Below, piece by piece: positions 1-64,000 of a DNA stretch of 64,000 nt. A program made the translations under genes and the position numbers. Source of the stretch: Novibacillus thermophilus (GTDB lineage: Bacteria > Bacillota > Bacilli > Thermoactinomycetales > Novibacillaceae). The first letter of the stretch is position 1; each line of letters begins with the position of its first letter. The stretch lies in contig NZ_CP019699.1 in assembly GCF_002005165.1 (NCBI RefSeq), forward strand, positions 1,798,001 through 1,862,000, given 5' to 3'. Under the pieces are notes generated by a model. The model ran no database searches. It saw only the letters and a program-made list of their open reading frames with translations, and was not told where the DNA came from.

Positions 1-114
1 AATTTGAACGACATCCGCATTCTCAGTGTCACCGGTCGTTTCTTGGCCGCCGGAGCACGCGGTGAACGCGACAAAAACGGCTAGACTTAACAACCACCTT
101 TTTTTTCTCAACAC
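1..114 (-). CDS. ABC-type substrate-binding lipoprotein, N-terminal part only
   Basis: Reading leftwards from a GTG at 114 (or the TTG at 111) gives a basic N-terminus (MRKKRW), a hydrophobic stretch (LLSLAVFVAFTAC) and a lipobox Cys followed by SGG. This is the type II signal peptide of a Gram-positive lipoprotein. A good ribosome binding site (AAAGGAGAGG) lies just upstream. The gene runs off the left edge, so only about 38 residues are visible. It is downstream of a GH4 glycosidase and a ROK regulator on the same strand, which makes a sugar-binding lipoprotein of an ABC importer the likely identity. That identity is inferred from context only. Confidence 0.7.
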   Translation of the reverse strand, partial: MLRKKRWLLSLAVFVAFTACSGGQETTGDTENADVVQI

Positions 115-157
115 CGATATCCTCTCCTTTGAGTGATTTGGTGAAGTCCTTTCTCTT

Positions 158-1339
158 CTACGGTTTGAGCGGAGAATCGTGTTCCCTCAAACATAGGGCA
201 GCAGCGCCTATGAGCGACACGTGTTCCAAATGTGTCACGTACACATCTGTCACAAAAGGGAGGTGCTTTTCGATGAACCCTCGGATTTTCGGAAGGAACC
301 AAGCGCCTGATTTGGAAATACCACCTCCTAACACGACACATTCGGGGTTAAACAGGGCGATGACGTTGACAAGGGCGACCGCAATGTGGGAGACGGCTTC
401 GTCGACAGCGTTCAGTGCCAGTTCATCCCCTTGCATCGCGGCCTGAAAAGTGTCCTTCGCTGTCCACTGGCGCCGTTCAGGTTGTGTGTCGGCCATTTTT
501 TTGACGATAGAAGGCCCGCCGACGTGGCTCTCTAAAAAACCGTAACCGGAAAAAACGGGATCGTACGCCTCTGCTCTCTTTTTGTCTGTGATCATATACC
601 CGATTTCACCTGCGGCGAAAGACGAACCCCGGTACAGGCGACCGTTCAGAATAATGCCGCACCCGACACCCGTTCCCAGTGTGATCAAAATGACGTTTTG
701 TTTGCTTTTGGCCGCACCTTTCCACTGTTCACCGAGCACGGCGACGTTCACATCGTTGTCAACGTAGACAGGTAAGGGGAGCTGTTCGCTTAAACGATCT
801 CTTAAAGGGTAGTTTTTCCACCCGAGGCTGGGGGCTTCAAAAACGGCTCCGTTGCGTACATCCGTGATGCCGGGAACTCCGACCCCGACAGCCATAATAT
901 GCTTGTGAGACAAACCGCACTTTTGTATCAGACGGGACACTTCGCTGCTTATAGCCGATGTGAAGTCGTCTTGCACATACTCTTGCGTGGAGAGCTGTTT
1001 CAAGGAGACGAGCTCCCCTTCGAGGTTCATGATTCCGACGTCCGTTGACGTGCCTCCGATGTCGATGCCCACGATGTATTTAGCGTTACGGTTGAAATAC
1101 AGGCGGTACGGTTTTCTACCGCCTGACGCGCTGGCAAATGTGCTTTCCTTCTCGGTTATCCAGCCTTCCTTCAACAATTCTTCGACGATATTTGAAACCG
1201 TCGGTTTACTAATATTCAGGGCCTTTGAAATACTTGCCCGGGATTGCCCTTCAGAGTCTCGAATATACGTGAGCACCTTTTTTTTGTTTAAGTACTTTAA
1301 GTAGTTTGGGCGTGCGTGTGTGTTGTCGTGAGTGATCAT
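158..1339 (-). CDS. ROK-family transcriptional regulator (XylR/NagC type)
   Basis: The 393-residue protein has an N-terminal winged helix-turn-helix (about residues 20-65, with ASISKALNISKPTVSNIVEE) and a ROK sugar-binding/kinase-like domain. The phosphate-binding GIDIGGT motif is at 91-97, followed by VGVGVPG, YVDNDVN and LGTGVGCGIILNG. The Cys-rich zinc motif of many ROK proteins (CxCGxxGC) is not seen; the equivalent region reads GFLESHVGGPS. ROK regulators repress sugar genes and are induced by the sugar or its phosphate. The gene lies 21 bp downstream of the GH4 gene, so it is probably co-transcribed and autoregulated. A GTAAA-G-TTTAC palindrome upstream of the GH4 gene is a candidate operator. 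The inducer cannot be read from the sequence; an alpha-galactoside or uronide would suit the neighbour. Confidence 0.9.
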   Translation of the reverse strand: MITHDNTHARPNYLKYLNKKKVLTYIRDSEGQSRASISKALNISKPTVSNIVEELLKEGWITEKESTFASASGGRKPYRLYFNRNAKYIVGIDIGGTSTDVGIMNLEGELVSLKQLSTQEYVQDDFTSAISSEVSRLIQKCGLSHKHIMAVGVGVPGITDVRNGAVFEAPSLGWKNYPLRDRLSEQLPLPVYVDNDVNVAVLGEQWKGAAKSKQNVILITLGTGVGCGIILNGRLYRGSSFAAGEIGYMITDKKRAEAYDPVFSGYGFLESHVGGPSIVKKMADTQPERRQWTAKDTFQAAMQGDELALNAVDEAVSHIAVALVNVIALFNPECVVLGGGISKSGAWFLPKIRGFIEKHLPFVTDVYVTHLEHVSLIGAAALCLREHDSPLKP

Positions 1340-1360
1340 GCGTACCTCCTCTCAGGACGG

Positions 1361-2653
1361 TCAAGCTGTTTCAAAAAATTGCGGCAGATACGGTCTGTTC
1401 ACCTCCATTAGTTCGTCAAAGAGGTTGAGGGCTGCTTTTGCACTCGGGACGTTCGGATCCGTGAGCAAAGCTTGAATGGCAAGGTTTTTATCTCCTTCCA
1501 CGCCTGCTGCCACTGCCAGTTGCTGTACGTGAATCTGAGCGGAACAGAGGGAGGCGATCCCTTGAGGCAGTTCTCCGAGGGAAAGCCCGTTAATTCCGTT
1601 GCCACTGACGATAACCGGGATCTCGACAATGGCGTCCTCGGGCAAATTTCGGATATAGCCCTGATTGGGGACGTTGGCCGACAGAATTAAAGCGTTTGTG
1701 TTGCACGTCATTCCTTTGATAATGTCAAAGGCCGCTTCGACAGACGGAGAGATCAGCCGGTTGTCAATGGGCACTGTCCCATTCACGATGCCGTCAATCA
1801 CTTGGGCCGTATTTCGGCGACGCGATTCGTAATGTGCGAAGTCATATCCTTCTGTGCCCATCATCTCGTGGGCGTAAGGGAAAAATTCGCCGAGATGGTC
1901 GTCCCCGGAGGTGGGAAAGAGCCCGAAATGGCGAAAGACAAATCGGGACAGTTTTTCGAAGGCAGGGTCGTAGTCTTTTTCTTTTTCCCGCAGGAGGGGG
2001 TACAAGTCTTCTCCTGTCTCTTTGTCGCGAATGTCGACCATCCACGTCAGGTGATTAATCCCCCACGCTTTGACGTCTAGATCTTGGGGGTTTTTCCCAA
2101 GCAGGGTGGCGACAATTCGAATCCCTTCGTGAATCTGGTGACAGAGCCCGACAGCTTTGACGTTTGTGTATTGATGAATGGCAAGGCATATTCTGCTCTC
2201 CGGGTTTGTAAAATTAATGAGTAAGGCATCCGGGCACAGTTGTTCAATATCGCGGCAAATGCCCAAAATGATGGGGATATTCCGCATTGTGTGAAAGACG
2301 GCACCTGGTCCAGCGTTTTCTCCTAAAACGTGTTGGATCCCGTGTTTTTTCGGAATGTGAAAATCTTGTTTCCAAAGGGGAACGCGATCAACCGCAATGG
2401 AAGTAATGACAAAATCGGCGCCGGGAAGGGCTTCGGTACGGTCTGTCGTAAACGATATGGCGTATCCGGCATTTAAATGTCGATTGATGCGTTGAGCGGC
2501 TGTGGCCATTTTTTCTACCGCCGGGCGGTCAATATCGACAAAAACGAGTTCGCTTCCCCACAGTTCTTTTGTAGAAAAGGCGTCTTTGATCATGCTTAAA
2601 CCGAAAATGGCGCTCCCGGCTCCGATGATGACAATCTTTGGCTTTTGACCCAT
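1361..2653 (-). CDS. Glycoside hydrolase family 4 (alpha-galactosidase/galacturonidase-like)
   Basis: The 430-residue protein starts with a Rossmann motif (VIIGAGSAIFG, GAGS at 11-14), as GH4 enzymes need NAD+ and a divalent metal. VLGENAGPGAVFHTMRNIP and NFTNPES are typical GH4 blocks. The metal-binding Cys/His pair is at C171-H172 in the sequence GLCHQI. The CHxx motif places it with the non-phosphorylated-substrate branch (alpha-galactosidase MelA, LplD-type galacturonidase, alpha-glucosidase) rather than the phospho-glycosidases. The exact CHQI form does not match the variants I recall (CHSV, CHEV), so the substrate is open. It is a cytoplasmic enzyme with no signal peptide. It appears to be first in an operon with the ROK regulator and the binding lipoprotein, suggesting hydrolysis of an imported oligosaccharide. 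Confidence 0.9.
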   Translation of the reverse strand: MGQKPKIVIIGAGSAIFGLSMIKDAFSTKELWGSELVFVDIDRPAVEKMATAAQRINRHLNAGYAISFTTDRTEALPGADFVITSIAVDRVPLWKQDFHIPKKHGIQHVLGENAGPGAVFHTMRNIPIILGICRDIEQLCPDALLINFTNPESRICLAIHQYTNVKAVGLCHQIHEGIRIVATLLGKNPQDLDVKAWGINHLTWMVDIRDKETGEDLYPLLREKEKDYDPAFEKLSRFVFRHFGLFPTSGDDHLGEFFPYAHEMMGTEGYDFAHYESRRRNTAQVIDGIVNGTVPIDNRLISPSVEAAFDIIKGMTCNTNALILSANVPNQGYIRNLPEDAIVEIPVIVSGNGINGLSLGELPQGIASLCSAQIHVQQLAVAAGVEGDKNLAIQALLTDPNVPSAKAALNLFDELMEVNRPYLPQFFETA

Positions 2654-2678
2654 GGCAGCACTCTCCCTCGGTGAGTTT

Positions 2679-2689
2679 GTAAAGTTTAC
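2679..2689. promoter_or_regulatory. Candidate ROK-regulator operator
   Basis: An 11-bp palindrome, GTAAA-G-TTTAC, sits 26 bp upstream of the GH4 start codon, where a repressor would block transcription. ROK regulators bind A/T-rich palindromes of this general form. The rest of the 2654-2826 gap is AT-rich and must hold promoters for both divergent operons, but I could not fix them. Confidence 0.35.
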
Positions 2690-2826
2690 TTTCTAATTGT
2701 AGTATGCAATGTTAATTCATAAAATTCCCTATTTAAAGAATAATAATGATATAGAAATTATAATGAATGATACATACTAAGTATGATAAAAAAGCTTACT
2801 AACTTCGTAAAAAGTAGGAGGTGTTC

Positions 2827-2898
2827 ATGAAGTCTAAGGAGGAAGCCTCAGGGCATGGAGAGGGAGTTTTTAAAAAAAGAAGGAGGCTGAAGAAGTGA
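2827..2898 (+). CDS. Short upstream ORF, 23 residues, coupled to the PIG-L gene
   Basis: An ATG at 2827 is preceded by AGGAGGTG and opens a 23-codon frame ending in a basic tail (KKRRRLKK). Its TGA (2896-2898) overlaps the GTG start of the next gene in a GTGA arrangement. The ribosome binding site of the large gene (AGGAGG, 2881-2886) lies inside it. This is the geometry of translational coupling. No homologue is recognised. It may be a leader peptide controlling the exoenzyme or a chance ORF. Confidence 0.4.
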   Translation: MKSKEEASGHGEGVFKKRRRLKK

Positions 2899-5669
2899 GT
2901 CAACAGGACCTTTTGAAAAGGTTCACGTCTACGTTGCTGGCGGTCTGTCTCGTTGTCACTTTGTGCTGGCCGACGGTAAGGGCGCAACATGACAGTGATC
3001 CTGAGCTGTGGAAAGTGGTCAAACCGTTAGATACCATTGTCAGTTTCATGAATACAGGGGCGCACCCAGATGACGAGCGCAGTGCGTTGCTTGCGTACAT
3101 GTCTTTAGGAAAAGGCGTCCGCACCAGTAGTGTCATTGCGAACCGGGGCGAGGGTGGACAAAATGAAATAGGACATGAACTGGGGAACGGGCTGGGCATC
3201 GTTCGGACGCGTGAACTGGAAGAGGCGTCCAAAGTGACCAATGTCGATCTGTTTTTGCTAAGCCGGACGTTAGACGATAAAATTTACGATTTTGGCTTTT
3301 CCAAGTCTCCAGAAGAAACACTGGAAAAGTGGGGTGAAGAGGTAACGTATGAGCGGTTGATTCGCATTATCCGGGAACAGAGGCCAGATATTTTGTTCCC
3401 TTCATTCCGCGACGTACCCTCACAACACGGCCATCACCGTGCCATCAGCCGGCTGACCGTGCGGGCGTTTCGCGATGCGGCTGATCCGACAGTGTTTCCG
3501 CAGCATTTTGAGGAGGGGCTGGAACCGTGGCAGCCGCAGAAGTTGTACCTCCCAGGAACTGACGACGAGGAATCACTTCGATTTAACATCGGCGTCGTGG
3601 ACCCCGTGTACAAAAAGACGTATCCGCAACTGGGAGAAGATTCCCGCTACTTGCACAAAAGCCAGGGAATGGGGCGGGATTTGCCCGTAGAAGACTACTT
3701 TGTTTCCTTGTACTTACAGGATTCAGTCGTCGGCTTTGGACATGAAGAGACGATTTTTGATAACCTCCCTTACGATTTTGTGGAATATGGGGAGCAAATC
3801 GAAAGCGAGGACTGGAAGGAGAAGCTAGTTGAGCTCCAAAGCCGTTTGGATGAGGTGATTGATGCTTATCCAGATAAGGAAGATGTGTTACAAAAGTCTC
3901 AAGCAGCACTGGGTGACGTGCGACAGTTGATCGCCGACGCAGATGAAGACACCGACAGTCTTTCACAAGCACAGCGAGTCGATCTAACGTATCGCCTTAA
4001 AGTAAAAGAGGAGCAGTTACAGAAAGTCAGTGTAAAATCGTCGGGGGTCGAAGTGGCGCTCACGGCAACGAACGGACAGCTGACGAGGGGAACGACAGCG
4101 GACGTGACACTGACCATCCAGAACCGCGGAAGTGAAACACTGTCGAACGTCCAAATCGAACCTATCGTTCCGAGTGGATGGGATGTTTCAGATCCTCCCT
4201 CGCTTTCTTCAATTTCTCCTGGTGAAACGGCAACCGCCCCAATGACGGTTACAGTTGATCCTGAATCCGAGTATTTCCATCCGTATCAACCTCCTGTCGT
4301 CCAGGCGAACGTCCGCTACACGTTAAAGGGAGCTCCAATAGAGCAAAACATACATCCCGATGATACGATCGCCGTCTTACCTGACTTCGGATTAAACATA
4401 ACGCCGGAAGGCGCCGTATTTAGCACTGAGAAAAAAGGGCAGAAAATTGCAGTGGATGTGCACGTCACCAACTACGTCGACGGACCGAATGAAGGGCGTG
4501 TTGAGCTGGATGTGCCCGACGGATGGGAAGTTCAGCCCCAGAGCGCCCAGGTGTCATTTGCTGCACAAGGGGAGACGGAAAAGCGATCCTTTGTCGTTTA
4601 TCCGACAGACGATAGCAGCGCGGGGCACTATACCTTGATGGCCGTTGTTCACCATGCAGACGGTGAGTTTTCTACCCAGGTCCAACCTATTGACTATGAC
4701 CACATCGGGAGCAGTTACTGGCTGAAAGACGGCGAGTTCAACGTAGCGGCCTTTCCCCTTCAAACGGAGGACAGGTTAAAAGTCGGGTACGTGGACAGCG
4801 GGTTTGACCAAGTGGGCCAGGCGTTACGACAAGCAGGTGTCGATGTTGAATTTCTCGACAGAGATGCCCTGGCAAGCGGAGACTTGTCGCAGTATGACAC
4901 GATCGTCGTCGGCATACGCGCTTACCTCAGCCGGGAAGATCTCCTTGAACACAATGATCGCCTGTTGGAGTATGTTCGCTACGGCGGAAATGTCGTCATG
5001 CAGTACCACACGCCGGCAAGCAATTGGTCGCAAGATTTGCCGCCATATCCCATCCAGTTGGGGACGCCTTCCATCAGTTGGCGCGTCACAGACGAAACGG
5101 CCCCGGTTACGATTTTGGAACCAGAGCATCCGTTGTTCCAGGGCCCGAACACCATCACGGCAGACGATTTCAACGGTTGGGTACAGGAACGGGGCCTTTA
5201 TTTCCCGTCAAGTTGGGATGATGCGTATACGCCGCTGCTCTCTATGTCAGATCCAGGTGAAGAACCGATGGACGGGGGCCTTTTGGTGGCCGATTACGGC
5301 GCAGGGAGCTATATATTCTCCAGTCTCGTTTGGTACCGTCAAATACAGAGCCTCGTCCCCGGAGGGTATCGAATGTTTGTCAATTTAATCAGTTACAGCC
5401 GCGATCTCAGTTCAGCCGACATGCAGGAAGTTGTTCAGCGCCTGAACGAAGCGGGCGAGCTCGATCGCGATCGCGCTGTGCGTTCCTTAAAGATTCATTT
5501 GACGGCGGTTGAACGTTTTGAACAGCGAGATGCAGCCGAAAAAGTTGTGACACACATGAACCGTTTTAAACAGTTGCTCGACCATCAGTTCGAAAACGCG
5601 TGGATGACAGAGAAGGCATACAACATTCTCACAAAGAACGCTGACAGAGTGCTCGAACAGTGGCAGTAG
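2895..5669 (+). CDS. Secreted PIG-L-type deacetylase with NEW3, ThuA-like and FIMAH domains
   Basis: The 924-residue protein starts at GTG 2895 behind AGGAGG with an 8-base spacer. Residues 1-30 form a signal peptide ending at TVRAQ. The zinc-binding PIG-L/LmbE motif AHPDDE is at 56-61, with the second ligand region HGHH at 178-181; this family removes N-acetyl groups from GlcNAc-like sugars. A beta-sandwich resembling NPCBM-associated NEW3 follows (about 385-490, with NRGSETLSNV and VPSGWDV). An alpha/beta glutaminase/ThuA-like region (about 630-840, with LKVGYVDSG and YGGNVVMQYHTP) comes next. The last 75 residues are a FIMAH domain like that of the M6 protease at 27569-29857. It probably acts outside the cell on an acetylated polysaccharide. 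It is divergent from the GH4 operon, which may share its substrate. Confidence 0.85.
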   Translation: MSQQDLLKRFTSTLLAVCLVVTLCWPTVRAQHDSDPELWKVVKPLDTIVSFMNTGAHPDDERSALLAYMSLGKGVRTSSVIANRGEGGQNEIGHELGNGLGIVRTRELEEASKVTNVDLFLLSRTLDDKIYDFGFSKSPEETLEKWGEEVTYERLIRIIREQRPDILFPSFRDVPSQHGHHRAISRLTVRAFRDAADPTVFPQHFEEGLEPWQPQKLYLPGTDDEESLRFNIGVVDPVYKKTYPQLGEDSRYLHKSQGMGRDLPVEDYFVSLYLQDSVVGFGHEETIFDNLPYDFVEYGEQIESEDWKEKLVELQSRLDEVIDAYPDKEDVLQKSQAALGDVRQLIADADEDTDSLSQAQRVDLTYRLKVKEEQLQKVSVKSSGVEVALTATNGQLTRGTTADVTLTIQNRGSETLSNVQIEPIVPSGWDVSDPPSLSSISPGETATAPMTVTVDPESEYFHPYQPPVVQANVRYTLKGAPIEQNIHPDDTIAVLPDFGLNITPEGAVFSTEKKGQKIAVDVHVTNYVDGPNEGRVELDVPDGWEVQPQSAQVSFAAQGETEKRSFVVYPTDDSSAGHYTLMAVVHHADGEFSTQVQPIDYDHIGSSYWLKDGEFNVAAFPLQTEDRLKVGYVDSGFDQVGQALRQAGVDVEFLDRDALASGDLSQYDTIVVGIRAYLSREDLLEHNDRLLEYVRYGGNVVMQYHTPASNWSQDLPPYPIQLGTPSISWRVTDETAPVTILEPEHPLFQGPNTITADDFNGWVQERGLYFPSSWDDAYTPLLSMSDPGEEPMDGGLLVADYGAGSYIFSSLVWYRQIQSLVPGGYRMFVNLISYSRDLSSADMQEVVQRLNEAGELDRDRAVRSLKIHLTAVERFEQRDAAEKVVTHMNRFKQLLDHQFENAWMTEKAYNILTKNADRVLEQWQ

Positions 5670-5700
5670 ACGACACGCTGTACGGCGGTTTCTCGTGCAG

Positions 5701-5721
5701 GCCCCCTTAAGGGGGCATTTT
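5701..5721 (+). terminator. Rho-independent terminator
   Basis: GCCCCCTTAAGGGGGC forms a strong stem, followed by ATTTTT. It ends the PIG-L transcript before mccA. Confidence 0.85.
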
Positions 5722-5824
5722 TGTGCGTCATGTCAAGACCCGCGTGTCGTATCCGGCACCTTTTAAAACCTTCCTTTGACGTGATAATATGGAGAAGAGT
5801 GAAATCGTGAGTGGGTGATCTTAC

Positions 5825-6763
5825 ATGAGTCATGTCGCAAACAGTGTACACGATCTGATAGGGAACACGCCGATGCTTCGCATCCGACACTTTCCCCTTC
5901 CGAGGGGCGTCCGCCTGTTTGCCAAGCTGGAGATGTTCAATCCTGGCGGCAGCGTCAAAGACCGCTTGGGCGTCGCCCTCATACAGGCCGGAGAGGAGAG
6001 CGGAAAACTGAAGCCGGGCGGAACGATTATCGAACCGACGGCTGGCAACACTGGGATTGGGCTCGCCCTGGCGGCCATCGGCAAGGGGTACCGCGTCATT
6101 TTCACCGTTCCAGAGAAATTTTCGGTGGAGAAACAACAGCTGATGCGCGCCCTCGGAGCGGAAATTGTCAACACCCCGACGGAGAAAGGAATGCGGGGGG
6201 CGATCGAACGAGCACGTGAATTGCAGCAAGAGATACCGAATGCGTACTGTCCGCAGCAATTCGCCAACCCGGCCAACCCCGAAGCCCACTACCGCACGAC
6301 GGGTCCGGAAATTTGGGAGCAGCTCGACGGTGACGTCGATGTGTTCGTGAGCGGAGCCGGCTCCGGCGGAACGTTCATGGGGGCGGCCCGTTACTTGAAG
6401 GAACAGCGTCAGGACGTCCGTACTGTCATTGTAGAACCGGAAGGCTCTATTTTAAACGGCGGTGAGCCCGGTCCTCACAAGACCGAGGGAATCGGGATGG
6501 AGTTTTTGCCGGAGTACATGGATCGGTCGTATTTTGACGCGGTTTACACCATATCGGACCGCGAAGCGTTTCACTATGTCAAAGAATTGGCGTTAAAGGA
6601 AGGTTTGCTCGTCGGAAGTTCGTCGGGAGCCGCCTTTGCTGCAGCACTGCGCGAAGCGGAAAAGGCGACGTCCGGAAAGAGTATTGTCGTCATTTTTCCT
6701 GACAGCAGTGAACGGTATTTAAGCCAAGACATTTACGAATTTGAGGAGAAGGAGGACAACTAG
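5825..6763 (+). CDS. mccA: O-acetylserine-dependent cystathionine beta-synthase
   Basis: The 312-residue PLP enzyme belongs to the cysteine synthase family. Visible are IGNTPMLRI, the PLP lysine in NPGGSVKDR (K45), the substrate loop PTAGNTGIG, the phosphate-binding GAGSGGTFMG and the C-terminal PDSSERYLS. The family also includes CysK and CysM. The immediate neighbour is a gamma-lyase, and the TAG stop abuts its ATG. That pairing matches the mccAB (yrhAB) genes of Bacillus, where MccA joins homocysteine with O-acetylserine or serine to make cystathionine. The protein is cytoplasmic. CysK-like activity cannot be excluded from sequence alone. Confidence 0.88.
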   Translation: MSHVANSVHDLIGNTPMLRIRHFPLPRGVRLFAKLEMFNPGGSVKDRLGVALIQAGEESGKLKPGGTIIEPTAGNTGIGLALAAIGKGYRVIFTVPEKFSVEKQQLMRALGAEIVNTPTEKGMRGAIERARELQQEIPNAYCPQQFANPANPEAHYRTTGPEIWEQLDGDVDVFVSGAGSGGTFMGAARYLKEQRQDVRTVIVEPEGSILNGGEPGPHKTEGIGMEFLPEYMDRSYFDAVYTISDREAFHYVKELALKEGLLVGSSSGAAFAAALREAEKATSGKSIVVIFPDSSERYLSQDIYEFEEKEDN

Positions 6764-7900
6764 ATGCGCAAAGAGACGAAGTGTGTACACGGCGGCGTGT
6801 TCGGCGACGAGGTGACCGGGGCCGTCAGTGTCCCGATTTATCAAGTGTCGACGTACAGACAAGAAGGGGTGGGACGTCACAAAGGGTATGAGTACTCCCG
6901 CACTGGCAATCCGACCAGAAGTGCGCTGGAACAGTTCATCGCCGAACTGGAAAACGGCGTGCGCGGGTTCGCTTTCGCTTCTGGCATGGCGGCGATTTCC
7001 TCGGTGGTGATGCTGTTTGAACGAGGGGACCACTTTATCGTCGGCGACGATGTGTACGGCGGTACGTTTCGGGTCTTAAGCAAAGTGTTTACCCGATTCG
7101 GTATCGACGTGACCTACGTCGATACGAGTGATGTGTCGCGAGTTAAAGCGGCTGTAAAGGATCACACGAAAGCCGTCATCCTGGAAACGCCGAGCAACCC
7201 GCTGCTAAAAGTGACAGACATTGCGGCGGTCGCAGAGGTGACGAAAGAACACGACCTGTTGCTCGTGGTAGATAACACGTTTTTGACGCCTTACTGGCAG
7301 CAGCCGCTGGACCTTGGTGCTGACGTTGTGCTTCACAGCGCGACGAAGTATTTGGGCGGACACAGTGATGTCGTGGCCGGCCTCGTCGCCGTCAAAGATG
7401 AAGACTTAGGGGAACGGTTGCATTTTGTACAAAACTCGGCAGGAGGCATTTTAGGGCCGCACGACTCGTGGCTGTTAATGCGCGGGATGAAAACACTGGC
7501 ACTGCGCATGCGTCAGCATGAGGAAAGCGCGAGAAAACTGTCACAATGGCTGGCGGCAAGGAAAGACGTTCAACGGGTTTACTACCCTGGCCTTTCTACA
7601 CATCCCGGTCATGACATCGCCAGCCGGCAAGCGGACGGGTACGGCGGCATGCTGTCCTTTGATGTGGGGAGCGGTGACAGGGCGGAACGCGTCCTCTCCC
7701 GCGTCAAATACTTCACACTGGCTGAGAGTCTCGGTGCAGTGGAGAGTTTGATCTCCGTTCCCGCGCGCATGACGCACGCTTCGATTCCGGCAGAGCGCAG
7801 GGCAGAACTCGGCATTACGGACGGACTCATTCGCCTTTCGGTCGGTGTGGAACACGTCGAGGATTTAATGGAAGATCTGGATCAGGCGCTGGACGGTTAA
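6764..7900 (+). CDS. mccB: Cystathionine gamma-lyase / homocysteine gamma-lyase
   Basis: This 378-residue enzyme belongs to the Cys/Met-metabolism PLP family. Markers are YEYSRTGNPTR near the N-terminus, FASGMAAIS, ETPSNPLLKV, VVDNTFLTPY and the PLP lysine K195 in HSATKYLGGHSD. The C-terminus has SLGAVESLI and RLSVGVEHVEDL. It splits cystathionine into cysteine, ammonia and 2-oxobutyrate, completing the conversion of methionine-derived homocysteine to cysteine. It starts directly after the mccA stop with GGAGAAGGAGG upstream, so the two are translated as a pair. Cystathionine gamma-synthase is the main alternative, but the mccA partner favours the lyase. Confidence 0.88.
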   Translation: MRKETKCVHGGVFGDEVTGAVSVPIYQVSTYRQEGVGRHKGYEYSRTGNPTRSALEQFIAELENGVRGFAFASGMAAISSVVMLFERGDHFIVGDDVYGGTFRVLSKVFTRFGIDVTYVDTSDVSRVKAAVKDHTKAVILETPSNPLLKVTDIAAVAEVTKEHDLLLVVDNTFLTPYWQQPLDLGADVVLHSATKYLGGHSDVVAGLVAVKDEDLGERLHFVQNSAGGILGPHDSWLLMRGMKTLALRMRQHEESARKLSQWLAARKDVQRVYYPGLSTHPGHDIASRQADGYGGMLSFDVGSGDRAERVLSRVKYFTLAESLGAVESLISVPARMTHASIPAERRAELGITDGLIRLSVGVEHVEDLMEDLDQALDG

Positions 7901-8030
7901 CGTAGTCAAGCGCAGACGGAGAAGGGGGTGTACTCAAGGCATCCCCTTTCCAGCACCTATGTGACGCGATTTTCTGCTAGTGCTGTAACGGGGGCAACCG
8001 TTAGACAACAAACTGAATGGAGGGACACGA

Positions 8031-8357
8031 ATGACGCGGCGTTCAAAAGTGGTCGAAGTGACCGTGTACGGAGCGCAAAAACTGTGTCCATCATGTCTCA
8101 ACCTGCCGTCGAGCGAAGAGACGGCCGATTGGCTGGAAGCCGCGTTAACGCGGGATTACGGCGACGGTGTCCGTGTGCGCTATGTCGATATCGACCAGCC
8201 GCACAACCGGCACAACCAGTTTGTCGAAGCTATTTTAGCGGATCGCTACGCTTACCCCCTCATCGTCATTGGCGAAGAAGTAGTCGGTGAAGGCAACCCT
8301 CGCTTGAATGTCATCCGCCGCAAACTGGAGGAGATGGGGTTGGAGCGGCACGCCTGA
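8031..8357 (+). CDS. yuzD: YuzD-family (DUF1462) thioredoxin-like protein
   Basis: The 108-residue protein has a CPSC motif (LCPSCLNLPSS) near the N-terminus, YVDIDQPHN and a C-terminal YPLIVIGEEVVGEGNPRLN. This is the pattern of the YuzD family, which has a glutaredoxin/thioredoxin-like fold and is presumed to be a thiol-disulfide protein. The start is the ATG at 8031 behind ATGGAGGG. In Bacillus yuzD lies close to yuzB and yutM; here an ECF sigma operon separates them. The 130 bp upstream contain a weak hairpin at about 7923-7949 but no other gene. Confidence 0.8.
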   Translation: MTRRSKVVEVTVYGAQKLCPSCLNLPSSEETADWLEAALTRDYGDGVRVRYVDIDQPHNRHNQFVEAILADRYAYPLIVIGEEVVGEGNPRLNVIRRKLEEMGLERHA

Positions 8358-8423
8358 ACGAGCTGACAGTTGGAAGAAGGGCGGTGTGGAGAACCTGCCG
8401 CCTCAGTTTCAGAAGAACGGGAT

Positions 8424-8449
8424 TGAAACTTTTTCGGTTGCTCTTCGAC
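8424..8449 (+). promoter_or_regulatory. ECF-type promoter (TGAAAC-N16-CGAC)
   Basis: TGAAAC at 8424-8429 and CGAC at 8446-8449 are separated by 16 bases, 47 bp ahead of the sigma gene start. This matches the -35/-10 layout used by SigX/SigW-class sigma factors and implies that the sigma factor transcribes its own operon. Confidence 0.6.
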
Positions 8450-8496
8450 TAATGGAGTGAGGCGAGGCGGCAACTCGGAAGGGAGCTTAAGGACGC

Positions 8497-9033
8497 GTGG
8501 ACCGGTCTTTAACGTTTGATCGCCTTTACGAAGCGTACTACAACGATGTGTATCAGTACGTCTTCTACAGTGTGAGTCACCGTGCGCAAGCAGAGGATCT
8601 CACGCAAGAAGTGTTTATTCGCGCTTTGCTTGCCTACGATCGATTTCGCGGCGAGTCCACGGAAAAAACGTGGCTGTTCGCGATCGCTAGACGGGCTGTG
8701 ATCGACTGGTATCGCAAGAAGAGGAAGGAAGTGCTGTTTGACTTTACCGCCTGGAAACAGCTCCCGTCACATGAGGCCCTTCCTGACGAACTCGCCGAAG
8801 CGAAAGATGACACGGTCGCGTTGTACAAAGGTATTCGCAAACTGAAACCGAACTATCGCGACGTGATTATCTTACGGTCGATACAAGATCTGTCGATCAA
8901 AGAAACCGCGGACATTATGGGGTGGAGTGTGACAAAAGTAAAGGTGACCCACCACCGTGCCATCAAAAAACTAAAGGAGATAGTGGGTCCCGAATTTTCT
9001 GCTTACACCGACCAAGAGGTGAGATCTCCGTGA
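8497..9033 (+). CDS. ECF RNA polymerase sigma factor (SigX-like)
   Basis: The 178-residue protein has sigma region 2 (FDRLYEAYYNDVYQYVF, AEDLTQEVFIRALLAYDRF, KTWLFAIARRAVIDWYR) and region 4 (LKPNYRDVIILRSIQDLSIKETADIMGWSVTKVKVTHHRAIKKL). It lacks regions 1 and 3, as ECF factors do. The GTG at 8497 is the probable start. The stop overlaps the start of a membrane-anchored anti-sigma candidate (GTGA), which shows translational coupling. The ECF-type promoter at 8424-8449 points to autoregulation. By analogy with SigX the regulon would concern the cell envelope; the signal is unknown. Confidence 0.92.
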   Translation: MDRSLTFDRLYEAYYNDVYQYVFYSVSHRAQAEDLTQEVFIRALLAYDRFRGESTEKTWLFAIARRAVIDWYRKKRKEVLFDFTAWKQLPSHEALPDELAEAKDDTVALYKGIRKLKPNYRDVIILRSIQDLSIKETADIMGWSVTKVKVTHHRAIKKLKEIVGPEFSAYTDQEVRSP

Positions 9034-10073
9034 ATGATGACAAAGTTTTGCACGAGAAACTCAAAAACATGCCCCACATCAAACCTGTAATGAGCCGCGA
9101 TGCAGTGCGCCAACACGTCCTGGCCGAAGTAGAAAAACGAGAGCGTCAGCGTCAGTCGCGCAAGCTGCGAAAGTTTCTGCTTCCAACGGCGTTTGCCGGT
9201 GCCGTCGCCGTATTCGTCTTCGCCATTTTGTCTCCGTGGATCATGCAAAAAGTTGGAAACAGCGGGGATGACGTCGGAAGTGGTGAACAGAAATTTAGTA
9301 CGATGAGTGGTCAAACTTCTGAAGAAAAAAGTGTACCAGATCCGAACAGGGAGACGGCTGCCTCATCTTTCGATCGTCAAGAGTCAACTGAAGGGAACAG
9401 CGACTCCAGTCCAGCACGAGGAGATGAGGGGAAAGGCGAGCAGACGTCAGAACAGCCCACCTCCGACAACGCCAGAGATAACAGGGAAGTTCCGATGACC
9501 ACAGCTCAAACGGTCGCCATCGAACCCAAAGGTCAAGTGTTCAGGGAGATTCAAATTGAAGGGATGAGGGAAGAAGCTCTCTTCGACCGCTACGTGTTGC
9601 ACCCGTATAAGTTACAAGTCCTTATTCCGGTCATGTCCAATGGGGAAAAGTGGTTTGCCGAGCCGCAAATTGACGAGGGGGTCGGCCAATCTGTCGTCTT
9701 TGAAAGCAATGTCGAGACGACAGAAGGAGGAGAGTTGCTCATCAGCAGCGTGACGGTCACAGTCCATGACGATCAGTCGGTGGCCGCCGTAAAAGAAGCG
9801 GCCTTCGCCACTGAAAGGGAAAATGCAAAAGAGCTCGGGTATTCCGTCGACTCCCAAGAGGAACAGTTGCCGAACGGCGAACGCGTCATGTTTTTCCAAA
9901 CCCTTGAAAATGAAGACGGAAGGTCGTACACTTATGTTCGTGAGACGTTCATCAGTGAGCAGAACAATCGAGTCTTTACGTTCCACATCGGGAGAAATGC
10001 TCGTACGAATGAGGGGTGGGACCCACGGTTGACGGACGTTGTCTACCCTGAAATGAAAATTGTCGACGAGTAG
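9030..10073 (+). CDS. Membrane-anchored anti-sigma factor (RsiX-like)
   Basis: The 347-residue protein starts at GTG 9030, overlapping the sigma stop, with AGAGGTGAG upstream. An in-frame start at 8922 would lie inside the sigma gene and is rejected. The cytoplasmic part is short and charged (EVEKREQRQ-like, about residues 1-50). One membrane helix follows (LLPTAFAGAVAVFVFAILSPW, about 52-72). A Ser/Glu-rich low-complexity linker (about 80-155) leads to an extracytoplasmic domain of roughly 190 residues. Gene order and topology fit an anti-sigma factor holding the ECF factor at the membrane and sensing outside. No zinc anti-sigma HxxxCxxC motif is present, as in RsiX. Confidence 0.75.
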   Translation: MNDDKVLHEKLKNMPHIKPVMSRDAVRQHVLAEVEKRERQRQSRKLRKFLLPTAFAGAVAVFVFAILSPWIMQKVGNSGDDVGSGEQKFSTMSGQTSEEKSVPDPNRETAASSFDRQESTEGNSDSSPARGDEGKGEQTSEQPTSDNARDNREVPMTTAQTVAIEPKGQVFREIQIEGMREEALFDRYVLHPYKLQVLIPVMSNGEKWFAEPQIDEGVGQSVVFESNVETTEGGELLISSVTVTVHDDQSVAAVKEAAFATERENAKELGYSVDSQEEQLPNGERVMFFQTLENEDGRSYTYVRETFISEQNNRVFTFHIGRNARTNEGWDPRLTDVVYPEMKIVDE

Positions 10074-10221
10074 CCCCTACTGGCGCCAAAGGCCAGGCAG
10101 TCTGTTTGATACTTTATCAACATGATCATATAATAAGTTTATGTATTCGGACTGATAGTGTGTGTCAGTTGGATCATACTAAAGCTGACACTCTCGTTTT
10201 ATAGTCTGAATGGAGTGATGC

Positions 10222-10485
10222 GTGATACGACCTCTTGTCGAGTTTTGCGTCAACAATTTGACTCCGGAAGTTAAGCAAGTCAAAGAAGACCTGGAGCATG
10301 ACGACGATATAGACGTCGTGGAATACGACTGCCTGGGTCATTGCAGTGAATGTTACGTCCGTCCGTACGCCCTGTTGGATGGCGATTTTATCGCAGCTGA
10401 CTCGGGACCGGAGCTTTTAAAAGCCATTCGGGAAGCGATTGACAAACAACAAGAATGGTGGGATGAACTGGATCGCCTGTTGTAG
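10222..10485 (+). CDS. yuzB: YuzB-family (DUF1450) small protein
   Basis: The 87-residue protein has the DUF1450 pattern: PLVEFCVNNLTPEV near the start and a Cys cluster in YDCLGHCSECYVRPYALLDG. The cysteine pattern suggests a thiol or metal-binding role, but no activity is established as far as I know. It starts at GTG 10222 behind GGAGTGATGC. The 148-bp gap upstream holds an imperfect hairpin (about 10157-10203) that could end the sigma operon. Confidence 0.82.
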   Translation: MIRPLVEFCVNNLTPEVKQVKEDLEHDDDIDVVEYDCLGHCSECYVRPYALLDGDFIAADSGPELLKAIREAIDKQQEWWDELDRLL

Positions 10486-10496
10486 GCGATTTTTAT

Positions 10497-10526
10497 TTGA
10501 AACTATTGACAATGATCCGGTATAAT
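10497..10526 (+). promoter_or_regulatory. SigA-type promoter for the Spo0E-like gene
   Basis: TTGAAA (10497-10502) and TATAAT (10521-10526) are separated by 18 bases, 31 bp before the probable TTG start. A TTGACA at 10506 lies too close to the -10 to be its partner. Confidence 0.55.
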
Positions 10527-10557
10527 GTGAAGGAATGTGTTTTTTGGGGGTACCGTT

Positions 10558-10797
10558 TTGAAAGAGTTGGAAAAAGAAATTGAACATTTGCGCGAAAAAT
10601 TGATGACGTCAGCGATGGAATGGGGGATGGACCACCCGGACGTCATCGCGTTGAGTAGGTGTTTGGACGAATTGCTTTTGGAGTGGCACAGGCAGAACGG
10701 CGACGTCGTGATGGATCCCTTCGCGGAGAGAGTGTATCGCATGAAACCGTTACACTCTGGTGTATGTGAAACGGCGTTCAGCGTTTTGCCAGTGTAA
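10558..10797 (+). CDS. Spo0E-like aspartyl-phosphate phosphatase
   Basis: The protein has about 79 residues from TTG 10558, placed 7 bases after GGGGG; a GTG at 10537 would add seven residues. It carries the Spo0E-family signature ALSRCLDELLLEW (SRxLDxLL) after a predicted first helix (LEKEIEHLREKL). These small helical proteins dephosphorylate Spo0A-P and delay sporulation. The C-terminal tail (DPFAERVYRMKPL and onwards) is longer than in the shortest members. The presence of this gene supports a spore-forming host. Confidence 0.8.
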   Translation: MKELEKEIEHLREKLMTSAMEWGMDHPDVIALSRCLDELLLEWHRQNGDVVMDPFAERVYRMKPLHSGVCETAFSVLPV

Positions 10798-10886
10798 CAG
10801 TGCAGACGACGAAGCTTGAGAATCGATTGCCTTCCTTGTATACTGTGGAATACAGGCAATATGACACACGTCGGGAGGGAAGCTCT

Positions 10887-11243
10887 GTGGTTCACATATC
10901 TGATGCAGCCGGTCACAAGATAAAAGAGATGATGGCCCAGGAAGAACATGCCGATGCCCTGTATTTGCGCCTGCAAGTCAAACCCGGTGGATGTACCGGC
11001 TTTACGTACGGGATGGGATTTGATAAAGAAAAGCACGAGGATGACCGTCTGTTTGAAGAAAAAGGGATTTCCGTTCTCGTAGATGAAGAAAGCATCCCTC
11101 TTATCAACGGCTTGGAAATTGACTACAAAGAATCGATGATGGGTGGGGGGTTCACCCTCAACAACCCGAATGCTATTGCGACGTGCGGTTGCGGGACGTC
11201 GTTTCGCACTGCGACGAAAGCTGGAAAACCCGAGAAGTGCTAA
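10887..11243 (+). CDS. yutM: IscA/HesB-family iron-sulfur protein (YutM-like)
   Basis: The 118-residue protein runs from GTG 10887 behind CGGGAGGGA. It has the A-type carrier pattern: ISDAAGHKIKEMM at the N-terminus, LRLQVKPGGCTGFTYGMGF with the first cysteine, and the C-terminal pair in TCGCGTSF. These three cysteines bind an Fe-S cluster for delivery to apo-proteins. An upstream in-frame extension to 10800 lacks family similarity and was not used. Proximity to yuzB follows the Bacillus arrangement. Confidence 0.88.
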   Translation: MVHISDAAGHKIKEMMAQEEHADALYLRLQVKPGGCTGFTYGMGFDKEKHEDDRLFEEKGISVLVDEESIPLINGLEIDYKESMMGGGFTLNNPNAIATCGCGTSFRTATKAGKPEKC

Positions 11244-11260
11244 ACTGTTAAGACAGAAAG

Positions 11261-11302
11261 AACCTCTTGGCGTACGAATCGCGTACGACGAGAGGTTTTT
11301 TC
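11261..11302. terminator. Bidirectional terminator between convergent genes
   Basis: AACCTCT at the 5' side pairs with AGAGGTT before TTTTTT, with an inner GTACG pairing. It lies between the IscA-like gene and the convergent zinc-ribbon gene. Confidence 0.75.
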
Positions 11303-11308
11303 AATGTT

Positions 11309-11569
11309 TCACGGTCCTCCCAACTCTTCTTCCTCTACGCCGTGTACAGTTTCGCGCCCGCACCGCGTGCAGACAAACAGGTGCATGCACACATTTTGCT
11401 CTAGATCTACATATCCGTTTGTCATTCTTACGTCGTCGATTTCCCGGTAAGGGCTGTAGTCGTCAAACGTATCCTCTAGTCGCCCTGTGTCCGCCATTTT
11501 GTCACCACAAGCAGGACACAAACTTTCCACTTCGCGCAATCCGTTGCAGACTGGACAGCCGAATGCCAT
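11309..11569 (-). CDS. Small zinc-ribbon protein, function unknown
   Basis: The 86-residue protein starts at ATG 11569 with AGGAGAG upstream. It has three CxxC-type pairs: CPVC and CPAC near the N-terminus, and CTRC near the C-terminus. This suggests two zinc-binding knuckles. It is acidic in the middle (LEDTFDDYSPYREIDDVRM). I do not recognise a named family. It follows the two-helix membrane protein by one base, so the two are probably translated together. Confidence 0.7.
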   Translation of the reverse strand: MAFGCPVCNGLREVESLCPACGDKMADTGRLEDTFDDYSPYREIDDVRMTNGYVDLEQNVCMHLFVCTRCGRETVHGVEEEELGGP

Positions 11570-11570
11570 G

Positions 11571-11774
11571 TCAGTCTCTCCTGTTGAGCCAATTTGGGTA
11601 GACGACATACATCAGCAAGATGAGAAAGGCCAACACCGCTACGGCTACACCGTAAAAAAGGCTGTCGCCGTCGAGCCACGTCCCGACAACTAACAGCGCC
11701 GGAATCCCAACAGTGAGTAGCATGAGCAAAGCATTGTAACTGCGCGCCTTCGCTAAACGTCTTGCTCGCGTCAC
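11571..11774 (-). CDS. Small two-helix membrane protein
   Basis: The 67-residue protein starts at GTG 11774, about nine bases after AAGGAGG; the ATG at 11801 lies upstream of that site and is less likely. A basic N-terminus (RARRLAKARSYN) precedes two membrane helices (ALLMLLTVGIPALLVVGTWL and GVAVAVLAFLILLMYVVY). No family is recognised. It lies downstream of the ferredoxin-NADP reductase gene and upstream of the zinc-ribbon gene, on the same strand. Confidence 0.65.
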   Translation of the reverse strand: MTRARRLAKARSYNALLMLLTVGIPALLVVGTWLDGDSLFYGVAVAVLAFLILLMYVVYPNWLNRRD

Positions 11775-11835
11775 TTTGACCCGCCTCCTTGTGAGTAGCA
11801 TGTCTCAAAACGAGAGACACTACTCACGGGACAGA

Positions 11836-12843
11836 TCAAAAACTCATGTTGGAACTGTGGGCGGGTTGTAACTTCGCATCCGGATCGATGTACTGTTTGG
11901 CATTGTTGATCGCAGTCGGGGCTTCACCAAATCCGGTTGCGATGAGTTTAACTTTTCCAGGATACGTCGCAATGTCACCGGCTGCGTAAATACCCGGGAT
12001 GTTCGTCTCCATTTTGGAGTTCACCACGATCGATCCTTTCTCAATCTCCAGCCCCCATTCGGTAATGGGACCGAGGGAGGAGACGAACCCAAAGTTGACG
12101 ATAAGGGCATCGATTTCGTGCTCGCTCGTTTCCTTCGTTTTTTTATCGATTAACGTCACTTGTTCGATTTTACCCTCTCCTCGAACGGCCGCAATTTCTT
12201 TAGGTGTCAGTACGTTGACACTCGATTTGCGCAAACTTTCGACGCTGTGTTCGTGGGCGCGAAATTCGTTGCGTCTGTGGACGAGGGTGACGTCGTGGGC
12301 AATCGGTTCGAGCATGAGGGCCCAGTCAACGGCTGAGTCTCCCCCGCCTGCAACCATCACCCGTTGCCCTTGGAATGACTGTAAATCGCTGACGAAGTAG
12401 TGTAAGTTCGTCTTTTCGTACTTTTCGACGCCGGAAAGTTTGAGTTTTCGCGGTTCAAATGCGCCCACACCGGCTGTAATCAAGATCGTTTTCGAGAAGT
12501 GGCGCCCTTTTTGTGTTGTAATCGTAAAGTGGTCGCCATGCCGTTCTACATTCAGTACCCGTTCGTTTAAGCAAATGGTCGGATCGAAGTGCTTGGCCTG
12601 CTCGATTAAATTGTCCACTAACTCCTGTGCGCGAACTTTCGGAAAGCCAGCGACGTCGTATATATACTTTTCGGGATAAAGGGCCGCAAGTTGACCGCCG
12701 AGCTGAGGCATACTTTCTAAAATTTTTACTGATGCTTTTCGCATTCCACCGTAAAATGCAGCAAATATTCCCGTCGGCCCGCCTCCGACAATCGTGATGT
12801 CGTATACTTTTTCGTCTTCTTCACGAAAAGCGCCGTCAGACAT
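11836..12843 (-). CDS. yumC: Ferredoxin--NADP+ reductase, type 2
   Basis: The 335-residue flavoprotein is of the thioredoxin-reductase-like class. It has an FAD motif ([20 protein letters not shown]), an NADPH motif ([19 protein letters not shown], then [11 protein letters not shown]) and the C-terminal FAD block [32 protein letters not shown]. The CxxC redox pair of true thioredoxin reductases is absent, which is the hallmark of YumC-type FNRs. It moves electrons between NADPH and ferredoxin or flavodoxin. It is divergent from the NDH-2 gene, matching the yumC/yumB order in Bacillus. Confidence 0.92.
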
Positions 12844-13063
12844 CGTCTGTACACCTCCAAAAAAACAAAAGACCTGTCGTCATTCACAACCTTCATTATA
12901 CTGGGAACAGCTGGTGATTGAAAGGGCTTTGAAGGTGAAAGGCGTGAACATAACGTGACGGAAAAGGGTGTCGTAAATTTGAAGATATTGTTGAAAAAAA
13001 ATTGTGAACGATTTATCATGTAGATGGTCCCATTAATGAAGTATGATTACCATTATAGCATTG

Positions 13064-13083
13064 TTTGTGAGAAATTACACAGA
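13064..13083. promoter_or_regulatory. Possible Rex (NADH sensor) operator
   Basis: TTTGTGA followed by TACACAGA forms an imperfect inverted repeat like the Rex site (TTGTGAA-N4-TTCACAA). A second half-match (TTGTGAACGATTTATCA) lies near 12999. Rex control of ndh is known in Bacillus. The match here is imperfect, so this is tentative. Confidence 0.3.
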
Positions 13084-13101
13084 ATTGGGGAAGTGATTAG
13101 C

Positions 13102-14301
13102 ATGGGTGAGTTGAAGAAAGTTCTCATATTAGGCGCCGGTTATGGAGGAATCGTCACCGCCGTTCACTTGCAAAAACAGCTCGGACTGAATGAAGCAGAC
13201 GTGACCCTCGTCAACAACAACGATTACCATTATCTCACGACGCAGCTTCATGAACCGGCTGCTGGCACACTGCATCACGACAAAACGCGGGTCTCAATTG
13301 ATTCATTAATCGACTCAAATAAAATTCGATTTGTCCAAGGTCACGTGACCGCGATTCGCCCCGACGAACAACGGGTGAGTTTAGAAAACCGGGAGGACGA
13401 ATTAGAATACGACTACTTAGTGATCGGCTTGGGCAGCGCCCCTGCCACTTTCGGAATCAAAGGGCTGCTCGAACATTCAATGGGCATTCGGAATATCGAC
13501 AGCGTGCGCATGATTCGCCAACACATCGAGTACATGTTTTCCCGTTACCGCAACGAACCCGAGCGCGAGGACTATCTCACTGTTGTCGTCGGAGGTGCCG
13601 GCTTTACCGGAATCGAGTTTGTCGGCGAGTTGGCGGATCGCATCCCTCAGCTGTGCAAGGAATACGACATCCCCCGGGAAAAAGTTCGGCTCGTCAATAT
13701 TGAAGCTGCTCCGTCTGCTTTGCCTGGTTTTGATAAGGAACTCGTCGACTACGCTGTGTCCACTTTGGAGAAAAAAGGTGTAGAATTCTTAATCGGAACA
13801 CCAATTAAAGAATGTCATGAAAATGGAGTGATCGTAGGAGACGGTGAAGAAATAAAAGCTGCTACCGTTATTTGGACAGGGGGTGTGACCGGGAACCCCT
13901 TGGTGGAAGAAGCCGGTTTTGAAGTTCAGCGCGGGCGCGTCCCTGTCGATGAGTATTTGCGAGCGCCGAACTACGACAACGTGTTTGTCATTGGCGATTC
14001 GTCCCTCATGTTTAACGACGAAGGGCGCCCTTACCCGCCGACGGCTCAAATGGCGACCCAACAAGGCCAACACTTGGCTCGAAACCTAGTGGCACTCATA
14101 AGGGATGGACAGTTGACCCCGTTTAAATTTGAAACAAAAGGAACGGTCGCTTCACTTGGAAAAGGGGAAGCGATCGGTATTGTCGGAAAACGCAAATTGT
14201 ACGGTTGGACAGCGGCTCAAATGAAAAAGTTGATCGATTTACGATACTTGTTTATAATTGGCGGATTACCTCTTGTCTTGAGAAAAGGGAAATTTTTCTA
14301 A
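13102..14301 (+). CDS. ndh: Type II NADH dehydrogenase (NDH-2)
   Basis: The 399-residue protein runs from ATG 13102; an in-frame extension to 13024 has no family similarity. The FAD-binding motif is VLILGAGYGGIVTAVHL and the NADH-binding motif VVVGGAGFTGIEFVGEL. The quinone-site region YPPTAQMATQQGQHLARNL and FVIGDSS are also clear. It oxidises NADH and reduces menaquinone at the inner face of the membrane without pumping protons. The C-terminus (LRYLFIIGGLPLVLRKGKFF) is amphipathic, as expected for membrane attachment. It corresponds to yumB by position. Confidence 0.92.
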   Translation: MGELKKVLILGAGYGGIVTAVHLQKQLGLNEADVTLVNNNDYHYLTTQLHEPAAGTLHHDKTRVSIDSLIDSNKIRFVQGHVTAIRPDEQRVSLENREDELEYDYLVIGLGSAPATFGIKGLLEHSMGIRNIDSVRMIRQHIEYMFSRYRNEPEREDYLTVVVGGAGFTGIEFVGELADRIPQLCKEYDIPREKVRLVNIEAAPSALPGFDKELVDYAVSTLEKKGVEFLIGTPIKECHENGVIVGDGEEIKAATVIWTGGVTGNPLVEEAGFEVQRGRVPVDEYLRAPNYDNVFVIGDSSLMFNDEGRPYPPTAQMATQQGQHLARNLVALIRDGQLTPFKFETKGTVASLGKGEAIGIVGKRKLYGWTAAQMKKLIDLRYLFIIGGLPLVLRKGKFF

Positions 14302-14322
14302 CCGTGTCCGCTGTCGATTTTA

Positions 14323-14354
14323 CAGCCGATTCCGAAAGGGAATCGGCGATATTT
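14323..14354 (+). terminator. Terminator after ndh
   Basis: GCCGATTCC pairs with GGAATCGGC around a GAAA-containing loop and is followed by a T-rich run. Confidence 0.75.
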
Positions 14355-14425
14355 TTGTTGGACGGTGGATTCGTACACGTTTTTTCTATACACTTTAGTA
14401 GTAAACAGAGGAGTGAGGTATTGAT

Positions 14426-14689
14426 ATGGAAGTGAATATATACCAATTCATCGTGTCTATCCCGCTCTTTTTAGTGCTCGCTTTCGGCTTGGGCTTCATC
14501 ATAAACATGATTGTTAAAACGACATGGGCACCGTCATACGTCTACATCCTCTTGGTTGCCTTTTTTGTGTACCGTTCGGGTGGAATGAACGGCCTGGACG
14601 CTGTCATCCTCCTAACCGGTTTAGTCGGCGTCATCCTGAGTGGAATCGTGATACGCACATTGCGAAAAAAGGGCTACCGCATGTTTTAA
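14426..14689 (+). CDS. yuiB: YuiB-like small membrane protein
   Basis: The 87-residue hydrophobic protein has about three membrane helices (IVSIPLFLVLAFGLGFIINMI, YVYILLVAFFVYRSGG, VILLTGLVGVILSGIVI). The start is ATG 14426 behind GAGTGAGG. Position between ndh and the 3D-domain gene is as in Bacillus (yuiB, yuiC, yuiD). The assignment rests mainly on synteny and size; no function is known to me. Confidence 0.65.
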   Translation: MEVNIYQFIVSIPLFLVLAFGLGFIINMIVKTTWAPSYVYILLVAFFVYRSGGMNGLDAVILLTGLVGVILSGIVIRTLRKKGYRMF

Positions 14690-14720
14690 AGCTGACCGTC
14701 AGAGAAAGGTCAGCTTTTTT
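14688..14720 (+). terminator. Terminator after yuiB-like gene
   Basis: AAAGCTGACC pairs with GGTCAGCTTT and runs into TTTTTT. Confidence 0.85.
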
Positions 14721-14852
14721 GCATAATGAGAGCAGTCTTTGCAGATCATATACTGCGGTTTACTGAACATTGTGCGTTTTGACAGGACAAAGCTGGTCTT
14801 GTTACGATGACGCAGTGTGGTCTGACACACGTCGTTGTGGAGGAGGGGGATT

Positions 14853-15596
14853 ATGACAAACAGGTCACAAAGAAAGAAGGCGGCGATTTTGTTAGTGTTG
14901 GGGATGTCATCCTTCGCCGCCATGGGGGCCGCGTTGACGTCCCATGCAGACGATCTGGGAGACGATGGAGCTTCTTCACGTTCAGATGAACCGAGACCGG
15001 AAAATAACACATTAGATTCGTCTGTAGATTCGTTCATGATGAGAAAAATTTCAACGATCAGGCGGGATCCCGATAAGAAAACCGGTGTTCAACTGGCCTC
15101 AAGGGGCGGTGGAAAAGCTTTGACCAATCAGGGGAAAGGAGCGGAAGAAGTCGAAACATTTTCGGCTAGACGTGCTCTGCACCCCATCGACGATTTAACG
15201 CGTTACGAGGCGGTACACGTTTTGGCGACAGGATACACGGCCGGCGTCGAATCGACGGGGAAGACGGAATCGCATCCGGCTTACGGGATCACAAAATCGG
15301 GGATCAAAGTCCACCGTGGTGTGTATTCGACTGTGGCCGCTGACCCTGACGTCTTCCCCATGGGCACCATTCTCTACATTCCCGGCTACGGTTACGGTGT
15401 CGTCGCCGACACGGGAGCCGCGATCAAAGGGAACCGGCTGGATCTGTATTTCGACTCAGTGGATGAGGTGTACAATGAATGGGGGAAGCGACAGCTCGAC
15501 GTATACGTGATACAGAAAGGTGATGGAACGCTCACGAAAGAACAGTTTGAGTATTACAACCGGGTAGCGGAGGCCAACGGTTTAGCGAAGCCGTAA
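14853..15596 (+). CDS. yuiC: 3D-domain protein, probable lytic transglycosylase (YuiC-like)
   Basis: The 247-residue protein runs from ATG 14853 behind GGAGGAGGGGG. An N-terminal signal/anchor ([23 protein letters not shown]) is followed by a polar linker. The C-terminal 3D domain (about 125-235) shows [32 protein letters not shown] and the three aspartates in VVADTG and RLDLYFDS. 3D domains share the MltA/RpfB-type fold and cleave peptidoglycan glycan strands; YuiC of Bacillus is a known example. It acts outside the membrane. Confidence 0.85.
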
Positions 15597-15619
15597 CAAG
15601 GCGGTCCACAATGCCTTCG

Positions 15620-16102
15620 TCAGCCAAAAATAAAGAGTGTGCCTAACGCGACAAAAATGCCGAACCAGGCGCCGACGAATACTTCAATCGGCTGATGCCC
15701 CAGCAGTTCTTTCAGGCGTGTCCGGTTTTCGATGGGAGTGCGGTTTTTCATCGTTTTGAGGCTCTCCACCACTTCGTTAAAATCGTGTACGAGCTGGTTG
15801 AGAACGACGGCTTGCATTCCCGCCTGCCGCCGGACACCGGTCGCATCGTACATGACGATGATGCCGAAGACGACACAGATGGCAAAAAGGTGCGAATCAA
15901 AGCCGTCTGAAATGCCGATACTCGTAGCCAACGCGGTCACTGCCGCGGAATGGGAGCTCGGCATTCCGCCGGTGCTGAACAGCAACTCCCATTTCCAGCG
16001 GCGGTGAAAGGCGTAAAACAGAGGAATTTTCATCAATTGTGCGGCCCCGATGGCAATCAGCGCTGACCAGAGGGGATAATTGATAAGGTGACTTGTCCAC
16101 AA
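15620..16102 (-). CDS. yuiD: YuiD-like (DUF212) membrane protein
   Basis: About 160 residues from TTG 16102, placed just after AAAGGGTGG; this gives the usual family length, whereas the longest frame (to 16228) adds 42 unlike residues. It has the acid phosphatase/vanadium haloperoxidase-like signature STGGMPSSHSAAVTALATS, then MYDATGVRRQAGMQA and KELLGHQPIEVF. Four or five membrane helices are predicted. The substrate of DUF212 proteins is not established; the fold suggests a lipid phosphate. Convergent with the YuiC gene. Confidence 0.82.
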   Translation of the reverse strand: MWTSHLINYPLWSALIAIGAAQLMKIPLFYAFHRRWKWELLFSTGGMPSSHSAAVTALATSIGISDGFDSHLFAICVVFGIIVMYDATGVRRQAGMQAVVLNQLVHDFNEVVESLKTMKNRTPIENRTRLKELLGHQPIEVFVGAWFGIFVALGTLFIFG

Positions 16103-16224
16103 ACGGGACCACCCTTTCCAGTGTTTCGTCCTCTTATATGATAAGCGAACTCTCATGAACTTACCATAAGAATTTTTCATCCGGGAGACAGAGCACTGCG
16201 TTGCGTGGATCTGTCTCTCGTCAG

Positions 16225-17388
16225 TCACGAAACATCTGGTTGCGAAACAGGTCCCGTGTCGTGCGCGTTTGACTTTACGATGACGGAGCGGTTAAGCTCC
16301 CGTATGGTCCGTTTGCCAGTGAGTGCCAAGGAAACGTCAATGTCGGAAATCAAGTGTTGAAGCACGTGACGGACTCCTGCTTCACCGCCGGCAGCCAAGC
16401 CGTAAATGTAGGGGCGTCCGAGGAGAACAGCGTCAGCCCCCATCGCGATGGCTTTAATGACGTCGGGACCGCGGCGTACTCCGCTGTCGAACAGTACGGG
16501 AATGCGGTTCTGTACGATGTCACACACGGGTTGAAGGGCGTCCAGTGCAGCGACCGCCCCGTCGAGCTGGCGTCCGCCGTGATTGGAGACGATGAGGCCG
16601 TCGACGCCGCAGTCAAGGGCGAGTGACGCATCGTCCGGGTGAAGGACTCCTTTGAGCAAAATGGGTAATGGCGTTATCTCGCGCAAGCTGGCCAAATCGC
16701 CCCATGTTAGTCCCGGGTGAAACACAATGTTTAACAAGTGTTCCAGGGCAGCTTTTCGGTCAACTTCAGGAGGTTTTGTCAGTTTTTCCCGAAATACTGG
16801 ATCATGAAAGAAGTTGGCGCTACCCATGCCCAGTTTCAGAGGGGAGTAGCCGGTGGAGAGGTCGCGTTCGCGCCACCCGAGGAGGGCGGTGTCGACGGTG
16901 ATGACTATGGCTGAGTAACCAGCCGCTTCGGCGCGCTGTACCAGGCTTTTCGTGACATCCATATCGTTTGACCAGTACAGTTGAAACCAATGTGGGGAGG
17001 CGCCTAATTCCGATGCGATTTGCTCCAAGGTGAAAGTTGAAACGGTGCTGGCAATAAACGGCACCCCTAAAGCTTTTGCTGCACGGGCTGACGCCAGTTC
17101 ACCGTCGGGGTGAACAATACCTTGCATCCCGATTGGCGCGAGCAAAAAAGGGGTCGCCATCGCTTGACCCCACAACGATACGGACATATCGCGGTGAGTG
17201 ACATCTGTGAGCACCTGCGGAAGCAATCGCCAACGGTTAAACGCCTCTTCGTTGGCTTTCATCGTCTGTTCCGACCCCGCACCACTGGCGACATACGTGA
17301 ATGCTTCACGGTCTATCGCTTGTTTCGCCCTTTGCTTCCAGTCAGCGTACGAGTACGGAAAAGGAAGGTGTTTTTCAACAGGAGACAC
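16225..17388 (-). CDS. FMN-dependent alpha-hydroxy-acid oxidizing protein
   Basis: The 387-residue TIM-barrel flavoenzyme belongs to the lactate oxidase/monooxygenase, glycolate oxidase and L-lactate dehydrogenase (LldD) group. Key blocks are ATPFLLAPIGMQG, WFQLYWSND, ILLKGVLHPDDA (FMN lysine) and the active-site SNHGGRQLDG with catalytic His. VLFDSGVRRGPDVIKAIAMGADAVLLGRPYIYGLA binds the FMN phosphate. There is no membrane segment. It oxidises a 2-hydroxy acid to the 2-oxo acid; the acceptor (oxygen or quinone) cannot be decided. It lies 22 bp downstream of metI on the same strand, so it may be a distal member of the SAM-riboswitch operon, which would be unusual. Confidence 0.87.
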   Translation of the reverse strand: MSPVEKHLPFPYSYADWKQRAKQAIDREAFTYVASGAGSEQTMKANEEAFNRWRLLPQVLTDVTHRDMSVSLWGQAMATPFLLAPIGMQGIVHPDGELASARAAKALGVPFIASTVSTFTLEQIASELGASPHWFQLYWSNDMDVTKSLVQRAEAAGYSAIVITVDTALLGWRERDLSTGYSPLKLGMGSANFFHDPVFREKLTKPPEVDRKAALEHLLNIVFHPGLTWGDLASLREITPLPILLKGVLHPDDASLALDCGVDGLIVSNHGGRQLDGAVAALDALQPVCDIVQNRIPVLFDSGVRRGPDVIKAIAMGADAVLLGRPYIYGLAAGGEAGVRHVLQHLISDIDVSLALTGKRTIRELNRSVIVKSNAHDTGPVSQPDVS

Positions 17389-17410
17389 GTGCGTTCCTCC
17401 TCATACTTCG

Positions 17411-18085
17411 CTAGTCTTTCTTCATTTTGGCCGCCAGGCGATTGCCTATGGACTGTAGACCCTGAACGAGGATGATCAGCATGATGACGGTGACGTACAT
17501 GACGTCCGCCTCGTAGCGGAGATAACCGTAACGGTAAGCGAGGTCGCCCAACCCGCCGGCACCGACAAGGCCAGCCATGGCCGTCGCCCCGATGAGGCCG
17601 ATCGTGGCAATGGCCAACCCGAGGACGATTGACGGACGCGCCTCTCGGATCATCACGTGCCAAATGATGGACTTCGTTGACACGCCCATCGCTTCGTACG
17701 CTTCCAAAACGCCCTGGTCCACTTCTAACAGGGACGATTCCATGAGTCGGGCGATATACGGTGCCGTGTACACGACGAGGGGGACTAACACGCCTTTGAC
17801 ACCGATTGTCGTCCCGACGAGGAACTTCGTGAACGGCAGGATGAGGAACAGCAACACGATGAACGGAATCGAGCGTATGACGTTAATCCCCACGTTCAGT
17901 ATTTGATAGACGACCGGATTTGCCAGCCTATGTCCTGGGCGGGTTAAGACGAGCAAAACGCCGAGGGGCAAACCGATCAAGACGGACATGGAAAGGGCAA
18001 TCCCGACCATTTGAAAAGTTTGGAGGGTCGCTTCCCAGATGACGCCTCCCCATTGGTTAAGAAATGCGCTTATGTTTGCGATCAT
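17411..18085 (-). CDS. metI: Methionine ABC transporter permease
   Basis: The 224-residue protein has five membrane helices. It has the MetI pattern: GGVIWEATLQTFQMVGIALS, LPLGVLLVLT, NVIRSIPFIVLLFLILPFTKFLVGT and the EAA-loop ALGVSTKSIIWHVMI-like segment (EAMGVSTKSIIW), ending in LVGAGGLGDLAYRYGY. It overlaps the end of metN by 29 bases. With MetN and MetQ it imports D- and L-methionine. Confidence 0.92.
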   Translation of the reverse strand: MIANISAFLNQWGGVIWEATLQTFQMVGIALSMSVLIGLPLGVLLVLTRPGHRLANPVVYQILNVGINVIRSIPFIVLLFLILPFTKFLVGTTIGVKGVLVPLVVYTAPYIARLMESSLLEVDQGVLEAYEAMGVSTKSIIWHVMIREARPSIVLGLAIATIGLIGATAMAGLVGAGGLGDLAYRYGYLRYEADVMYVTVIMLIILVQGLQSIGNRLAAKMKKD

Positions 18086-19106
18086 GCCACTCCACTCCTT
18101 TGACTTGTACGCCCTGCTCTTTCAAGTAACGAATCGCTTTGACCGCCTCTTCGTCCTCTCCTTGGAAATGCACAGTTAAACGACCGTAAGGGTGTTCTTT
18201 CAACTGGGTGATCTGCCCGGACAGAACGTTTGGGTAAACGTCGAACTTTTTGCTGACTGCGGCGAGAGCCGGTTCTCCCGATGTCGTTCCGACAAAGGAC
18301 AGTGTGGCGATAGGTCCTTTATTTCTCAAAGAGTCTAGCAATGACTGCGGCAAGTTGTGGCCGAACAGGCTGTCGACAAATTTTTTCGTCGTGTCGTGTT
18401 GCGGGGCCGTGAACAGGTCCAATACAGAGCCGGATTCGACGACTTCTCCGCTCTCAATCACCGCTACGCGATCACACACTTTTTGGATGACCGGCATTTC
18501 GTGCGTGATGAGCAAGATGGTGATGCCGAAATCGCGGTTAATTTTGAGCAGTAAATCGAGGATGGCTTCCGTCGTGTCCGGGTCGAGGGCGCTTGTCGCT
18601 TCATCGCTCAGCAACACTTCCGGTTCGTGGGCCAGGGCGCGGGCGATGGCGACGCGCTGTTTTTGCCCACCGGACAGCTGGGCGGGGTACGCATCGCGTT
18701 TGTCTTCCAGCCCGACAATCGCCAAATACTTCTCGACGCGCGCCTGAATCTCGTTTTTCGGAACACCGCTTAATTTGAGCGGTAGGGCGATGTTCTCATA
18801 CACTGTCGCCGTTTTAAGCAAGTTGAACCCTTGAAAAATCATCCCGATTTTTTTGCGCGCTTCTTTTAATTTTCCGTCAGGTAAGGCAGTCAACTCGGTG
18901 CCTCCGACGTACACTTTGCCTTCTGTCGGGCGTTCCAACAAGTTGACACAGCGGATGAGCGTGCTTTTCCCGGCTCCGCTGTAGCCGATGACACCGAAGA
19001 TTTCGCCGCGCTTTACGTCCAGCGACACATGGCTGAGAGCGTACAGCGGTCCTTTTTTTGTCTGAAACACTTTCGATACGTTTTGCAGTTGAATCATGCG
19101 GTTCAC
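18057..19106 (-). CDS. metN: Methionine ABC transporter ATPase
   Basis: The 349-residue protein has Walker A GYSGAGKST, signature LSGGQKQRVAIARAL, Walker B VLLSDEATSALD and the switch His in ITHEM. The C-terminal 100 residues form a NIL (ACT-like) methionine-sensing domain (LSFVGTTSGEPALAAVSKKFDVYPNVLSG), which mediates trans-inhibition by intracellular methionine. It is followed by overlapping metI and preceded by metQ. Confidence 0.93.
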   Translation of the reverse strand: MNRMIQLQNVSKVFQTKKGPLYALSHVSLDVKRGEIFGVIGYSGAGKSTLIRCVNLLERPTEGKVYVGGTELTALPDGKLKEARKKIGMIFQGFNLLKTATVYENIALPLKLSGVPKNEIQARVEKYLAIVGLEDKRDAYPAQLSGGQKQRVAIARALAHEPEVLLSDEATSALDPDTTEAILDLLLKINRDFGITILLITHEMPVIQKVCDRVAVIESGEVVESGSVLDLFTAPQHDTTKKFVDSLFGHNLPQSLLDSLRNKGPIATLSFVGTTSGEPALAAVSKKFDVYPNVLSGQITQLKEHPYGRLTVHFQGEDEEAVKAIRYLKEQGVQVKGVEWHDRKHKRIS

Positions 19107-19164
19107 CCTTTCACAAATACCCTGTGCTCATCCCGGGCACGGGGAAGCCGTGTTTTGTTGCGGT

Positions 19165-19995
19165 TTACCAAGACGGTATGACAGAGCCCGAGAACTCTTC
19201 TTCTACGAACTGCTTCACTTCGTCAGAATGGTACGCCTTGATCAGCTTGTCGAGGACCGGGTCGTCTTTGTTTTCCGTGCGAACGGCGATAATGTTCACC
19301 CAAGGGGAGTCTTTCGGTTCGATGGCAATCGCGTCCTCCGCTGGCACATATCCGGCTTCCATCGCATAGTTGGTGTTAATGGCTGCAGCGGTTAATTCAC
19401 TCAGTTGCCGTGGGATTTGGGCTGCTTCCAGTTCGACAAACTCCAAGTTGAGGGGATTTTCTTCTATGTCCTGAACGGAGGCCGTCACGCCGGCGCCTTC
19501 TCTTAATTTAATCAATCCGGCATCTTCAAAGAGAAGCAACGCGCGGGCGCTGTTTGTCGGGTCGTTTGGCAGTCCGAGGGTGTCACCTTCTTTTAGTTCG
19601 CGGATGTCTTTAATTTTTTCAGAATAGATTCCCATCGGGAAATTGACGGTGTCAGCAACGTGAGACAAATCCAGGTTGCGCTCAGCGACGAAGTCATCCA
19701 GATACGGCTTGTGCTGATAACTGTTCGCATCCAAGTCCCCTTCGGCCAGGGCCGTGTTCACCATAACGTAGTCCGTGAACACTTCAATTTGAATGTCAAG
19801 GCCGTCTTTTGCCGCCACTTCCTTCACTTTTTCCATGATTTGTTCGTGAGGGCCGGCGGTCACGCCGATGATGAGTCTGTCTTCGCTCAAGGTGTTGCTT
19901 TCTTCGCTTGAAGCTTCTTCGCCAAGATCTCCGCCGCAAGCAGAAAGCGTGACGGTGAAAATTAGCGCGATGATGAAGATGCGTGTTTTTTTCAT
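19165..19995 (-). CDS. metQ: Methionine-binding lipoprotein
   Basis: The 276-residue protein has a lipoprotein signal (ALIFTVTLSAC, Cys about residue 20) and a NlpA/MetQ domain: LIIGVTAGPHEQIMEKVKEVA, DYVMVNTALAEGDLDANSYQHKPYLDDF, NFPMGIYSEK and GLPNDPTNSARALLLFEDAGLI. It captures methionine for MetNI outside the membrane. It follows the SSS symporter gene by 55 bp with no terminator visible, so it is read from the SAM-riboswitch promoter. Confidence 0.93.
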   Translation of the reverse strand: MKKTRIFIIALIFTVTLSACGGDLGEEASSEESNTLSEDRLIIGVTAGPHEQIMEKVKEVAAKDGLDIQIEVFTDYVMVNTALAEGDLDANSYQHKPYLDDFVAERNLDLSHVADTVNFPMGIYSEKIKDIRELKEGDTLGLPNDPTNSARALLLFEDAGLIKLREGAGVTASVQDIEENPLNLEFVELEAAQIPRQLSELTAAAINTNYAMEAGYVPAEDAIAIEPKDSPWVNIIAVRTENKDDPVLDKLIKAYHSDEVKQFVEEEFSGSVIPSW

Positions 19996-20050
19996 GTAAG
20001 TTCCTCTCCAATCCTTTTGATTTAACTAGCGACTGTGCGAACCGCAGCGT

Positions 20051-21670
20051 CTAAGCGATGGGCTTTTCACAATGCTCCTTGTTCCAGATGGATGTGGACG
20101 TATGTGTCAGTTGAATTAGCGCAATGAACACCGCGACGAACATACTGAATATGGTCAAGCCTAAAAGCCCTGAGGTATAGAGTGTTTCAAATGCCAGTAT
20201 GTTGACAAATGCTAAAGCGGCTGTCGCGATGACTCCGAACCAAGCGAGCCACGAATCGGGGGAGCTCACCCGCCATTGGCCCCGATGTTCCCACAAACTT
20301 GTGACTATCATTAAAGCTAAATTTATTCCCATACCTACCCACACCGGATGGGTGTTAAGGAAAAAGTGATCGGGTGACCATTCGCCCAAGTGGTACCACA
20401 ACAAACCTGATGCAAATCCTCCAACCATTGAGATCACAGCGCCTCCCTTCGTCACGAGCGGCCAGAACAAGGCGCCTAACACCGGTGCGAAAGTCGCCGA
20501 ATTGCGCACGGTCCAAGCGAGTATATTCCACCACGCGGACTGTTCAGTGCGCAGAGTGCCAAACAGGATCATTAAACCTGTCAGTAACAACAGCGACCAC
20601 TTCGTATAGCGAACGAGTCGATCATTGGTCGCGCGGGGATTTAAAGCACTGCCGACATCCCTGCCTAAACTGGTCGCCCCGGAAAACTGACACGGCGCTC
20701 CCCAGCTCAGGGCACAAGCCCATATGCCGAGGAAAAACAGTCCGGCTAAAGGCGCAGGGAGGACTTGCATGAGATACTGGGGAATGGCGATCAAGCCCTT
20801 GCCTGCGTCTGGGACGACCACGGCAGCGGCCATCCCGAAAAGCACACCGAGGATCACAAACGGTATCCCCATGACGGCTGCCATTTTTAGTCCCTTCTGG
20901 CCTTCTTTTGCGGTTCGGCAGGACAACGCCATCTGGAAGGCCGCCTGGGCCAACAATACATTGACGAGAAATGTGCCGAACCACGCAACGATCACTTGTA
21001 AACCGGCATTTCCCCATGTAAACATGTCTGGTTGTGTTTGGGCTAGCTGAACCAGACCCTCTATTCCCGGGTTGACAAAAAAAGCGATTAACCCCACCAC
21101 AAACATCAGTGAGAATACGACTGCATTGACGCTTTGCGTAAAGGCAACTGACCACATTCCACCTGCTTGCAAATAGATGAAGAGCAAGAGGGATGTCAAC
21201 GCAACAGAAAAAAAGAGGGGGATGCCGGTAAACACATGGATAGCAGAAGCAAAAGCGATGGCCGTCGCCACTGACCACATCGGAAAAGAGAATGCTGTAA
21301 TGGCACCACTGATCAGTTTCGCCCAACGCCCGTAATAATCACCAATGAGGCCCGAGATCGTCACCAGCATCCGTTCGCGAAACGGTGCGAGCAGAATAAA
21401 GGCGATAATTAACACTTGCACCGTTTCAGCGACTCCATACCAAACAGCTGATATGCCTTTCAAGTATGCTAATTCTAAAATGGAGATGTAAGTTGAGCCG
21501 GAAAACAGTCCGGTGATACAGAGGGCGACGACAAGCGGCGAAAATTGACGGCCGCCGACAAAAAAGTCCTCTCCGCGAGCTGCTTTACGCCTCGCGACAT
21601 AACCGGAAAAGATTAACAGAAACGTATAGACAACAGCTAATCCTATCAGCCACACACCGTATTCATTCAT
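20051..21670 (-). CDS. Sodium:solute symporter (SSS family), SAM-riboswitch controlled
   Basis: The 539-residue protein has about 13 membrane helices. SSS-family features include ARGEDFFVGGRQFSPLVVALCITGLFSGSTY near the N-terminus, the LLAPFRERMLVTISGLIGDYYGRW loop and GAPCQFSGATSLGRDVGSALNPRA. It is the first gene after a SAM (S-box) riboswitch and is followed by metQNI. That position predicts a sulfur-related substrate such as methionine, S-methylmethionine, a sulfoxide or a sulfonium compound. The known MetT transporter belongs to a different family (NhaC-like), so this would be a distinct uptake route. The substrate is inference from regulation only. Confidence 0.85.
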   Translation of the reverse strand: MNEYGVWLIGLAVVYTFLLIFSGYVARRKAARGEDFFVGGRQFSPLVVALCITGLFSGSTYISILELAYLKGISAVWYGVAETVQVLIIAFILLAPFRERMLVTISGLIGDYYGRWAKLISGAITAFSFPMWSVATAIAFASAIHVFTGIPLFFSVALTSLLLFIYLQAGGMWSVAFTQSVNAVVFSLMFVVGLIAFFVNPGIEGLVQLAQTQPDMFTWGNAGLQVIVAWFGTFLVNVLLAQAAFQMALSCRTAKEGQKGLKMAAVMGIPFVILGVLFGMAAAVVVPDAGKGLIAIPQYLMQVLPAPLAGLFFLGIWACALSWGAPCQFSGATSLGRDVGSALNPRATNDRLVRYTKWSLLLLTGLMILFGTLRTEQSAWWNILAWTVRNSATFAPVLGALFWPLVTKGGAVISMVGGFASGLLWYHLGEWSPDHFFLNTHPVWVGMGINLALMIVTSLWEHRGQWRVSSPDSWLAWFGVIATAALAFVNILAFETLYTSGLLGLTIFSMFVAVFIALIQLTHTSTSIWNKEHCEKPIA

Positions 21671-21830
21671 TAAATGTCATTCCCTTCACGTGATCGGCCC
21701 TTACACTCTAGATTGTCGGGCTTTCGTTTATCCGTCATTTGGTGCTCTCACCGCTTTTTCATATAGGATAAGTATGCATTTACAGTTGATGAGACATCTT
21801 CATCCTTCCTGCAAGCTGTTAAAATGAGAA

Positions 21831-21856
21831 AGCCTCTCTGCAAAGACAGAGAGGCT
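21831..21856 (-). terminator. SAM-riboswitch terminator hairpin
   Basis: On the minus strand AGCCTCTCTG pairs with CAGAGAGGCT and is followed by a T-rich run. It is the expression platform of the adjacent SAM aptamer. Confidence 0.75.
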
Positions 21857-21875
21857 AGCGACCCGATCATCACCT

Positions 21876-21990
21876 CTCTTATCTTTCAAAACCTAAACGG
21901 CTTTGCAGGAATTGGCACCTTTTTGCACAGGAACCGTGCAAAGGTTGCCGGGTTTCATCGGGCCAGTCCCTCCACCTCTCTGGATAAGAG
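21876..21990 (-). ncRNA. SAM-I (S-box) riboswitch aptamer
   Basis: On the minus strand the P1 arms CTCTTATC (21990-21983) and GATAAGAG (21883-21876) pair perfectly. Between them lie the S-box consensus blocks AGAGGTGGAGGGACTGGCCC, GATGAAACCCGGCAACC and AAGGTGCCAATTCCTGC. S-box RNAs bind S-adenosylmethionine and promote termination. It sits about 200 bp upstream of the SSS symporter-metQNI operon. Confidence 0.95.
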
Positions 21991-22013
21991 AATGTCTATC
22001 AGATTTTAAAACC

Positions 22014-22042
22014 AGTATAGTCACCCCCTAAACTGTTGTCAA
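22014..22042 (-). promoter_or_regulatory. SigA promoter of the SAM-riboswitch operon
   Basis: On the minus strand TTGACA (22042-22037) and TATACT (22019-22014) are separated by 17 bases, just ahead of the aptamer. Confidence 0.8.
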
Positions 22043-22064
22043 CTGTTTTTGGCGCGCTTTGTCA

Positions 22065-22093
22065 TTGCCAGGGTGTAAGGTTTGTGCTATAGT
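22065..22093 (+). promoter_or_regulatory. SigA promoter of the TPP-riboswitch operon
   Basis: TTGCCA (22065-22070), a 17-base spacer and TATAGT (22088-22093) precede the TPP aptamer by about 10 bases. It is divergent from the SAM-riboswitch promoter. Confidence 0.75.
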
Positions 22094-22102
22094 CACATTA
22101 AA

Positions 22103-22195
22103 CAGAGGGGAGCTGGGAGAGCCCGGCTGAGAGGGTACCCCCAAAATGGTACCGACCCGTTAAACCTGATCTGGATAATGCCAGCGCAGGGATCA
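22103..22195 (+). ncRNA. TPP (THI-box) riboswitch aptamer
   Basis: The core contains GGGGAGCTGGG, the CTGAGAGGGTACCC block, GACCCGTTAAACCTGATCTG and GGATAATGCCAGCGCAGGGA, all conserved in thiamine pyrophosphate riboswitches. It controls the following thiamine-precursor transport operon. Confidence 0.95.
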
Positions 22196-22238
22196 TAGTC
22201 GTCATCTGCTTGTGGACAGCAGACATGTGACGTTGCGC

Positions 22239-22272
22239 TTAAGCCAGTCCTGATCAGGATTGGCTTTCTTTA
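22239..22272 (+). terminator. TPP-riboswitch terminator hairpin
   Basis: AAGCCAGTCCTGATCAGGATTGGCTT forms a stem followed by TCTTT, just before the ribosome binding site of the first gene. An alternative hairpin at about 22202-22224 could act as antiterminator. Confidence 0.75.
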
Positions 22273-22292
22273 CGTTTGAAGGAGGTGTGGAC

Positions 22293-22589
22293 ATGCCCCG
22301 TGTCAATGTCAGCATTCAAGTCATCCCCCGTGTGACAGGGGATCAAGATATTTACGACATCGTGGACGAAGCCATTGGCGTGATTCAGCAGTCGGGCGTG
22401 AAGTACGAAGTAGGTCCGATGGAGACGACGATGGAAGGTGAGTACGACGAGTTGATGGACGTTGTGAAGAGAGCCCAGGAAGCGGTGATTGCGGCGGGAA
22501 GCGAGCGGGTGATCACCATTGTGAAAATTGACTACAGTCCATCCGGGGTGACGATGGAAGAAAAAGTGGGCAAGTACCGGCAAAGGTGA
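22293..22589 (+). CDS. Thiamine-binding protein (MTH1187/YkoF-like)
   Basis: The 98-residue protein runs from ATG 22293, placed after GAAGGAGGTG. It has the DUF77 pattern: VNVSIQVIPRV, VDEAIGVIQQSGVKYEVGPMETTMEGEYDELMDVV and VITIVKIDYS. Members bind thiamine or hydroxymethylpyrimidine-like ligands in the cytoplasm as ferredoxin-fold dimers. It is first in the TPP-riboswitch operon. The exact ligand is not known. Confidence 0.85.
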   Translation: MPRVNVSIQVIPRVTGDQDIYDIVDEAIGVIQQSGVKYEVGPMETTMEGEYDELMDVVKRAQEAVIAAGSERVITIVKIDYSPSGVTMEEKVGKYRQR

Positions 22590-22596
22590 ATGGAAC

Positions 22597-23400
22597 GTGA
22601 GACGCGTGAAGTGGCGACAGCATGCCATGACTGTTTGGCCGCCAGTCTTGCTCGCGACTGTGTTTCTCGCCCTGTGGGAACTCGGGGTGCATGTCTTTGA
22701 CGTGGACATGTGGTTGTTGCCGGCGCCGAGTGACATAGTCTTTGCCTTTTTACACAATGTAGAAGTCGTCAACCGTCACATGTGGCCGACGTTGCAGGAA
22801 GCGATGCTCGGCTTTGCGACAGGCATTGCCGTAGCCCTGTCGTTAGCCGTTCTCATTGAACTGTCTCCCTGGCTGCGCCGGGGACTGTATCCGCTTTTGG
22901 TCGGGACGCAAACGGTGCCGATCATTGCTATCGCCCCTCTGTTTATCGTCTGGTTCGGGTACGGTTTGCTGCCAAAGGTGCTCATCGTCGCCCTGGTCAC
23001 GTTTTTTCCGGTCGCTGTGAGTACAGTGGACGGGCTGAGTTCGGCAGACAGGGACATGGTGCGGTTACTACGGTCCATGGGGGCAGGAAAGTGGCAGATC
23101 TTTCGCATGGTGCGCTTTCCCCATGCGCTGCCGTACGTGTTTTCCGGTTTGAAGATCGCCGCGACGTACAGTGTCCTCGGGGCGGTTATCGCCGAGTGGT
23201 TAGGAGCCGATGCCGGGCTCGGCGTGATGCTCGTCCGGGCACAAAACTCGTTTTCTGCTGACAACGTGTTTGTCGCGATTGTCGTCATTACGTTCTGGAG
23301 TTTGGTGTTGTTTGGATTCATTCAGGCGGCGTCTCGATTGTTGGCGCCGTGGGCGTACACGCGCGAACAAGAACAGTGGGAAAGGAAGAACGCAAAGTGA
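22597..23400 (+). CDS. thiX: Thiamine-precursor ABC transporter permease
   Basis: The 267-residue membrane protein runs from GTG 22597, eight bases after the preceding gene. It has six membrane helices and the SsuC/ThiX-type EAA loop (DMVRLLRSMGAGKWQIFRMVRFPHALPY). LPAPSDIVFAF and VPIIAIAPLFIVWFGYGLLPK are typical. With ThiY and ThiZ it imports a pyrimidine thiamine precursor (hydroxymethyl- or formylaminopyrimidine). Confidence 0.88.
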   Translation: MRRVKWRQHAMTVWPPVLLATVFLALWELGVHVFDVDMWLLPAPSDIVFAFLHNVEVVNRHMWPTLQEAMLGFATGIAVALSLAVLIELSPWLRRGLYPLLVGTQTVPIIAIAPLFIVWFGYGLLPKVLIVALVTFFPVAVSTVDGLSSADRDMVRLLRSMGAGKWQIFRMVRFPHALPYVFSGLKIAATYSVLGAVIAEWLGADAGLGVMLVRAQNSFSADNVFVAIVVITFWSLVLFGFIQAASRLLAPWAYTREQEQWERKNAK

Positions 23401-24449
23401 CACAACACAACCATTGGAGGACGGTCGTCGTCATCGTCAGCATGTCCTGTCTCCTCGTGTTATCTGCATGTGGGGGAGGAAACTCGGATACTCCGCAAGA
23501 AGAAGGACGAGACAGTGGAGAGGTTGAGAGTGACGAGTTGACGCAGGTGACCGTGATGCTCGACTGGGTGCCGAATACGAACCACACCGGTCTGTACGTC
23601 GCCCAGGAACAAGGCTATTTTGCCGAGGAAGGACTGGAGGTGGAGATCACCACGCCGGCTGAGACGTCAGCTAACCAGCTCGTCGGTGCGGGAAACGCTG
23701 AGTTTGGCGTAAGCTCGCAGGAGTATGTCATTCAGGCCAGGGCAGAAGGGATTCCTGTTGTCTCTATTGCTGCCGTCTTGCAGCACAACACGTCCGGTTT
23801 TGCTGCGCCGAAGGAGAAAAACATCACATCTCCGCAAGATTTTGTAGGGAAGACGTACGGCGGTTGGGGGTCGCCGATTGAAAACGCCTTTCTTAAGACA
23901 GTTCTGCGCATGGACGGCGTAGAAGTGGACGATGTCGAGGACAAAGTGAATATCGTCAATGTCGGAGAAGCCGATTTTTTTGCCGCTACGTCACGGGACG
24001 TTGACTTCCAATGGATTTATTACGGCTGGACGGGTATCGAAGCGGAATTGCGCGACTTTCCCATTGACATCATCTATTTGAACGATCTCGATCCGGTCCT
24101 CGATTTTTACACCCCGACGCTTATTACGAATGAGAGTATGATAGAGGAAAAGCCCGAAATAGTGGAGAAATTTATGCGCGCAGTGAGCAAGGGGTACTTG
24201 TTCGCCATCGATGAACCGGACGCAGCAGCAGAGATTTTGATTGAGGTGACACCTGAAACAGACCCCGAACTGATTCGCGCTTCTCAACAGTGGATGAGCG
24301 CACGTTACCGCGACGATGCGGAAACGTGGGGCGTGCAGGACGAACAGAGGTGGATCGACTTCACTGATTGGATGGTCGAACACGAACTGATTGAAACGGC
24401 CATTGATCCCACCGAAGCGTTTACCAATGCATTTTTACCGGAGTCGTAA
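23397..24449 (+). CDS. thiY: Thiamine-precursor-binding lipoprotein
   Basis: The 350-residue protein starts at GTG 23397, overlapping the permease stop; the frame extends upstream but has no signal there. The signal peptide ends in LLVLSACGGG. The NMT1/ThiY-like domain includes VTVMLDWVPNTNHTGLYVAQEQGYF, ANQLVGAGNAEFGVSSQEYV and GKTYGGWGSPIENAFLKTVL. In ThiY-type proteins this fold binds formylaminopyrimidine. TPP control supports the role. Confidence 0.88.
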   Translation: MTQHNHWRTVVVIVSMSCLLVLSACGGGNSDTPQEEGRDSGEVESDELTQVTVMLDWVPNTNHTGLYVAQEQGYFAEEGLEVEITTPAETSANQLVGAGNAEFGVSSQEYVIQARAEGIPVVSIAAVLQHNTSGFAAPKEKNITSPQDFVGKTYGGWGSPIENAFLKTVLRMDGVEVDDVEDKVNIVNVGEADFFAATSRDVDFQWIYYGWTGIEAELRDFPIDIIYLNDLDPVLDFYTPTLITNESMIEEKPEIVEKFMRAVSKGYLFAIDEPDAAAEILIEVTPETDPELIRASQQWMSARYRDDAETWGVQDEQRWIDFTDWMVEHELIETAIDPTEAFTNAFLPES

Positions 24450-24451
24450 CG

Positions 24452-25216
24452 ATGAAGATTGTGCTGGACACTCTGTGTAAAACATACCGCACCCCTTCTG
24501 GAGAATTGCCGGCTTTAAACGGTGTCAGCCTGACAGTAAAAGAAGGTGAATTTGTGAGTCTCATCGGGCCGAGCGGGTGCGGCAAGAGTACGCTGTTTAA
24601 CATCGTGAGCGGTCTGGAGCACCCTGACCGCGGCACGGTAAAAAAAGATGGAGAAGACATCACGGGAGAGACCGGACACGTCAGTTACATGATGCAGAAG
24701 GACTGTCTCTTTCCTTGGCGGACAATCCTCGACAACGCTGTGGTCGGAGCGGAAGTGCGGGGAGCTTCTCGCAAGGAGGCACGGGAGAGAGCGCGGGAAC
24801 TGCTGTCTGCCTTCGGTTTGGAACAGTTTGCCGACGCATACCCTGTCCGTCTGTCCGGTGGGATGCGGCAGCGCGCTGCGCTGTTGCGAACCGTGATGAT
24901 GGAGCGCGATGTGTGGCTGCTGGATGAGCCGTTCGGCGCCCTCGACGCGTTGACGCGCGACCGCATGCAAGATTGGCTGTTGGGTATATGGGATCAGTTC
25001 AATCGTTCTATTTTGTTTATCACGCACAGTATCGACGAGGCGATCTACCTGTCCGACCGGGTGTACGTGCTGTCATCCCGTCCGGCCACTGTAACGGCTG
25101 AATGGTCGATTGAGTTGCCGCGCCCCCGGGGGCGCAAACTGGTCACGGACGAACGCTTTCTTTACTACAAGGAGCAGCTGTTGACAGAACTGAATCAAAA
25201 CGAAAACCCCCGCTGA
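24452..25216 (+). CDS. thiZ: Thiamine-precursor ABC transporter ATPase
   Basis: The 254-residue protein has Walker A GPSGCGKST, signature LSGGMRQRAALLRT, Walker B VWLLDEPFGALD and the ITHSIDEA switch. It belongs to the SsuB/TauB/ThiZ group. It follows thiY by two bases and ends the operon at a strong terminator. Confidence 0.9.
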   Translation: MKIVLDTLCKTYRTPSGELPALNGVSLTVKEGEFVSLIGPSGCGKSTLFNIVSGLEHPDRGTVKKDGEDITGETGHVSYMMQKDCLFPWRTILDNAVVGAEVRGASRKEARERARELLSAFGLEQFADAYPVRLSGGMRQRAALLRTVMMERDVWLLDEPFGALDALTRDRMQDWLLGIWDQFNRSILFITHSIDEAIYLSDRVYVLSSRPATVTAEWSIELPRPRGRKLVTDERFLYYKEQLLTELNQNENPR

Positions 25217-25238
25217 CTTGACGAACGGGGGTTGTTTT
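25203..25238 (+). terminator. Terminator of the thi operon
   Basis: AACCCCCG pairs with CGGGGGTT and is followed by GTTTT. It overlaps the end of thiZ. Confidence 0.85.
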
Positions 25239-25280
25239 ACGTCCACGACGAGGCGACGCCTCACATGACTCAGCAATCGT

Positions 25281-26674
25281 TTAATTTTCACGAGCAGGTA
25301 ACGTGAAGGTGACGCGGACACCGGATTGATCCGGCAAGTTGTCAGCTTCAATGTGTCCGCCGTGTAAGTGGACCAGTTCGCGGGTGATGGCGAGGCCTAA
25401 ACCCGTTCCCTGTTTAGAGCGGGACTTATCGACTTTGGTGAACCGCTCCCACAAATAGGGGAGCTCTTCCGGCGGAATCGTCGTTCCTCTGTTGACGACA
25501 GTGATTTGGACCGCTTGACCTCCCTGAACGGAACGGGCGCCAATCTCGACCGATTCTCCGGCAGGCGAATGCTGTACGGCATTCCCGATCAAGTTGAGCA
25601 GTATTTGCTGCAAGCGGTCTTCGTCAGCCCAAACGACGAGTGACGGCTTGACATCCGACGTCACGGACAAAGGTTTGTTCTCCAACTGGGGTGATAAGCG
25701 GTCGAGGGTCTCCTCGACTGTCGGCTTTAAGGGAACGAGTTCGCGTTCCAGTTCAATCTTCCCCGACTGCAACCGGGAAAGGTCCAACAGATCGTGAACG
25801 AGACGGCTCAAGCGCTCGACGTCCTTTTGCATGATCGCCGTTACTTTCCCTTTGTCTTTTGCCGGTATTTTGTCCTCTTGTAGCAGTTCGAGAAACCCGG
25901 CCAGCGACGTGAGCGGGACGCGAAATTCGTGGGAGACGTTGGAAACGAATTGTTTGCTGAGTTGATCCAGGCGTTGCTGTTCTTTCATTGTCTCTTCTAC
26001 GCGGTCGACCGCTTGATTGAATGTGGCGGCTAGATCGTCTAGTTCCTCGTACGATTCCATTCGGACGCGTTGTCGAAAATCGCCTTGCACCACTTTGCGC
26101 GCGACGTGTTGTATGTTGCGAATGGGTGTGACCGTGTAGCGAGACGTGCCGTACGAGATTAGGACGCCGAGGAGGATGGCGATCAGGCCGGAGTAGATGA
26201 GGGTCCGGCGCATGTGCGACAACGTTTCGGCGGATTGGCCCATCGGGTTTTTTAGAAGCAGGAGCCGGTTGCGCTCTCCGTCGATGAGGTACAGCTCCAG
26301 TTCCGGCAGACCGAACCAGGTGGCGGACGTCTTACGGAAAAGTTGCTGATCCCGCAACAGACTGTTCCATTCGTCCGGTGTGAAAGACAGGTTCTCGGCA
26401 GCCGAAGGGGGAGTTCATACAGTTCTATTCCGGCCAACTGCAACGTGTTGATCAAAATGGAACGCTCGGAGCGAATGACCCACCCCGATTCTCCAGGGAC
26501 GACCACGCGGCGGGCGACGGCAGAGACGTTGTCCACGAGGCGGGACGACTCTTGCTCGACGAGGAACAGCCGAAAAAACGTATCGGCGGCAAACCCGATG
26601 GCCAGCACAGCGATGAGCACGACGATCGTGTGGGAGGTGATGAGGCGGGAAAACAGGGAGTTATACTTCCTCAT
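25281..26674 (-). pseudogene. Sensor histidine kinase, split by a one-base frameshift
   Basis: The N-terminal part (from 26674) has a membrane helix (TIVVLIAVLAIGFAADTFF) and the start of a sensor domain, ending in register at GIELYELP. The rest continues in another frame as SAAENLSFTPDEWNSLLRDQQ. It carries a second helix, HAMP, the H-box NVSHEFRVPLTSL, the N-box LIGNAVQHSP and the G-box GTGLGLAI. The join is at a run of five G on the plus strand (26407-26411); one extra base would restore an LPPS link and a protein of about 464 residues. It overlaps the response regulator by 14 bases. It is either a real inactivation, phase variation or a sequencing error. The intact protein would be a PhoR/ResE-like kinase. 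Confidence 0.85.
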
Positions 26675-27359
26675 CGCGCATCACTTCAAAGGTGTACCCG
26701 CTGCCCCAGACGGTGCGGATGTACCGGTAAGGGGCGGTACGGGATTCTAGTTTTTCTCTCAGCCGCTTGACGTGAGTGTCGACTGTGCGCGTGTCGCCGA
26801 GGTAGGCGTAGTCCCATATTTTACTGAGCAAGTGCTCCCGGCTGATCACTTGTCCCTTGTGTGTTGCCAAGTACAGCAGTAAGTCGAACTCTTTGCGGGT
26901 CAGCGTGACTGGCTGGCCTTTGGCCTTTACCAGGCGCTCGTCGCGGTGGATCGTAAGATTCGGCCAACTCATCACTTTTTTTGATTCCGGTTCCACTCTT
27001 CGCAGGACAGCCCTTATGCGGGCCAACAATTCTCCAGGGCTGAAAGGCTTGGTGATGTAATCGTCACTGCCTAGATTCAACCCTTTAATCTTGTCTTCCA
27101 CTTCTCCTTTCGCGGTCAGCATGATGACGGGCGTCGATCCGCGGAGGCGTATCCGCTCCAGCACTTCCCAACCGTCTAGATCGGGGAGCATAATATCCAG
27201 TAGCACGAGGTCAGGGGTCATTTGTTCAAACAAATCCATTCCTTCTCTGCCGGAAAATGCCGAGCTGACCCGGTAAGTTTCACTTTCTAGCGTATATTTG
27301 AGCATTTCCTGAATGTGTTGGTCATCTTCGATCACGAGAATGTGCGCTTGCAACGGCAA
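26661..27359 (-). CDS. OmpR/PhoB-family response regulator
   Basis: The 232-residue protein has a receiver domain (ILVIEDDQHIQEML, phosphoacceptor Asp in DLVLLDIMLPDLDGWEVL, LTAKGE, Lys in YITKPFSPGELLARI) and a winged-helix DNA-binding domain (LTRKEFDLLLYLATHKGQVISREHLL, DTRTVDTHVKRLREKL). The partner kinase gene overlaps its end and is frameshifted in this sequence. The target genes are unknown. Confidence 0.93.
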   Translation of the reverse strand: MPLQAHILVIEDDQHIQEMLKYTLESETYRVSSAFSGREGMDLFEQMTPDLVLLDIMLPDLDGWEVLERIRLRGSTPVIMLTAKGEVEDKIKGLNLGSDDYITKPFSPGELLARIRAVLRRVEPESKKVMSWPNLTIHRDERLVKAKGQPVTLTRKEFDLLLYLATHKGQVISREHLLSKIWDYAYLGDTRTVDTHVKRLREKLESRTAPYRYIRTVWGSGYTFEVMRDEEV

Positions 27360-27568
27360 GTCCCCTCCTCTACTCGATCATACCACGGTTTGTTCGATCG
27401 GTTAAAGTGGTTCGGTGGTACCTGAACGGGAGAGAAGGGCATGGGAACGAGAAGCGTGAAAATAGGTCCTAATTCCTAAAGGGAAACAATTGTGATAAGA
27501 AGAAATATTTCATATACAACCTCTCAATGTGCAGGGGATTGTAAAACTGAGTTAAAGGAGTTGGAAGC

Positions 27569-29857
27569 ATGCAAAAGTGGTTGCCCCGTGTGGCCTTAGC
27601 TGTTTTACTCGTCTTTTCGTTCACCTTGCCAACGGTAGAAGATTCTGTTCAGGCGACAACGGGGAATGGGGAAGGGCCAGAACCTGTTGACATCGGCCCG
27701 AAGTTGCGGAGTGAAGAACTAGAGGAGATAGAGATCGATTCATCGTCTGTTCCGCTGCGGACATTTAGCGAAGCAGCGTTACAGACGTACGAACCGACAC
27801 CGGGAACAGAGCGCTTCTTCCTGTCCTTAGACGATACGCAAGGATACTACTTTAAAGATTACACACTGCGGGCCGTCGGGGAATACGCAGAGATCTGGGT
27901 GGCGAATGACCGCGATTTCCCTCAGGAAGAGCGGAACGACTCTGTCGAGATTACGGACGAACAGGTGGCATACATCCTGTCCGAGTTCGACACGAACATT
28001 TACGGAAAAGTGACAGAGTTTTTCGGTATGCCGAATTCGCACAACGGAGAAAACCAGCATCAACTCATAACGGACACGTTCGGTGAAGATTACTATGTCA
28101 GTTCAGACGGCAGTGACCGGAACATCATTCTTGTCGACAACGTGCGGGACGCAAATTTCTACGATCCGGAATTTCCGAGTTACATTGCCGGATTTTACTC
28201 TCCGGTGTTCGAGATGTACACAGATCGCAATATTATCACGATCGATGCGTACGATTGGGAGAACCGAGTTGGACCGGATGCCGCTAGACCGCATCTGTAC
28301 GAAGGAACGGTTGCCCACGAATACCAGCATCTCATCCACGACGACAACGATTCTGACGAAGAAACATGGATCAACGAAGGGATGTCCGACTTCGCAGAAT
28401 TTCTCGTCGGGTACGGCCACCCTGACAGTCACGTGGACTTCTTCCGCGACCATCCGGAGAACTCTCTAGTCGCCTGGGAAGATCAAGGGCCGTATGAAAT
28501 ACTGGCTGACTACGGCATCGCGTACTTATTTCAACTCTATCTAAACGATCACTACGGCGGCAGCGAGTTCATCCAAGCCTTGGCAACCAATGAGAAGAAC
28601 GGGATCGAAGGAGTGAACGACACGCTGCAGGCGTTTGGGTACGAAGTGACGTTTGAAGATGTGTACCGCGATTTCCAGACGGCCCTCGTCATTGACGCCG
28701 AAGACGGCGAAAACGAGAAGTACGGGTTTAAGAGTATCGACTTTACGATTAACGTCGATACAGAAGAAGCGTACAACACGCCCGGCGCTCCGGCGTGGGG
28801 TACCGACTTTGTCAAGCTCGAACGCAAAGATGTCCAAAGTTTATTTTTTGACGGAATTGATTTTCTGCCCACTGAATGGACGGTTGCCGACGATCCTGAA
28901 AATGCGGACAATGACGTGTTTTGGGGTGGAGCGGGTTCCCTTGCGAACCACTTCATGATTAAGGCCTTTGATTTAAGCGGAGTGGAAGGCGCCGAATTGA
29001 CATTCGACACGTGGTACGAGATCGAAGAGGCGTGGGATTACGGTTTTGTGCAAGTGTCGACGGACGGAGGAGAGACGTGGACGTCCCTCGCCAACGAGAA
29101 CACCCGGTCTGACCTCGATCCGAATGCCCATCCCAACGTCGTGGAAAATGTGCCCGGATTTACCGGTTCTTCTGGAGGATGGACGACCCAGACGTTTGAT
29201 TTAAGCGCCTACGACGGGCAGCAAATCCTTCTCGCTTTCCGTTACGTCACCGACTGGGCTTCAGAAGAGGCTGGCTGGTATGTGGACAACATCCGTATAG
29301 ATGCGGTTGGATATGAGAACGACGGCGGAAATCTCGACGATTTTCAAGGGTTGAACGAGGTGGTGGGGCGCTATGTCGACTACCTGGTGACGTTTATACA
29401 GGAGAAACCGCAAGGGAATCACGCTGTCATCCACGTCGACCCGTTTAACATGACGAGTGACGAGGAAAAAGAACTGGAATCGTTCACCCAGCTCAACCCT
29501 GGTGACGAGCTGGTGATGACCGTGACGTACGGTGCGCCGCAGGGAGATCTCGCCTACGCCGATTACGAATATGACGTGCGTTATCACCCCCACAGTGTTT
29601 CGGAGCTTCAAGTACTAGTGGAGCACTTTAACGAGGAAGGAGCCTTTCGTAACGACGGCGCCGTCCGCTCTTTGCTGGTCCATTTAATGGCAGTGGACCG
29701 CTTTGAACGGCAAGGGGATGCTGACAAGGTTGTGAAACACATGCAAAACTTTAAACAGTTGCTCGGGCACCAAGGGGAAAACGGGCTCATTTCAGCGGAA
29801 GCGCTCGACGTCCTGCAGAGCGGTGCGGACACTGTCATAGCCAAGTGGCAGGAGTAA
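27569..29857 (+). CDS. Secreted M6-type metalloprotease (immune inhibitor A-like) with FIMAH domain
   Basis: The 762-residue protein has a signal peptide (VALAVLLVFSFTLPTVEDSVQA). The zinc motif HEYQH is at 250-254 with a downstream glutamate in WINEGMSDFAEF, as in gluzincin/M6-like peptidases. The MAM-like jellyroll (about 430-590, with LTFDTWYEIEEAWDYGFVQVS and GWYVDNIRIDAV) resembles the immune inhibitor A C-terminal domain. The last 75 residues are a FIMAH domain closely like the one in the PIG-L protein at 2895-5669. It begins about 200 bp from the divergent two-component genes, which might control it. It is probably released to degrade extracellular protein. Confidence 0.87.
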   Translation: MQKWLPRVALAVLLVFSFTLPTVEDSVQATTGNGEGPEPVDIGPKLRSEELEEIEIDSSSVPLRTFSEAALQTYEPTPGTERFFLSLDDTQGYYFKDYTLRAVGEYAEIWVANDRDFPQEERNDSVEITDEQVAYILSEFDTNIYGKVTEFFGMPNSHNGENQHQLITDTFGEDYYVSSDGSDRNIILVDNVRDANFYDPEFPSYIAGFYSPVFEMYTDRNIITIDAYDWENRVGPDAARPHLYEGTVAHEYQHLIHDDNDSDEETWINEGMSDFAEFLVGYGHPDSHVDFFRDHPENSLVAWEDQGPYEILADYGIAYLFQLYLNDHYGGSEFIQALATNEKNGIEGVNDTLQAFGYEVTFEDVYRDFQTALVIDAEDGENEKYGFKSIDFTINVDTEEAYNTPGAPAWGTDFVKLERKDVQSLFFDGIDFLPTEWTVADDPENADNDVFWGGAGSLANHFMIKAFDLSGVEGAELTFDTWYEIEEAWDYGFVQVSTDGGETWTSLANENTRSDLDPNAHPNVVENVPGFTGSSGGWTTQTFDLSAYDGQQILLAFRYVTDWASEEAGWYVDNIRIDAVGYENDGGNLDDFQGLNEVVGRYVDYLVTFIQEKPQGNHAVIHVDPFNMTSDEEKELESFTQLNPGDELVMTVTYGAPQGDLAYADYEYDVRYHPHSVSELQVLVEHFNEEGAFRNDGAVRSLLVHLMAVDRFERQGDADKVVKHMQNFKQLLGHQGENGLISAEALDVLQSGADTVIAKWQE

Positions 29858-29863
29858 AATGCA

Positions 29864-29906
29864 ACACCCCCGTGGCAAGTTTGCGTTTGCCACGGGGGTT
29901 TGATGA
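29864..29906. terminator. Bidirectional terminator
   Basis: AACACCCCCGTGGCAA pairs with TTGCCACGGGGGTT. It lies between the M6 protease gene and the convergent opp operon. Confidence 0.85.
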
Positions 29907-29915
29907 TGCGGGGAC

Positions 29916-31850
29916 TTAAGATTTCATTTTCGGGTCCAGAGTGTCCCGCAGGCCGTCACCGAACAGATTAAAACCGAGTACCAGCAACATGATGCACAAG
30001 CCGGGGAATACGACCGTCCATGGAGCTGTCTGAATATACTGCCGAGCATCTGCCAGCATGCGGCCCCATTCCGGTGAAGGAGGTTGCGCGCCGAGACCGA
30101 GGAATCCCAATGCTGCTGCTTCTAAAATGGCCGTCCCGAAACTGAGGGACGCCTGGACAATGACGGGTGCCAGACTGTTCGGCAGAATGTGGTGTAACAT
30201 GATGCGTCCGTGTCCCATCCCTTGAGCTTTTGCTCCGGTAATGTACTCTTCCTCTTTTACGCTGAGCACCTTGGAACGCACTAATCGCCCGAATGTGGGC
30301 ACATTGATTACGGCGACAGCCAACATGGCGTTTTCAAGTGACGGCCCGAGGATCGCCACGATCGCGATGGCCAGTAAAATACTTGGGAATGCGAGCATGA
30401 TGTCAAACAGGCGGGAGATGGTCATATCGACCCAACGTCCGAAGTATCCAGCGATCAACCCGAGCAGTGTCCCGCAGACGATGGCGCTGAACACGGAAAC
30501 AAAACCGATGTATATGGAAATTCGAGCCCCGTACACGACACGGGTAAAGATGTCCCGCCCAAAATGGTCCGTGCCGAACCACGCAGCCTCGGAAGGGCTT
30601 GTCAACCGTTCAGCCACGTGCTGCTGGGTCGGTTCGTATGTCGTCATGAAGGGGGCCAGCAATCCGACGCTGACAAAACTGACAATAATGAGTAATCCGA
30701 GGATGGCCATTTTGTTTCTTTTCAAGTTTCTGAAGCTCTCCCGCCACGGGTTGTCAGGTGCCATCCCATCTGTTCCCCGTGGGGAATTGGTTGGAGAGAT
30801 CGAGTGATGTCGGTTGACACTGGGAGGCGGCAACACAATCACCCCTTGCTCATAGCGGATTCTCGGGTCCAAATAGGCGTAGAGTAAATCCACGATAAAA
30901 TTGATGATCACAAACATGAAGGCGATGACGAGTACACCCGATTGAATCACCGGGTAGTCCCTGTAGCCGATCGCTTCGTAAATGTAGCGCCCGATACCGG
31001 GCCAACTGAAGATCGTTTCCGTCAACAGTGCTCCGCCGAGCAAGGTTCCCGCTTGCAAACCGATGACAGTGAGTACGGGAATCATGGCATTTCTCAGCCC
31101 GTGTTTGTAAATGATGAAAAACGGTCGCACGCCTTTCGCCTGTGCCGTTCGCACAAAGTCGGATCGCAACACTTCTAACATACTGGAACGGGTCATCCTG
31201 GCGATCACAGCCATGGGGATCGTCGCCAGGGCCGTCGCTGGCAAAACTAAGTGACGGAGGACGTCTTTTACATGATCCCAATTTCCCGCGAGCACGGCAT
31301 CCACGACATACAGATACGTGATGGGCTCCACCGGATTTCGCGGATCATCCCTTCCAAAAGCGGGGAGCCAACCTAACTCTTGGGAGAACAGCCACTGCTG
31401 CATTAAACCAAGCCAGAAGATCGGCATGGACACGCCAATCAAGGCCATGAGCATAACCGCATAATCAAAGATGGAATTGTGTTTCCAGGCGCTGACAATC
31501 CCTGCATTGATTCCGACAACGGTGGCAATGAGCATGGCGGAAACTGTGAGTTCCAACGTTGCCATGAAGTACGGGACAATCTCTGTGGAGATTGGTGCTT
31601 TCGTACGCAATGATTCCCCTAGGTTCCCTTGCAGCAAATCTTTTACATAAATCGCGTACTGCACCGGGTACGGCTTGTTTAAGCCGAGGCGTTTCTCCAA
31701 TGCGGCCACTGTTTCCGGACGCGCCTGATCTCCTAAGATCGTTTGCGCCGGATTTCCCGGAATGAGGTGAACGATGGAAAACGTCATGATTGTCATCCCG
31801 ATGAGGACGGGGATTAAAATAAGGGTGCGTCGAATGACATACGAAAGCAC
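29916..31850 (-). CDS. Fused oligopeptide ABC permease (DppB-DppC in one chain)
   Basis: The 644-residue protein holds two complete permeases. Residues 1 to about 334 are DppB/AppB-like (IRRTLILIPVLIGMTIMTF, VIARMTRSSMLEVLRSDFVRTAQAKG, ending LLYAYLDPRIRYE). The rest is DppC/AppC-like (KMAILGLLIIVSFVSVGLL, WFGTDHFGRDIFTRVVYGAR, SPEWGRMLADAR, ending GDGLRDTLDPK). They are joined by about 45 polar residues. Right after the normal DppB end lies a CAA codon (30848-30846) followed by GGGGTGATTGTG. A single C-to-T difference would give a TAA stop with a ribosome-binding-site-like run and a start behind it. It probably still forms the membrane pore for peptide uptake with the two ATPases and binding protein. 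Confidence 0.85.
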   Translation of the reverse strand: MLSYVIRRTLILIPVLIGMTIMTFSIVHLIPGNPAQTILGDQARPETVAALEKRLGLNKPYPVQYAIYVKDLLQGNLGESLRTKAPISTEIVPYFMATLELTVSAMLIATVVGINAGIVSAWKHNSIFDYAVMLMALIGVSMPIFWLGLMQQWLFSQELGWLPAFGRDDPRNPVEPITYLYVVDAVLAGNWDHVKDVLRHLVLPATALATIPMAVIARMTRSSMLEVLRSDFVRTAQAKGVRPFFIIYKHGLRNAMIPVLTVIGLQAGTLLGGALLTETIFSWPGIGRYIYEAIGYRDYPVIQSGVLVIAFMFVIINFIVDLLYAYLDPRIRYEQGVIVLPPPSVNRHHSISPTNSPRGTDGMAPDNPWRESFRNLKRNKMAILGLLIIVSFVSVGLLAPFMTTYEPTQQHVAERLTSPSEAAWFGTDHFGRDIFTRVVYGARISIYIGFVSVFSAIVCGTLLGLIAGYFGRWVDMTISRLFDIMLAFPSILLAIAIVAILGPSLENAMLAVAVINVPTFGRLVRSKVLSVKEEEYITGAKAQGMGHGRIMLHHILPNSLAPVIVQASLSFGTAILEAAALGFLGLGAQPPSPEWGRMLADARQYIQTAPWTVVFPGLCIMLLVLGFNLFGDGLRDTLDPKMKS

Positions 31851-31942
31851 GGGTACCCCCTCTTTTCCTCTCTAGTCTGATGGCGAGAGTGAAGAAAGGA
31901 AAGCGGTCAAATGTCGAGTTGCTCTCCTTACGCTTCTTCTGT

Positions 31943-33598
31943 TCAATCGGTTATGTGTACTTTTGTCAACGGTTCGGTTACGGATAGATGGGGAACGTAG
32001 TCTTGGACGCGTTTACTGACCCCCAACGCGGGACGAGTGTGCACAAGGGGAATCATCGCGGCGTCTTCGTGGACGATTTCCTGGGCTCGTGCGTACATCG
32101 CTGCCCGTTCCTTTTCATCGAGCACGGATTGGGCATCTAACAGCAGTTCAGTTAAATCGCGGTTGCGGTACCGGGAGTAATTCGGATCGGGAATGGAATG
32201 CTCGGCCAGCAGGTTGTTCAAGAAATAGTCCGGGTCGCCGTTCACACCCGACCAGCCGATCATGTACACTTCCTGGTTGCCTTGTGTCAGTTCATCTAAA
32301 TACGTCGCCCACTCCATCGTGACAATGTTCGCTGTCAAACCGATTTCAGCAAAATCCGTCTGCAATGCTTCTGCCGCTCTGTTTGGATCGGGCATGTAAG
32401 GGCGCGGGACGGGCATCGTCCACAAATCAAATGTAAAGCCGTCTGCATATCCGGCCTCAGCCAGTAAATCACGTGCTTTTTCCGGGTCGTATTCGTACGG
32501 CGCTATGTCATCGTTGTACCCGAGGTACGAAGGAGGGAGAGGGTTTTTGGCCGGTTCAGCCAAATCGTTGTAGACCGTTGCAATCAAGTTTTCTTTATTT
32601 ACGGCGTAATTCATCGCCTTCCGCACGAGGGGATCGTTGAACGGCTCCTTTTCCATGTTAAACCCGAGATACCCGATATTGTTCGCATCACGCTGCAACA
32701 GTTCAACGTTCGGATCTCCCTCGACTCGCTCTAGATCGTCGGGGTTCAGGCCGTCGGCGATGTCGACTTCACCTGACTGAAGGGCCGTCAAGCGGGCCGC
32801 GTTATCTGGAATGACTTGGAAAATAACGCGGTCGACGAGCGGGTATCCATCTTGCCAGTAGTTTTCATTCTTCACGAGGGTGATGGCATCATCGCGAACC
32901 CATTCTTCAAATACGAACGGACCGGTGCCGACCGGGTGCTCGACGATGTCCGTCCCGTACGTTTCGAGACTTTTAGGTGAAGCCAAGCCGAAGTAGGACA
33001 TGGCCATGTTCTGTAAAAAGGCCGGAACCGGGCGTTTCAACACGAACTCCACAGTGTGTTCGTCAATTTTGTTGATTTCCTCGATGACGTGAGATTCGTC
33101 GTCTTTCAGTCCGCCGAATTGATTGACATAGCTGCTGTAGATGAATCCTTCTTCAGCGAAATGGTACGGATGTTCCGGGTCAGACCAGCGTTCAAAGTTG
33201 AAAATGACCGCATCGGCGTCAAACGGTGTTCCGTCGTGAAATTCAACTCCTTTCCGCAGGTGAAACGTGTAGCTTAAGCCGTCTTCAGATACGTCCCAAC
33301 TTTCCGCCAGCCCCGGCTCAATCTCAAAAGAGTCCTCAGCAAACCGGGTTAACGTTTCGAACACTTGGACAGTGACGCGGGACGCTTCTCCGTCTGCTGT
33401 GCTGCCGGGATCCAGTGACGATGAATCTGCACCGCGGGCGAAGATCAACGTTCCGCCGCCAGAAGGGGTTGGCCCGCTGTCGCCTCCGGCGTCCTCTGCT
33501 GAAGTTTCAGCAGCGTCGTCGTTTCCTCCTCCGCAGGCCGCAAGAATTAACACCGCGGCCAAAACGAGAGCGACGAATTGACAACTCTGTTTTCTCAC
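31943..33598 (-). CDS. Oligopeptide-binding lipoprotein (SBP family 5)
   Basis: The 551-residue protein has a lipobox (LAAVLILAACGGG, Cys about 22) and a low-complexity linker. The family-5 peptide/nickel-binding fold follows: LDPGSTADGEASRVTVQVFETL, YTFHLRKGVEFHDGTPFDADAVIFNFERW, HPVGTGPFVFEEW and MNYAVNKENLI. It captures peptides for the fused permease. Its gene sits between oppF and the permease in the operon. Confidence 0.92.
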   Translation of the reverse strand: MRKQSCQFVALVLAAVLILAACGGGNDDAAETSAEDAGGDSGPTPSGGGTLIFARGADSSSLDPGSTADGEASRVTVQVFETLTRFAEDSFEIEPGLAESWDVSEDGLSYTFHLRKGVEFHDGTPFDADAVIFNFERWSDPEHPYHFAEEGFIYSSYVNQFGGLKDDESHVIEEINKIDEHTVEFVLKRPVPAFLQNMAMSYFGLASPKSLETYGTDIVEHPVGTGPFVFEEWVRDDAITLVKNENYWQDGYPLVDRVIFQVIPDNAARLTALQSGEVDIADGLNPDDLERVEGDPNVELLQRDANNIGYLGFNMEKEPFNDPLVRKAMNYAVNKENLIATVYNDLAEPAKNPLPPSYLGYNDDIAPYEYDPEKARDLLAEAGYADGFTFDLWTMPVPRPYMPDPNRAAEALQTDFAEIGLTANIVTMEWATYLDELTQGNQEVYMIGWSGVNGDPDYFLNNLLAEHSIPDPNYSRYRNRDLTELLLDAQSVLDEKERAAMYARAQEIVHEDAAMIPLVHTRPALGVSKRVQDYVPHLSVTEPLTKVHITD

Positions 33599-33628
33599 TT
33601 TCGCGTTCCTCCTTAATTGGACGTTTTC

Positions 33629-34642
33629 TCACTCCGACGTCGCCTGTACCTTGTCTCCTTGGCGCTCTCTCGGTGAGTACAGATGACACGCCACGTAGTG
33701 ACTCCGCTCGTGTTCTACTAACGAAGGTCGTACTTCTTGACAGACGTCCATCGCATAAGGACAGCGGGTGTGAAAAGCGCATCCCCGGGGAGGATTTTCC
33801 GGATCAGGAACATCTCCTTCCAACAAAATGCGCTCCCGCTGTGCTTCTTCTGGGTCGTCTATGGGGATGGAAGAGAGCAATGCTTCCGTGTACGGGTGTT
33901 TGGGCTTTTCGTAAAGATTTTCGTTTGGTGCCAGTTCCACGATCCTTCCTAAGTACATGACTCCCACTCGGTTGCAAAAGGTGCGGATTACGCTGAGATC
34001 GTGAGAAATAAAGACGTAAGTCAGTTTGAATTCGTCCTTCAAATCTTGGAGCAAGTTTAACACTTGCGATTGGACAGAAACGTCAAGGGCTGAAACCGGT
34101 TCGTCTGCCACGATCAGCTTCGGGTTTAAAGCTAAAGCCCGGGCAATGCCGATGCGTTGCTGTTGTCCGCCGCTGAGCTGATGGGGGTAGCGCACAGCGT
34201 AATCATCACTGAGGCCGACGATATTCAAAAGGTGCATAACCCGTTCCCGGCGCTCCTTTTTATTTCCGCAACCGTGAACGAGCAGCGGCTCTCCGACAAT
34301 TTTTTCCAATTTGTGGCGCGGATTCAAAGATTGAGAAGGATCTTGAAGTACGATTTGCATCTTTTTCCGGACTTGCCGCATCTGTTTGTAGGAATAGTGT
34401 GTAATATCTCTTCCGCCGAAGACGATACGGCCGTCGGTCGGCTCGAGGAGACGCAATGCAACCCGTCCCAATGTCGATTTGCCGCAACCGCTCTCTCCGA
34501 CGATCCCCAACACTTCCCCCCGTTCAACCGAGAGCGAAATATCATCCGCGGCCTTGACATAACCGATTGTACGCCTCAATGGACCGCCCTTGACCGGGTA
34601 GTATTTTTTCACGTGTTCTAGCTTTAAAAGCACGTTATTCAA
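33629..34642 (-). CDS. oppF: Oligopeptide ABC transporter ATPase (OppF/DppF-like)
   Basis: About 337 residues from TTG 34642, seven bases after AGAAGGGAG; the longer frame to 34768 runs through the upstream gene and was rejected. It has Walker A GESGCGKST, signature LSGGQQQRIGIARAL and Walker B LIVADEPVSALD. The C-terminal oligopeptide domain (GDVPDPENPPRGCAFHTRCPYAMDVC) is characteristic of OppF/DppF and may carry an Fe-S site. The start overlaps the oppD stop. Confidence 0.9.
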   Translation of the reverse strand: MNNVLLKLEHVKKYYPVKGGPLRRTIGYVKAADDISLSVERGEVLGIVGESGCGKSTLGRVALRLLEPTDGRIVFGGRDITHYSYKQMRQVRKKMQIVLQDPSQSLNPRHKLEKIVGEPLLVHGCGNKKERRERVMHLLNIVGLSDDYAVRYPHQLSGGQQQRIGIARALALNPKLIVADEPVSALDVSVQSQVLNLLQDLKDEFKLTYVFISHDLSVIRTFCNRVGVMYLGRIVELAPNENLYEKPKHPYTEALLSSIPIDDPEEAQRERILLEGDVPDPENPPRGCAFHTRCPYAMDVCQEVRPSLVEHERSHYVACHLYSPRERQGDKVQATSE

Positions 34643-35639
34643 TGCGTTGGCTCCCTTCTTCTCGGTGTAACAAACATCGGGAACGCCTTCCGTTTCCCAA
34701 CGGGTACAGTTCCGGTGCCTCCTTCCAACACGAATCAAAGGCGAAGGTACAACGGGGAGCAAAGGCACATCCTCGTTTTAAGCTGCCTGGCTTCGGGACA
34801 GTGCCGGGAATCGAGTAGAGCCGTTGGCTTCGCTCTTTTCTTTTGGGAACAGAAGCGATGAGGCCTTGTGTGTAAGGGTGTTGCGGATCTTTTAGTATGC
34901 TGCGGACATCCCCTTCTTCCACCACTTTTCCCGCATACATGACGAGGACTCTCTCGCACACTTCCGCTACGACGCCTAAATCGTGAGTAATGAGCAAAAT
35001 GGCGGTGCCTTGTTCTTGATTCAACTGTTTCATCAAATTTAATATTTGCGCTTGGATGGTCACATCTAAAGCTGTGGTCGGTTCGTCCGCGATCAGCAGT
35101 TCTGGCTGACACGCCATAGCCATGGCAATCATGACGCGTTGACGCATTCCGCCGGACAACTGGTGAGGGTAGTCTTTCACGGTGCGTTCAGCTCGCGGAA
35201 TGCCGACTTTACTTAACATTTCGACACTTTGACGCAGCGCTTCTTTGCGTGACGCTTTTTTGTGAATGCGAATGACTTCCGAAATCTGGTGGCCGATGGT
35301 GAAAGTGGGGTTGAGGGAGGACATCGGATCCTGAAAGATCATGGAGATGTCGTTCCCCCGCAGTTGGCGCATTCGACGCTCTGTTGCGTGAATTAAATCT
35401 TCCGATTTGAACTCCATTTTGTCTGCAGAAATTTTCCCGGGAGGTTGGGGAATGAGTTTCAAAACGGAGAGGGAGGTCACACTTTTTCCGCATCCCGATT
35501 CTCCCACTAGACCGACAATTTCACCCTTGTACAAAGAGAAGTCAATTCCGTTTACAGCAGGAATTACGCCTTTGTCGGTGGAGAATTGCGTGTGCAAGCG
35601 GTTTACGCGCAATATCGGTTCTGACACTACTTCAACCAT
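34635..35639 (-). CDS. oppD: Oligopeptide ABC transporter ATPase (OppD/DppD-like)
   Basis: 334 residues from ATG 35639, preceded by GGGGAGG. It has Walker A GESGCGKSV, signature LSGGMRQRVMIAMAMA, Walker B LLIADEPTTALD and the C-terminal block GTVPKPGSLKRGCAFAPRCTFAFDSC. It is the first gene of the opp operon. The left end of an insertion element lies only 23 bp upstream of its start, so the native promoter is displaced. Confidence 0.92.
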   Translation of the reverse strand: MVEVVSEPILRVNRLHTQFSTDKGVIPAVNGIDFSLYKGEIVGLVGESGCGKSVTSLSVLKLIPQPPGKISADKMEFKSEDLIHATERRMRQLRGNDISMIFQDPMSSLNPTFTIGHQISEVIRIHKKASRKEALRQSVEMLSKVGIPRAERTVKDYPHQLSGGMRQRVMIAMAMACQPELLIADEPTTALDVTIQAQILNLMKQLNQEQGTAILLITHDLGVVAEVCERVLVMYAGKVVEEGDVRSILKDPQHPYTQGLIASVPKRKERSQRLYSIPGTVPKPGSLKRGCAFAPRCTFAFDSCWKEAPELYPLGNGRRSRCLLHREEGSQRIE

Positions 35640-35786
35640 CGTAACCTCCCCGCAGTGGACGTGTATGAGTAAAATGTTTATGGGCAAATCCGAGGAATGA
35701 TGTTGAAAAAAGTATAGAAAAAGGTCTCTCTTCTTGGTAAAGTGTTAAGCGACTAAACCAAACACTACCAAGGAGTGAGAGACCTC

Positions 35787-37207
35787 GTGCAGAAGGATAC
35801 CATGATTTGGCCAACGATGGAAGAGTTAGAGGAGATGTTGTTTCGGCTATTACAGGAACAGTTTGCAGCCGCAATGACATATATCCTGGAGGACATTGAC
35901 CGACAGATCATGGAGCAAAGGGACAAAAAGAGATACCGCTTGAAGAATGCATACGAAATCGACGTAGATACCCTGTTTGGTACGGTTACTTTCAAGCGGA
36001 GGATTTATCTAGATCGGCAAACAGGAAAACATGTCTACTTACTTGATCAGATGCTCCAGTATGACGGACAGAAAAAAATCAGTCCTTGCCTCGAGGAGGT
36101 GGCTGTAGCTTTTGCCAGCCAGGGGCCTTCCTACCGTGACAGTGCAGATCGACTGGAAAAACTGTTGGGGTATCGACCGCTGAGCCATGAAGCGATTAGA
36201 GGCAGGCTCATCTCCGAGGCAGAGACCCTGATCCAAAAGCCAGTCAAACGCAAGGCACCGCCTGTTTTGTTCATCGAAGCAGATGGTTTGTACACCAAGC
36301 TGCAGCGGACCAAGGCGAAGGGGATCGAGCACCGAATAGCCATTGTCCATGAGGGGTGGGAAAAAGAAGGGGGGCGCATCTGTCTGAAAGAAAAGAAACA
36401 CTACCTGCATGAACGGGGCGACTTTTGGGAAGGATTGGGCAGGTTTCTTAGTCAACATTATGAGTTGGATGGGGACACCTGGCTTGTGGTCAATGGAGAC
36501 GGCGCTCCCTGGATTAAAGAATGCCAATCGTATTTCCACCGGTGCATTTTTCAACTAGACCGCTTCCATGTTGCCCGGGAACTGAGAAACTATGTGGGAC
36601 ATCTGCCCGGACAGTGGCGACGCATCAGAAAAGCCCTGGCCGAATATGACGTGCCCCCCCTGCTTTCAGCACTCGAACAAGTGGCCGACACGGACATCCC
36701 GACAGAAAAAAGAACCGGGTATCGTCAGTATGTCCGCTATCTGCAAAGGAATCAGGACGACTTGCGGGATTACCGGGAAGTCTTGCGCCAGGCGGGTCTT
36801 GACACAACAGGTATGCGACCGATGGGAAGTGCGGAAGCCCAGATGCGCGTGATGGCCAAACGAACCAAACGCGGAGGATACAGCTGGAGTAAAAGAGGCA
36901 TCAGAGCGATGCTAAAGGCCATTATTAGATTTAAGGAAGGCTGGGACAATCAGGCCGGCATACAAAGGGCAGCCGCAGAGAAAACGGATGTATTCAGAGA
37001 AGCCAATATGAAGCAATTATTGCAAGAAGTCCAGCAGACATCACAGGGATGTTTGAACGGCGTCATACGGCTGTTGAAGGGACCGATGCAAAGCAGTCCA
37101 ACCGGCATGGCATTAAAAGGATTGAGAGGTTTTTAAAAACCATCCCCAAATACTCAATAACCGAGCAGAAGGAATTAGAACGCTTCCAAGAGGTCAGAGA
37201 TTTTTAA
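35787..37207 (+). pseudogene. ISLre2-family transposase with C-terminal frameshift
   Basis: The reading frame opens at GTG 35775 or 35787 and matches the ISLre2 (UPF0236-like) transposases: YEIDVDTLFGTVTFKRRIY, PCLEEVAVAFASQGPSYRDSA, VLFIEADGLYTKLQR and WLVVNGDGAPWIKECQSYF. It reads cleanly to KQLLQEVQ near 37033. After that the family-like sequence continues one frame over (ADITGMFERRHTAVEG, AKQSNRHGIKRIERFLKT) to a stop at 37207. The original frame instead ends at 37136 in unrelated residues. A one-base loss near 37033-37035 explains this. The copy is therefore probably inactive unless the base is a sequencing error. Confidence 0.8.
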
Positions 37208-37238
37208 ATCATTCAGCTCGGAAAAGAGCTTGCCCATA

Positions 37239-37270
37239 AATGCTTGACTCAAACAATGCTTGACTCAAAC
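37239..37270. repeat. Tandem 16-bp duplication at the IS right end
   Basis: AATGCTTGACTCAAAC occurs twice back to back. The outer copy abuts the target duplication. This duplicates the terminal bases of the right inverted repeat. Confidence 0.9.
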
Positions 37271-37540
37271 GTGGACGTATCGTCGTCTGTCCCATTCAAT
37301 TATTATGTTATTATGAATAGTACAAAACTATGACATGGTCGTCTTTTGTCCAAACTCAAGGGCATGGGGAGCCTTAATGGGTCATAAAGTGAAAGTGATG
37401 GGCGGGTTGAGGAGCGGAACGGCTTTTTAGCGTTGTGCCGTGTCAAAGCTGGTCAGAGGGACCGACCTTGTCGTTGCTGTTGGTGTCGAGACCGGACGCG
37501 TCACGTCGAGAATGAATGGTCGAAGAGAGTGTTGTTGCCG

Positions 37541-38728
37541 ATGGTACACAAACAATTGTGGGAAATAGCTGAGGCCATGAAACCGTGGCTCGTCGAAGTG
37601 CGGCGGGATTTTCACCGCCACCCTGAACTCGGTATGGAAGAATACCGGACGCGGGATAAAATCGTGCAGTACTTGCAAGAAATGGGGATTCCTCATAAAG
37701 CCAATATCGCCAACACGGGAGTTGTCGGCTTCATAGAGGGAGGGTCAAGCGGAAGGACTGTCGCTTTGCGCGCCGACATGGATGCCCTTCCCATTGCAGA
37801 ACAAAATGACGTCGTTTACAAATCGACCGTCCCCGGGAAGATGCACGCGTGTGGCCACGATGCGCACATGGCGATTTTGCTCGGAGCCGCCCGCCTGTTA
37901 AACGGCCAAAAGTCGCATCTTTCCGGCAACGTCAAGCTGATTTTCCAACCGGCAGAAGAAACGGTCGGGGGTGCAAAACCGATGATCGCAGCCGGTGTGC
38001 TGGACAGTCCGAAGGTAGACGCTGCTTTCGGTCTGCACGTCGCTCCGGAAATACCCGTCGGCCAAATCGGTTGGAGGTACGGTCAGATGAACGCAGCGTC
38101 GGACACGATTTTGATCACTGTGAAAGGGAACAAAGCCCACGGCGCATCTCCGCATACCGGCACGGACGCTGTCGTCATCGCCGCCCACGTCATCACGGCT
38201 TTGCAGACGATCGTCAGCCGCAACGTCGACCCGCGCCAGTCGGCGGTCATCTCCATCGGCGCGATTCAAGGTGGAACGCAAGGCAACATCATTGCCGATG
38301 AAGTGACCATGACCGGCACCGTGCGGACATTAGATCCTGACGTGCGTCAAACTGTGTTGCAGCGGATCGACGATGTGCTGCAGTACACGACGCGGAGCAT
38401 GGGCGGGGACTATGCGTTTGAACTGGGGGATGACGGCTACATCGCCCTCATCAACGACGATGCGATGGTGGATATCGTGAAACAGAGTGGCGAAACACTG
38501 CTGGGAAAGGAAAACGTGACCCAGATTCCCCTCCCGAGCATGGGTGTGGAAGACTTTTCTTACTTTGCAGCGGCTGTCCCGTCGGCATTCTACAGGTTAG
38601 GTTGCCGGAATGAAGCAAAAGGAATTGTTCACGGTGCCCACACCAGCCGCTTTGACATAGACGAAGACTGCTTGCCCATCGGTTCAGCCCTCCAGGCGCT
38701 CAATGCTTTAACCTTTTTGACCACATGA
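37541..38728 (+). CDS. M20-family amidohydrolase (N-acyl amino acid/hippurate hydrolase type)
   Basis: 395 residues from ATG 37541; a GTG at 37529 is also possible. The M20D pattern is clear: RRDFHRHPELGMEEYRT, VALRADMDALPI, the metal-binding MHACGHDAHMAILLGAA, IFQPAEE and GVEDFSYFA near the C-terminus. These cytoplasmic metalloenzymes cleave N-acyl or amide bonds of amino acids (hippurate, N-acetyl or indole-acetyl amino acids). The 270 bp upstream, between the IS and this gene, contain no other gene but may hold the displaced opp promoter on the minus strand. Confidence 0.87.
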   Translation: MVHKQLWEIAEAMKPWLVEVRRDFHRHPELGMEEYRTRDKIVQYLQEMGIPHKANIANTGVVGFIEGGSSGRTVALRADMDALPIAEQNDVVYKSTVPGKMHACGHDAHMAILLGAARLLNGQKSHLSGNVKLIFQPAEETVGGAKPMIAAGVLDSPKVDAAFGLHVAPEIPVGQIGWRYGQMNAASDTILITVKGNKAHGASPHTGTDAVVIAAHVITALQTIVSRNVDPRQSAVISIGAIQGGTQGNIIADEVTMTGTVRTLDPDVRQTVLQRIDDVLQYTTRSMGGDYAFELGDDGYIALINDDAMVDIVKQSGETLLGKENVTQIPLPSMGVEDFSYFAAAVPSAFYRLGCRNEAKGIVHGAHTSRFDIDEDCLPIGSALQALNALTFLTT

Positions 38729-38758
38729 CGGTCTATCTCCACCTTTGTTCAGACTCGT

Positions 38759-39661
38759 TCATGCCTCAACGGGCCCTTTTCTGCTGGCTTCATCGTTTTG
38801 CCCCTTTGTCACTAAGTCGATGAAAGCTTTCACCTGTTTCAAGTGTTGAGACGTCTTGTCGCTCAAGAGCCACGTTTCCCGTTGGATCGGTTGCTGCCCG
38901 TCGTCTAAAAGGGGGATTTTGTTGATGCGGCGGTCGACCGTTGTCAAACTGATGGACGGCAAAATGGCATACCCAATCCCATTCAGAGCCAGTTGTTTGC
39001 ACGTCTCAATTTGGTCGACAACGATGGTGCGCTCGGGCACACCGCCGAACTGTTTGCGCCACCAGCTTTGAATTTCCTGGTAGTAGGTGGAATCGCTCTT
39101 AAATTGAATGAACGGCCTGGAAGTTTCTTTAAGTTCTTCTAGGGATGTAATCGTAGTGTCAACTAAATACAGCTCATCACTGAATAAGTGATAGACGTTC
39201 CCCCTCCACTCTGGTTCACCGCGAATAATGCCGATGTGGAAGTTGTCTTCGTACAGGTGTTTGACACTGTCACTGCTCCAGCCCGTCGTAAGGGAAATTT
39301 TCACAAGGGGGTACTTTTCGACGTATTGCTTTAAAACACCGGGCAGCCAGTACTGTCCGACAATGGACGCCACTGCCAATTTCAGCGTGCCGCTGACGCG
39401 TTTTTCTAAGGACGAAAGTTCTTCTAACAACTTCTCTTCCCGCTGCAGCGTTTCGTTGACGTAACGAATAATTTTTTCGCCAGGAGGCGTTAAGATCAGG
39501 CCCTTTTGCGAACGCAAAAAGATTTTTTGTCCCCACGCTTTCTCAATCGATTGCAACCGTTGACTGAGGGCCGGTTGGGATATGTAAAGCCGTTCGGCAG
39601 CTTTGCGCATATTCAGCTCTTGTGCCAGTACCGCTAAAATTTCAAAGTCTGTCAAGCGCAT
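38759..39661 (-). CDS. LysR-family transcriptional regulator
   Basis: 300 residues from ATG 39661, the usual length; an upstream in-frame ATG at 39688 adds nine residues. The N-terminal helix-turn-helix reads LAQELNMRKAAERLYISQPALSQRLQSIEKAWGQKIFLR. A periplasmic-binding-like effector domain follows (LKLAVASIVGQYWLPGVLKQYVEKYP). It is divergent from a broken TauE/SafE exporter gene, the usual arrangement for a regulator and its target, and resembles regulators of sulfur genes in that respect. The effector is unknown. Confidence 0.9.
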   Translation of the reverse strand: MRLTDFEILAVLAQELNMRKAAERLYISQPALSQRLQSIEKAWGQKIFLRSQKGLILTPPGEKIIRYVNETLQREEKLLEELSSLEKRVSGTLKLAVASIVGQYWLPGVLKQYVEKYPLVKISLTTGWSSDSVKHLYEDNFHIGIIRGEPEWRGNVYHLFSDELYLVDTTITSLEELKETSRPFIQFKSDSTYYQEIQSWWRKQFGGVPERTIVVDQIETCKQLALNGIGYAILPSISLTTVDRRINKIPLLDDGQQPIQRETWLLSDKTSQHLKQVKAFIDLVTKGQNDEASRKGPVEA

Positions 39662-39686
39662 GTGTCGGTCACCCTGCCTCGTTATC

Positions 39687-39701
39687 ATAAGTTTTTGTTA
39701 T
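39687..39701. promoter_or_regulatory. Candidate LysR-type operator (ATAA-N7-TTAT)
   Basis: ATAAGTTTTTGTTAT is an interrupted palindrome of the T-N11-A class, located 25 bp upstream of the regulator start and upstream of the divergent promoter. Confidence 0.4.
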
Positions 39702-39725
39702 TGAAATTAATTATATCATTATAAT

Positions 39726-39753
39726 TTGACTATCTTTCGAATCGTCGTATAGT
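39726..39753 (+). promoter_or_regulatory. Promoter of the broken exporter gene
   Basis: TTGACT (39726-39731), a 16-base spacer and TATAGT (39748-39753) precede the TauE-like pseudogene start by 30 bp. Confidence 0.6.
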
Positions 39754-39783
39754 CTAGTTAGCGGTGTAAAGGAGTCACGCTCG

Positions 39784-40014
39784 ATGGACCCCTTCTTTCT
39801 CATGTGCGTCGGTATGACAGCGACGTTTGTCGGGACGATGGCCGGAAGCGGAAGGTTATCAACTTTCCGGCGATGATGTTGTGGGACACTGATCCACCCT
39901 GTCGTCGCAGTGAACGAGTTTTTCCAATGTATCGGTCCCCTCTCTACTTTCTTTAACGTTATTTGTCGAGAAAAAGATTTCAAGAAGGTGGTGATCGTGC
40001 CGTTCCTGTTATGA
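39784..40014 (+). pseudogene. TauE/SafE-type sulfite/organosulfonate exporter, degraded remnant
   Basis: From ATG 39784 the frame reads MDPFFLMCVGMTATFVGTMAGSG, the first helix of TauE/SafE proteins. The family sequence then jumps frame (VINFPAMMLWDT) and jumps again (LIHPVVAVNEFFQCIGPLSTFF, VICREKDFKKVVIVPFLL) before a stop at 40012-40014. Intact members have about 250-270 residues and eight helices; only about 75 residues are traceable. At least two frameshifts and a large 3' loss show it is dead. It still has a promoter and a divergent LysR regulator. Confidence 0.75.
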
Positions 40015-40300
40015 GGAGAGGTGAAAAAGTTGGTGTTGTCGTCGACGGTGACAAGTGAGGTCAGTCCGCTGTCGGGGCTGTGACGGGTTGTCCGGGCTTG
40101 GAAGGGGACGTTGCATAGCCGGACCTACGGTGTGGAGCGTTGTGCTTTCCGTTTGCTGTTGGTTCGTTCGTCGGGGCAAACGCGGATCCGGACAGGACAT
40201 CGCCTGTCCTGCCAGCACGTGGAACGCCTGTTGCAGACGGTGACAGGACTACTTGTAATGAAAATGGGCACTCCGAAAGTTTTAAGGGGGGAAGAAAACT
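40015..40300. other. No recognisable gene
   Basis: This stretch follows the exporter remnant. Short frames exist (for example VERCAFRLLLVRSSGQTRI, 40126-40180) but match nothing I know and have no ribosome binding site. It may be further decayed coding DNA. Confidence 0.4.
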
Positions 40301-40687
40301 GTGGAAATTAAGGTGAAGCGAATCGATCATGTGCAAGTGTGTATCCCGATTGGAGCAGAGGACGAGGCGAGGGGATTTTATACAGATATTCTAGGTTTTC
40401 AGGAAATAGAAAAACCGGATGCGCTCAAACCGAACGGCGGATTGTGGTATGATCTCGGCGGCGTTCAACTGCACATTGGGGTGGAAGAGATGGATAGTGA
40501 CAAGAGCAAGCGGCATCCGGCTTTTGAAATTGACGATGTGGACAGAGTAAGACGTTACCTTGAACGTCGAGGTGTCGTGACGCAAGATGAAATCCCGATT
40601 CCGGGGGTGAAGCGCTTTTCCCTGTTCGATCCATTCGGGAACCGGATCGAATTGTTAGAGAGAAAACGAGAGGCGTCACGACGTTAA
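40301..40687 (+). CDS. VOC-family (glyoxalase/bleomycin-resistance fold) protein
   Basis: 128 residues from GTG 40301 behind GGGGGGAAG. The VOC pattern includes RIDHVQVCIPIGAEDEARGFYTDILGF, a metal-ligand-like His in VQLHIGVEE and FSLFDPFGNRIELLE at the C-terminus. It is a small cytoplasmic metalloenzyme or binding protein of unknown substrate. Its end overlaps the convergent ATPase gene by four bases. Confidence 0.85.
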   Translation: MEIKVKRIDHVQVCIPIGAEDEARGFYTDILGFQEIEKPDALKPNGGLWYDLGGVQLHIGVEEMDSDKSKRHPAFEIDDVDRVRRYLERRGVVTQDEIPIPGVKRFSLFDPFGNRIELLERKREASRR

Positions 40688-41790
40688 ACAGTTGCCTGTT
40701 CCGCTGCAAATGCGTCGATCTCAGCCTGAATGCCGGTTTGTATCTCTTTCAGCTTGGCGAAGTCCGTGGCGTGGCGATAGATGGCGTCTAACTGGTCCCA
40801 CAGCTCTTTCGCTTGCGAGAGGCAGGACGTGGCTTGTCGCATTTTGGCCGAATAGCGCTCCCGAATGTCGTGTATTTGTGTTGCGTGCGTTTCGTCCGTT
40901 CCGGGAGCGATTGCATGGGCATACATGTCAATCACCTCATCGCCCTCACGCTCAGGGAAGTGCTCATGGGGAGCCGTGCTGTCGAAGATAGCTGTTTTTA
41001 GTTCTGGCAGAAGGACCATATCGAGGCTGTGGGGGTCAAACCCGCAATGGTAAATTTCTGCGTCAAATCCGCGCTCTTTGGCGGCTGCGGCGACTTTTTT
41101 CAACATACTGGACTTTCCGGAGCCGGGGCGCCCTTTGATGAAATAGCGTTTGTTCATCTCTTCCGTCAAGTTTTGAACAAAATCGACCGGACCTTTCGGG
41201 GTCGCGGCACCTAAGAACATGTGACGCACATGTGACGGTTTCGTTAACGCTTTGTCGGAAAACATCTGCTCTATCACGCGGTGTGCCAGGTTGTTCGCCT
41301 TGACGGGGTCTAAGTTGTCGATGTAGATTTTTTCCCATTCGTCGTGAATGCGGAGGGCGTCGGCAAAGGTCTTGTAAGCTTGTTGAAACGTTTTGGTCAT
41401 CTGTTTGTTCCGCGTTCGGATGTGTTCTTTCTGTTTTCTCAATTGATTTAAATCCCAGGCGACGCCTATGTTGACGTATTCCTCTATCGCACCGGGTGCT
41501 TGCGGTTCGACCGTACGGACAGCGCTTCCGTCCACGACCCCGAGTTTAAGCTCGGGCACGATTACACCGTCAACAGACGCGTCGTCAGACGCACAATGCA
41601 AACGTTCGATATCGTACCCGCGGCTCGACATCGTGTCGCCTATTTGTTTGATGATCGTTGACTGCCCGGTACAGGGGCCGCCGATTAAGAAGTAAAGGCG
41701 ATCGAGCCCGGCGAGGACAGAATTGAACAGACTGTAATAACCCCTCGCTGTATGACCTGCCGCGAAAAAGTTTCGGACTTTGCCCGCCAT
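40684..41790 (-). CDS. Two-P-loop ATPase of unknown function (PRK06851-like), first P-loop altered
   Basis: 368 residues from ATG 41790 behind GGAAAGGAG. The protein has two similar halves. The second half carries a normal Walker A (FIKGRPGSGKSSMLKK). In the first half the equivalent motif reads LIGGPCTGQST, so the P-loop lysine is glutamine (CAG at 41664-41662). HC.SDD, PELKLGVVDGSA and PELKTAIFDSTAPHE repeat between the halves. The family is common in spore-formers but has no established role that I know. The first site is probably unable to hydrolyse ATP. Confidence 0.75.
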   Translation of the reverse strand: MAGKVRNFFAAGHTARGYYSLFNSVLAGLDRLYFLIGGPCTGQSTIIKQIGDTMSSRGYDIERLHCASDDASVDGVIVPELKLGVVDGSAVRTVEPQAPGAIEEYVNIGVAWDLNQLRKQKEHIRTRNKQMTKTFQQAYKTFADALRIHDEWEKIYIDNLDPVKANNLAHRVIEQMFSDKALTKPSHVRHMFLGAATPKGPVDFVQNLTEEMNKRYFIKGRPGSGKSSMLKKVAAAAKERGFDAEIYHCGFDPHSLDMVLLPELKTAIFDSTAPHEHFPEREGDEVIDMYAHAIAPGTDETHATQIHDIRERYSAKMRQATSCLSQAKELWDQLDAIYRHATDFAKLKEIQTGIQAEIDAFAAEQATV

Positions 41791-41848
41791 GTGAGACGCT
41801 CCTTTCCTTCTGAACGTAGACATTATTTAGTATATGGCAAAAGGCTTC

Positions 41849-42019
41849 TGTGGGTGCCCGCCCATGATAGGCGTTTGTGGTCGAAGCCCCAACGTTCCAG
41901 CGTTCCTGCGACAGTTCTCGTTCGATCGTGTTCTCACCTCTCAGACCACACTTACACTGCTGCCGACAGAGTCGCGTGGAGGCATTATCAGCTCGCTTGC
42001 AGAAGGGAGGGGACCCACA
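41849..42019 (-). ncRNA. Candidate structured RNA or long 5' leader
   Basis: On the minus strand a promoter (TTGATC-N16-TACAAT) places the start near 42018. Exactly there begins TGTGGGTCCC, which pairs with GGGCACCCACA at 41859-41849 to close a domain of about 171 nt. An inner hairpin AACGCTGGAACGTT lies at about 41903-41890. The size and a closing stem starting at +1 recall 6S RNA, but no sequence consensus was recognised. The alternative is a roughly 230-nt leader of the ATPase gene. The same 11 bases (CTCACCTCTCA and its complement) occur in the promoter spacer and inside the RNA. Confidence 0.35.
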
Positions 42020-42024
42020 AATTA

Positions 42025-42052
42025 ATTGTATGAGAGGTGAGCGGATGATCAA
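42025..42052 (-). promoter_or_regulatory. Promoter reading into the candidate RNA/ATPase gene
   Basis: On the minus strand TTGATC (42052-42047) and TACAAT (42030-42025) are spaced by 16 bases. Confidence 0.5.
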
Positions 42053-42096
42053 GCCGAAAGCTTTATTGTAAAAACATGTGAAAAGAAAGCGGAACC

Positions 42097-42119
42097 CGCC
42101 ACCGGATGGCGTTTTTTGC
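42097..42119 (+). terminator. Orphan terminator-like hairpin
   Basis: CGCCA and TGGCG flank CCGGA and are followed by TTTTTT. No plus-strand gene precedes it within 1.4 kb, so either an unannotated plus-strand transcript ends here or it is chance. Confidence 0.45.
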
Positions 42120-42295
42120 AGGGAAGCGGTGCTGGAACGACAGACGTTTACCATAACCGAGAACGCCGTTACATAGCGAATAATCTCCCCGTCACATTTG
42201 TTCCCTGGCGGAGAAAGCATTACAATAAAAGTTAGGGAACACTGTGACGAGGTTTGCGACGACGTCGCAAGCCGAGCAGAAGGAGGCGTTCAAAA

Positions 42296-42763
42296 ATGGC
42301 GGAAGTACAAGTGGGACAACGTGTGCCGGATTTTCGTCTGCCGGCCTCGAACGGCGAAGAGGTAGCGTTGAGTGATTTCAAAGGCCAAAAAGTGGTCATC
42401 TACTTCTACCCGAAAGATATGACGCCTGGTTGTACGACCGAAGCGTGCGATTTTCGCGACGTGCACAGTCAGTTTAAAGACTACAACGCAGTCGTAATCG
42501 GGATCAGTCCGGACGATCTCAAGTCACACGACAAGTTCATCGCCAAACACGACTTGCCGTTTTTGCTTTTGTCTGACGAAGACCACGAAGTGGCGGAGAT
42601 GTTCGGCGTGTGGAAACTGAAGAAAAACTTCGGCAAAGAGTACATGGGGATTGAGCGCTCGACGTTTGTCGTCGACGAAGAAGGCAAACTGGCCAAAGAG
42701 TGGCGAAAAGTCAAGGTCAAAGACCATGTGCAAGAGGTGCTCAATTTCGTCAAGACAATGTAA
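42296..42763 (+). CDS. bcp: Thioredoxin-dependent thiol peroxidase (Bcp/PrxQ)
   Basis: 155 residues from ATG 42296 behind GAAGGAGG. It has the peroxiredoxin pattern VPDFRLPASNGEEVALSDFKG and YFYPKDMTPGCTTEACDFRD, with the peroxidatic Cys and a resolving Cys five residues later as in PrxQ. MGIERSTFVVDEEG is also typical. It reduces hydrogen and organic peroxides in the cytoplasm with thioredoxin. Confidence 0.94.
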   Translation: MAEVQVGQRVPDFRLPASNGEEVALSDFKGQKVVIYFYPKDMTPGCTTEACDFRDVHSQFKDYNAVVIGISPDDLKSHDKFIAKHDLPFLLLSDEDHEVAEMFGVWKLKKNFGKEYMGIERSTFVVDEEGKLAKEWRKVKVKDHVQEVLNFVKTM

Positions 42764-42793
42764 ACTCACAAAGGGATGACTGAGTATACATGG

Positions 42794-42819
42794 GGCCGTT
42801 AATCGGCCTTCATTTTTTT
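42794..42819 (+). terminator. Terminator after bcp
   Basis: GGCCGTTAATCGGCC hairpin followed by TTCATTTTTTT. Confidence 0.85.
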
Positions 42820-42885
42820 CCGAGATTTTGAAGGCGATTGAACCGGTATTACGTCAAGTGTTGTAGGAGAAGGAGGGGGCGAGGC

Positions 42886-43482
42886 GTGACAGACGAAGAA
42901 CTGGTTGAGCGGGCGAAAAAAGGCGACAACAGGGCGTTCCGTCAACTGGTGGAACGGTATGAGGCGTTCGTCTTCACGAAAATTGTCCACATGGTCAAAC
43001 AGCGGGAACTGGCAGAAGACTTGGCGCAGGAGACGTTTTTGCAAGTGTACCGCTCTCTCCCTAGTTTTGACGGTCGGGCCCGCTTTTCGACATGGTTGTA
43101 TCGGATCGCACATCACAAAGTCATTGATTGGACACGTTCGAGGGCGAAAAAAGAAACGAGTAAAGAACTGGCCTTACGAGATGTGTACCCGTCGGACGAT
43201 TCCTTGGAGGAGCAAGTGGTGAACCGGGACACGAGCAACCGTCTATTTCTCTTGATTCATGAACTTCCCCAACACTATCGTGATGTACTGTTGATGTATT
43301 TCGGACAAGAGCTGTCCGTCAAAGAAATAGCCGCCCAACTCAACGTTCCGCACAAAACAGTCCAGACGAGAATCGTTCGCGGCAAAAAGCGATTGTTTCA
43401 AAGGTGGCAGGAGGTGAACGGGCGTGACTTGCCGGGAAGCTCAAGAACAGTTGTGGCGTCGCCTCAGTCAAGCAAACGTTGA
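42886..43482 (+). CDS. ECF RNA polymerase sigma factor
   Basis: 198 residues from GTG 42886 behind AGGAGGGGGCGAGG. Region 2 (LVERAKKGDNRAFRQLVERYEAFVF, AEDLAQETFLQVYRSL, FSTWLYRIAHHKVIDWTRS) and region 4 (LPQHYRDVLLMYFGQELSVKEIAAQLNVPHKTVQTRIVRGKKRL) are clear. It is SigW/SigV-like in type. Its end overlaps the start of a zinc-finger anti-sigma gene by 59 bases. Two membrane/envelope proteins follow, suggesting a cell-envelope response module. Confidence 0.92.
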   Translation: MTDEELVERAKKGDNRAFRQLVERYEAFVFTKIVHMVKQRELAEDLAQETFLQVYRSLPSFDGRARFSTWLYRIAHHKVIDWTRSRAKKETSKELALRDVYPSDDSLEEQVVNRDTSNRLFLLIHELPQHYRDVLLMYFGQELSVKEIAAQLNVPHKTVQTRIVRGKKRLFQRWQEVNGRDLPGSSRTVVASPQSSKR

Positions 43483-43845
43483 AGACATCCGTTTGCAACA
43501 GCATCTCGCTTCGTGTCCTGGGTGTGCTCGCACGTGGCAAGAGATGCGACAGTTCGAGCAAGACCTCTCCAATTTAAAACTGCAAACACCTTCGGCACGT
43601 TTTGTCGACAACGTGATGGAACGCGTGGAACCGGCCTCGTGCCCCCCTACGGCCGACCCGCGCGAAACCGATGGGCAACGTGGAACCACCTGTGGGTGGC
43701 GAGTGCGGCAACATTTGCCTTATGTTCCATGGTGAGTCGGGTGGAAGCGGACAGTTCCTCAGGACTGCAAGCGTTCACCGTTTACGCTTTAAAAATCGGC
43801 TGGGCCGTCACGGAAATGGCAGGAAAAATCTCGAATGTGTTTTAA
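43424..43845 (+). pseudogene. Zinc-finger anti-sigma factor, frameshifted
   Basis: From GTG 43424 the protein reads TCREAQEQLWRRLSQANVE and then the anti-sigma zinc motif HLASCPGC (HxxxCxxC). The frame leads to an unlike tail ending at 43735. One frame over, after a run of six C (43642-43647), lies a membrane helix (WNHLWVASAATFALCSM) and an outside tail ending ISNVF at 43845. One added C would give a single protein of about 140 residues with cytoplasmic zinc domain, helix and short tail, as expected. It is either a sequencing error or a lesion that would free the sigma factor permanently. Confidence 0.78.
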
Positions 43846-43866
43846 CAAGGACCTGGAGGGAAAGAC

Positions 43867-44433
43867 ATGGAGCGCAAGCGAAAGACGAGAGACAAGTGGA
43901 TCAGCGCCGTACTGTCCATTTTGTTGCCAGGGACCGGGCACATGTACCTTGGATTTATCGGTCTCGGGTTAGGCATAATGTGTGCACTCTTTGTGAACAT
44001 TGCCCTGATCGTTGCACTGGTCGTTTTAGGCATTTATATCGTTTTTCCCATTAGTATCGCCTTAGTGACGTTTTTTGGTCTCATGATACCGGTCATTTAC
44101 TTTTACGGTATTTTTGATGCATTGCAAAAGGTGGAAAAGAAGTATGCGTCCAGCGAGTTGTTCGCTTCCGACGCAGTTCTCCACAGCCCGACTGACAGGG
44201 ATTCCGAATGGCCAGACGAAGTGTATGACACTCGGTACAGTGAAGGATCTCACTGGGCTGGCATTGCCCTCATGGCCCTCGGGGTGGTCTTGCTCATCAA
44301 CTTTCTGCTCCCCAATCCTGTTCTGGATTGGCTGTTCCGCCATTTTCAGACGTTGTTTGCCGTGCTGTTACTTTTAAGTGGCGTTTGGCTCATCTGGCAG
44401 CAGTTGCGCCGGGGAAGAGGGGATCGCATATGA
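43867..44433 (+). CDS. Membrane protein of the ECF module (TM2-like)
   Basis: The 188-residue protein has basic N-terminal residues, then KWISAVLSILLPGTGHMYLGFIG, a pattern like TM2/YvlD-type small membrane proteins. Helices follow (IMCALFVNIALIVALVVLGIYIVF, IALVTFFGLMIPVIYFYGIF). A charged loop leads to two C-terminal helices (GIALMALGVVLLINFLL, LFAVLLLLSGVWLIW). The stop overlaps the next start (ATGA). The function is unknown; the context suggests envelope stress. Confidence 0.72.
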   Translation: MERKRKTRDKWISAVLSILLPGTGHMYLGFIGLGLGIMCALFVNIALIVALVVLGIYIVFPISIALVTFFGLMIPVIYFYGIFDALQKVEKKYASSELFASDAVLHSPTDRDSEWPDEVYDTRYSEGSHWAGIALMALGVVLLINFLLPNPVLDWLFRHFQTLFAVLLLLSGVWLIWQQLRRGRGDRI

Positions 44434-45557
44434 AAGCTGTGAAGGCGGGAAGGTGGACGGTCGCGAGTTCCCTTATTCTGATCGGGTTAGCGTATTTGTT
44501 CGATCAGTGGACGGAATCGGACCTCATCATGGTTGTGTTGCCCTGGTGGCCTGTTTTACTTGTCGCCCTAGGTGTGGAAATCATGTTTTTATACCGGCGA
44601 ACGGAAAGGCCGGTTCGGCTGGACGTCGTCGGGATTGTGTTGGTAGGCGTGATCGTCGCTGCCGGAAACGTCATAGCCGGTGTGCAGCAGTGGGGATTGA
44701 GTTTTTCATTTGACCGTGACGTTTTCGATGTTTCCTTAGGAGAAAACTGGGAAAGACATACTTTGGAACCGGTCACGGTTTCCATTGATGGGCAAGAGCG
44801 TTTACAATTAGAGTATGAAAGCGGTCATGTCAAGGTTGTGCCGCATGAAAGGTCGGACATCGTGATTGAGCCGACTTTACTGTTTCCCCGTGGACACAAG
44901 CCAACCGCCCCCGCGAGAGACATCCATTTTGACATTGATAAGACGAGCGATCTCGTTTCGGTGAGAGCCGACAGATCTGGAGACAGAACATGGAGGTTCG
45001 GTTTTCAAGATTCGCGGCCTATCGCATTAAATGTGAACGTCCCAGCCCATTTCTCAGTTATGGTAGACAGTGATAACGGAGACATTCGGGTGGAAGAAAT
45101 AGGGGGAAACGTGTTCGTTCACTCGGACAACGGCAAGATTGAAGTGAAAGGCATCGAGGGTAATGGGAACTTTGAGACGGACAACGGCGTTATCACAGCT
45201 ATCGATACGGGAGGGTCTGTCGAAGCGAAGGCGACGAACGGTGCGGTCCATGTGGAAAATGCTGGCGGAGACGTGATCGCGAAAACAGACAACGGGAAGA
45301 TTTTGATTCAAAGTCAACAGCTTTCCGGAAACTGGGAAGCTGATACAGATTTAGGCGCGATTGAAGTCGTTTTGCCCGAATCGAGTGGCACTGTCATTGA
45401 AGCTGAGACAGATGTCGGACATGTGACGAGCGAAGTTCCTTTATACAACCATGACGGAGACGGGAAAAAAAGTACTGGTACCATCGGGGATGGGACGTAC
45501 ACAGTTCGGTTAAAAAGTGACGTCGGCAACATTAAAATCCGGAAAACTACGGATTAA
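44430..45557 (+). CDS. LiaG/DUF4097-like protein with N-terminal membrane helices
   Basis: 375 residues from ATG 44430, overlapping the previous stop. Three hydrophobic segments (VASSLILIGLAYLFDQW, LIMVVLPWWPVLLVALGVEIMFLY, VVGIVLVGVIVAAGNVIAGV) are followed by an outside right-handed beta-repeat domain. It has recurring SDNGDIRV, HSDNGKIEV, TDNGVITA, ATNGAVHV and TDNGKILI units (about residues 210-300). This is the DUF4097 adhesin-like repeat found in LiaG and YvlB-type proteins. Together with the ECF sigma factor it suggests a cell-envelope stress operon. The exact role is unknown. Confidence 0.75.
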   Translation: MKAVKAGRWTVASSLILIGLAYLFDQWTESDLIMVVLPWWPVLLVALGVEIMFLYRRTERPVRLDVVGIVLVGVIVAAGNVIAGVQQWGLSFSFDRDVFDVSLGENWERHTLEPVTVSIDGQERLQLEYESGHVKVVPHERSDIVIEPTLLFPRGHKPTAPARDIHFDIDKTSDLVSVRADRSGDRTWRFGFQDSRPIALNVNVPAHFSVMVDSDNGDIRVEEIGGNVFVHSDNGKIEVKGIEGNGNFETDNGVITAIDTGGSVEAKATNGAVHVENAGGDVIAKTDNGKILIQSQQLSGNWEADTDLGAIEVVLPESSGTVIEAETDVGHVTSEVPLYNHDGDGKKSTGTIGDGTYTVRLKSDVGNIKIRKTTD

Positions 45558-45618
45558 CGCTGACAGGTAAGGTAAAACCACTCTGGCGTTAACTGTCAGC
45601 TTATGGGAGGGACGGCGT

Positions 45619-46572
45619 TTGAACATTTTGTCCACAACGAATATGAGCGAGAAACATCAGCAGCGCTTGTCAAAACAGTTTCCCCAACATCGATTCATTT
45701 ATGCGGCAAACCCGGAAGAAGGGAGGAGCGCTTTAACCGAGGCAGATGTGCTGGTGGCTTTCGGAAACGGAATTGGCGAAGAAACGTTGGATGAGGCTCC
45801 CCGTTTGAAATGGATTCACGTCATGAGTGCCGGTCTGGAAACTCTCCCCTTTCCGAAATTGCAGGATCGCGGCATCTTGCTGACGAACGTTCGGGGAATC
45901 CACGCCATTCCGATGGCGGAATACACTTTTGCCGCCATGTTACACATATCTCGCCGCATGGGCGAGCTGGCACAAGCGCAACGGGAGAAGCGCTGGGCAA
46001 AACGGTTGCGTGTGACGGAGTTGTGGGACAAGTCCCTCGGGATCGTCGGGGTCGGGGCCATCGGACGTGAGATTGCCCGTCGGGCAAGAGTGTTCGGCAT
46101 GTACACACTCGGGGTTAACACAGATGGACGTTCAGTCGAGGGCGTTGACGAGACATGGGCGACTCACGATTTGAAGAAGGTCCTCGCTAGAAGTGACTTC
46201 GTCGTCGTCGCGGTTCCGTTAATTCCGAGTACTCGCCGCCTCATCGACCGCGAAGCGATTGCCTCGATGAAAGAGACTGCTTACTTGATCAATGTCGCCC
46301 GGGGTCCTGTTGTCGATGAGGCGGCGCTCGTTGAAGCGTTGGAACAAAAGAGGATTGCCGGAGCAGTGCTGGATGTGTTCGATGAAGAACCGTTGCCCGA
46401 AGACCATCCCTTCTGGACGATGGACAATGTGATGGTGACTCCGCACATTTCCGGCTTGTCCCCAATGTACATGACCCGAGGCGTCGATTTGTTTATCGAG
46501 AACTTGTCTTACTACACGCGCGGCGAGATTGAAAAAATGCAAAACGTTATCGACGTGACGAGGCAGTATTGA
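45619..46572 (+). CDS. D-isomer-specific 2-hydroxyacid dehydrogenase
   Basis: 317 residues from TTG 45619, seven bases after GGGAGGG. The NAD-binding motif is SLGIVGVGAIGREIARRARVFGM. The catalytic Arg is in VARGPVVDEAALVEAL, the Glu in LDVFDEEPLPEDHPFW and the His in VTPHISGLSP. The family includes glyoxylate/hydroxypyruvate and phosphoglycerate reductases. An inverted repeat (GCTGACAG, CTGTCAGC; 45560-45600) lies just upstream and could end the DUF4097 operon or act in regulation. The substrate is unknown. Confidence 0.87.
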   Translation: MNILSTTNMSEKHQQRLSKQFPQHRFIYAANPEEGRSALTEADVLVAFGNGIGEETLDEAPRLKWIHVMSAGLETLPFPKLQDRGILLTNVRGIHAIPMAEYTFAAMLHISRRMGELAQAQREKRWAKRLRVTELWDKSLGIVGVGAIGREIARRARVFGMYTLGVNTDGRSVEGVDETWATHDLKKVLARSDFVVVAVPLIPSTRRLIDREAIASMKETAYLINVARGPVVDEAALVEALEQKRIAGAVLDVFDEEPLPEDHPFWTMDNVMVTPHISGLSPMYMTRGVDLFIENLSYYTRGEIEKMQNVIDVTRQY

Positions 46573-46588
46573 CGGACCTTTGGCTGTG

Positions 46589-46618
46589 AACAGGAGAGCG
46601 GTTTTCTCCTGTTTTTCT
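46589..46618 (+). terminator. Terminator after the dehydrogenase gene
   Basis: AACAGGAGA pairs with TCTCCTGTT and is followed by TTTCTT. Confidence 0.8.
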
Positions 46619-46672
46619 TATGTTCTGGGAAGTGTATAATAACGGTGAAAAGACGGGAGGAAGATCTGGAAA

Positions 46673-47380
46673 ATGAGACCGAAGCCAAAACGAGTCCAGA
46701 CGAAGAAAATATTGGAAACACTAGAGCGGATGTATCCAGAAGCAAAATGTGAACTTCATTTTCGCACCCCATTTGAGCTGTTAATTGCGACGATATTGTC
46801 CGCACAGTGCACGGACAAACGCGTGAACGAAGTGACGGCACGACTGTTTGCAAAATACAACACGCCTGAAGATTTTTTGCCCTTAACTGAGGAACAGCTG
46901 CAGGAGGAAATTCGTGGACTCGGTTTGTATAAAAACAAAAGCCGCAACATTCTCGCCACATGTCGTATTCTGTATGAGAAGTACGATGGGAAAGTGCCTA
47001 AAGACCGCAAGGCGTTGGAGGCGTTACCTGGAGTTGGGCGCAAAACGGCTAATGTCGTCTTGAGCAACGCGTTCGGTGTCCCTGCTCTGGCCGTTGACAC
47101 TCACGTTCAACGGGTGTCGAACCGGTTAGCACTGGCCGATAGCGAAAACCCACTGGAAACAGAGCGACAACTCATGCGCAAAATTCCGAGATCACAGTGG
47201 TCAAAGGCGCACCATTGGTTGATTTGGCATGGGCGGCGCATTTGTGTCGCGCGCAAGCCGCGATGCCTCGATTGCGACCTTTTGCCGTACTGTTGGTACG
47301 GAAGATCACGCCATCCTAAAGAAAGGAGGAAATCTGGTGAAAGTGGTGATGTGCATAGCAGGTCAAAAGATCGCCCCTGA
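46673..47380 (+). CDS. nth: Endonuclease III (DNA glycosylase/AP lyase)
   Basis: The 235-residue protein has the helix-hairpin-helix LPGVGRKTANVVLSNAFG with catalytic Lys, the catalytic Asp in AVDTHVQRVSNRL and the C-terminal 4Fe-4S loop (CVARKPRCLDCDLLPYC, C-x6-C-x2-C-x5-C). It removes oxidised pyrimidines. The basic tail after the cluster (about 25 residues) is longer than usual and overlaps the next gene by 44 bases. Confidence 0.94.
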   Translation: MRPKPKRVQTKKILETLERMYPEAKCELHFRTPFELLIATILSAQCTDKRVNEVTARLFAKYNTPEDFLPLTEEQLQEEIRGLGLYKNKSRNILATCRILYEKYDGKVPKDRKALEALPGVGRKTANVVLSNAFGVPALAVDTHVQRVSNRLALADSENPLETERQLMRKIPRSQWSKAHHWLIWHGRRICVARKPRCLDCDLLPYCWYGRSRHPKERRKSGESGDVHSRSKDRP

Positions 47381-47630
47381 TCTTCTGGAGAAATTGGAAC
47401 AGAACAACTATCGGGTCACTCGGCTGGCGAGTGAGGGGGGATTTTTGAGAAGAGGGAATGCCACTTACCTCATTGGGGTTGAGGATGACGAAGTATCCAG
47501 GCTGTTAGGGATCGTGGACGATTTGAAGGCACAGAACGGTCACACTTCGTCAGCCCAGAGCGTCTTGGCTATCGTGTTGGATGCCGAAGCGGGTGGAGCG
47601 TTCGTGCATACGAATAAACAACAATCTTGA
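47337..47630 (+). CDS. Cyclic-di-AMP receptor-like protein (DarA/PstA family)
   Basis: 97 residues from GTG 47337 behind AAAGGAGG. It has a PII-like fold pattern with MCIAGQKIAPDLLEKLEQNNYRVTRLASEGGFLRRGNATYLIGVEDDEV, as in the DUF970/CdAMP_rec family whose Bacillus member DarA binds c-di-AMP. It overlaps the end of nth. Canonical DarA has about 109 residues with TGGFL in the ligand loop; here the loop reads EGGFLRRGNATY. Confidence 0.75.
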   Translation: MKVVMCIAGQKIAPDLLEKLEQNNYRVTRLASEGGFLRRGNATYLIGVEDDEVSRLLGIVDDLKAQNGHTSSAQSVLAIVLDAEAGGAFVHTNKQQS

Positions 47631-47680
47631 CCGCATTTGTTGACAAAATTGTGGCTTACAGCATAGACTATATTATAAGC

Positions 47681-47696
47681 ATTATCAATTGATAAT
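47681..47696. promoter_or_regulatory. PerR/Fur-type operator upstream of perR
   Basis: ATTATCAATTGATAAT is a perfect 16-bp palindrome, 33 bp before the perR start. It resembles the Per/Fur box (TTATAATNATTATAA; GATAATGATTATC). It suggests peroxide-responsive autoregulation. Confidence 0.6.
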
Positions 47697-47728
47697 GATG
47701 CTCAATTCAAAGCGAGGTGTGCATGACG

Positions 47729-48172
47729 ATGGCGGAGCGATTGAAACATGCGGTAGATCAGCTGAAGGCCAAAGGTGTCCGAATGACACCTCAGCGTCAT
47801 GCCATATTGACATATCTTATGGAAACAATGACTCATCCGACAGCTGATGAAATTTACAGAGCTTTAGAACCGAGATTTCCGAACATGAGTGTCGCGACCG
47901 TCTACAACAACTTGCGCGTGTTCAAAGAAGCAGGTCTTGTACGCGAGCTGACGTACGGTGACTCCTCTAGTCGCTATGATGCCAATACGGTGGATCATTA
48001 CCACGCCATATGCACGCAGTGCGGAAAGATAAAGGACTTCGAATACCCTTCACTCGATCCTGTCGAGCGTCAAGCCGCTGAGGAGACGGGGTTTCTCATT
48101 CACTCTCACCGAATGGAAGTGTATGGGGTATGTAAAGAGTGCCAGCAAAAACAGAATGTGATAGCTCAGTAA
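47729..48172 (+). CDS. perR: Peroxide-responsive Fur-family repressor PerR
   Basis: About 147 residues; ATG 47729 fits the spacing from GAGGTG best, although 47717 and 47723 are in frame. It matches PerR closely: [60 protein letters not shown] and GVCKECQ. The two CxxC pairs bind structural zinc; the His and Asp residues around [11 protein letters not shown] and DHYHAI form the Fe/Mn site whose oxidation inactivates the repressor. It controls peroxide defence genes. ygzB lies next to it as in Bacillus. Confidence 0.93.
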
Positions 48173-48222
48173 CCCTACCCTCTGCGACAGCGATCGGATA
48201 TGGATAGGACTTTGTCTGCAGT

Positions 48223-48256
48223 AAAAAGATCCTGGTAAAAAGTTCAGGATCTTTTA
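48223..48256. terminator. Bidirectional terminator between perR and ygzB
   Basis: AAAAGATCCTG pairs with CAGGATCTTTT between the convergent genes. Confidence 0.82.
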
Positions 48257-48604
48257 ATGTTTATGGAGCTGATTTCTGTCACTCGAGGAACCGTCTTTTT
48301 TTGAATCGGGAGCGTATTTCGGATCCAGTGACAGTGTCGTTTTACAGAACATGCACTGATCGGTCGTTCCTAACATTTTCGTGATTTTTCCACATTCGGG
48401 ACATTGTACTTGCACGGCCTGAGTGGACAACATCCCGGCCCAAAAGTATATTCCGAAACTTGAAAGCATGACGACGAGACCGAAGATGAAAAAGAAAACC
48501 ATCCATGACGGCCACAGGAAGCCAAAGTACATGACGATGATGCCGAGAAAAACGAGTCCGAGTGCAATAGTCCTCAATTTATTTAATTTGCTTGCCAAAA
48601 GCAT
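48254..48604 (-). CDS. ygzB: YgzB-like (DUF2614) zinc-ribbon membrane protein
   Basis: 116 residues from ATG 48604 behind GGAGGG; a longer frame upstream would run through rRNA promoter DNA and is rejected. Two membrane helices (LRTIALGLVFLGIIVMYFGFL, MVFFFIFGLVVMLSSFGIYFWAG) precede a C-terminal zinc ribbon (VQCPECGKITKMLGTTDQCMFCKTTL). It is conserved beside perR in Bacillus; function unknown. Confidence 0.87.
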   Translation of the reverse strand: MLLASKLNKLRTIALGLVFLGIIVMYFGFLWPSWMVFFFIFGLVVMLSSFGIYFWAGMLSTQAVQVQCPECGKITKMLGTTDQCMFCKTTLSLDPKYAPDSKKDGSSSDRNQLHKH

Positions 48605-48684
48605 TGATGTCCCTCCAGGTGCGATTCGAATCTGTGTTTTCAGTATACTACAACCGCCTGGAATATAAAAATTTAACTTTCCTG

Positions 48685-48713
48685 TTGACGTCTTGTCAGA
48701 TGCGTGGTAGGAT
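48685..48713 (+). promoter_or_regulatory. rRNA operon promoter P1
   Basis: TTGACG (48685-48690), 17-base spacer, TAGGAT (48708-48713). Confidence 0.75.
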
Positions 48714-48778
48714 ATGTCTTGCCGCTCCGAGAGCGGTGAAAAAGTGCTGCGCAGGTGCGAATGGAAAGAAATAGCGTA

Positions 48779-48807
48779 TTGACAGCAAACGCCCTGCGTG
48801 ATAAGAT
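48779..48807 (+). promoter_or_regulatory. rRNA operon promoter P2
   Basis: TTGACA (48779-48784), 17-base spacer, TAAGAT (48802-48807). The leader then carries TTCCTTGAAAACTG, repeated in the 16S-23S spacer at about 50622, which takes part in rRNA processing structures. Confidence 0.8.
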
Positions 48808-48960
48808 GTAGGATGTCGCCTTTCAGGCGAGAGCGCGAATGTTCCTTGAAAACTGAACGAACAAGCCAACGCCCCAAGAGCTTGGAACAGCTTGTTTCGT
48901 ACAAGGAGCCTGTTTGGCTTCTGAAGAAAGTGTTACGCAGCTGAGCTGCGGACAGACCAT

Positions 48961-50525
<1,565 letters not shown>

Positions 50526-50677
50526 CGGAGTAAAAAAAGGCGTTCGGCTTGTTCGTTTAGTTTTGAGGGAGACATTCTCAGAAGAGAATGGTCTCTGCCG
50601 TCCCGTGGAGGGGCGGATGTGTTCCTTGAAAACTGGATCGGAAGCATTCACCGGGATGACGAGAGTCATGTCGAGAA

Positions 50678-53711
<3,034 letters not shown>

Positions 53712-53746
53712 AGAGAATGCTTCCGACCAGTTTTGAGGGAATGCTG

Positions 53747-53863
53747 TCTGGTGGCCATAGCGGAGGGGACACACGCGTACCCATGCCGAACACGACCGTT
53801 AAGCCCTCCAGCGCCGATGGTACTCGGGGCGAGAGCCCCTGGGAGAGTAGGTCGCTGCCAGGC
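53747..53863 (+). rRNA. rrf: 5S ribosomal RNA
   Basis: About 117 nt, starting CTGGTGGCC and ending GCTGCCAGGC, which pair. CCCATGCCGAACACG and AGAGTAGGTCGCTGCC are diagnostic. Confidence 0.95.
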
Positions 53864-53897
53864 GAAAATGTGAAAATAATAATTTCACCTCTAACAC

Positions 53898-53990
53898 GGA
53901 GAGGTGTCCGAGTTGGCCGAAGGAGCACGATTGGAAATCGTGTAGGCGGGTAACCCCGTCTCGAGGGTTCGAATCCCTCCCTCTCCGCCA
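53898..53990 (+). tRNA. tRNA-Ser (anticodon GGA)
   Basis: 93 nt with a long variable arm and encoded CCA. The acceptor GGAGAGG pairs with CCTCTCC; the anticodon loop is TTGGAAA. Confidence 0.96.
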
Positions 53991-54005
53991 TCTCTGAACT
54001 GGTAA

Positions 54006-54081
54006 GGCCCGTTGGTGAAGCGGTTAACACACCAGCCTTTCACGCTGGCATTCAGGGGTTCGAATCCCCTACGGGTCACCA
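54006..54081 (+). tRNA. tRNA-Glu (anticodon TTC)
   Basis: 76 nt with encoded CCA; acceptor GGCCCGT with ACGGGTC; anticodon TTC. Confidence 0.96.
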
Positions 54082-54082
54082 C

Positions 54083-54158
54083 GGACGGTTAGCTCAGCTG
54101 GGAGAGCACCTGCCTTACAAGCAGGGGGTCGGCGGTTCGATCCCGTCACCGTCCACCA
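54083..54158 (+). tRNA. tRNA-Val (anticodon TAC)
   Basis: 76 nt with encoded CCA; acceptor GGACGGT with ACCGTCC; anticodon TAC. Confidence 0.96.
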
Positions 54159-54161
54159 TGC

Positions 54162-54238
<77 letters not shown>

Positions 54239-54247
54239 ATATCCCTT

Positions 54248-54324
54248 GGAGCTGTGGTGTAGAGGCCTAACATGCCTGCCTGTCACGCAGGAGATCGCGG
54301 GTTCGAATCCCGTCAGCTCCGCCA
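54248..54324 (+). tRNA. tRNA-Asp (anticodon GTC)
   Basis: 77 nt with encoded CCA; acceptor GGAGCTG with CAGCTCC; anticodon GTC. Confidence 0.96.
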
Positions 54325-54345
54325 TCCTTTACTTTTCGTCAAGTG

Positions 54346-54375
54346 TTGACTTACTAAGCGCAAACATGTTAATAT
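54346..54375 (+). promoter_or_regulatory. Internal promoter of the tRNA cluster
   Basis: TTGACT (54346-54351), 18-base spacer, TAATAT (54370-54375), in the 153-bp gap between tRNA-Asp and tRNA-Phe. The rest of the gap holds a GGAGGTACTCCTCC-type hairpin (about 54413-54426). Confidence 0.55.
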
Positions 54376-54477
54376 GGTATTCGTCACTGCAGTCGTATTT
54401 AAGCCAGAAAATGGAGGTACTCCTCCTTTCCTGAAAGCGAAAAAAGCTCGCTAAAACCTGAAAACCCAACGCAGCGC

Positions 54478-54553
<76 letters not shown>

Positions 54554-54567
54554 TTTTAACTCTGTTT

Positions 54568-54643
<76 letters not shown>

Positions 54644-54657
54644 GTGGTTAGAAATAT

Positions 54658-54742
54658 GGAGGGATACCGAAGTGGTCAAACGGGGCAGACTGTAAATCTG
54701 CTGGCGTTGCCTTCGAAGGTTCGAATCCTTCTCCCTCCACCA
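54658..54742 (+). tRNA. tRNA-Tyr (anticodon GTA)
   Basis: 85 nt with a long variable arm and encoded CCA; anticodon GTA. Confidence 0.96.
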
Positions 54743-54797
54743 TGGATAGCTCATCCTTATCAGCGTCTGTCTGCCCGCATCATGGGGCACCTTGTGT

Positions 54798-54871
54798 AGG
54801 GGCGTAGTTCAATGGTAGAACAGTGGTCTCCAAAACCATCGATGCGGGTTCGATTCCTGCCGCCCCTGCCA
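54798..54871 (+). tRNA. tRNA-Trp (anticodon CCA)
   Basis: 74 nt with encoded CCA; acceptor AGGGGCG with CGCCCCT and discriminator G; anticodon CCA. Confidence 0.95.
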
Positions 54872-54877
54872 TAATAC

Positions 54878-54954
54878 GGCGGCCGTGGCGAAGTGGTTAA
54901 CGCACCGGATTGTGGCTCCGGCATTCATGGGTTCGATTCCCATCGGTCGCCCCA
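54878..54954 (+). tRNA. tRNA-His (anticodon GTG)
   Basis: About 77 nt including the extra G-1 opposite C73 that marks tRNA-His, with encoded CCA; anticodon GTG. Confidence 0.95.
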
Positions 54955-54968
54955 CAGCATTTGAATTT

Positions 54969-55043
54969 TGGGGAGTAGCCAAGTGGTAAGGCAACGGACT
55001 TTGACTCCGTGATGCGCAGGTTCGAATCCTGCCTCCCCAGCCA
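54969..55043 (+). tRNA. tRNA-Gln (anticodon TTG)
   Basis: 75 nt with encoded CCA; acceptor TGGGGAG with CTCCCCA; anticodon TTG. Confidence 0.95.
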
Positions 55044-55049
55044 TAATAA

Positions 55050-55124
55050 GCGGAAGTGGCTCAGGGGTAGAGCATCGCCTTGCCAAGGCGAGGGTCGCGG
55101 GTTCGAATCCCGTCTTCCGCTCCA
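55050..55124 (+). tRNA. tRNA-Gly (anticodon GCC)
   Basis: 75 nt with encoded CCA; acceptor GCGGAAG with CTTCCGC; anticodon GCC. Confidence 0.96.
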
Positions 55125-55141
55125 TTTTATCCCGCTTAAGC

Positions 55142-55215
<74 letters not shown>

Positions 55216-55263
55216 CTTATAGCGTGATCATTTTGTGAGAGGCAGAGATGCGACACTTATTTC

Positions 55264-55353
55264 GCCGGGGTGGCGGAACTGGCAGACGCACAGGACTTAA
55301 AATCCTGGGGAGGGTTAACCTCCGTGAGGGTTCGAGTCCCTCCCTCGGCACCA
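55264..55353 (+). tRNA. tRNA-Leu (anticodon TAA)
   Basis: 90 nt with a long variable arm and encoded CCA; anticodon TAA. Confidence 0.95.
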
Positions 55354-55357
55354 ATAG

Positions 55358-55445
55358 GCGGACGTGGCGGAATTGGCAGACGCGCAAGATTCAGGATCTT
55401 GTGGTCATTACGACCGTGGGGGTTCAAGTCCCTTCGTCCGCACCA
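55358..55445 (+). tRNA. tRNA-Leu (anticodon CAG)
   Basis: 88 nt with a long variable arm and encoded CCA; anticodon CAG. Confidence 0.95.
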
Positions 55446-55458
55446 TTTAACAATGCGT

Positions 55459-55535
55459 GTGCCCTTAGCTCAGCTGGATAGAGCGTCTGACTACGAATCA
55501 GAAGGTCGGGAGTTCGAATCTCTCAGGGCACGCCA
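55459..55535 (+). tRNA. tRNA-Arg (anticodon ACG)
   Basis: 77 nt with encoded CCA; acceptor GTGCCCT with AGGGCAC; anticodon ACG, whose A34 is normally deaminated to inosine. Confidence 0.95.
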
Positions 55536-55548
55536 TTTTATTTAAAAT

Positions 55549-55634
55549 GCCGAAGTGGCGGAATTGGCAGACGCGCACGACTCAAAATCGTGTGGTCTTT
55601 GACCATGTGGGTTCGACTCCCACCTTCGGCACCA
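55549..55634 (+). tRNA. tRNA-Leu (anticodon CAA)
   Basis: 86 nt with a long variable arm and encoded CCA; anticodon CAA. Last gene of the contiguous cluster. Confidence 0.95.
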
Positions 55635-55654
55635 TATTGATGTCCTCATCTAGG

Positions 55655-55680
55655 GTTTCAGTGTACGCTGAAACTCTTTC
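55655..55680 (+). terminator. Terminator of the rRNA/tRNA operon
   Basis: GTTTCAG and CTGAAAC form a stem followed by TCTTTC. Confidence 0.75.
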
Positions 55681-55725
55681 ATTGTAGCAAACCTTTGGCT
55701 TTCTACATCTCTCGGTTAACGGTAT

Positions 55726-55754
55726 TTGCGATGGGAGACAAATGCTGGTAAAAT
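55726..55754 (+). promoter_or_regulatory. Promoter of tRNA-Pro
   Basis: TTGCGA (55726-55731), 17-base spacer, TAAAAT (55749-55754), 23 bp before the tRNA. Confidence 0.65.
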
Positions 55755-55777
55755 AATACGTGACAGTGAAAAGGTTA

Positions 55778-55854
<77 letters not shown>

Positions 55855-55891
55855 TCCAAAAAGCCGCATACGAAGCTTTAATTAAACGCAC

Positions 55892-55916
55892 CCACTTTAA
55901 AAAAGTGGTTTTTTTG
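55892..55916 (+). terminator. Terminator after tRNA-Pro
   Basis: CCACTTT and AAAGTGG stem followed by seven T. Confidence 0.88.
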
Positions 55917-55934
55917 TCTGTTCGGCACCATTAC

Positions 55935-55973
55935 TTGACATTTTGAAGCCAGTCGTATACCATATACCGGTAT
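55935..55973 (+). promoter_or_regulatory. Promoter with overlapping palindrome upstream of the CopZ-like gene
   Basis: TTGACA (55935-55940), 17-base spacer and TACCAT (55958-55963) are followed at once by the palindrome ATACCGGTAT (55964-55973). A metal-responsive repressor of the CsoR type, which uses G/C-centred palindromes, could bind there. Confidence 0.45.
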
Positions 55974-56029
55974 CATGTCGCTTCTCCTCTTTGCGTGATG
56001 AAATTGCTTTGAAAGGAGGGGAAACAGCG

Positions 56030-56236
56030 TTGGCCGTCAAAACATTCAAGATTAACGGGATGACATGTGACCATTGCAAGCGCGCCGTAGAAGGAGCTCT
56101 CAGTAGTTTAAACGGCGTGAAAGAAGTCTCAGTCAATTTAAAAACAAATTCAGCAGATGTCACGTACAACGAGAACCAAGTGACAGAAAGCCAAATGAAA
56201 CAAGCGATTGAAGAACAGGGATATGACGTGAAGTAA
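56030..56236 (+). CDS. copZ: Heavy-metal-associated (CopZ-like) copper chaperone
   Basis: 68 residues from TTG 56030 behind GAAAGGAGGGG. It has the HMA motif INGMTCDHCKRAVEGALSSLNGVKEVSVNL and the C-terminal EEQGYDVK. The two cysteines bind Cu(I), and the protein passes it to a P-type ATPase or repressor. No copA or csoR lies beside it in this window, so it stands alone here. Confidence 0.88.
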   Translation: MAVKTFKINGMTCDHCKRAVEGALSSLNGVKEVSVNLKTNSADVTYNENQVTESQMKQAIEEQGYDVK

Positions 56237-56474
56237 TCGACCGAACGGCAGGGGCAGTGCTCCTGCCTTATTATTTTTTTGTTTTCAAACATCCGGGTGC
56301 ATTCGCCTTCGCATGGGGTTTTTCTTACGTTCCGGTGGATAGTATAGTAGTAAGCGGAGAGTATAACGTGTGGTTTTGTCGATAAACATCCGTTTTGGGG
56401 TTCTTTATAAAATCTTAACAATTCGGGTCCATACTGTTACATGAACCGTTTAAAATGAAGGTGAGGTGACACCG

Positions 56475-57044
56475 ATGCGTTGGCGAAATGTCCTTTTCGG
56501 TTTGGCGATATTGTTACTTGTGGTAGGAGCGGTTGTTGTGAATCAGTCGAAAGAGGAAGAAACCGCTGGCGAAAAGAGACAGGAAGCAGTTGGCCCTATA
56601 CAACCTGATCGCGACGTGAAACCGCAGGAGGGGTTTGCAGCACCAGACTTCGAACTCGAGACGCTGTCGGGGGAAACGGTGCGCTTATATGAAAATAATG
56701 GGAAACCGTCGCTCATTAATTTCTGGGCTTCATGGTGTCCGCCGTGCAAAGTGGAAATGCCCCACTTACAGGAAGCGTACGAACAGTACGGTGAGCAAGT
56801 CAATTTTCATATGGTGGATCTTGCCTTTAACGACGACTTCGACAATATGAGCCAGTATATCGAAGAAAACGGCTACACCTTCCCCATTCCGTTGGACGAA
56901 ACGGGAGATGTGGCGACGACGTATCAAGCTGTGGCCATCCCCACGACGTTTGTCGTGGACGAGAAAGGGATCATTACACACCGCATTCAAGGGGCGATGA
57001 CGGAGCAACAGATTCGAGATATCATGGAAGAGTTAACGGAGTGA
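56475..57044 (+). CDS. ResA-like membrane-anchored thiol-disulfide oxidoreductase
   Basis: 189 residues from ATG 56475 behind GGTGAGGTG; a GTG at 56466 is in frame. A membrane anchor (VLFGLAILLLVVGAVVV) precedes a TlpA/ResA thioredoxin domain: AAPDFELETLSGETVRLYE, the active site WASWCPPCKVEMPHL and VAIPTTFVVDEKG with cis-Pro. It works outside the membrane reducing disulfides, for example for cytochrome c maturation. The downstream ccdA gene would supply electrons. Confidence 0.9.
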   Translation: MRWRNVLFGLAILLLVVGAVVVNQSKEEETAGEKRQEAVGPIQPDRDVKPQEGFAAPDFELETLSGETVRLYENNGKPSLINFWASWCPPCKVEMPHLQEAYEQYGEQVNFHMVDLAFNDDFDNMSQYIEENGYTFPIPLDETGDVATTYQAVAIPTTFVVDEKGIITHRIQGAMTEQQIRDIMEELTE

Positions 57045-57057
57045 AGGAGGTGATCTT

Positions 57058-57777
57058 GTGGAAGTAGCCGATGTGACACTCTGGCTGGCATTCGGAGCAG
57101 GGGTGCTGTCGTTTATATCACCGTGCTGTCTCCCCCTTTACCCGTCTTACATCTCCTACATCACGGGTGTGTCGGTCAGTCAGCTAAAAGGGGATGAGCA
57201 AACTGGGAAGATACGTAAACTCACGATGTTCCACACGCTGTTTTTTATCGTCGGCTTTTCCATTATCTTTTTTGCGTTAGGTTTGTCCGCTTCCTGGATC
57301 GGGCAGATTTTTATCGGGAATCAAGACTTGATCCGCATGCTGGGCGGCATCTTGATTATCGCTATGGGGCTTTTTGTCATGGGTGTCATTAAACCGTCCT
57401 TTTTAATGAAAGAAAGGAAGTGGTCCGTCAACCGCAAGCCGGCGGGATATGTTGGCTCCGCACTTGTCGGTATGGGCTTCGCAGCAGGGTGGACACCGTG
57501 TATCGGACCGATTTTGACCGCGGTGTTGCTGTTAAGTGCGTCCAACCCTTCGCAAGGGCTAGCGTATATCACGGCTTACACCTTGGGGTTTGCGTTGCCG
57601 TTCTTTATCATGGCCTTTTTCATTGGTCGCACGCGGTGGATTTTAAAGTATTCTTCTAAAATTATGAAAATTGGCGGAGCGGTTATGGTGCTGACGGGGA
57701 TACTGTTGTACACCGGACACATGACCAAAATTACGACGACGTTGATCGACCTTTACGGCGGGTTTACAGGATTTTAA
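57058..57777 (+). CDS. ccdA: CcdA-family electron transfer membrane protein
   Basis: 239 residues from GTG 57058 behind AAGGAGGTG. It has six membrane helices and the two conserved redox segments LSFISPCCLPLYPSYISYITG and GWTPCIGPILTAVLLL. It passes electrons from cytoplasmic thioredoxin to outside thiol proteins such as ResA, which is encoded just before it. Confidence 0.92.
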   Translation: MEVADVTLWLAFGAGVLSFISPCCLPLYPSYISYITGVSVSQLKGDEQTGKIRKLTMFHTLFFIVGFSIIFFALGLSASWIGQIFIGNQDLIRMLGGILIIAMGLFVMGVIKPSFLMKERKWSVNRKPAGYVGSALVGMGFAAGWTPCIGPILTAVLLLSASNPSQGLAYITAYTLGFALPFFIMAFFIGRTRWILKYSSKIMKIGGAVMVLTGILLYTGHMTKITTTLIDLYGGFTGF

Positions 57778-57784
57778 TGGGGGA

Positions 57785-58519
57785 GTGACGATGTGTGATC
57801 CGGTCATGATTAACGTCGGACCCCTTTTTCTCCCCTTGCACGTCGTTGCAATCGCGCTGTTCGTTTTTATATCGGTTTGGCTGGCGGAAAGGTTGTCCCC
57901 GGAATCCCGTTTCGTACGGAAAACCGTCATCGAATGGCTGCCGACTGCATGGTTGATGGCCCTCGTCGTATACAAATTCAGCCCGGCGCTGTTCAACCCG
58001 GGTCAAGTGTGGCGAAACCCGGCTATATTGCTCTATCTGTCAGGAACGGACGTATCTTTTCTCTTGGCAATTCTGCTGACAGCCTGTTGGCTGGCGTGGA
58101 AAACTTTTCATTCTCCGTTACTTTGGGCTACAGCTGACGTTATGGCCGTTTCTGGTTTGTTGAGCGTCATCGCCTACAACGTTTTGTTTAAAGACTTGGG
58201 AAATACCACCACATTGTGGCAGATTTGGGGGAACGGCCATGATGTTTACCATCCGCTGCACGTATACCGAATTATTCTGTTACTGCCGTTGGTCATATGG
58301 ATCTTCCGCAAGTGGAGGCGGTTAGAAAACGGACGTGTTTTTAGCCTGACCTCACTCTGGATCGGGACTGTGTACATCGTGACGTCGTTTGCCGACTTCC
58401 ACACCGGAAGTTTTAAGTTTTTGTTGACGAAAGAGCAGTGGGCTGGTGTTATATTGGCACTGGCAGGTTTCACAGCTAAAGTTTACCAGGATCAAAGGAG
58501 AAGCGAGAGCAAATTGTGA
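57785..58519 (+). CDS. Polytopic membrane protein in the thiol-disulfide operon
   Basis: About 244 residues; GTG 57785 or ATG 57791 could start it. About seven helices are predicted (for example LHVVAIALFVFISVWLAERL, VSFLLAILLTACWLAW, IILLLPLVIWIFRKW). The segment NGHDVYHPLHVYRI faintly resembles the HP-containing loop of prolipoprotein diacylglyceryl transferase (Lgt), but the catalytic pattern is not clear. It lies eight bases after ccdA and is probably part of the same envelope redox pathway. The function is unknown. Confidence 0.7.
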   Translation: MTMCDPVMINVGPLFLPLHVVAIALFVFISVWLAERLSPESRFVRKTVIEWLPTAWLMALVVYKFSPALFNPGQVWRNPAILLYLSGTDVSFLLAILLTACWLAWKTFHSPLLWATADVMAVSGLLSVIAYNVLFKDLGNTTTLWQIWGNGHDVYHPLHVYRIILLLPLVIWIFRKWRRLENGRVFSLTSLWIGTVYIVTSFADFHTGSFKFLLTKEQWAGVILALAGFTAKVYQDQRRSESKL

Positions 58520-58535
58520 GATGGGGGAATGCTTC

Positions 58536-58919
58536 ATGGAACTTAAAAGGGAAGAACGTGGATTTGTGACTGAAACTGCGTACGGCTCCTTGCATGTATC
58601 GTCTGACGAACAGCAAGGATTTCGCCCCTTCCAGTTGATGGCTGCATCCGTTGCAGGATGTAGCGCCATCGTATTAAATAAAGTGATGGCAAAGATGCGG
58701 ATACCATGTGACGACATAAAGGTTTCGGTTCAAGTGGAGCGGAATGAGGCGGAAGCGAACCGCATCGAAAGGTTACAGCTGCACTTTGTCATTCGCGGAC
58801 AAAACCTGAAAAAGGATAAGGTTGAGAGGGCGATGGCGTTGGCTCGTAAAAATTGCCCGATGGTTCAGTCTGTTAAAAACAGTATAGATGTCACAGAAAC
58901 GTTTGAAATTGTTGAATAA
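58536..58919 (+). CDS. OsmC/Ohr-family protein
   Basis: 127 residues from ATG 58536, eight bases after GGGGGA. It has the OsmC pattern with two conserved cysteines: FRPFQLMAASVAGCSAIVL and RKNCPMVQSVKNSIDV. Members reduce organic peroxides or persulfides with these thiols. It follows the membrane protein closely and suits the thiol/redox context. Lack of the Ohr-type flanking pattern makes the YhfA-like OsmC branch more likely. Confidence 0.85.
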   Translation: MELKREERGFVTETAYGSLHVSSDEQQGFRPFQLMAASVAGCSAIVLNKVMAKMRIPCDDIKVSVQVERNEAEANRIERLQLHFVIRGQNLKKDKVERAMALARKNCPMVQSVKNSIDVTETFEIVE

Positions 58920-59053
58920 AGTCTCGTTTGTTGACATATCCGCCATAAAGCGCATACACAATCTGACGGTGATTGGGACCGTATTCTAGGCCTCGGCGCC
59001 ATTTGCCAATGTCGTGACTGGAAGAGGCGTCGAAGATCAGAACACACCGGAGC

Positions 59054-59263
59054 AACTTTATGTGGCCACTCATAGTTACCAACTACTGTGGAGAGCCGTC
59101 CCTTTACCGTCGGCATCGCCATTTTCGCCCAATCGTTTGAGACGGGGTACAGTGGGGGACGGTGACGGCCGCGACGATTGTGGTGATCTTTCCTCTGTTG
59201 GTCGCGTCCTTCATTTTCCAGAAACGGTTTGTGACGCGTTTCATGCATTCCGGTATTAGATAA
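59054..59263 (+). pseudogene. Remnant of a sugar/glycerol-phosphate-type ABC permease (MalG/UgpE-like C-terminus)
   Basis: Three frames carry consecutive pieces of the C-terminus of a carbohydrate ABC permease: NFMWPLIVTN (from 59054), FTVGIAIFAQSFETGYSG (from 59102) and TVTAATIVVIFPLLVASFIF then QKRFVTRFMHSGIR, with stop at 59261-59263. These match the FLWPLIVT, YTLPVGLA and QRYFVxGLTAGAVK blocks of the family. Everything upstream of about 58980 is lost. The rest of 58920-59053 shows nothing recognisable. Confidence 0.72.
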
Positions 59264-59301
59264 GGCTTCTTCCTGTGATAGGCAGACGATTAGAAAGAGG
59301 G

Positions 59302-60056
59302 ATGGAGATGGAAGTCGTTTTATTGGGAACCGCGAGTGCAGGGGCAGCGCGGTAAGGGACAATACGTATTTCCTGCTGCGCCGCGGGCAAGGCAGTGTGC
59401 TCGTTGATGTGGGAGGGGATCCCCTCGGCAAACTGAAGAGACTCAATGTTCCCCTCGATGACATTGAGCAGGTCGTCTTCACTCATTTTCATATCGATCA
59501 CATTTACGGACTTCCTTCATTGCTGTGGGGGATGTGGCTCGGCGGAAGGACAAAACCACTGACGCTACATTGCTCCACCGGTGACCGTGAGCGACTTCAG
59601 CGTTGGTTGGACGTTTTGGAAGTCAAGAAGTGGCCTGTGGCATTTGACATTCACATCGTGACGTACGAGTGGCGTAAGGAAACGGTTTTGGTGAGCGACC
59701 AGAACTTGTATCTCTCGACATTTCCCAGTCAACACGTTGGAGAGACAGTCGGGCTAAAGCTCGTGCACAATGACCAGGTGCTCATGTACTCGGCTGACAC
59801 GATGCCGAACGAGCGGATTAAGCGAGAGCCGAAAATTGACGTCTTAATTCACGAAGCGACGACTGCAGAAAAACAACTACCTCATCATACCAGTTTGAAC
59901 AGTATCATACAGTACTATGAAATGGAGCAGATAGACAAAGTCGTACTCGTCCACTTGACGGACGGGGAACCGTATGAAGCCGTGTTAAAACGAGCAACGC
60001 CAGCAGTTAGGCAGAAAGTGACACTCGGATTCGACTTCATGAACATCAGTATGTGA
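59302..60056 (+). pseudogene. Metallo-beta-lactamase-fold hydrolase, frameshifted near the N-terminus
   Basis: An ATG at 59302 or 59308 opens MEVVLLGTASAGAAR and stops at TAA 59353-59355. One frame over the protein continues RDNTYFLLRRGQGSVLVDVGG and on through the zinc motif THFHIDHIYGLPSLLWG, PSQHVGETVGLKL, YSADTM and HEATT to 60056. Intact homologues (RNase Z-like MBL family) read LGTGSAxPxxxRDNTSFLL across this point. One missing base near 59350 explains it. If real, translation could restart at 59397 but would lack the first strands. The substrate is unknown. Confidence 0.75.
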
Positions 60057-60086
60057 GTATGTGAGTAAAGGGAGAGATTGGGAGGC

Positions 60087-60140
60087 ATCCCAAGCTGTAT
60101 CGACCTCGATGGGCTTTGACGGCTTGGGATATTTTGTTTT
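60087..60140 (+). terminator. Terminator after the MBL gene
   Basis: ATCCCAAGC and GCTTGGGAT form a stem with a 26-base loop, followed by ATTTTGTTTT. Confidence 0.65.
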
Positions 60141-60156
60141 AAGTGGCGAGGGCTGA

Positions 60157-60290
60157 ATGAAGACTATCTTTTCCGATTATATCTTTTGATTTAGACGGAG
60201 CGATTTACGTTGGGGACCTAATTGAGCGACGGTGCAGATCAAGTGATCGAGGCACTTCAGTCCGCAGGAAAACGTGTACTAAGCCATCTG
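60157..60290 (+). pseudogene. Remnant of a NagD/AraL-type HAD phosphatase
   Basis: From ATG 60157 the frame reads MKTIFSDYIF and stops. One frame over it continues FDLDGAIYVGDLI, the HAD nucleophile motif (DxDG), and then in a third frame GADQVIEALQSAGKRVL. This is the N-terminus of a HAD-IIA phosphatase (4-nitrophenyl phosphatase/AraL-like) broken by two shifts. The rest is gone. Confidence 0.7.
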
Positions 60291-60333
60291 TTCTAATCAC
60301 TAAAATGGCGCTAAACGTGTTAAAATTAAACTG

Positions 60334-60749
60334 GTGAGACAGTTGCAGAGATTCAAGAAACTGGAAAATGTGGCTTTCGTCCATCCAATTGGCGATATTG
60401 GAAAAGAGCAGATGGGAGTACGCTTTTTGGCGCATAAGATTGGAGCCGACGGTTCGGTGACGACGGCTCCAACATTATCTTAACCGCCAAACGGCATCAC
60501 TTGTTGACCATTCAACGATTGTTTGCGTTTGATTCAGTTTAGGTACCCAACCCGATGCGATTGAGGTATTACCGGGAGTGGTGGTTCCCCGTATCGTTAA
60601 AACGCATTGGAATGAAGCACCATTTGCCGATTATGGCCGGTGGTTTGATCACGGAGTTGACTGATGTGGAGACAGCACTTAAATGCGGGGCTATCGGTAT
60701 TTCAACTTCGACCCAACAACTTTGGCAATGGCAAGACGGGAATGAGTAA
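60334..60749 (+). pseudogene. glpP: Degraded glycerol uptake operon antiterminator
   Basis: Pieces in different frames line up with GlpP: VRQLQRFKKLENVAFVHPI, QMGVRFLAHKIGADGSVTT, NIILTAKRHHLLTIQRLFAF, PDAIEVLPGVV and PIMAGGLITELTDVETALKC then GAIGISTSTQQLW, ending at a stop 60747-60749. GlpP is a TIM-barrel RNA-binding antiterminator activated by glycerol-3-phosphate. At least three frameshifts and a missing N-terminal third show the gene is dead. Confidence 0.78.
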
Positions 60750-60770
60750 AACAAATGGAGGTCTGCGAAG

Positions 60771-61472
60771 ATGTTAGACATCGATTACGCGGCTGTCGCA
60801 GAAAGGCTAATCCTCGCGGCGGTACTCGGCGGAATTATCGGATGGGAGCGGGAACGGCGCAATAAGCAGGCGGGGTTTAAAACCCACTTACTCGTCTCCG
60901 TCGGTTCCGCACTCATTATGTTGACGTCTATTTACGGCTTCGGCGATCTCGTCGACCATCCGAACGCCCGTTTCGACCCGGCCCGGCTCGCCGCGCAGGT
61001 GGTGAGCGGCATCGGGTTTCTCGGTGCCGGTGCCATTTTGCGCCATTCCAACATGGTGGTTTCCGGATTGACGACGGCCGCGACACTGTGGGTTGTGGCG
61101 GCCATCGGTTTAAGTGTGGGAGCGGGGTTTTACTTCCCCGCCGTCGCGACAACAGGCATCGTGTTAATCAGCGTGGTCGTGCTGAGAGGGGTCGAGGTCC
61201 GGTTTGCGAAGACGAAAAAAGTGAAAGAGCTGAACATCACGGTTGAAGACGTGGAAGGAACGCTCGTGGACATTAGCGACGTCCTGGACAAAGAGAGGGT
61301 AGACGTCCGCAAAGTGACCTTTTCAACCAAACAGGGCGGAGAGGAAGCGGCCCTCACTGTCGTCAAGTTCCGCATTCGGATGCCAGCCAAGAAAGATTCC
61401 CTCGAACTTGTGAATCGACTGCACAACATTCACGGCGTCAAAGAAGTGCAGTTGCGCAAGTTCACGACGTAA
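60771..61472 (+). CDS. MgtC/SapB-family membrane protein
   Basis: 233 residues from ATG 60771. The MgtC pattern is clear: LAAVLGGIIGWERERRNKQAGFKTHLLVSVGSALIML, VVSGIGFLGAGAILR and VSGLTTAATLWVVAAIGLSVGAG, with about five helices. The C-terminal 90 residues form an ACT-like cytoplasmic domain (KELNITVEDVEGTLVDISDVL). MgtC proteins affect growth in low Mg2+ and ATP synthase control in some species. A decayed second copy lies at 63418-63597. Confidence 0.9.
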   Translation: MLDIDYAAVAERLILAAVLGGIIGWERERRNKQAGFKTHLLVSVGSALIMLTSIYGFGDLVDHPNARFDPARLAAQVVSGIGFLGAGAILRHSNMVVSGLTTAATLWVVAAIGLSVGAGFYFPAVATTGIVLISVVVLRGVEVRFAKTKKVKELNITVEDVEGTLVDISDVLDKERVDVRKVTFSTKQGGEEAALTVVKFRIRMPAKKDSLELVNRLHNIHGVKEVQLRKFTT

Positions 61473-61523
61473 AGGAGGGATCAATAAGCCGACTGACACT
61501 TTGTTTGCCTTCAAGGTTGCCGT

Positions 61524-62285
61524 TTATGCGAGATGGACGCGCACTCCTTCATCTCGCCACTTTTGTATGTCATGTTCATCGACTTCCTCTCCGGTAACCA
61601 AATCGTGCACGTGTTTTGTATTGACCACTGTGTGCAGGGATACACGCCCAATCTTCGTGTGGTCTGCGACTACAATCACTTGTTTGGCTGCACGGATCAT
61701 GCCGCGTTTCGCTGGGACTAAATACTCATCGAAGTGAGTCAGGCCATGTTGGTGGTGAAGAGCCGGTGTTCCAATAAACGCTTTGTGAACGTGGAGGGAT
61801 TCGAGAACTTCATCGGTAATCATGCCGTTAAGCATGTAGCTTTCGGGAAACAAAATCCCCCCTGTGACGATCACTTTGATAGACTTGGCGAAACGCAAAT
61901 TGGCAGCAATATTAATGTCGTTCGTGATGACGGTTAAGTTTTTCTTGTGGGCGATCGACTCAGCAACGCGCAAAGTGGTCGTTCCAGAGTCAAGAATAAT
62001 GTTGTCTCCATCTTCCACGAGCTCTGCTGCCCGCTTTCCGATTCGTTTTTTTTCTTCAAATTGTACGGACTCTCGTTCTTGAAAGGGCGGTTCTGAGTGA
62101 ACTTCTTCCTCAATCATGACACCGCCGTGAGTGCGCTTCAGTCTCCCTTCCTTTTCCAAAGTCGAGAGATCGCGCCGAATCGTCGCTTCGTGAACGTGAA
62201 AGTGCTTAGCCAATTCTGAGACGGTGGCGACGTCGTGTTGTTTCACAAATTGCAGTATTTTCCTTTGCCTTTCCAGTGGGAGCAT
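61524..62285 (-). CDS. DeoR/GlpR-family transcriptional repressor
   Basis: 253 residues from ATG 62285; the longer frame to 62399 has no family similarity. The N-terminal DeoR helix-turn-helix reads LPLERQRKILQFVKQHDVATVSELAKHFHVHEATIRRDLSTLEKEGRLKRTHGGV. The sugar-phosphate-binding domain follows (NIILDSGTTTLRVAE, VITNDINIAANL, VTGGILFPESYMLNG). It should repress a sugar-phosphate pathway; neighbours suggest a glycerol-phosphate-type effector, but this is inference. Confidence 0.9.
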   Translation of the reverse strand: MLPLERQRKILQFVKQHDVATVSELAKHFHVHEATIRRDLSTLEKEGRLKRTHGGVMIEEEVHSEPPFQERESVQFEEKKRIGKRAAELVEDGDNIILDSGTTTLRVAESIAHKKNLTVITNDINIAANLRFAKSIKVIVTGGILFPESYMLNGMITDEVLESLHVHKAFIGTPALHHQHGLTHFDEYLVPAKRGMIRAAKQVIVVADHTKIGRVSLHTVVNTKHVHDLVTGEEVDEHDIQKWRDEGVRVHLA

Positions 62286-62364
62286 GTGGGTCAACCTCAC
62301 TTGTACGTTGATTGGGACCAGTACGATGGCCCATGTTCTTAACGTTACGCGGCATGTGTATTTC

Positions 62365-62393
62365 ATTTTAAATAATGATAAATAGGCAATCAA
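62365..62393 (-). promoter_or_regulatory. Promoter of the DeoR-family gene
   Basis: On the minus strand TTGATT (62393-62388), 17-base spacer, TAAAAT (62370-62365). The rest of the 62286-62624 gap contains a TATAAT (62518-62523) facing the phosphodiesterase gene but no convincing -35. Confidence 0.55.
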
Positions 62394-62624
62394 GGGCAAT
62401 TTTGAGCGATCAAAAGGTTAAATCACGGATATTTTAAATTAAAACAAACACACATGAGCATTGGCGTGGAACACGCGAGATACACAACTTGACGAAACCG
62501 AATTTGGCAGGAGTCTTTATAATATGTAAAGAGGGTGTTCTCGGTGAAGGACAGTCTTGCGCAGTGACGATACTGGGCCTTCCCTTGACACTCTCACATC
62601 TTTCGCTACAAAGGAAGGGATACA

Positions 62625-63338
62625 GTGAAAGTTAAAGCTCTCGCCCATCGAGGGTATTCTGCCAAATATCCGGAGAACACGTTGTCTTCGTTTCGGGCAG
62701 CTTATGACCTTGGCTTTACCCATCTGGAGTTGGATGTCCACCTAAGCAAGGACGGGGTTCCGGTCCTGATGCACGACTTGAGGATCGACCGTACGACCAA
62801 CGGGAAGGGGTTTGTGAAAGATTATACGTATGAAGAACTAAAGCAGTTCCGGGTCGGGGACAGAGAAACGATTCCTACGCTAGAAGAGGCTTTAAGATTT
62901 GCCAAAGATAAAATGCGAGTGTGCATTGAGTTAAAACAGAAAGGGAATTGGTACCCTGGCTTGGAAGAAACAGTCCTCCAAGTGATAGAAGAAACTGGTA
63001 TGCTGAAGCAGGTTTATGTGAATTCGTTCGACCATTTTGCTGTACAAAAAATGCGCAGTCTCTCAAAAGACATTGAATTAGGCCTGATACAGTACGGCAT
63101 TACACCATCCGTTATCCCCTTTATGAAGGAAATCGATGCAACGTATTTGTCCTTCAGGGTAGAATTTCTAACAGATGAATATGTGAAGGCTTGCCGTGAC
63201 GCAGGGATCCAGGTTGTCGTTTGGCCTGTCGATACAGAATGGCAGTTTAAAAAAGTGAGTCGCTATCCATCGGTTCTGAGTACGACGAATCAATTAGAAC
63301 GCTTTAAAAGGCTTTGCGAAAAACTCGTTCAACAATAG
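62625..63338 (+). CDS. Glycerophosphodiester phosphodiesterase
   Basis: 237 residues from GTG 62625 behind AAAGGAAGGG. The GDPD pattern shows the catalytic AHRGYSAKYPENTLSSFRAAYDLG, LELDVHLSKDGVPVLMHD and IELKQKGN, with NSFDHFAVQKMR later. There is no signal peptide, so it is a cytoplasmic UgpQ-type enzyme. It hydrolyses glycerophosphodiesters to glycerol-3-phosphate and an alcohol. Divergent from the DeoR-family repressor, its probable regulator. Confidence 0.92.
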   Translation: MKVKALAHRGYSAKYPENTLSSFRAAYDLGFTHLELDVHLSKDGVPVLMHDLRIDRTTNGKGFVKDYTYEELKQFRVGDRETIPTLEEALRFAKDKMRVCIELKQKGNWYPGLEETVLQVIEETGMLKQVYVNSFDHFAVQKMRSLSKDIELGLIQYGITPSVIPFMKEIDATYLSFRVEFLTDEYVKACRDAGIQVVVWPVDTEWQFKKVSRYPSVLSTTNQLERFKRLCEKLVQQ

Positions 63339-63417
63339 AACGAGTGGGGGCAGATTGGCCCATTTAAGAACTGGGTCCGTTTTTACGGTCCGTTCTACTG
63401 TAGATGGCACGGCCGTC

Positions 63418-63597
63418 GGCAAAGGGGTCGTCCTCGCAGCAGGCTCGGTGGTCTCGTCGGATGGGAGCAGGAACGCCAAACAGGAACGCTAGCGGATATC
63501 AGCGACGCCAGGCCAGAGGGCAGACGTCGGCAAAACAGGGCGGAAGGGAAACAGCCCTCACTGTCGTGGATCGCATGCCAACATTTACGGCGTAAAG
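63418..63597 (+). pseudogene. Decayed second mgtC fragment
   Basis: Several DNA blocks repeat pieces of the intact mgtC in the same order: a segment like the first helix (63418-63470), one like the DISDV region (about 63485-63530), AAACAGGGCGGA with CCCTCACTGTCGT, and AACATTTACGGCGTAAAG at the end. The pieces are collapsed by internal deletions and frameshifts. It is a degraded paralogue or duplication. Confidence 0.65.
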
Positions 63598-63604
63598 TGA
63601 AACA

Positions 63605-64000
63605 TTAGCGAATAGCGGTGCGGCTTTTGTATTGGGAAGGAGAGGGAATCACATAGTGTTTTAAAAAGTGGGCGACGGCATGTTCCTCGTTGGATGGCAT
63701 CACGACGTCCGCCCTTTTTTTTGCTGACGGATGTGCGTTCCCGACGGCTGCGGACAATCCAGCTACTTCAAACATGGACAAGTCGTTCAAATGATCGCCG
63801 ATGACCGCTACATCTTGCAAGGGGATATTCCATTCCTCTGCCAGTTGGACGACAGCTTTCCCTTTTGATGTGTGGAGGGGCAACACCTCCAAATAAAAAT
63901 CGGCGGACTGGATGACGGTCAGCTCGTCGAATTCCGGTTGTTCTTGAAGATGGGGGACGACTGTCTTCTCGACGTTCGGTTTCACAATGACGAACTTAAT
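63605..64000 (-). CDS. HAD-family (Cof-type) hydrolase, C-terminal part only
   Basis: The visible 131 or so residues run in from the right edge (IKFVIVKPNVEK) and end at 63605. They contain LHTSKGKAVVQLAEEWNIP and the HAD motif IV VAVIGDHLNDLSMFEVAGLSAAVGNAHPSAKKRADVV, typical of Cof-type sugar-phosphate/FMN phosphatases. In most members motif IV reads GDxxND; here GDHLND is intact. The N-terminal catalytic Asp lies outside the window. Confidence 0.88.
   Translation of the reverse strand: MKFVIVKPNVEKTVVPHLQEQPEFDELTVIQSADFYLEVLPLHTSKGKAVVQLAEEWNIPLQDVAVIGDHLNDLSMFEVAGLSAAVGNAHPSAKKRADVVMPSNEEHAVAHFLKHYVIPSPSQYKSRTAIR

Follow-up and report, generated by a model that had tools for sequence, protein, structure and literature searches.

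S-box-controlled SLC5-fold transporters, usually paired with an OsmC-type protein, as probable importers of a sulfur-containing nutrient

The S-box leader and the genes of the locus

The window analysed here is a stretch of 64,000 nucleotides from Novibacillus thermophilus in which, on the minus strand, a riboswitch leader precedes an SSS gene encoding a 539-amino acid transporter of the SSF family (SLC5 fold; positions 20051 to 21670; PF00474, 71 bits, cut-off 22.8). The leader opens with a sigma-70-type promoter, TTGACA-17-TATACT, at 22014 to 22042, which matches the consensus at 11 of 12 positions and from which transcription is inferred to start at about 22006; no other promoter-like site was found on the minus strand between 17000 and 22300. 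The SAM-I (S-box) riboswitch aptamer (21876 to 21990; RF00162, 97.2 bits against a gathering threshold of 44.4, E 3.3e-22) is complete, with model positions 1-108 covered and P1 to P4 present. It is followed at 21831 to 21856 by an intrinsic terminator made of an 11-bp stem and a T-rich tail, TTCTCATTTT, with a folding energy of -18 to -19 kcal/mol. The 5' half of the terminator can pair instead with the 3' strand of P1 and the linker, giving an antiterminator (21842 to 21889) that folded in ViennaRNA with -21.3 kcal/mol (region 21836-21895). This layout is the usual off/on design of S-box leaders, and SAM-dependent termination is predicted from it. An earlier note on this DNA had reported an S-box, a terminator and a promoter ahead of the SSS gene, and all three are present on the minus strand where it placed them.

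The same intergenic region also serves a second, divergent riboswitch operon. A TPP riboswitch (RF00059, 62.7 bits, window 22065-22209, plus strand) has its own promoter, back to back with that of the S-box, and heads an operon for a thiamine-binding protein/NMT1-type ABC transporter. Farther along the plus strand, at 48963-55851, the window holds a complete rRNA operon followed by an 18-gene tRNA cluster.

Downstream of the SSS gene, on the same strand, are genes for a MetQ-type lipoprotein (19165 to 19995; PF03180, 303.8 bits; TIGR00363, 235.5 bits, cut-off 228.85), a MetN-type ATPase with a NIL domain (18057 to 19106; PF00005, PF09383) and a MetI-type permease (17411 to 18085; PF00528; PRK10782, 188.6 bits, cut-off 212). 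The MetN protein scored 399 bits with TIGR02314 against a cut-off of 499.7, and three other S-box-linked MetN proteins scored 375-387. The gap between the SSS gene and metQ is 55 bp long and contains a ribosome-binding site, and neither a terminator-like nor a promoter-like site was found in it on the minus strand. The statement of the earlier note that metQNI follows without an intervening terminator is thus borne out, no promoter intervening either, and metQNI is probably cotranscribed with the SSS gene. The same-strand run is longer than that note stated, since a gene for an FMN-dependent 2-hydroxyacid dehydrogenase (16225 to 17388; PF01070, 434 bits) starts 22 bp after metI and is possibly part of the same transcript. 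As a guess, this enzyme might, by oxidation, turn the methionine hydroxy analogue, 2-hydroxy-4-methylthiobutanoate, into the keto acid of methionine.

Family and predicted fold of the transporter

None of the named transporter models in NCBIfam recognised the SSF protein, every cut-off being missed by a wide margin. The superfamily model TIGR00813 gave 87 bits against a curated cut-off of 184, PanF 70.9 against 328, PutP 21.8 against 515.5 and PRK10484 (YidK) 75.7 against 401, while the ActP models gave no match at E 0.001. There was also a weak match to an Nramp profile, below its cut-off. The AlphaFold2 model (pLDDT 89.0, pTM 0.87) has the SLC5/LeuT fold, with SGLT, SiaT and CHT1 as its top structural matches. 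The nearest structure is that of the choline transporter CHT1 (Z 42.7, rmsd 2.9 A over 456 residues, 18% identity), which likewise ranks first by profile among the solved structures (E 1.5e-17).

Sodium sites and substrate pocket

The residues of CHT1 that form its Na2 and Na3 sites and its choline cage have been defined (PMC11589582), and all five side-chain ligands of the two sodium sites are replaced in the SSF protein. The Na2 serines S346 and S347 align to W323 and G324, on which two alignments agree, and the Na3 residues D188, D349 and S350 align to Q179, P326 and C327, with D349 corresponding to P326 in both alignments. The replacement is not a peculiarity of one protein: these positions are non-canonical in all 32 aligned sequences, drawn from the clade and its sister clade, and W323, P326 and Q179 are invariant in 32/32. 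As a control, three SSS paralogues (this genome's second SSS, the corresponding protein of Terrihalobacillus and one from Aneurinibacillus) were inspected by eye and retain the Na2 Ser/Thr pair and the aspartate of TM5. Because of the non-canonical Na2/Na3 residues we file the protein by its fold and profile, and not as a sodium symporter. The proposal of a Na+-driven uptake route is undercut; judged from these residues, classical sodium coupling through Na2 and Na3 is unlikely, and the protein may instead use a different sodium site, couple to protons or work by facilitated transport.

The cage of six aromatic residues that holds choline in CHT1 (W62, Y67, Y91, W141, W254, W406) is incomplete. 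Pocket aromatics are kept at F56 (CHT1 W62), Y/F61 and W132 (CHT1 W141), W254 corresponds to A241 or a gap, and Y91 is replaced by Glu82, which is conserved without exception in the near clade and lacking in the sister clade. The equivalent of W406 varies with the alignment (W381 or W386) and was left out of the evidence.

Spread of the clade and its linkage to the S-box

Relatives of the transporter were collected from a scan of named genomes, which gave 15, and from about 1,590 further genomes; 29 were kept after removal of duplicate loci. The clade spans four phyla, and is rare and patchy: matches were found in 7 of 398 genomes of Bacilli (at high identity), in 2 of 197 from the family to which a Paenibacillus belongs, and in 2/296, 1/289, 1/198 and 10/199 genomes of other groups, several matches in these counts being the named genomes themselves.

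A same-strand S-box lies upstream of the transporter gene in 20 of the 29 relatives (L010, L013, L014, L017, L018, L022, L023, L024, L042, L044, L045 and L108-L116), which belong to Bacillota, Actinomycetota and Bacteroidota and include Melghirimyces, Aneurinibacillus, Terrihalobacillus, Cerasibacillus, Membranihabitans (Bacteroidota) and Nesterenkonia (Actinomycetota). Kin are present among them, so that L108-L111, and likewise L022 and L023, are not independent samples. With at most 12-19 S-boxes per genome of about 4 Mb, about 0.2% of genes would be expected by chance to have a same-strand S-box in the 1 kb upstream of them. In the Bacillota members of the clade a T-tailed hairpin begins 2-25 nt past the aptamer; in Nesterenkonia and Membranihabitans no terminator was found close behind it, so control there may be translational.

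The nine relatives without an S-box comprise three Paenibacillus-type, four alphaproteobacterial and two other actinobacterial loci, and suggest that the role of the transporter may be wider. No sub-threshold SAM riboswitch was detected up to E 1 in six of the S-box-less loci, and in two of the alphaproteobacterial carriers the whole genome is without any S-box. No plasmid-borne relative was found.

In the tree, the near clade and a sister clade are set apart with full support, and the protein of the window groups with that of Melghirimyces. S-box linkage follows the same division, being seen in 0/9 sister loci against 20/29 in the near clade (Fisher p 3e-4). The sister SSF clade itself (L046-L055; 29-32% identity; two families of the same class) has neither an S-box nor an adjacent OsmC gene, and shares the loss of the Na2/Na3 ligands.

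The earlier note had allowed that the protein might fall within a proline, pantothenate or acetate clade having no S-box elsewhere. This is not so: the cut-offs of the named families are missed and the S-box recurs across phyla, from which we conclude that there is indeed a clade of S-box-controlled transporters that had not been assigned before. The linkage to metQNI, which the note had proposed to look for in homologues, is present in the window only and in none of the relatives examined.

An OsmC-type gene beside the transporter

The neighbour that is conserved is a same-strand gene for an OsmC-type protein, adjoining the transporter gene in 25 of the 29 relatives and in all four phyla. It stands before or after the transporter gene, often with a 4-bp overlap, in the orders OsmC-SSS, SSS-OsmC and OsmC-OsmC-SSS, Membranihabitans having two OsmC genes. 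The SSS-adjacent proteins that were scanned scored 49.9-78 bits with PF02566 against a cut-off of 27.5, and both redox cysteines are present in those that were aligned; the OsmC genes of the high-GC loci L016, L019 and L021 were found by tblastn. Since the links to S-box and OsmC persist as gene order varies, they point to function and not to one frozen, inherited operon.

Among the S-box carriers, the window, L113 and L115 have no adjacent OsmC gene, and the operon of the window contains none. Three OsmC genes are present in this genome, none of the type that is the usual partner in the clade. One of YhfA type (window 58446-58919, plus strand) lies downstream of ResA- and CcdA-like genes, and a second CcdA-OsmC arrangement is found elsewhere in the genome (G000:C1:3175299, L176).

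The S-box regulon of the genome

Nine S-boxes are present in this genome. Besides the one in the window, they precede a second metN-I-Q operon, a MetY-like gene (read by eye) and, as a tandem pair at G000:C1:880347-880630 (L003, L005), an ssu-like ABC transporter. Another precedes genes for OsmC, SfnG (a full-score dimethylsulfone monooxygenase, 586.9 bits) and a flavin reductase (L056 1932-4420, G000:C1:2896432 onward), an arrangement from which use of sulfones under SAM-riboswitch control is predicted. Two S-box-linked monooxygenases of NtaA/DmoA type were also found, one with a reductase and the other followed by a second SSS gene (L059 3211-4716, in the locus L059 1501-4716, G000:C1:3146831 onward) that has a counterpart in Terrihalobacillus (L141). 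The regulons of Terrihalobacillus, Nesterenkonia and Cerasibacillus are similar, with gene names read by eye. Such contents place the transporter in a setting of sulfur acquisition at large, and not of methionine transport alone.

Co-occurrence with particular pathways was counted in carrier and non-carrier genomes. SfnG was found in 3 of 25 carriers against 4 of 55 non-carriers (p 0.67), a background level that lends no support to a sulfone route in particular. This genome lacks MmuM (NF007020), and carriers show no enrichment for it (2/25 against 7/55), so that S-methylmethionine, one of the cargoes suggested earlier, is not favoured.

Discussion

The S-box in three phyla and the usual OsmC neighbour in four make it probable that this SLC5-fold clade imports a sulfur-containing nutrient under low SAM, with OsmC as a redox partner in most species; our confidence in this reading is a little better than even. 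At low SAM the aptamer would remain unliganded, the antiterminator would form and the transporter would be transcribed, here with metQNI behind it; at high SAM, P1 would be stabilised and the terminator would end transcription. In most relatives a two-cysteine protein of OsmC type would be translated together with the transporter and may serve the same pathway by redox chemistry, whether by reducing the compound brought in or by clearing peroxides that stem from the oxidative use of organosulfur compounds.

Other work offers partial parallels. In Bacillales and other groups various S-box genes have been listed whose roles in cysteine or methionine metabolism or transport are only putative (PMC3766115). 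OsmC was the most induced gene of the SAM-riboswitch response in sulfur-limited Candidatus Pelagibacter ubique, where OsmC and SAM-riboswitch genes are induced together, but no pairing with an SSS transporter appears in the portion of that report drawn on here (PMC5069961). In sulfur-starved P. aeruginosa, Ohr/LsfA rise (PMC12581299). Neither an SSS protein nor an SSS and OsmC pair tied to an S-box was found in the literature covered; the 2004 paper on the methionine regulon of Gram-positive bacteria lay outside that scope, and an earlier mention is possible.

As to the cargo, the more specific half of the sulfur-nutrient explanation, in which an oxidised organosulfur source (a sulfone, sulfonate, disulfide or thiosulfate-like compound, and not methionine) is imported and processed inside, is a tentative possibility. 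It accords with the OsmC partner and with S-box regulons, here and in related genomes, that abound in monooxygenases for organosulfur compounds and in the transporters that go with them, but the SSS operon lacks a monooxygenase in every relative examined and SfnG co-occurs with the transporter at background. The second S-box-controlled SSS (L059, and L141 of Terrihalobacillus) shares S-box control and the SSF family with the transporter of the window, but is of a different subfamily (23.6% identity over the aligned region), has a canonical STTD ion motif and adjoins an NtaA/DmoA monooxygenase.

The main reading of the earlier note, in which the protein is an additional, cation gradient-driven importer of methionine that complements the MetQNI encoded behind it, we regard as rather unlikely. 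The methionine transporters known to be controlled by S-boxes are MetNIQ, of the ABC type, and the NhaC-like MetT; methionine transport is typically under such control, and the same SAM-I riboswitch with a transcription terminator is used here. MetNIQ and MetT are unrelated to the SSF family, and the clade described here has OsmC as its conserved partner. A shared transcript with metQNI is probable at this locus, and Glu82, at the position of CHT1 Y91 and invariant in the near clade only, could hold an amino group. However, metQNI is linked in no relative, the genome already has another S-box metN-I-Q operon, the canonical Na+ ligands are missing and the OsmC pairing would be left unexplained. 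Three of these points, the metQNI linkage that relatives lack, the additional metNIQ operon and the partnership with OsmC, make us lean away from methionine.

A methyl donor of the sulfonium or quaternary ammonium type (S-methylmethionine, DMSP, choline or betaine) feeding methionine synthesis is an improbable cargo. The fold is shared with CHT1/sfCHT (SLC5A7, the human and bacterial high-affinity choline transporter), but identity to CHT1 is 16-18%, against 34-38% for bacterial CHT homologues in the screen of PMC13220886. Among solved structures CHT1 comes closest by profile and by fold, and F56, Y/F61 and W132 are retained, but Y91 and W254 are changed (to Glu, and to Ala or a gap), and MmuM is missing from this genome and shows no enrichment in carriers. 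About as improbable is a cargo tied to SAM only indirectly, such as lipoate, some other thiol cofactor on which OsmC draws, or a metal: SLC5A6 carries lipoate, OsmC/Ohr proteins use lipoylated reductants and the Nramp profile matched weakly below its cut-off, but a lipoate or metal gene was recognised in none of the neighbourhoods examined.

Returning to sulfur nutrient import, its fullest form would be a branch of SLC5 without both sodium sites, with organosulfur cargo, proton-coupled or facilitated transport, OsmC as a dedicated cytoplasmic redox partner and SAM-riboswitch control, that is, a module of two genes for acquiring sulfur, spread among phyla. As a whole this form is speculative, and we think it unlikely that every part of it holds.

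At its general strength, the proposal gives an orphan transporter clade of four phyla a function class that can be tested, namely uptake of a sulfur nutrient during SAM shortage. It also draws attention to a group that carries a sodium-symporter annotation yet is without the sodium ligands, and the conserved OsmC partner bears on why OsmC/Ohr proteins increase in sulfur starvation.
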